A stretch of DNA of 34,473 bases from Microcaldota archaeon (GTDB taxonomy: Archaea; Micrarchaeota; Micrarchaeia; Micrarchaeales; CABMGC01). Numbering within the stretch: position 1 is the first letter of the stretch; each line of letters opens with the position of its first letter. This document shows positions 1-34,473 of this stretch, piece by piece. The translations under genes and the position numbers were made by a program. The stretch lies in NCBI GenBank assembly GCA_021801765.1, contig JAJYXO010000019.1, forward strand, positions 1 through 34,473, given 5' to 3'. The notes below the pieces were generated by a model, which searched no databases, was not told the DNA's origin, and saw nothing but the letters and a program-made list of their open reading frames with translations.

Positions 1-1
1 T

Positions 2-103
2 ACTGGAGAGTTTGAAGGCCTGGGGAAGATATACAGGGGTATCAAGGATGATTTAAAGCAGGAGAAGACAAGTGCCCATAAAAGTAGGAAAAAGAAACGC
101 TGA
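2..103 (+). CDS. C-terminal end of an unidentified protein (partial)
   Basis: The frame is open from the window edge to a TGA at 101-103, giving the last 33 residues of a protein whose start lies outside. The tail is strongly basic and ends in a Lys/Arg cluster (KSRKKKR), which fits a nucleic-acid or ribosome-associated protein, but nothing in the fragment identifies a family. It runs in the same direction as the XRE-type regulator 72 bases downstream. That regulator has its own TATA-like element, so co-transcription is not required. I do not recognise the gene. Confidence 0.5.
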   Translation, partial: TGEFEGLGKIYRGIKDDLKQEKTSAHKSRKKKR

Positions 104-145
104 GGCAGGCCATATGACAAAAGTCTAATATGCATTCGTCAATAG

Positions 146-155
146 TTTATTAAAT
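146..155 (+). promoter_or_regulatory. TATA-like box for the XRE-type regulator
   Basis: An AT-rich TTTATTAAAT stretch is centred about 26 bases before the ATG at 176, the archaeal TATA-to-start spacing that gives a leaderless transcript. A GAGGT Shine-Dalgarno-like motif at 165-169 also precedes the ATG, so a longer transcript from upstream could be translated conventionally. Confidence 0.45.
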
Positions 156-175
156 CTTTAAGCAGAGGTAATAGC

Positions 176-886
176 ATGGAAGATGAATCTGATGACCTGA
201 GGAACAAGCTCAAGGAGAGGATAGCAGGAGAGATCACCCTGTCAGAGGCACCTGGAAGTTCTATGAAAAAATGGAGGGAGCTCTTTGGGGTATCTCAGGT
301 TGAGCTAGCCAGGAGCATAAAGGTTTCTACTTCTACAATAAGCGACTACGAGGGAAACAGGAGGGCAAGTCCTGGGGCTGGGATAATAAGGAGATTCATA
401 AATGCGCTCTTCACCATAGATGCACAGAAAGGCAACGAGGTGAGCAGGAATCTTGAGAAGTTCAATGCGGTGGAGAAATCGCCTTTTTATTCTATACACG
501 ATTTCTCCTCTCCGATAAGCGGTATAGATTTTTCGAGGCTTATAGACGCCAAGATAATAGCAAATCCGAATTACCTTGACAGTGTAAGGTTATTCGGATA
601 TACATTTCTGGACAGCCTTAGGGTGATACTTGAAATATCGCCAAACGAGTATCCGAAACTCTTTGGCACAACTAACGAACGTGCATTCATATTCAGCCAG
701 GTAAGCACAGGGAGATCTCCCATGGTAGTCGTAAGGGTAGCGCCAATAAAGCCGCGAGTTGTTGTGATACAGGATCTGGAGAGCGTGGACAAGCTTGCGA
801 TAAAGATATCTCAGATAGAGCACATACCTTTGTTGACGACTAAACTTACAACTGATGAAATCAGGGTTAGACTTGAAAAGGTGTGA
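176..886 (+). CDS. XRE-type helix-turn-helix transcriptional regulator
   Basis: A predicted DNA-binding regulator of 236 residues. An XRE/Cro-type helix-turn-helix occupies about residues 30-80: a first helix followed by GVSQVELARSI, a turn, and the recognition helix around STSTISDYEGNRR. The remaining 150 residues form a non-HTH domain with alternating hydrophobic segments and no obvious metal site. Its overall layout resembles the archaeal predicted-regulator family COG1709, though this assignment is from memory of the family. The ATG is supported both by a TATA-like box about 26 bases upstream and by a GAGGT motif. It is convergent with the KaiC-like gene ending at 955. Target genes cannot be told from the sequence. 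Confidence 0.8.
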   Translation: MEDESDDLRNKLKERIAGEITLSEAPGSSMKKWRELFGVSQVELARSIKVSTSTISDYEGNRRASPGAGIIRRFINALFTIDAQKGNEVSRNLEKFNAVEKSPFYSIHDFSSPISGIDFSRLIDAKIIANPNYLDSVRLFGYTFLDSLRVILEISPNEYPKLFGTTNERAFIFSQVSTGRSPMVVVRVAPIKPRVVVIQDLESVDKLAIKISQIEHIPLLTTKLTTDEIRVRLEKV

Positions 887-954
887 TACCTTTCAGCAGT
901 TAAGCATGGAATTTCCTGCGCAGGTTGTTAAGGATATGTAATTAAGGTGCTGTG

Positions 955-1704
955 CTATATCCTATCGTACTCCTCTTTTTCAGCAAGAAGTAGTATGTTT
1001 ATTCCTTCTGGGGTTATTTCATATGGCACAGTGGAGAAGCTGTGGTTGGTGCCTCTCATCTTTATCACTTCGAGCGTAGGAGTCCTTAGAGATCCGCCCT
1101 GTCCCTCACCAGTATAAAGGATTACTATTCCATCGTATATGAAGAACTCTGGCTGGAAAAGCATGCGGCTCCTCTCAGGAGACTCTATCTCCATGGTTAG
1201 AATGGCAGTTGTATTCATGCGCCTGAGCACGGAGACAAGGCTCATGGAGATGTTTCTGTACTCAAACATATCCTTTATCAGCAGCTTTATTATAGATATG
1301 GAGTCTATGACCACCCTGTTTGCTCCGGTAGATTCTAGTATTGATTCTATTTCAGTTACAAGCCTGCCGAATGTATATGAAGATCCTTGCGCATCCTTTT
1401 GTATGAATCCCCTCGTTTCCTCAGATCCATGTATTATAAGCTTGTTGTCGTCTATCAGCTGTTTCAGATCTGGTAGGCTGGAGAATGCGGCAAGGGCATT
1501 GTCTATTATCATAGTGCGCTCTTCCTCTAAAGAGAAGAGTACACCGACATTTCCGTCCTTTGCATTCTTGTAGAGATACTCTATGCTCATCAGCGTCTTT
1601 CCTGTGCCTGGTCCTCCTGCGAGTACTATCTGGTTCTTTTCAGGAATGCCCCCGTAAAGCATCTTATCCAACCCGGCTATCCCGGTTTTTACGCGATCTC
1701 GCAT
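955..1704 (-). CDS. Single-domain KaiC-like RecA-superfamily ATPase (copy A)
   Basis: A 249-residue ATPase of the archaeal RAD55/KaiC-like group (COG0467). From the ATG at 1704 it has an N-terminal TGIAGLDKMLYGG motif typical of the family, Walker A GGPGTGKT (residues 30-37), the paired catalytic glutamates in FSLEE (60-61) and Walker B VVIDS (131-135). It has one RecA domain, whereas circadian KaiC has two. A TTG lies one codon upstream; ATG is preferred. A TATA-like element at about 1730-1739 puts the transcript start almost at the ATG. A paralogue follows upstream at 1793-2506, with 88 bases between and its own TATA-like box, so they need not be one transcript. Members often work in signalling or motility regulation; the role here is unknown. 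Confidence 0.88.
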   Translation of the reverse strand: MRDRVKTGIAGLDKMLYGGIPEKNQIVLAGGPGTGKTLMSIEYLYKNAKDGNVGVLFSLEEERTMIIDNALAAFSSLPDLKQLIDDNKLIIHGSEETRGFIQKDAQGSSYTFGRLVTEIESILESTGANRVVIDSISIIKLLIKDMFEYRNISMSLVSVLRRMNTTAILTMEIESPERSRMLFQPEFFIYDGIVILYTGEGQGGSLRTPTLEVIKMRGTNHSFSTVPYEITPEGINILLLAEKEEYDRI

Positions 1705-1792
1705 CAAATCCCAATTCCATCAGAGGCAGTTTTAATTTAGATTCATGCCTTTTATACCTATCCTTTTAATGCCGGAATGAAGTTATATAAGG

Positions 1793-2506
1793 CTACCTGA
1801 ACACATTAAGGCCTTTTGAAGTTATCTCAAATGGCATGGATGAATTCCTGTGGTTAGACCTTCGCATCTTCACCACCGTAACTAGATACTGGAAGCTCCC
1901 TTCCATGTTGTATGTGCTTAGCTTTACTATTCCATCAAACATGAAGGTGCCGTAAAGTCCGTAGCCGCTATCTTTGTTATCTGATGATGTTTCTACAGTC
2001 ATTATTGTAGTTATGCCTAGGTTTCTGAAGTTGCTAACCATAGCATTTATCGCCCTTGTGAACGTCCTATCGTCTTCCTGCAGCGGCCTTAGAGGAGTAA
2101 GAGAGTCAACGACAAGGATCTGGGAGTTGTTTGCCTTTAGCATCCTGTTTATGCTTACTATGAATGCCTGCCAGTTCTCTTTTGATCTGAAAGCAGATGT
2201 GACTTCCTGCTCAGATACGTTTATCAGTTGCTTCTCTACTAGATCATCTATATCTGTAAAGAATGAGAATGCTTCCTTAACGTTTTCAAGCAGCTGGCGC
2301 CTGCCCTCCTCGAACGTTATGAAAGTGCTTGGAACGTTTACATTTGCATTCCTGTATAGCGTCTCGAATGACATAAGAGTCTTTCCTGTTCCTGCGTCCC
2401 CAGCTATGAGCATCTGGTTGCCCACAGGTATTCCACCGTAAAGCATATCATCAAGGCCGACTATACCTGTCGCAAGTTTTTTAATCCCATCTTCTTTTAC
2501 TGCCAT
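1793..2506 (-). CDS. Single-domain KaiC-like RecA-superfamily ATPase (copy B)
   Basis: A 237-residue paralogue of the gene at 955-1704 with the same order of motifs: TGIVGLDDMLYGGIP, Walker A GDAGTGKT (residues 36-43), glutamate pair in TFEEG (66-67) and Walker B VVDS (132-135). The C-terminal part (VKMRRSNHRNSSMPFEIT) lines up with VIKMRGTNHSFSTVPYEIT of the neighbour, so both come from one duplication or from the same family. Divergence is greatest between residues 75 and 120, the part that usually carries partner specificity. A TATA-like AATATTTTAA at 2532-2541 lies about 30 bases before the ATG, giving a near-leaderless transcript. The substrate is probably ATP; the partner is unknown. 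Confidence 0.88.
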   Translation of the reverse strand: MAVKEDGIKKLATGIVGLDDMLYGGIPVGNQMLIAGDAGTGKTLMSFETLYRNANVNVPSTFITFEEGRRQLLENVKEAFSFFTDIDDLVEKQLINVSEQEVTSAFRSKENWQAFIVSINRMLKANNSQILVVDSLTPLRPLQEDDRTFTRAINAMVSNFRNLGITTIMTVETSSDNKDSGYGLYGTFMFDGIVKLSTYNMEGSFQYLVTVVKMRRSNHRNSSMPFEITSKGLNVFR

Positions 2507-2584
2507 TGTAATCCATAAATTAGATGCAGGTTAATATTTTAAAGCTATCGCAAGTAAGAGTTGGTGCTTTAACATGTAGAAGTT

Positions 2585-3286
2585 TCAAGCAAGCTTGACT
2601 ACGTCCATACTATTGTATTCTAAAACTATAAAGCAACTCCCGCCGCGCGGGTTGCGCGATGCATGTTCGATGCCTTTTATATTGCCTTTTACTAGAAATA
2701 TGGGTGACGTTTCGAGCGCCACAATCTCTTCGTTATCTGAAGTGCCAATAAAAAGGGAGCTTAGATAATACTCTCTTGGGAACCATCTCCATCCGTCCAT
2801 ATATCCGCACTGTAGGGTCTCTTTTGCTCTCTTTAAGCCTAAGGACATTGAAATTTCTGAAAAGCTTTTACTGGTACCACCGTGGTAGTATATTTTGTCT
2901 ATTTGCCTGAAAGACAATGAGGTTGCCAGGGCCAAGGATGGCTTGTTGTTCTTGCGTATAAGCAATCGGATAACCTTGCTTCTAGATATCCCCATTGCTT
3001 TTAAGGTGAGTAGCCTGCCTATCCCTCTCCTCCTATGACTTATATGAACGCGCAGACCTTCGAGCCAGGCAAAATCCTTGAAAACCCTGACATGTATTAT
3101 TCCTACTATCCTGCCATCTATTACAGCTTTTAGGAAAACGCCGCTTTCCATCCATTCATCGAATATATCCTTAATATAATCTGCATGCCCTGAGGCAGTC
3201 TCTGCCATGCTGACTACCTCAACCTTGTCACTTTTCAACATTCTTAAGATTTCCATAATATTCGCAACCTGGCATTTATTTTGCAT
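2585..3286 (-). CDS. GNAT-family N-acetyltransferase with extra C-terminal region
   Basis: Predicted acetyl-CoA-dependent acetyltransferase of 233 residues. The GNAT core is at about residues 20-130: a beta strand with GIIHVRVF, LEGLRVHISH, then the acetyl-CoA-binding motif A RRRGIGRLL (85-93), followed by a strand-helix with NNKPSLALATSLSFR. Residues 140-233 form a second region I do not recognise, containing a WRWFP aromatic patch that may shape the acceptor site. A TATA-like AAATATATTT at 3303-3312 predicts a transcript start near 3280, inside the longest frame. The real start may therefore be Met11 (3256). It lies 67 bases downstream of the stalk-like repeat operon on the same strand and could be partly co-transcribed with it. 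Acceptor substrate unknown. Confidence 0.78.
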   Translation of the reverse strand: MQNKCQVANIMEILRMLKSDKVEVVSMAETASGHADYIKDIFDEWMESGVFLKAVIDGRIVGIIHVRVFKDFAWLEGLRVHISHRRRGIGRLLTLKAMGISRSKVIRLLIRKNNKPSLALATSLSFRQIDKIYYHGGTSKSFSEISMSLGLKRAKETLQCGYMDGWRWFPREYYLSSLFIGTSDNEEIVALETSPIFLVKGNIKGIEHASRNPRGGSCFIVLEYNSMDVVKLA

Positions 3287-3353
3287 ATCGGTAAATTTTG
3301 TAAAATATATTTGGATTTGGCTCTTGTTGTATTTTAGCGAAATCGCAATAGGA

Positions 3354-4274
3354 TCAAACGAATTGTGCTATTGCATATCCTGCCAATGATTCATCGTAGG
3401 GTATCCCAATTATCTCAAGCAGCTTGGTTATAATTTGGATGGTCGGCTCCTTTCCCAATGACTTTATGTATGCTATAGGAGGCACATATGAAAGCGCAGT
3501 GTTGCCGTAGTTGAAGGATTTTATGTATGAGAGCATCTCATCATTTCTGGCTATGCCTATTGAGCTTACAAGATTTGCTATGCCTGCAAGAAAACTTTCC
3601 TCGCCTTCGATGTTTATGTCCCTTCCTGCATATACTAGCGTACCTACAGCTGCAAGATAAGGTATGAATCCTTTGTTTATGTAGTTATTTATATCGCCTT
3701 TCTCGAATGTCCTGTTCAGCTCCATCAGCATGAACTTTGCCATCATGTCTGATGCGGGCTTTAGGGATGCGTCGAGATCCTGCTGCATCGCACTAACCTT
3801 TGTTCCATTTGTGAGCTCCGCGTCAAGCGCCATGACCCCACGCGCTATATGTTCATCAGGTTCCACGCCTATTGCCTTTACCGCCTTCATTAAATTTTCC
3901 AAGCTGTCGCTCTTCCTAGACACGCGCAGGAAGTATAGCGCGGGGGCATAAACCACGCTTGCTTTGAATTTCAGTGATGATGCGAAGGAGAGCATGCGAT
4001 GATCAGGAGTGATGCCTGCCTCGTGCAGTATGTTTGCAAGTTTTCCTTCTTCAGGCTCCTTGCCCTCGAATGCCAGCATCACCGCAGCGCCTATGTAGGG
4101 CGACATCTCTTTCTGCAGTCTTCTGCCCTCTATCTTTATCGCGAAGCGCATAAGTAGGCTTTCTTTTCTCGTCTCCTCGTCTATGGTCTTGCCGATTATT
4201 CTGACCATCAGCCTTGCAATGTTGACTATAACTTCAGATATCTCATTCTTCCAATCAGTATTAATTTCCTGCAT
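3354..4274 (-). CDS. Tandem P1/L12-N-terminal-domain-like repeat protein (4 units), gene D
   Basis: A 306-residue soluble, mostly helical protein, last gene of a four-gene operon. It holds four units of about 45 residues at roughly 58-101, 106-150, 204-254 and 261-305. Each unit reads Y(V/I), hydrophobic helix, G(K/R), hydrophobic helix, G-hydrophobic-x-(P)-D/E, helix. The last unit (SYVPPIAYIKSLGKEP...) aligns without gaps to the dimerisation domain of archaeal ribosomal stalk protein P1/L12 as I remember it (YVYAALLLHSVGKEI...). Units come in pairs, each pair preceded by a helical linker of about 50 residues (second linker includes LMELNRTFE). The Ala-rich hinge and acidic tail of a true stalk protein are missing. 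Its start overlaps the end of the gene upstream by 14 bases. Function unknown; a stalk-base mimic or a scaffold are inferences. Confidence 0.75.
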   Translation of the reverse strand: MQEINTDWKNEISEVIVNIARLMVRIIGKTIDEETRKESLLMRFAIKIEGRRLQKEMSPYIGAAVMLAFEGKEPEEGKLANILHEAGITPDHRMLSFASSLKFKASVVYAPALYFLRVSRKSDSLENLMKAVKAIGVEPDEHIARGVMALDAELTNGTKVSAMQQDLDASLKPASDMMAKFMLMELNRTFEKGDINNYINKGFIPYLAAVGTLVYAGRDINIEGEESFLAGIANLVSSIGIARNDEMLSYIKSFNYGNTALSYVPPIAYIKSLGKEPTIQIITKLLEIIGIPYDESLAGYAIAQFV

Positions 4275-5235
4275 TGCTTACACCTATTCCAGTAAACGTG
4301 AGCACATAGCCAATCATCGCAATGTCAGGATATATACCCATCGCATGGACTACCTTGGTGATATTCTCCACAGTTGGTTTTTTGCCCACTGAGCCTATAA
4401 AATATGCCGCGCTAACGTAGATAGCCGGGGCAGTGCCGTAGTTAAGTGTTAGCACGAAGTCGACGACTTCTTTGTCTGGAGTTACGCCTATGGACTTCAC
4501 CATTTCAAGCATGCCATTTACATTGAGTGTTCCGTCATTTTTAATGTCCTTGCCTATGAAGGCAAGCGCACCTACAGCTGCAAGATAGTAAAGAAATCCT
4601 TTCCGCATATAAATCATCACGTTACTTACCTCGAAAGTTCTGTGGAGCTCTGCTATCAGCAGCCTACCTGTCGCTGCGGCAGAGTCAATCATCCCTTTGT
4701 TGAGTTGCTCGTAAATGGATTTGTTTACTTTTGGCTCAATTTTTCCGGATTCGAGGTCGATTGTATGCCTTGCGATGGATTCATCAGGCTCTGCGCCCAT
4801 GGCTTTTACCACTTTCAGAATGTTATCTATAGTAACTTCTTTATCGCAGACGCGGAGATAGTAAAGCGCAGGCGAGTATGCTATGGTGGATTTGAATTTC
4901 AGTGAGTCCACCATCTTAAGCATGTTCTCGCTTGGGTTTATACCTAAGGATTCAAGCACACGCGTCACTGTTTTGCGGTTCACTTCTATGCCATTTAGAG
5001 CGAGCATTATTGAGCATGATATATAGGGCAATGCAGCGTGCTGCACCATGTTTCCGAAGATGCGTATGACTACCTTCTCGAGTACATTGGCGTTTTCCAT
5101 TACTCTACTTATGTCTTCACTTATAAGCTTGGCCATCAAGGTGGCTACTTTAGTTATTGCCACTGTGAATTTTGCAATCTCCTCGTCGGGGCTTTCTGGC
5201 TCCCTTGCTGCTGCGTTTGCTTCATCTGCACCCAT
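4261..5235 (-). CDS. Tandem P1/L12-N-terminal-domain-like repeat protein (4 units), gene C
   Basis: A 324-residue paralogue of genes B and D. Units lie at about residues 68-112, 117-161, 213-265 and 270-315. Unit 4 (YVSAAYFIGSVGKKP, then VENITKVV) is one of the closest to the stalk P1 dimerisation domain. The third unit carries an insertion after GKD (IKNDGTLNVN), as in gene D. The N-terminus is charged (MGADEANAAAREPESPDEE), followed by a helical segment (FTVAITKVATLMAKLI) that recurs in the other members. The linker before the second pair has RLLIAELHRTFE, matching LMELNRTFE and LIMELDRTSE in the paralogues. It starts 2 bases after the stop of gene B, so translation is probably coupled. No catalytic motif, Cys pair or membrane segment is evident. 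I do not know its function. Confidence 0.75.
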   Translation of the reverse strand: MGADEANAAAREPESPDEEIAKFTVAITKVATLMAKLISEDISRVMENANVLEKVVIRIFGNMVQHAALPYISCSIMLALNGIEVNRKTVTRVLESLGINPSENMLKMVDSLKFKSTIAYSPALYYLRVCDKEVTIDNILKVVKAMGAEPDESIARHTIDLESGKIEPKVNKSIYEQLNKGMIDSAAATGRLLIAELHRTFEVSNVMIYMRKGFLYYLAAVGALAFIGKDIKNDGTLNVNGMLEMVKSIGVTPDKEVVDFVLTLNYGTAPAIYVSAAYFIGSVGKKPTVENITKVVHAMGIYPDIAMIGYVLTFTGIGVSNAGN

Positions 5236-5237
5236 TG

Positions 5238-6164
5238 CTATACCCCATATTCGGAAAGTATAAAGTCTATAAGAGAGTCATCAGGTTCCATGCCCATGGC
5301 GCGCGCTACAGAGGACATACTGGCCGCGCTTATGGGCCTTCCGGAAGATTTTATGAAGTATAATATAGTTACATATGAGATGTCGAGATTGCCATAGTTT
5401 AGCGTTGCGATGTAATCCTGCATTGCCTGGTCTGCAGGCAGGCCTAGGGCGCTTATAACCCTGCCTACGCTTTCCTCGTTAATCTGCTTCCCCTTGCCAA
5501 GGAAGAACATCACTCCTGAAGCCACTATGTATGGAAGGAAACCAGCTTTTATCTTTTCTTCTATGTCTGCTGCCTCTGATGTCCTATCAAGTTCCATTAT
5601 AAGCATCTTAGATATCATGGCAGCTGCAGAAGAAGCCATCTCTTTTATTTCTGGAGGCAACGCGCCGCTCCCATTTGATGAGTTATGGTAATAATCCAAT
5701 GCAGCTAAAGCAGAAGCAGTATCTGGTGTTATGCCCATAGATTCCAGGATTTTATCCAGCCTTTCGGCGGTAGGCTCTACTTTGGATATTAGCGAGAGAT
5801 ATATAGTAGGTATGTATGCTATTTCATTTCCTATGCTCACAGATCCTACTATATCCATCAACCTCTGGTCAGGCTTTATGTTCACTGCACCAAGCATCCG
5901 AGATATGACACCTGTGTCTGGCTTCATGCCCAAAAAGGCAAGGGAGGTTACTCCTGCCACATAAGGCGTAAGCTCTGCGACAACGTTGCCTTTAGAAGCT
6001 GCAAGGCTAATTTTGTATACGAATCCCTTGGAATCTATGGCTTTCTTTACCGAGAGTGCTATAATACCTATGGAGAGGTTCATAACTTCTGAGATCAGAC
6101 TTAGCAGAGTTTCCTTCCAGTTTTTTGTATGATCGAAGTCCATGCAATCCGCTAAAATAGTCAT
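5238..6164 (-). CDS. Tandem P1/L12-N-terminal-domain-like repeat protein (4 units), gene B
   Basis: A 308-residue paralogue with units at about residues 65-108, 115-157, 209-255 and 262-306. The fourth unit (SYVTILYFIKSSGRPI ... GMEPDDS) is the clearest match to the archaeal P1/L12 N-terminal domain: the Gly at the helix1-helix2 turn, the following basic residue, and the G-x-E-P-D/E-D/E before helix 3 all align without a gap. Unit 2 is shorter and less regular. A low-complexity Asn/Ser/Gly stretch (NSSNGSG, 161-167) separates the two pairs. It overlaps gene A by 4 bases (ATGA), a typical coupled arrangement. The protein lacks the acidic factor-binding tail of stalk proteins, so direct recruitment of elongation factors by this protein is unlikely. 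Confidence 0.75.
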   Translation of the reverse strand: MTILADCMDFDHTKNWKETLLSLISEVMNLSIGIIALSVKKAIDSKGFVYKISLAASKGNVVAELTPYVAGVTSLAFLGMKPDTGVISRMLGAVNIKPDQRLMDIVGSVSIGNEIAYIPTIYLSLISKVEPTAERLDKILESMGITPDTASALAALDYYHNSSNGSGALPPEIKEMASSAAAMISKMLIMELDRTSEAADIEEKIKAGFLPYIVASGVMFFLGKGKQINEESVGRVISALGLPADQAMQDYIATLNYGNLDISYVTILYFIKSSGRPISAASMSSVARAMGMEPDDSLIDFILSEYGV

Positions 6165-6700
6165 AATGTTGCATTCTTATACAACCTGTACAGAGTTATT
6201 GCATAGCCTGCCAACGTTGCATCAGGGTGCACGTCAAGGGCCCTCACCACCTCTATAAGCGATTCTACAGTTGGTTCCCTGCCATTTACCACTATAAGGT
6301 AGAGTGCGGATGCATATACAAGGCTGTTTTTAATGTGAAGGCTGGCCAGGTTTGAAAGTATCATGTTGTCAGGTATTGCGCCTGTTGCCTCTACCAGCCT
6401 GCTTACGCTCTCCATGTCAACATCTCTTCCGGAGAAATCCAACACGTTTATAGCAGCAATATATGGCACTATTGTACGTGTTTCGTAATTTTTAATTCTT
6501 TCATCTGCAAATATCCTGGATGTCTCTCTTAAGGCTATTTTCTCAATGAGCACCACGAGTGCTTTTATGACATCCTCAAGGATTTTCTGCGCAGCTGGCG
6601 CCTGTGCCGATGTCTGCGAAGCTGCATCCCCTTCTGACATTAAACCCGAATAAGATATGCATGGCTCATCAATAAAAACCTTCCCGGATGTGTTATGCAT
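6161..6700 (-). CDS. P1/L12-N-terminal-domain-like repeat protein (2 units), gene A
   Basis: The first gene of the operon encodes 179 residues, half the length of the other three: one helical linker (about 38-75) and one pair of units at about 78-120 and 127-171. It therefore looks like the elementary module that is doubled in genes B, C and D. Unit 2 (LVYASALYLIVVNGREP, then TVESLIEVV) closely matches unit 2 and unit 4 of the others. The N-terminal 37 residues are Ser/Ala/Gln-rich and probably disordered. The ATG at 6700 lies about 27 bases from a TATA-like palindrome (6721-6734), which supports a leaderless start there. Met21 (6640) is the alternative. Divergent from pyrophosphatase. Function not known. 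Confidence 0.75.
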   Translation of the reverse strand: MHNTSGKVFIDEPCISYSGLMSEGDAASQTSAQAPAAQKILEDVIKALVVLIEKIALRETSRIFADERIKNYETRTIVPYIAAINVLDFSGRDVDMESVSRLVEATGAIPDNMILSNLASLHIKNSLVYASALYLIVVNGREPTVESLIEVVRALDVHPDATLAGYAITLYRLYKNATL

Positions 6701-6720
6701 AGCGCTGAATGCCTTTTGGG

Positions 6721-6734
6721 AATAATTAATAATC
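6721..6734. promoter_or_regulatory. Shared divergent TATA region between the repeat operon and ppa
   Basis: AATAATTAATAATC is close to palindromic and lies about 27 bases from the operon ATG at 6700 and about 35 bases from the ppa ATG at 6763. The same AT-rich block can thus position RNA polymerase in both directions, with a leaderless transcript to the left and a leader of about 8 bases to the right. The whole intergenic space is only 62 bases, leaving little room for separate promoters. Confidence 0.5.
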
Positions 6735-6762
6735 TTTTCCGCTATCTATATCTGTTGGTTCC

Positions 6763-7278
6763 ATGGATACAGGGAAGGATGCGCCTAAGGTAGTTAATGC
6801 GATAATAGAGATATCTAAAGGAGGAGGCGTGAAATATGAGTATGATAAGAAGGAGGGTATGATAAAGGTTGACAGGATACTGCATACATCAATGGTATAC
6901 CCATTTAACTATGGTTTCGTGCCAGGCACGCTGAGTGAGGACGGAGACCCCATAGATATAATGGTAATAAGCTCTGCCTCTTTTGTTCCTGGATCATTCC
7001 TGCAGGCAAGACCAATAGGAGTTTTGCTAATGAAGGACGAGGAAGGAGTGGATACGAAAGTTATGGCAGTGCCAATGCCGAAGGTAGACCCTGACTTCAA
7101 GGAAGTGTCGGATATCAAGGACTTGAATGGCCACACTAAGAGCATGATAGCACACTTCTTCTCATACTACAAGAGCATAGAACCAGGTAAATGGGCAGAG
7201 GTTGGAGGATGGGAAGGGAGCCAGAAAGCCCATGAGTACATAACAACTGCAGTAGAAAAGGCGAATGGCCAGAAGTAA
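6763..7278 (+). CDS. ppa: Inorganic pyrophosphatase, family I
   Basis: Cytoplasmic hydrolase that splits pyrophosphate to two phosphates and pulls biosynthetic reactions, including aminoacyl-tRNA and nucleic-acid synthesis, forward. It has 171 residues, the usual length for soluble bacterial and archaeal family I enzymes. Visible active-site elements are EIS near residue 16, KYEYDKK (24-30), R38 in VDRIL, YPFNYGFVPGT (46-56), the signature EDGDPIDIMV starting at residue 59, the Asp-rich PKVDPDF and DIKDL stretches, and a C-terminal HFFSYYK. All metal- and phosphate-binding residues expected for the family appear present. Divergent from the stalk-like repeat operon and convergent with the LamG gene at 7281, only 2 bases away. 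Confidence 0.95.
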   Translation: MDTGKDAPKVVNAIIEISKGGGVKYEYDKKEGMIKVDRILHTSMVYPFNYGFVPGTLSEDGDPIDIMVISSASFVPGSFLQARPIGVLLMKDEEGVDTKVMAVPMPKVDPDFKEVSDIKDLNGHTKSMIAHFFSYYKSIEPGKWAEVGGWEGSQKAHEYITTAVEKANGQK

Positions 7279-7280
7279 CA

Positions 7281-8213
7281 TTACTGCGGATTATAACTGC
7301 CTATCCAACTGTTTGTGTAGTTTACATTGATTGCAGCTCCGTTGTTCCCATTCCCAGAGTAGTCGTTTGCATTTCCGTTCAGCGGCCACCATCCGACAAG
7401 GTTCTGCAGATCGATTGGCGTTCCTCCTATTCCTTCCAAGTAAAGCGCGTTTATTGAGGCGCTATCTAGCGTCGTGTTATATAATTGCACATTTGCTATC
7501 ACTCCGTTGAAGGAGGCATCGCCATTGCCGAACATGCCGCCAATATCGTATCCCCGTTGCTGCTGTAAGCTAAGTCCTGCAGGTAAAGAACTGGGCGTAG
7601 CATATGCTTTGCCATTATAGAATTCATATATTGCGCTGCTTCCAGTGCCGGCATCGTACTCTCCAACTACCATCATCCACATATTTGTAGTTGGAGGATT
7701 TGTACCTATGACCAATGAATTCACATATAGGTTTAGGCGAGTTCCTGTTGAACCCACTACAAGCCCAAACCCAGATGTATAGTCACAGCAGTATTCTCCG
7801 CCATCGTCTATTATTCCTCCGTTTTGCTGGAAGCTTATTTCGCGTATCCATGCTAAAGCGGTAAATTTGCCTGCAGGGGATATGTCATCTGATGCAGAAT
7901 GCGGCACCAATATGTAACTATTCTGGCCATTGAAAAGTGCAACGTATTCAGGTATCTCCCAGTTGCAGACTCCAAGAAGGTTTATGTCATATGAGGTTCC
8001 GGCGCCGTTTGGCCTGAAGACCTGGCAGCTTCCTGGGTTTGCCTTAGGAGCAAAGTAGAGAGGATTGAAGACTCCGAGGTAGGCAAGTGCGCCGAGGACC
8101 ACAGCTACAATCAGTATCGACCAACCGTAGGTCATCAGGTACTCCATTGCAGATTGAGATTTGGCTTTGGGATCACGAATGCAGCTGCAACGCAGCCTAT
8201 GCAATGCTTTCAT
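7281..8213 (-). CDS. Class III signal (pilin-like) secreted protein with LamG domain
   Basis: Predicted cell-surface protein of 310 residues. Residues 17-46 form an archaeal class III (prepilin-type) signal: a basic stretch with KAKS, then QSAMEYLMTYGWSILIV and more hydrophobic residues, with cleavage expected before the Gln. Residues about 88-260 look like a LamG/concanavalin-type beta sandwich (ALFNGQNSYILV at its start, ANVQLYNTTLDSASINALY at its end). This is followed by EGIGGTPIDLQNLVGWWPLNGN-type cassette and an Asn/Gly-rich end. The same cassette recurs in the two giant genes at 17378-23421. A TATA-like element near 8243-8252 precedes the ATG. Ligand is unknown; adhesion or a surface-filament subunit is an inference. 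Confidence 0.8.
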   Translation of the reverse strand: MKALHRLRCSCIRDPKAKSQSAMEYLMTYGWSILIVAVVLGALAYLGVFNPLYFAPKANPGSCQVFRPNGAGTSYDINLLGVCNWEIPEYVALFNGQNSYILVPHSASDDISPAGKFTALAWIREISFQQNGGIIDDGGEYCCDYTSGFGLVVGSTGTRLNLYVNSLVIGTNPPTTNMWMMVVGEYDAGTGSSAIYEFYNGKAYATPSSLPAGLSLQQQRGYDIGGMFGNGDASFNGVIANVQLYNTTLDSASINALYLEGIGGTPIDLQNLVGWWPLNGNANDYSGNGNNGAAINVNYTNSWIGSYNPQ

Positions 8214-8249
8214 TAAAATAAGATGCCAAGCGATGTTTATTAATGTTTA

Positions 8250-9065
8250 TTACGCTTTCGCGGCGGCGGGCCAATGCTTATGTCGCTTTTCTCCGCCTTC
8301 AGCTAAAGTTATCGAGAATCCACCAGCAGGCAGATGCTGCATTATGTAGTCTATCTCATCGCTGCCTATGCCCCTGGCGATAGCCTTCGCGGCGTCGGAT
8401 TTTTTAATGGAGCCTGGAGAGAGGAAGACGCAATTCTCGACACCAAGCTTCTCGCATGTGGCAGATGGAGTTATCATTGGAATTCCGTTTCGCATAGTAG
8501 CGCAGAGCTTTAGTTCCATGTTCTTGTACCACTCCCTTTCTCCCTTCAGAAGGAAGCTTCCTGAAGAGAGCGAGCCTTTATTAGTGGATTTTGTAACCTG
8601 CTCGCGTCTCATCGAATAGACATCAACAGAAGTCTGAGCATTCTCCCATGCCTTGGAGAAGGATGCTGAGAATTGTGCAGCTTCCTCGCAGATTTCCCTT
8701 GAGGCGCTCTCGCCGGATTTTAGTATAACTACTGATGCTCCGAATATATCCGCGTGAAAGAAGAGGTCCCCAGCATCGAAATGATGGGAGTTAAGTTCCT
8801 CGTTCTGTGACGCGCTCCTTCCCCCTATGGCAAGGAGGCCGCTGCTAGTGAAAAACCAATTGAAGCGCTCGTACCATTCTCTCTTCCTTATAACCCTGAA
8901 CTTCTTCTCCTTTGGAGGTGCCTTCTCCAGTTTCCCCAGCCTGGATGCAAGTTCTTCTGCTGCCTTCCTTGCGCCCTCAGCCTTCTTCCTTAGCTTCTTG
9001 GACCTTGCGAAATATTCTTCAGCGTTCTTCTGTGCGGACTTGGTCACGTCCAGATCGAACTCCAT
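8250..9065 (-). CDS. Short NFACT-R (RqcH/Tae2/FbpA C-terminal type) protein
   Basis: A 271-residue protein with a charged coiled coil (about 8-48) followed by an NFACT-R (DUF814) domain at about 60-170: REWYERFNWFFTSSG, LLAIGGRSASQNEEL and DLFFHADIFGAS are the recognisable strands. The end (GSDEIDYIMQHLPAGGFSI) also resembles the tail of full proteins. Archaeal RqcH/Tae2 homologues are normally about 600-700 residues with NFACT-N and helix-hairpin-helix regions first; both are absent here and the gene starts cleanly 4 bases after secE. NFACT-R is thought to bind RNA; full-length proteins act on stalled 60S/50S-peptidyl-tRNA. Whether this short form can do so alone, or with an NFACT-N half encoded elsewhere, cannot be seen. 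Confidence 0.8.
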   Translation of the reverse strand: MEFDLDVTKSAQKNAEEYFARSKKLRKKAEGARKAAEELASRLGKLEKAPPKEKKFRVIRKREWYERFNWFFTSSGLLAIGGRSASQNEELNSHHFDAGDLFFHADIFGASVVILKSGESASREICEEAAQFSASFSKAWENAQTSVDVYSMRREQVTKSTNKGSLSSGSFLLKGEREWYKNMELKLCATMRNGIPMITPSATCEKLGVENCVFLSPGSIKKSDAAKAIARGIGSDEIDYIMQHLPAGGFSITLAEGGEKRHKHWPAAAKA

Positions 9066-9069
9066 GTGC

Positions 9070-9252
9070 TCAGGTGACGAAGTTTATTATCTCAGTTATG
9101 ATGAAGCCCAGTGCGCCCAATACAAGTGTGCCTAGGAGCACAACCTTTAGCGTACGCTTGAATGTAGGCATGTCAGGCTTGTAGCTGACGCTAAGTACAT
9201 GCTTGGAATCAGAGTAGAATGATTTCAGCATTCTTTTTATGTTTATCTCCAT
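9070..9252 (-). CDS. secE: Protein translocase subunit SecE/Sec61-gamma
   Basis: A 60-residue small translocon subunit: an amphipathic N-terminal helix (IKRMLKSFYSDSKHVLSV), the KPD-x-P motif preceding the hinge (YKPDMPTFKRTLK), and one C-terminal membrane helix (VVLLGTLVLGALGFIITEII). Together these match archaeal SecE, which clamps SecY in the cytoplasmic membrane. Size is normal for archaea. It sits directly downstream of ftsZ on the same strand (59 bases), as in many archaea. The usual next genes, spt5/nusG and the L11-L1-L10-L12 cluster, are not here; the short NFACT-R gene follows instead. Confidence 0.88.
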   Translation of the reverse strand: MEINIKRMLKSFYSDSKHVLSVSYKPDMPTFKRTLKVVLLGTLVLGALGFIITEIINFVT

Positions 9253-9311
9253 TTTGCGGCACCGGTTATCTGATTATCTATTAAGAATCAAAGATATAAG
9301 TATTACGCTGA

Positions 9312-10382
9312 CTACTCTTCAAATATCTTGTCTATATCTGCGCTGCTGTTCTCCTCTATCTGCTTCTTTATGCCAGTCTCAGTATATTGGGCATACTCAA
9401 CGCCTCCGAGGACCACCATGACCTTTATGGCGCTTTTCTGCATACTTGGCTCTATTCTGGCGCCCCATTTCAGCATGGCATCTTCGCTTATCCTGCCTGC
9501 GACTTCCTGGAATATAGACTCCGCTTCCCTTAGTGTGAGATCCTCGCCGCCCACTATATTTACAAGGGCCTTTTTGGCTGTAGAGAGATCCACATCTAGC
9601 AGAGGGCTCCTGAGCGTGTTTTCTATGGCTATTGAGGCCCTATCGCTGCTCTGTGTGGAATTTGCCTCGCCTATTCCTATGACAGCATAGCCAGAATCCT
9701 TCAGCACGCTTCTTAGGTCCGCAAAGTCGAGGTTTACCATCCCAGGTTTCGTAACCATCTCTATGATGCCCTTCGTAGCGTTTGCAAGCACCTCGTCGCT
9801 TATCCTGAATGCCATGTTAAGCGGAAGGTCTGGAGCGACTGCGAGAAGCTTGTCATTTGGTATTATTATAGTGGTATCTGTAGACCTCTTTAGCTTTGCC
9901 AGGCCTTCTAGGGCGTTCCTCATCCTCACCCTACCTTCGCTGGAGAATGGCAGCGTAACTATGCCTACGCTGAGTGCGCCAGCTTCCTTTGCCTCGTGCG
10001 CTATAACAGGCGCAGAGCCCGTTCCGGTTCCTCCTCCCATCCCGCATGTTACGAAAACCAGCTGTGCATCGCTAAGTATATGCTTTATCTCCTCCCTGCT
10101 TTCTACTGCAGATTCCTCTCCGAGTTTAGGGTCGCTTCCAGCGCCGAGCCCCTTGGCAGTCTTCTTTCCCATCAATACTTTGCGGTTTGACCTTGTCCTT
10201 GCAAGATGCGAAGCGTCGGTGTTCATCGCTATAAGAGTGGCGCCTTCAATGTTTAGCTCAGAGACCCTGCTCATCGTATTAGATCCGCTTCCGCCTGCGC
10301 CTACAACGTATATCTTCGGCTTTGCAGCCTCTATGAATTTAAGCAAATCTTCATCATCAGGTGAGAAGATAGGTTCTGCCAT
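9312..10382 (-). CDS. ftsZ: Cell division protein FtsZ
   Basis: Tubulin-family GTPase that forms the division ring under the membrane. From the ATG at 10382 it has 356 residues. GTP-binding VVGAGGSGSNT (26-36), the tubulin signature GGGTGTG (116-122) and the T7 catalytic loop NLDFADL (217-223) are all intact, followed by the C-terminal domain and an acidic end. The frame is open for another 87 codons upstream, but that extension runs through the tyrS promoter and start region, is not FtsZ-like, and lies upstream of a TATA-like element about 36 bases before 10382. The short start is therefore chosen. It probably heads an ftsZ-secE-NFACT-R transcript. Confidence 0.95.
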   Translation of the reverse strand: MAEPIFSPDDEDLLKFIEAAKPKIYVVGAGGSGSNTMSRVSELNIEGATLIAMNTDASHLARTRSNRKVLMGKKTAKGLGAGSDPKLGEESAVESREEIKHILSDAQLVFVTCGMGGGTGTGSAPVIAHEAKEAGALSVGIVTLPFSSEGRVRMRNALEGLAKLKRSTDTTIIIPNDKLLAVAPDLPLNMAFRISDEVLANATKGIIEMVTKPGMVNLDFADLRSVLKDSGYAVIGIGEANSTQSSDRASIAIENTLRSPLLDVDLSTAKKALVNIVGGEDLTLREAESIFQEVAGRISEDAMLKWGARIEPSMQKSAIKVMVVLGGVEYAQYTETGIKKQIEENSSADIDKIFEE

Positions 10383-10410
10383 CGGTATCGCCCCGATGAC
10401 TTTAAGTAGT

Positions 10411-10424
10411 AAAAACATAAAAAG
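10411..10424 (-). promoter_or_regulatory. ftsZ: TATA-like box for ftsZ
   Basis: On the minus strand this reads CTTTTTATGTTTTT, placing the predicted transcript start near 10391, about 9 bases before the FtsZ ATG at 10382. It rules out the upstream extension of the reading frame. Confidence 0.45.
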
Positions 10425-10516
10425 ATATAGGAGCGCGATAATGCGCGGCGGGTAAATCGCCTGCGTGTTGCAATAGCCCTCATGCGGCTTTGTATTCAAA
10501 CAAAACAGCAGTAATA

Positions 10517-10527
10517 TTAATTTATAC
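10517..10527 (+). promoter_or_regulatory. tyrS: TATA-like box for tyrS
   Basis: TTAATTTATAC is centred about 29 bases before the ATG at 10552, giving an almost leaderless mRNA that begins MDVDRRIEL. The earlier ATG at 10534 would lie upstream of the predicted transcript start. Confidence 0.5.
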
Positions 10528-10551
10528 AGAGGAATGCTTCTGTGGTGCCTG

Positions 10552-11616
10552 ATGGACGTAGACAGGAGGATAGAGCTTATAATGTCCGACCCTGCAGAAG
10601 AGGTAATAACAGAGGGAGACTTGCGCGATATTCTGGAGACCAAGGCAAGGCCTAAGCACTATATAGGGCTTGAGATAAGCGGCATGCCGCACATAGGACA
10701 CATACTAGTGGCAGGCAAGAAGGTGAACGACCTTTCAGAAGCTGGTGTTGATACGCAGATCTTCCTTGCTGACTGGCATACTGTCGCAAATAACAAGCTT
10801 GGAGGAGATTGGGATAAGATAACTGAAGCAGCGAAGTTTTATAGGAGGCTCTTCAACTTTTTCTGCCCGAAGGCAAAGATTGTACTTGGGAGCGATCTTT
10901 ACAAGAACAACGACGATTACTGGAGGTTGATAATACAGATGGCAAGAAAGACAACGATGGCTAGGGCTACGCGGACGCTGTTGATAGAAGGAAGGAGCGA
11001 GAAAGATACACTCCACGTATCCCAATATATATACCCCATAATGCAGGCGGCAGACATCCGTGCCCTCGAAGCGGATATACCCCACGCAGGCGTAGACCAG
11101 AGGAGGGTGCATGTTCTTGCAAAGGAGTTATTCAGAGACCTTGGCCTTGGAAAGATAGCGCCTCTTCATCATCATCTGCTCGCATCTCTGGCAGAGCCTC
11201 CGAAAGTTTCGGAGAATGCAGAGAAGGAAGAGATTGTGGCTGCTATGAAGATGAGCAAATCAAAGCGAGGCTCTGCGATTTCAATACTTGCAAAGAAGGC
11301 AGATATAGAGAGCATACTCTCCGGCGCTTGGTCTCCTGCGATGATGGTAAAGGAGAACCCAGTGCTTGAGATATGCAGATATGTGATATTTCCCATCTCT
11401 AAGAAGATGAAAGTTGAGAGAGATGCAAAATACGGAGGCGACGCTGAATATTACTCCTATAAGGAAATTGAGGCTGCATATGCGGAAGGGAAACTGCATC
11501 CTGCAGACCTTAAGAGCAGCGTAGCTAAGGAATTAAACAAGATAATAGAGCCCATAAGAAATGCGTTCGGAAGCGAAGAGGAATCGCTGCTGGGTTTGTT
11601 CGGACTTAAGAATTGA
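10552..11616 (+). CDS. tyrS: Tyrosyl-tRNA synthetase, archaeal type
   Basis: Class I synthetase charging tRNA-Tyr. It has 354 residues from the ATG at 10552. HIGH signature at 47-50 (GMPHIGHIL), the tyrosine-pocket segment QYIYPIMQAADI (158-169), GVDQRRVHVLAKE (180-192) and KMSKS at 233-237 are in the order of archaeal TyrRS. The C-terminal ELHPxDLK-type segment (KLHPADLKSSVAKEL) also fits the archaeal enzyme, and TrpRS lacks these tyrosine-specific stretches. It is longer than the 306-residue Methanocaldococcus enzyme, chiefly through an N-terminal extension and an insertion with many charged residues before KMSKS (about 212-232). Divergent from ftsZ, convergent with the spherulin-4-like gene. 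Confidence 0.92.
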   Translation: MDVDRRIELIMSDPAEEVITEGDLRDILETKARPKHYIGLEISGMPHIGHILVAGKKVNDLSEAGVDTQIFLADWHTVANNKLGGDWDKITEAAKFYRRLFNFFCPKAKIVLGSDLYKNNDDYWRLIIQMARKTTMARATRTLLIEGRSEKDTLHVSQYIYPIMQAADIRALEADIPHAGVDQRRVHVLAKELFRDLGLGKIAPLHHHLLASLAEPPKVSENAEKEEIVAAMKMSKSKRGSAISILAKKADIESILSGAWSPAMMVKENPVLEICRYVIFPISKKMKVERDAKYGGDAEYYSYKEIEAAYAEGKLHPADLKSSVAKELNKIIEPIRNAFGSEEESLLGLFGLKN

Positions 11617-11667
11617 TATGTTAGCAGTTAGCAAAGTAGCTAAGATCCCGCAACTCTTTAACGCCAA

Positions 11668-12729
11668 TCATGGCCCAGTTTCGCTGAGCAGGGATATCTT
11701 CTTGCGCCGCCTGGTTACATGCAGATAATATGCCGCCGCAATTATTGCCATTGCTACTACTAAAATGTAGTAGGCATAGGTTTTATTCGCGCCAATAACA
11801 GAAGGTGTGTTGGGTTGGCTAGGCTGCTTTGCAGTATTTTGTGAAGTCGATATGTTTGAGTTTATTGAAGATAGTTCAGACACAAAATTGCCTTCGTACT
11901 GGGGAATGGAGGCGTATGGATTTGAAGATGAATTATCAGTAAGATATACCCATCCTGCATATTTGGATAGCTCCGAGAGATACGAGGCATTGAAGTTTTT
12001 AACACCGTATGCTATTACTGCAAAATCTGACCTGGGATAGCCGGATGTTCTGCTCTCCATCAGTGCCAGCGGAGGCAGGCCGAATCCTTCATACACCACG
12101 AAAGAATTCATAAGCCCAATGTAATTGCCAGAGAATGAGGTGCCGGGATCTCCCACAGTGAAATTAAACCCATCAGCCGAAGCATGACTCTTTATGTTGG
12201 AATAATAATCAATATCTGAAGAGGAACTGTTCATGCCATCAAACATTATCCCGCCTACCCCATACCATTTTTTATAATCGCTTATTTCTGCGTCTACAGT
12301 ACTTATATTTACCGCACCGTAACCGGTATATACGTAGCCTAGCACTATTATGCCTGCGGATCGGAGTGAGTTTATGCCTCTGGTGAAGTTTGGATCAGGC
12401 TGGGGCCCTGGTCCGCTATCCGGATTTACTATTGCTATCATTGGTACAGAGGGGTTTGCATTCTTAATGCTTATAAGCCCGGACCAGCTCTGCGATGTAG
12501 GATAGCTGTAGAGAGGCACAAGCACCCCCAGTTTCCCATCAGTATAATTGCTTGCAGGTTGATACGCGTAAGCTTCATGCCCGACAGCCAGGATCAAGAT
12601 TGGCAGTAGTAGGAAGATTAATGGCATTATAAGAAGAAGCTTAGAGGCAACACGCCTTTTGTAGAATATCAAAGTTCCTTTGCAGATGTGCGAAATATGC
12701 CACATCGCATTCGCCATAAGGTATGACAT
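11668..12729 (-). CDS. Spherulin-4-like secreted, membrane-anchored protein
   Basis: A 353-residue surface protein. An N-terminal membrane segment or signal (LLLIMPLIFLLLPILILAV, about 31-50) is followed by a domain (about 65-300) with GVLVPLYSYPTSQSW, IVNPDSGPGPQPDPNF, GYVYTGYGAVN and GGIMFDGMNSS. These are the characteristic blocks of spherulation-specific family 4 (Spherulin4), a TIM-barrel-like group related to polysaccharide-acting enzymes. A Ser/Asn/Pro-rich linker and a C-terminal helix (YYILVVAMAIIAAAYYLHV) with RRRKK stop-transfer follow, so the domain should face outside. The exact start among Met1, Met5 and Met9 is uncertain. A role in cutting or modifying surface or host polysaccharide is an inference from the family. 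Confidence 0.75.
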   Translation of the reverse strand: MSYLMANAMWHISHICKGTLIFYKRRVASKLLLIMPLIFLLLPILILAVGHEAYAYQPASNYTDGKLGVLVPLYSYPTSQSWSGLISIKNANPSVPMIAIVNPDSGPGPQPDPNFTRGINSLRSAGIIVLGYVYTGYGAVNISTVDAEISDYKKWYGVGGIMFDGMNSSSSDIDYYSNIKSHASADGFNFTVGDPGTSFSGNYIGLMNSFVVYEGFGLPPLALMESRTSGYPRSDFAVIAYGVKNFNASYLSELSKYAGWVYLTDNSSSNPYASIPQYEGNFVSELSSINSNISTSQNTAKQPSQPNTPSVIGANKTYAYYILVVAMAIIAAAYYLHVTRRRKKISLLSETGP

Positions 12730-12901
12730 GCTAGCTTAAAAGCTTTGCGTTAACTTCGCAGTTCGAAGGAATTCGGCTGCTGCATTTTCCTAATATTACG
12801 CAGAAACAAAATAAGATCTAGGAGAGATTAATGTCAACATTGGATAGTGAATTATTATAGCAGACCAAAGTTGGCAAAGGAAGCTGGCGCCGGGACTGGG
12901 A

Positions 12902-12930
12902 ATTTCATTAGCTTCCTTTCGGAAACTAAG
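12902..12930 (-). other. tRNA intron in the T loop (position 59/60)
   Basis: A 29-base intron. The junction forms a complete bulge-helix-bulge: outer T stem CTGGG/CCCAG, 3-base bulge ATT, 4-bp helix TTCA/TGAA, 3-base bulge AAC, then a 9-bp inner stem closed by a GAAA tetraloop. Cutting after the second base of each bulge leaves exactly the canonical T loop TTCAAAT. Position 59/60 is a non-canonical but known archaeal intron site. Confidence 0.88.
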
Positions 12931-12968
12931 TTTGAACCCAGATGGCCCGAAGGCCACCAGATCTCGAG

Positions 12969-12983
12969 TTTCGCCAATTTAAT
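12969..12983 (-). other. tRNA intron in the anticodon arm (about position 31/32)
   Basis: About 15 bases (reads ATTAAATTGGCGAAA on the minus strand) separate the 5' anticodon strand CCAGA from the loop CTCGAGA. The boundary can slide by one base because A flanks both sides. A GCCA/TGGC helix with GAA on each side could form a relaxed splicing motif, but it would not cut at exactly the ends that give a 7-base loop, so the junction is unresolved. Confidence 0.7.
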
Positions 12984-13037
12984 TCTGGCGCGTTGCCTGA
13001 TTCCGCCATCCCGGCATATTAGATTTTCACAATAATT

Positions 13038-13045
13038 ATATAAAC
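13038..13045 (-). promoter_or_regulatory. TATA box for tRNA-Ser
   Basis: TTTATATA on the minus strand, 23-30 bases upstream of the first base of the mature tRNA at 13015, which predicts transcription starting at or next to the tRNA 5' end. Confidence 0.6.
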
Positions 13046-13215
13046 TCGTGGCAGATGCGCAGGCTAAGTGATGAATCAGCATGTACCGATAAAATGGAGT
13101 GGTTTTTTAAATGTGAGGCTGTAATCCTTACTAATCACTGCGCTTTAAAGGTGTTCAGATAAACAAAGAGATAGTTGGAAGATTCCTGTCAATAGCGATC
13201 TTTGCGATCCTTGCA

Positions 13216-14703
13216 GTGGTAGGTTTCTTCTTTTCCATATATCTTCTGACAACAGCGAAGACGGTTTACATGTTAGTCCTTGCGCTGGCGTTTATGTCAC
13301 TAACTTTAATCTCAGGATTCTTTAATATCTTCACATCGTACTCCTACTACAGATCATACTTCTACGACAAGCATATAAAGGAGATAAGCGCAGGTCTGAA
13401 GGCTATCACCAAGTATCCTACTGTTGCAGTTGCAGTGCCAGTATACAACGAGGATGTCAGGCTCGTGGAGAAGAATCTCTTGCGGCTTAAGGAGATGAGC
13501 TACCCGAAGGAGAAAATAAAATATTACCTGCTAGATGATTCAACTGAGAAGGACGTTATAAATGAACTCAGAGCCTTTAGCAGAAAGAACGGTGTAAGAT
13601 ATATACACAGAGGTTCGAGGAGTGGATTCAAGGCTGGGGCATTGAATAATATGCTGAAGCATTCGAGGGAGGAATTTATAGCCATCTTCGATTATGACGA
13701 GTACCTAACAGATACCAACTTCCTAAATGAGCTCCTACCGTATTTCGATGATAAAGATCTCTCGTACGTGCAGACAGAGAAGCATTACTCCAAAGGCAAC
13801 TTCTTCTCAGACACCATAGACCTCTTCGATGCATTCTTCTTCAAGTTTATACAACCTGCAAGAGCACTTAATAATACGGCAATATTCGCAGGGTCTTGCG
13901 GCATCATAAGGAGAGATTACTTGGAGGCTGTCAAAGGATTTCCGGAATACTTGGTCGAAGATACATTCTTCAGCTTCGAGTCTGATGTGCATGGATACAA
14001 GAGCATTTATGTGCCTAAAGTATATGCGCTAGGAAAGCCGATAAAGACATTCACTGAACTTGTAAAACAGCAATGGAGGTATAACTACGGCGATACGCAA
14101 TTCATGATTTATTTCCTGAAGAGGCTAAAGGGGAAGAGGAAGGGAATCACGCCGCTATCTAGCATAGATTATATGACCCACGGGTTGGGCCTGAACTACA
14201 TCTCAGTGGTGCTGTTGCTATTCACCGTACTCTCAGTACTTATAGTATTTGCCCAAGTCAGCGCCCCAGGAGTATCCCTGTACGGTATAATAAACGGCAG
14301 GTATCTCGGATTCTACCTGGAGATGATAGGAATATCCGCCTTTGCGCTTTCAGTAGTAGCTCCAGTGATACTTACAAAGATGTACTTCAAGTCAGTAAGC
14401 AAAGGGATGATGATCTTCTTGCTTAACTTTTCGCTGGCCTTCATAAGAGCCAAGGCAGCTGCGGGAGCGCTACTCAAACTCAAGGGCAAGGCAGTCTGGA
14501 ACCGTGGGACAGGGAAGACGGTGGGATTTGAGCATCTTAGGTATGCGCTGAGAAACTCTTTCACAGAGGTTCTCTTCTCATTTGCGCTATTTGCATTCAG
14601 TATTTTCGCAATAGGCATAGACAATCTCTACGGAAGCCTATGGCTGCTCTGGTACGGCATACTTTACATCTCTACATTCTTCCTTTTCTATAAATACGGG
14701 TGA
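13216..14703 (+). CDS. Membrane GT2 glycosyltransferase (cellulose-synthase/hyaluronan-synthase-like)
   Basis: Processive-type family 2 glycosyltransferase, 495 residues from the GTG. The catalytic cytoplasmic domain (about 65-290) has VAVPVYNED, DD (107-108), the DxD-type DYDE (159-162), VED (247-249, general base) and QQWRY (285-289, a QxxRW variant). Two N-terminal and about four C-terminal membrane helices frame it. The first helix would be only 13 residues with the GTG start, while the frame is open back to a stop at 13132. An AUA at 13159, 5 bases after AGGTG, would complete the helix (INKEIVGRFLSIAIFAILAV), so the true N-terminus is probably upstream. Likely makes a surface polysaccharide; sugar unknown. 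DUF424 follows after 13 bases. Confidence 0.88.
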   Translation: MVGFFFSIYLLTTAKTVYMLVLALAFMSLTLISGFFNIFTSYSYYRSYFYDKHIKEISAGLKAITKYPTVAVAVPVYNEDVRLVEKNLLRLKEMSYPKEKIKYYLLDDSTEKDVINELRAFSRKNGVRYIHRGSRSGFKAGALNNMLKHSREEFIAIFDYDEYLTDTNFLNELLPYFDDKDLSYVQTEKHYSKGNFFSDTIDLFDAFFFKFIQPARALNNTAIFAGSCGIIRRDYLEAVKGFPEYLVEDTFFSFESDVHGYKSIYVPKVYALGKPIKTFTELVKQQWRYNYGDTQFMIYFLKRLKGKRKGITPLSSIDYMTHGLGLNYISVVLLLFTVLSVLIVFAQVSAPGVSLYGIINGRYLGFYLEMIGISAFALSVVAPVILTKMYFKSVSKGMMIFLLNFSLAFIRAKAAAGALLKLKGKAVWNRGTGKTVGFEHLRYALRNSFTEVLFSFALFAFSIFAIGIDNLYGSLWLLWYGILYISTFFLFYKYG

Positions 14704-14716
14704 TGATGCGCTCTAT

Positions 14717-15016
14717 GTGAAGGTTTACAGCACTGAGCATGGGAATGTGGTTGCGATGTGCGACAATGAGCTTATAGGGAACATTTACGCGGAAGGCAGG
14801 ATGGAACTTAACCTGAAGGATTATGCAGAATTCTACAAAGGGGAGCTCGTAGATGAAAGCGAAGCTGAGGATGGAGTTAAGGGCGAGTTGATATATTCTG
14901 CGAATGTTATAGGGGAGAGGTCGGTAGGCATATTCCTGAAGAATGGAATAGCAGGAGAGGAAAACATCAGAAGGATTAGCGGCATACCTTTCATACAGAT
15001 ATACAATCTAATTTAG
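14717..15016 (+). CDS. DUF424 family protein
   Basis: A 99-residue protein starting at GTG (14717). The family pattern of archaeal DUF424 (COG2412) is visible: an N-terminal strand with hydrophobic core, CDNELIGN, then FYKGELVDESEAED, a segment with SANVIGERSVGIFLKNG, and a C-terminal ISGIPFIQIY. The biochemical role of the family is not established as far as I know. The overlapping ATG at 14715 is immediately followed by TGA and cannot be used. It follows the GT2 gene by 13 bases on the same strand, and its 3' end overlaps the alpha-NAC gene by 4 bases tail to tail. Confidence 0.82.
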   Translation: MKVYSTEHGNVVAMCDNELIGNIYAEGRMELNLKDYAEFYKGELVDESEAEDGVKGELIYSANVIGERSVGIFLKNGIAGEENIRRISGIPFIQIYNLI

Positions 15017-15354
15017 CTTTTCAACTTGAGTATTGCCCCAGCTATATCCCCATTTGATTCCTCAAGCGCAGCTCTTACCGCTGAGTCGTCATTTATCCCT
15101 GTCTGCTCCTTGACTAGTTTAATATCCTCATCGCTTATCTCTGTGCCAGATGCCTTAGGTTTCTCACTGATGCTACCTGTTATCTGGAATATCTTGTTAC
15201 CTTGCATCTCTATCAGGACTACATTCGGGTTATCTATCACTATGTCAGAGTCCTTTCCCTCTATCACTACCCTACCTGCAGCTATCTCAGTGTTTTTCAT
15301 TCCCATGCTTTCCATCATTCTCTTCATGGCTCTAGGATCCATGTTTGGAATCAT
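15013..15354 (-). CDS. nac: Nascent polypeptide-associated complex protein (alpha-NAC)
   Basis: Homodimeric archaeal NAC that binds ribosomes and nascent chains. 113 residues from the ATG at 15354: MIPNMDPRAMKRMMESMGM is the usual N-terminal amphipathic start, followed by the NAC barrel (GRVVIEGKDSDIVIDNPNVVLIEMQGNKIFQITG is the core, described here in parts: VVIEG, IVIDNP, VVLIEM, FQITG). A C-terminal UBA domain (about 78-113: ISDEDIKLVKEQTG, then SAVRAALEES and GAILKLKS) completes it. An ATG at 15369 is also in frame, but both candidate TATA boxes (15380-15397) predict transcript starts below 15369, so the shorter start is chosen. Confidence 0.9.
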   Translation of the reverse strand: MIPNMDPRAMKRMMESMGMKNTEIAAGRVVIEGKDSDIVIDNPNVVLIEMQGNKIFQITGSISEKPKASGTEISDEDIKLVKEQTGINDDSAVRAALEESNGDIAGAILKLKS

Positions 15355-15379
15355 TACCTCACAACGCATAAGATATGGG

Positions 15380-15402
15380 TATAAACTTATTTATAATATA
15401 TA
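15380..15402. promoter_or_regulatory. Divergent AT-rich promoter between NAC and lplB
   Basis: The 62 bases between the NAC start (15354) and the lplB start (15417) contain TATA-like elements in both directions. On the minus strand AGTTTATA at 15380-15387 leads to a start near 15357. On the plus strand TTTATAATATATA at 15390-15402 lies about 22-27 bases before the lplB ATG. Both mRNAs are predicted to be almost leaderless. Confidence 0.45.
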
Positions 15403-15416
15403 GGAGAAGTTAGAGC

Positions 15417-15698
15417 ATGGAAGGCAGGTCAAGGCAGAAGATACCTGGAGGGAAGTTGGTAGAAGTTAGGGTAGAATATGGAGAAAGGATACTTGGGGTG
15501 GAGATTGTAGGGGATTTCTTTATGCATCCTGAAGAGGCCCTTGGGAGGATAGAAGATTGCCTTATAGGTATGCGTTCAGGCGAAGCCGAAGGCGCAATGG
15601 TAGAGGCGATAAGGAAGGAGGCTGAGAATGCGGGTGTAGAAATGATAGGGATTTCTCCTGAAGCAATTGCAAAGGCAATAAAGATGGCGATCGGATGA
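15417..15698 (+). CDS. lplB: Lipoate-protein ligase accessory (C-terminal domain) subunit LplB-like
   Basis: A 93-residue separate C-terminal domain of lipoate-protein ligase, as in the two-part Thermoplasma acidophilum enzyme. GGKLVEVRVEYGERI, VEIVGDFFMHPEEAL and the closing helix are the recognisable blocks. In the split enzyme this subunit is needed for lipoate adenylation, while LplA carries the active site. The stop overlaps the LplA start by 4 bases (ATGA), so both subunits should be made together. Cytoplasmic; acts on E2 or GcvH lipoyl domains that are not encoded in this window. Confidence 0.85.
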   Translation: MEGRSRQKIPGGKLVEVRVEYGERILGVEIVGDFFMHPEEALGRIEDCLIGMRSGEAEGAMVEAIRKEAENAGVEMIGISPEAIAKAIKMAIG

Positions 15699-16441
15699 AG
15701 TGGAGGCTAGTCAAGTTCAGCAAGAACTCTGCATTTATGAATATGAGCATAGATGAAGCTATATTGGAGATGGTTAGGGATGGACTATCTCCGCCTACGA
15801 TAAGGTTATACGGATGGTCACCAGACGCCGTCTCAATAGGATGCTTCCAAAGCATGGAAGAGGAGGTGAATGTAAAGAGGTGCATGGAGCTTGGAGTGGA
15901 TTGCGTCAGGAGGATAACAGGTGGAGGGGCAGTTTATCATGATTCTGAAGGAGAGCTGACGTACAGCATTATTGCAAGAGAAGATCTTTTCCCAAAAGGG
16001 ATCAGAGAGAGCTATAGGGAGATCTGCGGATATGTGGTTAGAGGGCTTGGGAAGATAGGCATAAGCGCAGAGTTTGCGCCTATAAATGATATAGTGACAC
16101 ATGGTAAGAAGATCTCCGGAAATGCGCAGACTAGGAGAGAGGGGGTTCTTCTACAGCACGGCACTATACTTTATTCTTTAGATGTAAGGAAGATGTTTGG
16201 CGTGCTTAACGTTAGCAAAGAGAAGATATCCGACAAAATGATTAAGAATGTGGAAGAGCGTGTCACGTCTGTAAGGAGTTATTCAGATGCCTCAATTGAG
16301 AAACTCTGTGAATCTATTGAAACTGCTTTTACTGAAGGCAGAGAGTATGATATAGGCAGGGTAAGCAATGAAGAGCTCTCAAAGGCAAACGGGCTGGCAA
16401 AGAACAAGTATGGCTCACGCGATTGGAACTTCAGAAGATAG
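15695..16441 (+). CDS. lplA: Lipoate-protein ligase A, catalytic subunit
   Basis: A 248-residue enzyme that activates lipoate with ATP and transfers it to a lysine of lipoyl domains. Family motifs: YGWSPDAVSIGCFQ (39-52), RRITGGGAVYHD (72-83), the catalytic lysine region GKKISGNAQ (137-145, K139 probable) and LQHGTILY. The length fits the large domain alone, with the small domain supplied by the overlapping lplB. It is convergent with lipA and their coding ends overlap by 27 bases. Octanoyltransferase (LipM-type) activity is an alternative because lipA is next door, but the split LplB partner favours ligase. Confidence 0.9.
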   Translation: MKWRLVKFSKNSAFMNMSIDEAILEMVRDGLSPPTIRLYGWSPDAVSIGCFQSMEEEVNVKRCMELGVDCVRRITGGGAVYHDSEGELTYSIIAREDLFPKGIRESYREICGYVVRGLGKIGISAEFAPINDIVTHGKKISGNAQTRREGVLLQHGTILYSLDVRKMFGVLNVSKEKISDKMIKNVEERVTSVRSYSDASIEKLCESIETAFTEGREYDIGRVSNEELSKANGLAKNKYGSRDWNFRR

Positions 16442-17311
16442 CTTGTTTGTTTTATTTATTGTGGCCTTTATGAAAAATTCTCCTGCTTTATATGAGCTCC
16501 TTACGAATGGCCCTGCAGCAGTATACAGGAACCCCATCTCTTTTGCTTTTGCGCCCAAGTATTCAAATTTCTCCGGCCTCACATACTCTACAACTCTTAT
16601 GTGATTTTTACTTGGCCTTAAATATTGCCCTATGGCTAGGAAGTCCACTCCTGAGCTACGAAGGTCGCGCATTGTTTGCAGAACCTCATCATCTCTTTCT
16701 CCAATGCCAAGCATCATCGCAGATTTGGTGTATATGTGGGGATTGAGCTTTTTCGTGTTGCGTAGCACTGTGAGTGATTGCCTGTAATATGCACGCCTAT
16801 CGCGCACTTCGGCGCTTAACCTTTCTACAGTCTCAATATTGTGCCCTATTACATCAGGGCGTGATGCTATGATAGTTGCAAGGCATTCCTCGCTGCCGCG
16901 GAAATCTGGTATCAGTACTTCAACAACAGTGTCAGGGCTCTCTTTCTTGATGGAAGATATGCATTTTGCAAAGTGGCCTGAGCCCTGATCTTCAAGATCA
17001 TCCCTGCATACGGAAGTTAATACAACGTAATCAAGCTTCCATTCTTTTATAAGCAAGGCAAGCTTTTCAGGCTCTGATACATCTACATTTCCGCCTTTTG
17101 CACTCTTTGAAACTGCACAGAACCTGCATCCGCGTGTACACAGATCTCCCAAAAGCATGAATGTGGCTGTGCCTCCGCTCCAACATTCGGACATGTTTGG
17201 ACAGTGCGCTTCGATGCAGACGGTATGCAGTGATAGATTGGTTATCTGCTCCTTTATCTTTTCATACTTTTCAGTAGATGCAGGTTTTATAGATAGCCAT
17301 TCGGGTAGCAT
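16415..17311 (-). CDS. lipA: Lipoyl synthase
   Basis: Radical-SAM enzyme that inserts two sulfurs into protein-bound octanoyl chains. It has 298 residues. The auxiliary cluster cysteines are C32, C37 and C43 (CIEAHCPNMSEC), and the radical-SAM motif is C58-x3-C62-x2-C65 (CTRGCRFC). The C-terminal GPFVRSSYKAGEF carries the conserved RSSY with the serine that ligates the auxiliary cluster. A TATA-like ATTTATATATC near 17340-17350 lies about 30 bases before the ATG. With lplA-lplB opposite, the cell can both attach lipoyl or octanoyl groups and make lipoyl groups in place. Both genes share their 3' ends, so antisense transcription is possible. Confidence 0.95.
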   Translation of the reverse strand: MLPEWLSIKPASTEKYEKIKEQITNLSLHTVCIEAHCPNMSECWSGGTATFMLLGDLCTRGCRFCAVSKSAKGGNVDVSEPEKLALLIKEWKLDYVVLTSVCRDDLEDQGSGHFAKCISSIKKESPDTVVEVLIPDFRGSEECLATIIASRPDVIGHNIETVERLSAEVRDRRAYYRQSLTVLRNTKKLNPHIYTKSAMMLGIGERDDEVLQTMRDLRSSGVDFLAIGQYLRPSKNHIRVVEYVRPEKFEYLGAKAKEMGFLYTAAGPFVRSSYKAGEFFIKATINKTNKLSSEVPIA

Positions 17312-17377
17312 CTAGATCCATACCTAAATCCATCTGCCCATTTATATATCTGCGCAGAGGCGCATAATAGGCAACTA

Positions 17378-20300
17378 CTAGGATGGTGGGACAGCGAATC
17401 CTATGGCCTGCCATTCATTCTCCGTTCCTGACAGGGTTGGCGCAAGCGCATTGCTTCCGTATAAAGAAATATAGCCGAGATTCTGGCTAGTGATGCAGTT
17501 GTTGCCATTGTTGCTATAATCATAGCAGTTACCATTGAGGGGCCACCAGCCTACAAGGTTCTGCAGGTCTATCGGCACACCGCTTATCCCTTCAGCGTAC
17601 ATCCGTGTTATTTGCGGCTGCGAGAACGAAGCGTTGTAAATTTGTATATTCGCGATGCTAACATTGTTAAGATGAGCGCCGGTGGTTGCAAGCAAGTCCC
17701 AAGTTATGCCAGAGTAGGTTATGCCGCTCTGCGGTTTTGTGTTTTGCTCGGCACCGTCTATGTATGTAGTTATTGTGCTACCGTCAAATGTTGCAGCTGC
17801 GTAATGCCATCTCCCCGGAGCATCAGCACTTGCTTTGAATGTATCATAGACTTCCGCCCCGTTACCTATAGTTATGCCTCCGTTGCTGTCTGTCTGGCAT
17901 GGGAGCAAGAGATTGTAACCTTGATTGAAATTGTGGTTGTTTATGCCTATTGCAGGATAGCATGGAGGGTATGATGGCTCGTAGAACCAGAGGCCTATCG
18001 TTAGAGCATTTGGTTCTAATCTCGAGTTTGGCGATACGCCTAGGAATTGATTGCTATAGCCTCCATTTGGATACGCAGATTCTAGATATTTGTTGCCTAC
18101 CAAGAGCGGCTGTGTGCCCAGGTAGAGTGAGGGCGATGCCTGATTGAAACAGTTGGAAGGCACTGTGCATGAAAGTATGCCAGGTATCGGATAAACAAGG
18201 TTTGGAACGCCTGATGGAAAAGCGCTATCTTCTGCAGATCCGTTATATTCTGAGAATGATAGGTAATTAGGGGATCCAGCATTGCCATTATTGCTGTAGT
18301 CATTAGTATTTCCATCCAGTGGCCACCAGCCTATGAGAGGTGAATTCTGCGGAGGAGCTCCGCCTATTCCCTCTAAATATAGCGATGCTATCTGTGGACC
18401 AGATAAAGCGGAGCTATACAATTGTACATTAGATATCATACCTGGAAAATATGTCTGGTATATATTGCTGCCGCTTACGCTGTTTTGTCCGTCGCCTATC
18501 TTTACTTGGGTGAAGCTTATGCTGCTCTGAGTAGGGACCACTGTAGATGCAAAATTTCCATTCACATAGAGGGTTGTGGCAGATGGAGTATATGTTCCGC
18601 ATATATAATACCACGTGTCAGGCAACGGTAGGTTATAATTTGTCGAGCTGGCTGGAGAACCTAGCCAGAGGTCTATAATGTTTGAATATAGCTCGAAGAC
18701 ACCGTTTCCGCTGTTTATAGATAGGGGCTCAGTGCTAGAGATAGTGTTTCCGCTTAATTTTCCGCTGGGGTTATTGTAGTTGTATATCCATTCACATGCC
18801 GTAAATCCTGTCAGAGAGGATTCTGAAAGGGATATTGTTACATTTGAATTGTATCCGTTGAAATTACCAACCTGTGTGGAGGCAGGGCCTTGTGGAGTAG
18901 TAGTGTAGATTACATTTGTAGGGATGCCGTTCTGCCCGTTACCGGAGTAATCGTTGGCATTCCCATCTAGAGGCCACCAACCAGAAAGCTCAGAGTCGCT
19001 AAGGGGCAGCCCGCTTATCCCTTCCGAATACAGATACTGTACTTGTGAGGAGGATAGTGAGGAGTTGTATACTTGTATGTTGGCAATGCTGCCTGTGAAC
19101 CACCTATCTGGGGAATTCGCCCATCCCCTCCCTATTGTCATGTTAGAGAATCCCGGAGGCCATAGTGTATTGGGATCGTTAAAGATAAGCACGCCATTCA
19201 GGTAGCCGAGCAGGTTGCCCCCATTTCTTATCAATGCTACATTGTACCAGTAATTCGGCATTAGTGTGTTTGAGATCTGATATATAGCATAGCTCGATGG
19301 GCTGTTGCCTACTACCGCATAGATTGTGGATGGAGAGCTCTGTTCGAACCTAGGGCCCTGGTTGTTTCCGCTAGATACGAAATTCATATCGAGCGGGTTC
19401 TTGTACGATACAATATTCGCAGAGTACATCCAGAAGGATACTGCCCATGATGTGGATCCGGAGTTTATGCTTGGCACGTTTCCTACTGCTATGAAACTGC
19501 TGGCTCCGTTGAAATATGGAGTTGTACGGGAATAGCCGCTGAAAGTAAATAGGCCTTCGGGAGAGCTTGTCTGCATGTTATTCTCAGATCTGTTGACATA
19601 TGATGGGGCATAAGGGGATGCGAAGTAGTAGTTGTTGGATATCTCGGCTCGTAGGTTCCCAATGCTCAGCGTATCCAACCCTGGTCCGTATAACAGCACA
19701 GGGTTGCCGCTCTGCATATGGTTTATTATATTGGAGTTGCTGCTGTACACTAGATAAGGGACTGTTGGTGTTCCGCTTACCTGCTGGGTTATGAGCCCTG
19801 CGTAATCGTTATAGCATTCGTTACTCAATGTCATCGAGTTGGATATCGCTATTATGAAGTTTGCAGGTACTCCAGAGCATGATGATGCCGTGCTTGGAAG
19901 CTGCCATACTGGCGCGTATGCGAAGTTGTTCAGGCTTCCGTACACTGCATATGTGTTTCCTATCACATGTGTTAGGTTATTGATGTTTCCGAACTTTATA
20001 TCGCGTAGTATTCCATGCTCCGCGTACCAGAGATCTGGAGTCCCGTTGAGATTTATCGATGCGTTTACAGGTATGCTGTATCTGTATACGCTTCCGCTCT
20101 GAATTATCTTTATGTTCTCTATATACTTAATGGAGAGAGTGTATGGATTGTACTGGTCAAGTATAGGCTTTGTTTCGTTTATATACAGCACCTGTGCAGT
20201 ATTGTTGTAGGAGTATAGTATAGAAGAGTTATACGCATTGAATGTGAGGCTGCCCATTCTTGCCTTCATGATGTTTGCCACATGTGATCCGAGTGGCTCT

Positions 20301-20632
20301 CCGGGAAGCGTTGCATTTGCCATAAGATCATCAAAGGATTCTGAGAGGTTTGTTATAAAGTTGCTTTTTCTCAGAGATGCATTGTACTCGTAGTATGCCA
20401 GGGAATAAAGCGCAGCTGATGCGCTTGAATTTCCGAACTGAGATGCGCTGCTGGCGAGATTGCTTTCCATGTTTGCAGATCCTGACGCAAGCGCACTTGT
20501 CTGCGCCAGCATGTCAGAATTCAAGTTTATAGTTATGAAGAAGTAAAGTATCGATAACATTAAGACGAAAAGAAGCAGCATCGTAAGGCTCATCAACTGC
20601 GCCTTCATGGAACCTCGCATATTCAGTGCCAT
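17378..20632 (-). CDS. Giant secreted protein with three LamG domains
   Basis: A 1084-residue surface protein. A hydrophobic N-terminal helix (about 13-37, LMSLTMLLLFVLMLSILYFF) acts as anchor or signal. Residues 40-360 are Ser/Asn/Tyr-rich with no family I recognise and one short Cys pair. Three LamG/concanavalin-like beta sandwiches follow at about 372-533, 588-752 and 838-1011. Each ends in a LYxEGIxGxP segment and a GWWPLDGN-type cassette (WWPL at 552, 769 and 1029). Base composition and codon use do not stand out. Its start overlaps the end of the upstream giant gene by 10 bases, so the two are one transcript. Glycan binding is likely from the domain type; partner unknown. Confidence 0.82.
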   Translation of the reverse strand: MALNMRGSMKAQLMSLTMLLLFVLMLSILYFFITINLNSDMLAQTSALASGSANMESNLASSASQFGNSSASAALYSLAYYEYNASLRKSNFITNLSESFDDLMANATLPGEPLGSHVANIMKARMGSLTFNAYNSSILYSYNNTAQVLYINETKPILDQYNPYTLSIKYIENIKIIQSGSVYRYSIPVNASINLNGTPDLWYAEHGILRDIKFGNINNLTHVIGNTYAVYGSLNNFAYAPVWQLPSTASSCSGVPANFIIAISNSMTLSNECYNDYAGLITQQVSGTPTVPYLVYSSNSNIINHMQSGNPVLLYGPGLDTLSIGNLRAEISNNYYFASPYAPSYVNRSENNMQTSSPEGLFTFSGYSRTTPYFNGASSFIAVGNVPSINSGSTSWAVSFWMYSANIVSYKNPLDMNFVSSGNNQGPRFEQSSPSTIYAVVGNSPSSYAIYQISNTLMPNYWYNVALIRNGGNLLGYLNGVLIFNDPNTLWPPGFSNMTIGRGWANSPDRWFTGSIANIQVYNSSLSSSQVQYLYSEGISGLPLSDSELSGWWPLDGNANDYSGNGQNGIPTNVIYTTTPQGPASTQVGNFNGYNSNVTISLSESSLTGFTACEWIYNYNNPSGKLSGNTISSTEPLSINSGNGVFELYSNIIDLWLGSPASSTNYNLPLPDTWYYICGTYTPSATTLYVNGNFASTVVPTQSSISFTQVKIGDGQNSVSGSNIYQTYFPGMISNVQLYSSALSGPQIASLYLEGIGGAPPQNSPLIGWWPLDGNTNDYSNNGNAGSPNYLSFSEYNGSAEDSAFPSGVPNLVYPIPGILSCTVPSNCFNQASPSLYLGTQPLLVGNKYLESAYPNGGYSNQFLGVSPNSRLEPNALTIGLWFYEPSYPPCYPAIGINNHNFNQGYNLLLPCQTDSNGGITIGNGAEVYDTFKASADAPGRWHYAAATFDGSTITTYIDGAEQNTKPQSGITYSGITWDLLATTGAHLNNVSIANIQIYNASFSQPQITRMYAEGISGVPIDLQNLVGWWPLNGNCYDYSNNGNNCITSQNLGYISLYGSNALAPTLSGTENEWQAIGFAVPPS

Positions 20633-23421
20633 GAGTAAACACCTATGTCGTACAGATTTGAGGAGGGAGAATATATTACGTTATATGAAGTTCCTGAATT
20701 GGCATTTTCAGAGTAGTCGTTTGCATTTCCATTAAGCTGCCACCAGCCGACAAGGCTATGCGTGCTTATCGGGACTCCGGAGATTCCCTCTTCGTATAGC
20801 TGAGATATATCCTGCGAGTCTAAAGAATTATTGTATATTTGAACATTTCCGATTGTACCATAGAATAGTGATGTTGCAGTGCCTGGGGCGCCTCTTGCCC
20901 CTATTCTTAACTGATTTGTATTTGGAGTTACCGTACCTGTTGCAGGAGTCGTAGTTACAGGGTATCCGTTATAGTAGGCGATGACGTTCGATCCATCATA
21001 AGTTAATGCGAGGAAAGAGTATTTGTTTGTCGGGACATAGATATTTGTGCATTCCCAATTCCATCCTGGAATGGCATTATCTATAGCCCAACATAACTGA
21101 CCGCTTGCACTTAGTGCCCACTCATATTCGTTTTCTTTGTTGAATATTATGCAGTTTTGTGAACCGCACGTGGATAAGCTTGATGGGTTTAACCACGCGG
21201 TGAATGTGAAAGATGGAATTGTGCTTGCAACCTCTAAACTTTTTGAATCGGATATTTGCACATAGGCATTGCCATTGAATTGTGCCGCGTAGGTAGATAG
21301 TGGCACAATTGTACTTGCATGTGATATAGAATATGAGCCGCGCAGCCCAACAGGCGTATAGTTTGCGGGCGTATATGATACATCGACAGGGTACCCGGGT
21401 GCGCTTCCTGCATAATTGTTAGAATCGCCGGTTAGAGGATACCATGCCTTTATTCCTGCGTTTTGCAGGGGATTTCCCTGTATCCCTGATTTGTATAGCT
21501 GGTTTATCTGGGATGTTGTTAGGTTTATATCGTAAAGCTGATAATTTGCAAGCTGCCCTTGATAGTTGGCTCCTGAACCGCAGTTGGTTGAATCAGGAGT
21601 GCCAAGCGTGTAGTACATGCTCTCTGTTCCGCCTGAAGGAACTGAGCGCTGGATATAATTCCCTGCCATAAAATTTCCATTTATGTAGCCCGAATAGTTT
21701 AACACGCCGCCATAATAAGTTCCTACCATTGTTATATCGCTCCATTTGTTCATTGGTATTTTCCCTATGTTTAGGCATTGGCTGCCGGTTACGGGCCAGA
21801 CGCTAAGCGTTACATTTGCATTGACGAGGTCTATCCAACTATCGTGCCAGAGAACATTTGGAGATTGCTGTCCTAGCTCGTCAACTATAATGCCGTTTCC
21901 TGAAGTAGGATATGCCCAGATATTTATGGTGAAACTTTGCGCTGCGTTATCCATCCATTGGAATCCAGATCCTTCTAGCATATACCCAATGCCATTAAAT
22001 GTGGCAACACGCATTGCAGGGGCAAAAGATCCATTTATTGATATTCCGTAATTATCCATATTCATTACAGAATCCACCAATGCTGTTGCGCAACCTCCCT
22101 CATTGTTTATGATCATACTTGCTGCAGCTGTCAGTACCGATGAAGAAGGCTTTGCATTGCATGCGCCAAGCGCTGTCAGATTGTTTCCAGTAGGTGTATA
22201 AAGCCTGCCGTATGCAGGTGTTATTGAGGATCCATATTGATACGGCAATTGGACATGCCATTCTATGTTTCCAGTACTGATGTTTTGCGCAACTATATTG
22301 TTTCCAGTGGACCACAGGGTATATACATCAGGGCCGGATATGACAGGCGAGCCGGTTGCGCTGCCATATGGAATTGTTTTGGACCAGATCAGGGTATTTG
22401 AAGTCGAAACTGCATATATTGAATTTGACGTCTGGAATATTACAGATTGGCCATTATTTGCCACTCCGGTTATTGTGTTGCTGGTTCCTATGCAGAAAGC
22501 AGGGTTTCCATTTGAATGCCAGGCGCATCCAACATTATTCTTTCCAAAGAAGATCAGATTTGAGAATGTGCTTAAAGCAGTGGGCTGCGAGCCAAGGGGA
22601 GTCCACCACGCGCATGTTGCAGAGTTGCCCACCAGAGAGATCAGCCCGAGTATATCTGAAGTAGAAGTAGTGAAAGCAATAGATCCATTTACAGCCGCGA
22701 TTGATGATGCTGGCTGGCCATTGTTGCATGGGTCAGGGAGGCTCCATGCTAGCGTGCCGTTTGAAGCATAGAATGCAAGGATATCATCGGATGTAGAGAA
22801 CCCTGCGACTATTTTTCCTTCATAGCCAATCTTTACTGTTGTCTCGCCTCCATATTGCGTTATTGGGGTACTCCATACAAGACCTCCGTTGTAAGCGTTA
22901 AGCGCAGTGAGATAATCGGATGAGCCTGTGCTGTTTGATATTATGACCATACCCTCGTAGACTGTCATGTAACCGGGAGATGATGTTGGGAAATTGATAT
23001 GCCAGATGAAGCTTCCTGTGGAGCCGTTGAGTGCATAAACGACATTGCCAGTAGCGAAATAGAGGTTACCGTAGTCTGCAAATATTCTGGTTGTTATAGA
23101 GGAATTGAGGTATGATGTAAAGGATATCGAAGGGGGTATAATGCCGCCTTTTGTAGCGCCGCTGCCCATTGCATCTTTGGCATACATTGGCCATGTGCCA
23201 GACGAGCCAGAGGCCATTGAAGTTATGTTCTGCGCTATGGGGTTTCCAGTTAGAGAGGCAATGGTAGCAGAGAGTAGTGTATTAAGTATGCCTTGCGAAT
23301 CTGAAGCAGGAGTTATGTATGACGATGAAGGGACATATTGGAAAAAGAGTAATATTGATATTGCTACTCCGGCTATTATCAGCGCAAAAATCGCATCTGT
23401 GGTAAAGACTACTGCCTTCAT
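20623..23421 (-). CDS. Giant secreted protein: beta-propeller plus two LamG domains
   Basis: A 932-residue surface protein. The N-terminal helix (ALIIAGVAISILLFF, about 13-27) follows a short MKAVVFTTDA segment typical of archaeal secreted pilin-like proteins. Residues about 115-420 carry PQQ-type beta-propeller repeats, each a strand set ending in a Trp motif: VVYALNGSTGSFIWHI, LTALNAYNGGLVWST, ILAFYASNGTLAWSL, IYAVSTSNTLIWSK, IVAQNISTGNIEWHV. Two LamG domains follow (about 470-640 and 715-900), each ending with the W(W/Y)-x-L-x-G cassette. It heads the two-gene operon with the 1084-residue protein. Propellers of this type usually act as binding platforms when the PQQ ligands are not conserved, which I cannot judge here. 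Confidence 0.82.
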   Translation of the reverse strand: MKAVVFTTDAIFALIIAGVAISILLFFQYVPSSSYITPASDSQGILNTLLSATIASLTGNPIAQNITSMASGSSGTWPMYAKDAMGSGATKGGIIPPSISFTSYLNSSITTRIFADYGNLYFATGNVVYALNGSTGSFIWHINFPTSSPGYMTVYEGMVIISNSTGSSDYLTALNAYNGGLVWSTPITQYGGETTVKIGYEGKIVAGFSTSDDILAFYASNGTLAWSLPDPCNNGQPASSIAAVNGSIAFTTSTSDILGLISLVGNSATCAWWTPLGSQPTALSTFSNLIFFGKNNVGCAWHSNGNPAFCIGTSNTITGVANNGQSVIFQTSNSIYAVSTSNTLIWSKTIPYGSATGSPVISGPDVYTLWSTGNNIVAQNISTGNIEWHVQLPYQYGSSITPAYGRLYTPTGNNLTALGACNAKPSSSVLTAAASMIINNEGGCATALVDSVMNMDNYGISINGSFAPAMRVATFNGIGYMLEGSGFQWMDNAAQSFTINIWAYPTSGNGIIVDELGQQSPNVLWHDSWIDLVNANVTLSVWPVTGSQCLNIGKIPMNKWSDITMVGTYYGGVLNYSGYINGNFMAGNYIQRSVPSGGTESMYYTLGTPDSTNCGSGANYQGQLANYQLYDINLTTSQINQLYKSGIQGNPLQNAGIKAWYPLTGDSNNYAGSAPGYPVDVSYTPANYTPVGLRGSYSISHASTIVPLSTYAAQFNGNAYVQISDSKSLEVASTIPSFTFTAWLNPSSLSTCGSQNCIIFNKENEYEWALSASGQLCWAIDNAIPGWNWECTNIYVPTNKYSFLALTYDGSNVIAYYNGYPVTTTPATGTVTPNTNQLRIGARGAPGTATSLFYGTIGNVQIYNNSLDSQDISQLYEEGISGVPISTHSLVGWWQLNGNANDYSENANSGTSYNVIYSPSSNLYDIGVYSWH

Positions 23422-23486
23422 CCTATCCGTTTACTATTTATCTCTATGTTTTTATTTGTTGCTCTTTAAGATTGTGAGGTGTTGGA

Positions 23487-24176
23487 TCACTTTTTGATGC
23501 CAAGATGTGGAAGTATCTCGCGCAGGTCTTTTTTCTCTATCACTACATCTGCCGCTGCGCGCACCTTCTCCTTGTAGCTGTTAAACGCAATCGCAAGCCC
23601 TACTCTTTCGAAAACAGCCATATCATTCACATCATCTCCAACATAGGCGCATTCCTTCATACCCACCTTATTAAGCTGCGCTAGGTACTTCACGAACTTC
23701 ACCTTATCTTTGTAGTCGGTTGCCAGGAGCTTCCAATCCTTCAATATGCCATTTTCATCGAATTTGAAATCGCAGTGCGCAAGAGTGTCATCGATTCCAA
23801 GCTCGATTTTGGCCCTCCTGGCAAGTGCGCCAAAGCTGCCGCTTACTGCGCTTGTCACAATATCATTCCTGCTTAGCGTTGAGACTGTCTCTACTGCTCC
23901 GGCCATGAATTTGCGTGAATTTATGACCTCCTCGAATGTTTTTTGATCGAGTCCTTTTGCTTTGAGCACGCAGCATGCTGCTTCAGTCCATTCGTTGTAC
24001 GACCTGAAGCCCTTCCTCATGTAGAGCTCCTTGAGCCTCTCATGCAGGTCATATATGTCCAACCTTTCGAAGAGGCTGTCCCACGAGCTGGCTGCCACGT
24101 TGTCTTCCCTGCGGGCAATCTCAGGCTTCTCAAAAATCACCCCATCTATATCGAAGATGACTATCTTGTATTGCAT
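23487..24176 (-). CDS. HAD-superfamily phosphatase (SerB-like), copy 1
   Basis: A 229-residue haloacid-dehalogenase-type hydrolase. Motif I FDIDGV (nucleophile D9, acid D11), motif II SAVSGS, the motif III lysine in DYKDKVKF and motif IV VGDDVND are all present, with a helical C1 cap between residues 20 and 80. The pattern is that of phosphoserine-phosphatase-like enzymes, but the cap lacks a residue set that would fix the substrate. It is divergent from a paralogue at 24281. A TATA-like element at about 24196-24210 is 27 bases from the ATG, giving a leaderless transcript. Substrate unknown. Confidence 0.85.
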   Translation of the reverse strand: MQYKIVIFDIDGVIFEKPEIARREDNVAASSWDSLFERLDIYDLHERLKELYMRKGFRSYNEWTEAACCVLKAKGLDQKTFEEVINSRKFMAGAVETVSTLSRNDIVTSAVSGSFGALARRAKIELGIDDTLAHCDFKFDENGILKDWKLLATDYKDKVKFVKYLAQLNKVGMKECAYVGDDVNDMAVFERVGLAIAFNSYKEKVRAAADVVIEKKDLREILPHLGIKK

Positions 24177-24195
24177 GATGATAGTTGGATGGAAA

Positions 24196-24251
24196 CTAAT
24201 AAGAATTTGCCAGATAGGAGAGACGCAGCCAGAAGAATAGCTATTTATTAC
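24196..24251. promoter_or_regulatory. Divergent promoters of the two HAD genes
   Basis: The minus-strand TATA-like TCTTATTAG is centred near 24203, 27 bases from the ATG at 24176. The plus-strand TATA-like CTATTTATTA at 24241-24250 predicts a start near 24273, just before the ATG at 24281 and downstream of the alternative ATG at 24257. Confidence 0.45.
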
Positions 24252-24280
24252 TGAAGATGCAAATTGATTATAGTGTTCCT

Positions 24281-25033
24281 ATGCTTAAGGTTGCGATGTT
24301 CGACCTTGACGGTGTGGTTTTTCAGAGCCCAAGCACATGGGAGAGAATATTCGCAGATTTAGGATTGCAGGATTTGCACGATAGGCTCGAAGGTAGATTC
24401 CAGAGAGGAGAGTTTAGGTCATACTTAGATTGGTCCACGGCTGCGTTGGAGGAGATAAAGGCTGCGGGGCTTAAGAAAGATGCATTCGATGCGATAATAA
24501 ATGAGAGGCAGTTGTCAAAGGGAGCGAAGGAGACTTTTGAAGCCTTGGGAAAATGGGGCATAAAGACTGCTGCCATAAGCGGCGGATTTGTGGAGCTTGC
24601 AGAAAGAGCGAGGATGGAGTTAGGGATAGACTACGCATTTGCGCATGTTAGGATGGGATTCGGCAAGCGTAGCAATATGCTTGAATCGTGGAATATGTAT
24701 GAAACTGATTATTCTGACAAGCTTGTGGTAGCAAGATTTGTATCAAAGCTTTACTCTGCAGATATGAGCGAATGTGCATATGTAGGGGACGGGCTTAATG
24801 ACATTCCAGTTTTCAGGGAGGTTGGCATGGGTATTGCTTTCAACAGCAGGAAGGAAGAGGTAAGGAAAGCGGCACATACAGTGGTAGACGGAGATAATCT
24901 ATCAGATATACTGCTGCATTTGGGGTTGAAGCGTATAAAGAGAGGCGTTTCACCTGATACGGAGGCTATGAAAGACCTTGGAAGGCGGGCAAGGCCTTTA
25001 GGTGTAAAGAAGGCGAGGAATAAGGTATCGTAG
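24281..25033 (+). CDS. HAD-superfamily phosphatase (SerB-like), copy 2
   Basis: Paralogue of the gene at 23487-24176, 250 residues from the ATG at 24281. Motif I FDLDGV (D8, D10), motif II AISGG, motif III lysine in DYSDKLVV and motif IV VGDGLND are intact. The two proteins align through the cap (LHDRLEGRFQRGEFRSYLDW against LHERLKELYMRKGFRSYNEW) and the GIAFNSRKEEVR segment. This copy carries a basic C-terminal extension of about 30 residues (RRARPLGVKKARNK) that the other lacks. An ATG at 24257 is in frame, but the TATA spacing favours 24281. The substrate is unknown; the divergent duplication suggests either two related substrates or a heteromeric enzyme. Confidence 0.83.
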   Translation: MLKVAMFDLDGVVFQSPSTWERIFADLGLQDLHDRLEGRFQRGEFRSYLDWSTAALEEIKAAGLKKDAFDAIINERQLSKGAKETFEALGKWGIKTAAISGGFVELAERARMELGIDYAFAHVRMGFGKRSNMLESWNMYETDYSDKLVVARFVSKLYSADMSECAYVGDGLNDIPVFREVGMGIAFNSRKEEVRKAAHTVVDGDNLSDILLHLGLKRIKRGVSPDTEAMKDLGRRARPLGVKKARNKVS

Positions 25034-25083
25034 CGTTGATGTGCTGCGTAGATTTTTTAAGAAGATAAGTAGATATATTGCAT

Positions 25084-26064
25084 ATGAGGATTGTTTCGCT
25101 TCTTCCAAGTGCTACAGAGATGCTCTATCTTCTTGGGCTTGATAATATGCTTCATGGGGTAAGCTATGAATGTGATTATCCTGTCGAGGCAAGGTCAAAG
25201 GCGATAGTAGTAAAGCCACGCATAAACACTGAAGGTAAAACGCAGGGAGAGATAGATAGCGAGGTTTCATCTTTCATGAGAGAAGGGAAGCAGCTCTATA
25301 TGGTAGATATGGAGGCAATACGCAGCATAAAGCCAGACATAGTCATAACGCAAGATCTCTGTGATGTCTGTGCCATATCGATGAAGGATGTTGTAAAGGC
25401 TACTGAAGACCTCTCGAAGGAATGCGAAGTTATCTCTATGCAACCGAAGAGCATAGGGGAGATGCTCGATGATATTATCAGGATAGGCAAGGCTTGCAGA
25501 GTTGAAAGAAAGGCAGAGGAAGAGGTCGCAAAGCTTAGGGGCAGGATAGAGGCGGTAAAGAGGAGGGCAAAGGAAGCAGGTAAGATACCAAGGGTTTTCT
25601 GCGCTGAGTGGTATGATCCAATATATGCATCAGGACACTGGATTCCTGAGATGGTTAGAATTGCTGGCGGGATAGACAGCCTAGGATGCGAAGGAGGATA
25701 TTCCAGAGTGATAGAGTGGAAGAAGATTGTAGAGTATAGCCCAGAAGTGATGGTGATGATGCCATGCGGCTTTGATGTGGGCAGAGCGATAGCAGATATG
25801 TGGATGATAACCAGAAATGAAGGTTGGAATGGCCTTGATGCCGTACGCGATGGCAGAGTTTATGCTGCTAATGGATCATGGTATTATTCAAGGCATGGGC
25901 CGCGGCTGATTGACGGACTGGAGTATCTTGCAAAGATGATACATCCGGAGGTTTTTGGAAGCGAGCTGCCTGAAGAAGCTGCGGTAAGAATAACCGATGG
26001 CAGAATAAGGGGAGCCAACCTATTTGCCATGATGCCGTATGAGAAGCAGCAACTTCTGGAATAA
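25084..26064 (+). CDS. BtuF/FepB-type periplasmic-binding fold protein without signal peptide
   Basis: A 326-residue protein of the COG0614 substrate-binding fold (cobalamin/Fe-siderophore type). MRIVSLLPSATEMLYLLGL is the standard first strand-helix, IKPDIVITQDLCDVC follows, then a long backbone helix (about 140-170), VFCAEWYDPIYASGHWIPEMV, and the second lobe with DAVRDGRVYAANGSWYYSRHGPRL read in parts. There is no N-terminal signal or lipobox, and no permease or ATPase gene is adjacent, so it may act in the cytoplasm. A CDVC pair could bind metal. A TTG at 25078 is in frame, but TATA-like TTTTTTAAG at 25052-25060 gives a start at the ATG of 25084. Confidence 0.8.
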   Translation: MRIVSLLPSATEMLYLLGLDNMLHGVSYECDYPVEARSKAIVVKPRINTEGKTQGEIDSEVSSFMREGKQLYMVDMEAIRSIKPDIVITQDLCDVCAISMKDVVKATEDLSKECEVISMQPKSIGEMLDDIIRIGKACRVERKAEEEVAKLRGRIEAVKRRAKEAGKIPRVFCAEWYDPIYASGHWIPEMVRIAGGIDSLGCEGGYSRVIEWKKIVEYSPEVMVMMPCGFDVGRAIADMWMITRNEGWNGLDAVRDGRVYAANGSWYYSRHGPRLIDGLEYLAKMIHPEVFGSELPEEAAVRITDGRIRGANLFAMMPYEKQQLLE

Positions 26065-26125
26065 GAAGGTATTTATTCGTTTGCGCATATAATTCTTCTA
26101 TCTAATTAGGTAGCTCAGTGTTTTG

Positions 26126-26665
26126 ATGGCTAAGGAAAAAAGCGATAAGGAGAGGAAGGAGGCAAGCATAATAAGAATTGCAGGCAGGGATATTAACGGA
26201 AGGTATAGGATAGTGAGGGCGCTGACGCAGATAAAAGGAATAGGGCAAAATATGGCATTTGCTATGGCCTTAGTCTATAGCCAGAAGTACGGCGTAAGCA
26301 GTGAAGTAGAGATAGGATCGCTTACTGATGAACAGCTAGCCAATCTTGAAGGCGTTATAAAGGAGCCATGGAAGGGAGGCATACCGCTCTTTCTGATGAA
26401 CAGAAGGAAGGATATGGGTACAGGGGCGGACATCCACTTGGTAGGGACTGATCTCACGGTGCAGGTAAGGCAAGATATAGAGCACGATATAAGGATACAG
26501 ACATGGAGGGGATTCAGGCACCAGTATGGGCAGAAGGTAAGAGGACAAAGGACAAGGTCCACAGGAAGAACTGGAGCAACAATAGGGGTCATGAAGAAGT
26601 CAGTGCAGGCACTTGCAACTGGACAGGCAAAGGCGCCGGAAGAGAAGCCTAAAGAAACGAAGTGA
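26126..26665 (+). CDS. rps13: 30S ribosomal protein uS13
   Basis: Small-subunit head protein contacting the 50S subunit and P-site tRNA. It has 179 residues from the ATG at 26126; the TTG one codon upstream is in frame but less likely. Archaeal features are IIRIAGRDINGRYRIVRALTQIKGIG (in parts), a central DxxxxIxxDIRIQTWRGFRH region, and the basic GQKVRGQRTRSTGRTG tail that binds rRNA. The last 20 residues (TGQAKAPEEKPKETK) are a charged extension beyond the usual end, presumably flexible. It begins the uS13-uS4-uS11 cluster, 5 bases ahead of uS4. A TATA-like CATATAATTC lies at 26086-26095. Confidence 0.95.
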   Translation: MAKEKSDKERKEASIIRIAGRDINGRYRIVRALTQIKGIGQNMAFAMALVYSQKYGVSSEVEIGSLTDEQLANLEGVIKEPWKGGIPLFLMNRRKDMGTGADIHLVGTDLTVQVRQDIEHDIRIQTWRGFRHQYGQKVRGQRTRSTGRTGATIGVMKKSVQALATGQAKAPEEKPKETK

Positions 26666-26670
26666 TCTGA

Positions 26671-27216
26671 ATGGGAGCACCAAGAAGAAACAGAAGGAAG
26701 TACGAGAAGCCTTCTTCTATATGGAATAAGCAGAGGATAGAGGAAGAGCACAAGCTCAAGGAGAGCTACGGGCTTAAGAACCTGAAGGAGCTCTGGAAAG
26801 CGACAAGCGAAATAAGAAGGGTAAAGAGGAATGCCAGGGATGTGCTCTCTGGGAGGAGCTCAGCGAATACAGGGTCAGATATCATAGCAAGGCTTTCTAG
26901 ATTCAACATAGTTAAAGAAGACGCGATAGCTGACGATCTCCTTGTACTTAAACCAGAGGCGATACTTGAGAGAAGGCTGCAGACAATAGTATACAGAAAA
27001 GGCATGTCGAAAAGCATCAAGCAAGCAAGGCAACTGATAGCGCATGGATTCATATCGATCAGCGGCAGAAGGGTAAAATCGCCAGGATACCTGGTAAGCA
27101 GGGCAGAGGAAGGCAACATAGGATATTACAAGCAGATAAAGATTGAGACACCGCCTCCTGCTGCAGAAGCCCCGCAAGTTGAGGATGCGAAGGAGGGAGA
27201 AGGAGAGGCTGCGTAA
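26671..27216 (+). CDS. rps4: 30S ribosomal protein uS4
   Basis: Primary 16S-binding assembly protein. It has 181 residues. The archaeal start [14 protein letters not shown], the helical body, then the S4 RNA-binding domain: [44 protein letters not shown], seen in parts ([36 protein letters not shown]). The C-terminus is an acidic, Pro/Ala/Glu-rich tail ([18 protein letters not shown]) contrasting with the basic body. There are 5 bases between the uS13 stop and this ATG, with no clear Shine-Dalgarno, so coupling is likely. Confidence 0.95.
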
Positions 27217-27217
27217 G

Positions 27218-27736
27218 ATGGCAAAAAAATCAGTAAAAGGCAGGGAAAAGCCTAAACAGCAGGAGCAGAGCAAGACAGAGCAGCAGGTAAAGAAAGGGGA
27301 GCATTCCTACGAGGAGGAGGTAGCTCAGGCGCAGGAGAAGCACAAGCAGAAGGGCACAAGATGGGGAGTAGCGCATATCTTCTCATCCAAAAACAACACG
27401 ATAATAACGCTTACAGACCTTTCAGGCGCGGAGACAGTCGCGGTAGGAAGCGGGGGCATGGTAGTTGACGCTGACCATGAGGAAGGATCGCCTTACGCAG
27501 CCACGCAGGCAGCTTACAAGGTCGCATCCAAGGCTATTGAGAAAGGAATAACGCATATAAACATAAAGATAAGGGCAACAGGAGGCCATGGATCGAAGAC
27601 TCCGGGACATGGGGCACAGTCAGTTGTGAGGGCATTGGCCAGGAGCGGGTTTAAGATAGGAAGCATAGAAGATGTAACTCCAATACCGACAGATACTACT
27701 AAGAGACCTGGAGGTAGAAGGGGAAGGAGAGTCTGA
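27218..27736 (+). CDS. rps11: 30S ribosomal protein uS11
   Basis: Platform protein near the E site. It has 172 residues from the ATG at 27218, only one base after the uS4 stop codon. The conserved core runs from [26 protein letters not shown] through [13 protein letters not shown] to a basic GGRRGRRV end. The first 45 residues are a Lys/Gln/Glu-rich extension ([20 protein letters not shown]) not typical of uS11. An in-frame ATG at 27143 inside uS4 would add a basic artefact and is rejected. In many archaea rpoD and eL18 follow; here the cluster ends and an opposite-strand gene follows. Confidence 0.94.
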
Positions 27737-27819
27737 AACTGCATATGCCCGAGTATTCTTCTTTGATCTAGCGTAGATGCGCATGCCTATTGCATATATC
27801 CAGCTTGCAGGTTTGAATG

Positions 27820-28629
27820 TTAAGGATTGTAGAACTGCAGGTAGATTGAGTTGGATACAGTAGCGAATGTTCCTGTAACCAGAACATTTCCAGGATTTTG
27901 CCTTGAGATGTATACTGTGGCATTTCCATTTGAGTTCGTGTTCTCATATTCAGTGGATATCTCAGAAGGCGCCCTCTCTGCGCTAAACTCCACCGTAGCG
28001 CCTCCTAGAGGATACCCAAATATTTCAACAGTTGCTACTACAGGATAATTGCTCAGTCCGGCAGGTACACGCGTTGCTTGCGCGCTCAGATGGACTGATG
28101 GCTGTAGAGAGGCTATTGGGCCAGAGCTAACTTTTGCAAAGAATGTCCCAGTATATCTCTGAAGTACGGTGTTAGAACAGCTCCCGGATAGCTCAGTGCA
28201 GGTATAGGCAGTTAAATTAATCGAACCGCTCTCAGTATGGCCCCCTGCTGCGCTTCCGGAGAGTATCATGGTGCATAGGATGCTTCCTCCAGGAAGCACA
28301 TAGTCAGGTATGCATGTAGCTGATGCAGAGCCTGCATTGCTCGTGTTTATGCTTATCATCACATTCTCCACAGGGTATTCCTGTGAATTTGAGAGGAGAA
28401 GGGAAGACTCGGTTATCGTATTTGAATTTATAAGTATGGCCTTGCAGGAAAGGCCAGAGGAGATAGTGCATGAATAAGGGGGAATGTTGGCAGGCGCGAG
28501 CGCAAATACAAAGAGTAGTACTGCAGCTATTACGATTACAAGTATAGCCCAGCCATATACGGTAAGGAATTCCACCGTTGATTGGATAGGCATCTGGCAC
28601 ATGCAGGCATGATCCTCTTTGTTTCCCAC
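27820..28629 (-). CDS. Class III signal (pilin-like) surface protein with Ig-like tail
   Basis: A 269-residue protein from a GTG at 28629. The prepilin-like signal is a short polar N-terminus, then QSTVEFLTVYGWAILVIVIA and a further hydrophobic run (about 16-43), with cleavage expected before the Gln and the conserved E at +5. Residues 50-170 are Thr/Ser/Cys-rich beta structure with several cysteines (CTISSGLSC, CIP, CTMIL, CTELSGSC) that could form disulfides. Residues about 180-269 look like a bacterial Ig-like (invasin type) domain: VHLSAQATRVPAGLSNYPV, GGATVEFSA and NGNATVYISRQNPG. A TATA-like element at 28652-28664 gives a leaderless GTG start. Possibly a pilus or adhesin subunit. Confidence 0.78.
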   Translation of the reverse strand: MGNKEDHACMCQMPIQSTVEFLTVYGWAILVIVIAAVLLFVFALAPANIPPYSCTISSGLSCKAILINSNTITESSLLLSNSQEYPVENVMISINTSNAGSASATCIPDYVLPGGSILCTMILSGSAAGGHTESGSINLTAYTCTELSGSCSNTVLQRYTGTFFAKVSSGPIASLQPSVHLSAQATRVPAGLSNYPVVATVEIFGYPLGGATVEFSAERAPSEISTEYENTNSNGNATVYISRQNPGNVLVTGTFATVSNSIYLQFYNP

Positions 28630-28768
28630 GCAATACGCTCTCTGTAATTATTTATATTACTTGCCATAAAGCTCTGCAAACATGGCCTTAAGCAAGGAGC
28701 ATCTTCTTTGTGAATAGCTGCACATAACCATTATATACCAAAAAAGGATAAAGTTGTATGTGGCAGAT

Positions 28769-29503
28769 ATGCACTCTACGCATTTTATTATACGCGATAG
28801 AGATGGAAAAACACTCGGCACGATAGGTGCAAGTTCGCTGAGCCATGCCCTGCCATCCCCAAAGGCAAGCAAGTACGAGAAGATGGTAAAACGCTCGTTG
28901 CTCACTGAGGTGGCTAGGTGCGAGCAGAATGGAGTGAACCTGAAGGTATGGGACAATGCTGTCTTCCTGCACCTGGCAAGGGGAAGAGGATGGAAGCCAG
29001 ATTTTATCACAAATAGGACAATAGAAGGCAAGATTGTTGTTTTCGAGCCGCACGGGGGCAGATATCTCCAAAACCATGCAAGGGCATTAGATTACCTTTC
29101 CAAAATCAAGGAGGCTGCGGAGAGATATGGATTATACACTGTGTTGATCTCACATATTGTAAAAGGCGATTTGGAGAGAATAATAGCCCCATTCGAGACA
29201 ACACGGACAAACCGTGGGAATAGGAGATACTTCAATATGGATTCGCTTGGCGCAGGCAGGGAGTTGCTCTCTGGATCAGCTGCCAGGTATGTATGCGTAA
29301 TACAGTGCAAAGGCGGCAGGATAGTTTTGGATAACTTGCTTCCAACAATCGTAGGAAATTCAGTTGAGTATCCAGGGAATCCTATAGAAAAGCTGACTGC
29401 TGAATCTGCAAGCTTTGCATATCGCTACAACAGGCAGTTTAAAGATGCACCACGTGCTGCGATCAATATAGCTTTAAACAACCTCCGTTTGAACAGATAT
29501 TAA
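28769..29503 (+). CDS. Unidentified protein, possible PD-(D/E)XK-type nuclease
   Basis: A 244-residue soluble protein I do not recognise. TATA-like ATTATATACC (28729-28738) predicts a start near 28761. The ATG at 28769 or the GTG at 28760 therefore fits better than the TTG at 28754. Residues about 60-105 read WDNAVFLHLARGRGWKPDF then EGKIVVFEPHGG, a D...E-x-H arrangement on adjacent strands that could be a variant restriction-endonuclease-like active site; this is tentative. A second half has many Arg/Asn residues (TTRTNRGNRRYFN) and no known motif. It stands alone, divergent from the Ig-tailed pilin-like gene. Confidence 0.6.
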   Translation: MHSTHFIIRDRDGKTLGTIGASSLSHALPSPKASKYEKMVKRSLLTEVARCEQNGVNLKVWDNAVFLHLARGRGWKPDFITNRTIEGKIVVFEPHGGRYLQNHARALDYLSKIKEAAERYGLYTVLISHIVKGDLERIIAPFETTRTNRGNRRYFNMDSLGAGRELLSGSAARYVCVIQCKGGRIVLDNLLPTIVGNSVEYPGNPIEKLTAESASFAYRYNRQFKDAPRAAINIALNNLRLNRY

Positions 29504-29570
29504 AGCTTAAGGCTAATCTAAATAAATTTGTAGGGTTTATTGCCATCTGCTCCGGTTTCAGAAGAGCTTA

Positions 29571-31508
29571 CTATCTCTTTACTTTAGCCAGTGCGCTGAA
29601 TATGGCGTTAGATTCAGCATATCCTATGCCATCCTCCTTAAGCTTTACTGCAGCTGAAGAGATCTGTCTATCGAATATAGCTAAGTAATGTAGCTCGCTG
29701 GCAGTTGGTACTTGGTTAAGGCTGCCATGTCCTGGAGTTTCTTCAGTTTCTATTACTGCTCGGGCCCCATCTGCAAGAAGGAAGGCGATGTTTCCTGCCT
29801 CTTCGTAATTTATGCCTCTGTTATTCAAAGCTCTCTGAATAATTACATCCTTCTTGTTTAGAGCTTCCAGCGTCTGTTGCTGTGCAGGAGTGAAAGTAGC
29901 ATTGGGATTATTGAATCCTGGCACTGCTGTTTCTTCCATTGCTATCTCTCCATCAGCAGCTAACAACTGATCTTTGTTCATGCTAGCTGCAGTTTGACTT
30001 GTTATTGCTGTTAAAGGAACAACTGCCTCCTGTGAAACTGTTTTGGTATTAGCGTTTTCCTGCTGCTGTTTCGCTTTAGGCGCAGGGCTTGCAGTATATT
30101 TAGCAGGCGCGATAGGTGTAGCATTCATATCTTCATTAATCTGCACCTTTGGAGTTGTAGCTACAGCGGGCTTATTTGTTTGACCATTATCCTGTTTTAT
30201 GGTCACTGCCTTAGGGCCGCTAGGCATAACAACTGTATATCTTTCTGTAGCTTTGAGGCTGACGTTACCACTGGCTCCAGTTTGATCCGCTTGTAACGTA
30301 GCAGAAGTTTGTGCTGGCATTGAGACATGCCTTGCATTTCTGTCCCCTGTTACTGCAATTAGAGTAGCTGCGATAGCTCCAATGGCTATGCTTTTATTAA
30401 TCCAGCCGTGTAGACTTTTCTTCCTCTGCAGCCTCTTCCTTTTCGCCCTAGATGGAAGGCCAGTTCCTGCTTCGGTCACTTTCTGATGATTGTAGCCTGA
30501 GCTGTCCTTTGGCAGTAGCGGTGCTGTTTCCTTAACAGCTGCCACTGCAGGTCCATCTTCTGATACACCAGATATTGTTTTCACTGCAAGTATCGGCTTT
30601 CGCTTTGCTGACATATATAATGCTACTCCTGCAGCTGCCAATCCTACTCCTAACTCCTCGATTGTCTTAAAGGTTATTCCCTGCGGCACTATTGGAACAG
30701 CATTTCTGACGTACATACCTATCTTATCATCAAACAATGCGCTTGCTGCTCCAGCTGCGAGCACAACACCTCCAATTACTCTCTTCCAGTAATTAGGAGG
30801 CACTTCACGCAAAGTGTATTCTACCTTCTCAGTAGCAGGGTTAGCAGAGGGATTAACTCTGCTTTCTTCGCTTTGTTTCTTTGGCAGGTTTGCTGCTCTT
30901 TCGCATGCTCCTGCATTCTGTACTGCGACTGCCCCATTTGAAACCTGGCTTTCTTGTGAGCCACTGCTTACGTCTTCACTGCGCTCCGCACTCTTGAGAT
31001 CTTTAACTGCCAATAAAGGTGCATCTTCTGTCTGCGAAAGCTGGCTGAAGGCCTGGCCAAGTATCCTTTTTGAGTATGTATATCTCTCAGGAACGCCAAG
31101 ATTCATCTCTCTTGCGACTTTATCTGCGTTTTCCTGCATCACATTTTTAATCTCTTCCTTTGAATCGCTTTCAATATTCTTAAGGCTGCCGAGATCGTAC
31201 TTGTTTACTTTTCCACCGTAAAATTCCTGCTGTATTTTATTTACCAGTTTATAAAGATCTTCCCTTGCCGTCTTTACCTCTTCTGACCTTTCTGCAGAAG
31301 CTACATTTTCGAAACTTCTGCTGTTCTTGGAAACAGTAACTATCTGAAAATTTATTCTATTTACCTCTTCTTGTGTAGGGAGTGATATAGGGCCTTTAGG
31401 TTTTACTTCGGGATAGAACATTGCATTCAGACTATCTCTGATCTTTCCTATGTCCTTCTTTATGGCAGAAGAAGCCATTACCTCTGGGGCTGCAAATACA
31501 CGGGGCAT
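29571..31508 (-). CDS. Unidentified membrane-associated low-complexity protein
   Basis: A 645-residue protein of unknown family. The N-terminal 230 residues are charged and helical, with a partial internal repeat (SAERSEEV at 71-78 and SAERSEDV at 173-180). Hydrophobic segments occur at about 243-259, 286-300 and 369-386, the last behind a very basic stretch (RAKRKRLQRKK, 354-364). The region 390-520 is Pro/Ala/Thr/Gln-rich and probably disordered. The final 130 residues look folded and helical (LEALNKKDVIIQRALNNRG, then IGYAESNAIFSALAK). It reads continuously, with no stop or frameshift. AT-rich TATA-like sequence lies at 31520-31543. It is divergent from the 23S rRNA gene. I cannot assign a role. 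Confidence 0.65.
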   Translation of the reverse strand: MPRVFAAPEVMASSAIKKDIGKIRDSLNAMFYPEVKPKGPISLPTQEEVNRINFQIVTVSKNSRSFENVASAERSEEVKTAREDLYKLVNKIQQEFYGGKVNKYDLGSLKNIESDSKEEIKNVMQENADKVAREMNLGVPERYTYSKRILGQAFSQLSQTEDAPLLAVKDLKSAERSEDVSSGSQESQVSNGAVAVQNAGACERAANLPKKQSEESRVNPSANPATEKVEYTLREVPPNYWKRVIGGVVLAAGAASALFDDKIGMYVRNAVPIVPQGITFKTIEELGVGLAAAGVALYMSAKRKPILAVKTISGVSEDGPAVAAVKETAPLLPKDSSGYNHQKVTEAGTGLPSRAKRKRLQRKKSLHGWINKSIAIGAIAATLIAVTGDRNARHVSMPAQTSATLQADQTGASGNVSLKATERYTVVMPSGPKAVTIKQDNGQTNKPAVATTPKVQINEDMNATPIAPAKYTASPAPKAKQQQENANTKTVSQEAVVPLTAITSQTAASMNKDQLLAADGEIAMEETAVPGFNNPNATFTPAQQQTLEALNKKDVIIQRALNNRGINYEEAGNIAFLLADGARAVIETEETPGHGSLNQVPTASELHYLAIFDRQISSAAVKLKEDGIGYAESNAIFSALAKVKR

Positions 31509-31578
31509 AATACGACCTTTTATTTAAGTAAACTTAATTAATTTTCTCATTTATAAATTTAACTAATAGTAAGAGGAA

Positions 31579-31590
31579 CATTTAAAAAGC
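31579..31590 (+). promoter_or_regulatory. Candidate TATA box for the 23S rRNA transcript
   Basis: CATTTAAAAAGC, with purine-rich AAGAGGAA just upstream as a possible BRE, predicts a start near 31612, about 260 bases before the 23S region. A second candidate, CTTAATAAAC at 31704-31713, would start near 31736. Which one is used cannot be decided from sequence. Confidence 0.4.
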
Positions 31591-31609
31591 CTAAGAAGTT
31601 ACCAGTAGA

Positions 31610-31869
31610 TACTAAATGTGCAATGTTGCTCAGCGAATACTGCCAGAGGCAGTGTAACGAAACAGGTGTTTCAGATATTTAATGGCACATGGCCTGCAGT
31701 AAGCTTAATAAACCCTTTTGGATAAATAATTCTGGTGCTTTAATGGCAACCGCTAGCTCTTAGTGGCAGTGTTTCGAGAGCTACTATTGCTTGATGAGAT
31801 ACATAACTTAGAGCAGAGGCACCGCACGTGAGATTGCAAATGCTGCAATTGATTTGAGTGGAAGCGAGC
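31610..31869 (+). other. 23S rRNA leader with two hairpins, no 16S or spacer tRNA
   Basis: This stretch contains no gene I can support. A stem TAGCTCT/AGAGCTA (31754-31760 with 31777-31783), extended by GCAA/TTGC (31746-31749 with 31787-31790), and a second hairpin ATTGCA/TGCAAT (31833-31838 with 31844-31849) may belong to the pre-rRNA processing region. There is no 16S 3' end (no CCUCC anti-Shine-Dalgarno) and no tRNA-Ala. The 23S gene therefore appears to be transcribed on its own. Confidence 0.45.
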
Positions 31870-34473
31870 TTGAATAATTTTAAGCCACCTAGAGGATGGC
31901 TTGGCTCTGGCAGCGATAAAGACCGTGGCAAGCTGCGATAAGCCTGGGGTAGCCGCATGTCAGGCTCTGAACCCAGGATAGTCTTTTGCTCCATGAATAG
32001 TGGCGCATGCATACGCGGGGAATTGAAATATCTTAGTACCCGCAGGAGAAGAAAGCGAAAGCGATGCCGCAAGTAATGCGAATGAAAGCGGCGTAGGGCA
32101 AACCGAATTGTGCCGTGCGAACGGCATCAGATGTGGTGCAGCTTTTAGACTGGCTCTGTGAGCTCAATGCGCTGGAAAGCGCAGCCATAGAGAGTGACAG
32201 CCTCGTGAGTTAAACCGAGTCAGTTGTGCTGTGTAAGAGTAGCTCGGCCTAAGTATGTCGAGCGAATACGGGGGCATTAAACCCCAACCCTAAATATTGG
32301 CCAGAGACCGATAGCGAACAAGTAGCGCGAGCGAAAGCTGAAAAGAACCCACGCGTGTGGGGCTGAAAAGATCTGAAACTAGGTGGTTACGAGAAGGCAT
32401 GGCGCGGAAGGAATGATAGCCGCAGAAGCGAAGGTGCGAGAGCACAGAGCGATGCGGAAGGAACAGTGTCATGTCTTTCTTCTCGAAGCAAGAGCCAGGG
32501 AGTGTATGGGTGTGGCAAGCCGAAAGGCGTAGCGAAAGCGAATGCGCGCAAGCAATGAGGCGCAGGGTATGAAAATGCCTTAGTCACTCTTATACGACCC
32601 GAAGCCATTGTGATCTACGCGCGGCCAGGACGAAATCGGGTTTGTGCCCGACGGAGGTCCGCAACCAATTCTGGTATATCCGACTGGGTGAGCTGCGGGT
32701 AGGGGCGATAGACCAATCGAACATGGCAATAGCGGGTCCCCTTCGAAGTATATTTAGTATAGCCCCGGGCGAGCTTGCACATGAGGTAGAGCTACCGATT
32801 GGAAGTTATGGAGTCGAAAGGCTCCGTCTTCCTCTCAAACTCCGAATGCATGTGCTGCGTAGACCCCGGGAGTCGGCTGCATTGGGTAAGCTAGTGCAAC
32901 GAGACTTGAAAGGGAGTGACCGTGGTTAAGGTCCCCAAATCCTAGTTGAGTGTATTGAAGGACGGCATGATCTCAGACAGTCGGGAGGTAGGCTCAGAAG
33001 CAGCCAGCCTTTAAAAAACGCGTAATAGCGTACCGATCAAGATCGTGTTATCCGAAGATGGACGGGGCTAAACTAGGTACCGAGACCACGGCATGCGAAA
33101 GCATGGGTAGAAGGGTATGCTGTGCGGCAAGAAGCGCGGCCGTGAGGTCGCGTAGACCGGCACAGCAGAGAAAATCCTGGTGTTAGTAACAGCAAATAAA
33201 GGTGAAAATCCTTTACGCCGAAAGCACACGGTTTTCCTTGCGATGATCGTCAGCTGGGAGTTAGCCGATCCTAAGCAGACAGCCAATTACTAGTCTGCAA
33301 AAGGGAAGCCTGTTAATATTCAGGCGCCTAGTACGTAGGCGTGGCAACACAAGGCGTATTTCTGAAGCTTGGGGATAGGCCTGAAACGAGGTGCAAATAG
33401 CTGCGGAGTCTCATTATGAGGAGAAGCAGCCAAATGAACCAAATATGGCTGAGTTCCTGAGCCAGTGAAAAGGGAATACGCATCGATCGTACTAGATCGT
33501 ACCTAGAACCAGTACAGGTGCTGCTGGCCGAAAAGGCCAAGGCGTGTCGGGAGAACCCGGGTTAGGGAAATCGGCAAAATAGTGGCGTAAGTTTTCGACA
33601 AGCCATGTCTGCGCTTAGTAAGCGCAGATAGCATTATCAAGGGGGGAGCAACTGTTTATCAAAAACACAACTCACCGCAAAGCCGTAAGGCTTAGTACAG
33701 TGGGTGACGCCTGCTCACCGCTAGTAAGCGAAACCCCGTTTCAACGGGCCTAAGCACTGGCAAAGAGCGGGAGTAACTCTGACTCTCTTTAGGTAGCGTA
33801 ATACCTCGTCACTTAATAGGTGACTTGCATGAAGGGCGTAATGTCTCCCCCACTGTCCCGACTCGGGACCTGGTGAACTCACTACGTGGTGTACATGCCA
33901 CGTTCTCTCAGTGGGTAGCGAAGTCTCCATGAAGCTTGACTATAGCCTGTTGTTGTTGCGTGATGAGTGATGCATAGCGTAAGTGGGAGCGTCGAAGCAT
34001 GCGCTGCGGTGCATGTGGAGCGGCAATGTAACACCACTCTTCGTTTATTACGCAACTCACTTTATTAGGAAAGCAGCAGGTGGATAGTTGGACTGGGCGG
34101 TTGCTTTCGATAAAGAAACGAAAGTGACCAATGCTCTGCTTAGGTGGGTTGGGAACCCACCGTAAAGCATAAAGGCAAATGCAGGGCTGACTGTATCCTG
34201 AAAAGCGTGGGATGCAGACTGGAAACAGGGGCTTAACGAACTCTGGATGCCCTTTTAATGGGGCACCATGCTGTCAAAAAAGTTACTCTGGAGGTAACCG
34301 GTTCGTGGCGGGTGAGAGTTCACATCGACCCCGCCGTTTGATACACCGATATGGGCTTAGGTTATCCTGGCGGTGCAGGAGCCGCCAAGGGTTGGACTGC
34401 TCGTCCATTAAAAACCTACATGAGCTGAGTTCAGTACGTCGCGAGACAGTACGGTAGCAACTACTGAGAGTGT
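31870..34473 (+). rRNA. 23S ribosomal RNA (3' end outside window)
   Basis: Archaeal large-subunit rRNA. The 5' domain begins near AAGCCACCTAGAGGATGGCTT (about 31880, where the first 20 bases are diagnostic). It continues through the L11-binding region (CAGAAGCAGCCA near 32994, GCGTAATAGC near 33020), helix 69-71 (GGTAGCGTAATACC near 33792), the P loop (34091-34100), the peptidyl-transferase ring (34290-34435) and GAGACAG near 34442. The window ends at about E. coli position 2625, so the sarcin-ricin loop is outside. Length to this point (about 2600) leaves no room for a large intron. Several near-universal core bases are changed, some with matching partner changes. The exact 5' end is uncertain by about 15 bases. 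Confidence 0.93.

Follow-up and report, generated by a model that had tools for sequence, protein, structure and literature searches.

Two introns, one in the T loop, interrupt a tRNA-Ser(CGA) gene of a Micrarchaeota genome, and similar T-loop introns occur across the order

Does the segment at positions 12885 to 13015 of the window, i.e., the whole 34,473-nucleotide stretch of DNA analyzed here, encode a serine tRNA interrupted twice, as a sequence-only reading had proposed, and if so, where exactly do the introns lie and how widely are such introns distributed? The proposed coordinates proved exact, and the gene was found on the minus strand, which the earlier reading had left unstated (Table 1). 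On this strand, with the introns in brackets, the 5' part of the gene reads GCCGGGA TG GCG GAATCAGGCAA CGC G CCAG [AATTAAATTGGCGAA] A CTCGAGA TCTGG T, and the 3' part reads GGCC TTCG GGCC AT CTGGG TTCAAA [CTTAGTTTCCGAAAGGAAGCTAATGAAAT] T CCCAG TCCCGGC G CCA. The spliced gene is a class II cloverleaf with a 7-bp acceptor stem, a 5-bp T stem, and a long variable arm, and its serine identity is indicated by G73 and by the anticodon CGA, which is established from homologues and intron-minus alleles. ARAGORN called the spliced form tRNA-Ser(CGA) and made no tRNA call in the window as it stands, unspliced; the unspliced gene scored 15 bits against Rfam tRNA, for which the cut-off is 29. The precursor strand folds at z = -4.1, with 0 of 200 shuffles equally good, and covariation was detected at 10 pairs of the spliced cloverleaf (9 homologues). 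A plus-strand reading was rejected, as it folds too (z = -2.1) but yields no tRNA.

Table 1. Features of the tRNA-Ser(CGA) gene, in window coordinates
Feature	Positions	Strand	Basis or remark
tRNA-Ser(CGA) gene	13015 to 12885	minus	G1 = 13015; last A of encoded CCA = 12885
Exon 1, tRNA positions 1-30: acceptor 5' strand GCCGGGA, D arm, CCAG	12985..13015	minus	intron-minus alleles L255-L260
Intron 1, 15 nt AATTAAATTGGCGAA, at 30/31	12970..12984	minus	homologue comparison
Exon 2, positions 31-59: anticodon loop CTCGAGA, variable arm GGCC-TTCG-GGCC, CTGGG, TTCAAA	12931..12969	minus	
Anticodon CGA (Ser, codon UCG)	12964..12966	minus	ARAGORN on spliced form; homologues
Intron 2, 29 nt CTTAGTTTCCGAAAGGAAGCTAATGAAAT, at 59/60	12902..12930	minus	MFE fold; intron-free T loops in homologues
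Exon 3, positions 60-73: T, CCCAG, TCCCGGC, discriminator G73 (G = 12888)	12888..12901	minus	
Encoded CCA	12885..12887	minus	read from sequence
Probable TATA box TTTATATAA	13036..13044	minus	ends 20 nt upstream of G1; inference

Matches to the gene were found in 51 of 60 related genomes. A pattern search of GTDB, which itself required the 3' part of the 30/31 motif, returned 75 loci with this motif, nearly all labelled Micrarchaeota; the other labels were a few Marsarchaeota, Mancarchaeum, 'bacterium', and 'uncultured archaeon', together with two Hadarchaeota. The 75 genes analyzed below comprise 74 of these loci and the window's own gene. Their anticodon CGA is invariant, as fixed by the search pattern, and CGA is also present in the homologues found by BLAST. 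An encoded CCA, noted in the window from the sequence and indeed present, is not a general property, as it occurs in only 4 of the 75 homologous genes (the window's own, L121, L126, and L150). Upstream of the 75 homologues lies an A+T-rich block at approximately -38 to -26, the TATA-like block being loosely placed. When seven homologous loci were examined with Rfam, two with the 30/31 intron alone passed (L060, 44.9 bits; L101, 45.4 bits) and the remaining loci gave no match; because most of the seven gave nothing, Rfam is a weak test for these genes.

Natural intron-minus alleles allow the junctions to be read directly. The 30/31 intron is absent in 9 of 295 Micrarchaeota genomes, which carry CCAGACTCGAGATCTGG at this place, i.e., the predicted exon junction exactly joined; six of the nine have complete intronless tRNA-Ser(CGA) genes, and three have the T-loop insert only. 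The 30/31 intron alone is found in many other homologous genes. Since all four states of presence and absence exist (neither, 30/31 only, T-loop only, and both), the two introns are gained and lost independently of each other. A 30/31 intron with the GGCGAAA motif, as in Micrarchaeota, was also observed in the tRNA-Ser(CGA) genes of Hadarchaeota (L101:2910-3007 and L146), explicable by common descent or by convergence that the exon sequence imposes.

The T-loop intron has a strict bulge-helix-bulge (BHB) motif. In the MFE fold, a 4-bp central helix, UUCA/UGAA, lies between 3-nt bulges on opposite strands, AAC and AUU, and is flanked by the outer stem CTGGG/CCCAG and by a 9-bp inner stem closed by a GAAA loop. 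Cuts after the second nucleotide of each bulge restore TTCAAAT exactly. The precursor fold and the spliced sequence both agree with the 3-4-3 motif leaving TTCAAAT that had been proposed, and the proposed intron lengths (15 and 29 nt) and the position 59/60 were correct as well. When the T-loop insert was shuffled, the 4-bp helix appeared in 2% of cases and the helix together with the 9-bp inner stem in 0 of 200,000. Among the 75 genes, 36 have an intron-free T loop, plain TTCAAAT or TTCGAAT, and 39 carry T-loop introns of 14-45 nt, with the central helix paired at 4/4 positions in 33 of the 39, compared to 0.8 expected in shuffles. Intron removal leaves TTCAAAT or TTCGAAT in all 75 genes, and ARAGORN calls Ser(CGA) each time. 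Across those genomes of the family and order with fully read genes, T-loop introns in Ser(CGA) are frequent in the window's own family, and none turned up in the sister family.

The motif of the anticodon-arm intron is of a more relaxed kind. Unspliced, the anticodon arm has a 22-nt loop between CCAGA and TCTGG. Within it, GGCG of intron 1 pairs with exon CGCC (positions 25-28) to give a 4-bp helix, with cut sites AG↓A and AA↓A, the latter in a 3-nt bulge at the 3' site. An inner helix is absent and the outside helix consists of only G24-C32; lacking the inner helix, the motif falls in the relaxed bulge-helix-loop (BHL) class rather than the strict BHB, with the exact class uncertain because A29-U and G30.U are able to extend the helix and may hide the 5' bulge in the window's gene. 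The exon half of this helix never varies, which places its pairing beyond the reach of covariation. In homologues, the stretch after CCAG varies in sequence and length, and GGCGA(A/G)ACTCGAGATCTGG is kept, a conservation required by the search pattern in the GTDB set and not in the BLAST set. CCAG is followed by A, T, or C, and this variation means that A31, the partner of T39, has to derive from the 3' side; the intron therefore sits at 30/31 with cuts AG↓N and AA↓A. A cut at 31/32 (15 nt after CCAGA) would give the same product here but fails where homologues have T or C, and this candidate was rejected.

These junctions matter for the identity of the tRNA. The hand fold of the sequence-only reading held in that a perfect serine cloverleaf does result from removal of both inserts, but it left the anticodon identity undecidable from the sequence alone: depending on where the 15 nt are taken out, the anticodon becomes CGA, UGA, or UAA, and since ARAGORN accepts all three products, the fold is not decisive by itself. 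Identity as Ser(CGA) is instead fixed by the homologues, including the natural intron-minus genes. A tRNA-Leu(UAA), obtained by removing the 15 nt on the 3' side, near the canonical 37/38, to leave UAA, is very improbable, even though ARAGORN accepts four such removals and a long variable arm is also typical of Leu. No BHB can be drawn at that cut, the ATTAAAT stretch varies freely in homologues whereas CTCGAGA does not, the intron-minus genes carry the exactly joined Ser sequence, and two further Leu(UAA) genes are present in the genome (L041 and L042); moreover, G73, which fits archaeal Ser and not Leu, points to Ser.

That standard finders reject the unspliced gene could also be taken to mean a decayed tRNA pseudogene with two chance insertions. 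We find this hardly credible, since every stem is intact, both inserts retain splice motifs, the gene has been retained across genera while accumulating compensatory changes, and no other Ser(CGA) was found in the genome. One tRNA-Ser(CGA) gene was detected in the MAG (828 kb, 62 contigs, 77% complete), and a second intact gene is possible given this completeness and fragmentation. It is barely conceivable that only the T-loop insert is a true intron and the anticodon-arm insert is retained as an enlarged anticodon loop; the 30/31 motif, relaxed and without an inner helix, would be compatible with this, but a 22-nt anticodon loop is not expected to work, the insert is missing from the nine genomes above with the predicted junction exact, and BHL motifs are reportedly cut by the epsilon2 enzyme (PMC12397907).

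We are highly confident of a tRNA-Ser(CGA) precursor with two introns that would be cut by an epsilon2 endonuclease and joined by RtcB into an ordinary class II tRNA-Ser. The MAG encodes, on C45, an endonuclease of 384 aa that aligns end to end with ARMAN-2 4fz2 (residues 11-384 to 14-387, 500 bits, E 4e-149) and has three units in one chain, as in epsilon2 enzymes; this full-length match bears out the earlier suggestion of an ARMAN-type lineage with a three-unit endonuclease. An RtcB ligase (537 bits) is also encoded, and archaeal RNase P RNA is present in the MAG and in 11 of the 12 relatives searched. In Nanoarchaeum, tRNAs start at G1 and there is no RNase P; a start of this kind was considered here and dropped, given the RNase P RNA of the MAG and its relatives and the loose placement of the TATA-like block.

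From the gene and the two enzyme genes, we infer transcription, cleavage at the given phosphates, ligation, and charging of tRNA-Ser(CGA). The precursor transcript would carry both introns, and the epsilon2 endonuclease would cut the self-contained strict BHB of the T arm (UUCA A A↓C ... UGAA A U↓U) and the relaxed BHL at 30/31 (CGCC A G↓A ... GGCG A A↓A); epsilon2 enzymes have been reported to accept both BHB and BHL motifs (PMC6379350; PMC12397907). RtcB would then ligate the exons at the junctions CCAG^ACTCGAGA and TTCAAA^TCCC, yielding a class II tRNA-Ser whose anticodon is CGA and whose T loop is UUCAAAU. The T loop would suit introns because the first bulge and one half of the central helix are already present in its near-invariant UUCAAA. 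Any hairpin with UGAANN behind it should be spliceable at this site, and would stay so when copied between genes, half of the splice motif being supplied by the recipient UUCAAA.

T-loop introns are not confined to this gene. In the same genome, Ser(GGA) (L154) and Ala(GGC) (L040) have them too, as does Leu(CAA) (L043), in which the motif is weaker. The T-loop BHB pattern matched 36 of 40 related genomes, and 0 when the pattern was reversed. At the 63 T-loop-intron loci, ARAGORN made 61 calls when the introns were removed and 0 on the unspliced genes, with two labels corrected by hand (L154 to Ser(GGA) and L244 to Ser(CGA)). The isoacceptors were Ala(GGC), Arg(UCU, CCU, UCG), Ser(CGA, GGA), and one called Lys, a list shaped in part by the search pattern, which includes a GGG/CCC T stem. 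L154 itself (C42, about 4825-4975, minus strand) is a tRNA-Ser(GGA) with an anticodon-loop intron of ~12 nt and 41 nt at 59/60 in a strict BHB, and it was missed by the Rfam search.

Within single genomes, the introns of different tRNAs are more alike than chance would give, with a mean likeness score of 0.089 compared to a mean of -0.066 when genome labels were shuffled within isotype (sd 0.017; 0/2000 shuffles reach the observed value). For example, the introns of Ala, Arg(CCU), and Arg(UCU) are alike in G043, and those of Arg(CCU) and Arg(UCU) are identical in G048. These comparisons suggest that T-loop introns have likely been copied between tRNA genes of one genome, with genome base composition as a possible contributor. 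We consider it an even call whether portable introns have repeatedly landed in the Micrarchaeota T loop at 59/60, with copies spreading among Ala, Arg, and Ser genes within genomes; such a spread would parallel that of Thermoproteales in a lineage that is unrelated to them and uses another endonuclease.

Archaeal tRNA genes that carry several introns, with BHB motifs outside the canonical position, were reportedly described by Marck and Grosjean in 2003 and Sugahara et al. in 2008, and the multi-intron tRNAs and epsilon2 endonuclease of ARMAN-1/2 are said to have been reported by Fujishima et al. in 2011 and Hirata et al. in 2012; the translocatable tRNA introns of Thermoproteales reportedly go back to Fujishima et al. 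in 2010. The window's gene shares with archaeal multiple-intron tRNAs the short introns, BHB or relaxed motifs, cuts after the second bulge nucleotide, and both intron positions, but compared to the well-studied Thermoproteales the lineage is another one and T-loop introns are concentrated in few isoacceptors order-wide. ARMAN-1/2 have the same phylum, three-unit enzyme, and multi-intron tRNAs, although the window's genome probably belongs to another genus. As with the translocatable introns of Thermoproteales, similar introns are found in different tRNA genes of a genome; unlike those, the similar introns described here come from Micrarchaeota and share a single site, 59/60.

Both 30/31 and 59/60 are on the published list of non-canonical intron positions, and intron transposition has been described in Thermoproteales (PMC4090602); ARMAN-1 and ARMAN-2 are listed among archaea with multi-intron tRNAs (PMC4033280). 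The intron positions, multi-intron tRNAs, and epsilon2 enzyme are already known, and the gene extends this known class. An order-wide census of T-loop introns was not found in the literature searched, the key primary papers lying outside that search, and the order-wide occurrence of these introns (36/40 genomes) is possibly new. Because genes with T-loop introns drop from ordinary annotation (ARAGORN, 0/63), tRNA sets reported as incomplete in Micrarchaeota may in fact be complete. T-loop introns persist throughout an order in a limited set of tRNAs, a wider pattern more useful than the gene itself, and the within-genome likeness opens the way to testing, in a second archaeal lineage, whether introns move between tRNA genes.

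Several other RNA loci were observed in this genome. The two tRNA-Leu(UAA) genes, L041 (C9) and L042 (C25), each have an insert between the D arm and anticodon arm, for which upstream GCCACAG can pair with downstream CTGTGGC. In other archaea, the tRNA-Trp intron holds a box C/D guide RNA; the tRNA-Trp(CCA) at L156:359-514 (C10) has a long anticodon-loop intron containing ATGATGA that appears to resemble it. At L155:365-395 (C13, about 3264-3294), an orphan T arm and acceptor-like 3' end (GAGAGTTCAAATCTCTCCCATAACG) were seen with no 5' half nearby; candidate explanations are half of a split tRNA, an integration scar, and a fragment. Finally, an archaeal 23S rRNA gene (Rfam RF02540, 2061 bits) occupies positions 31868-34473 and runs off the end of the window.
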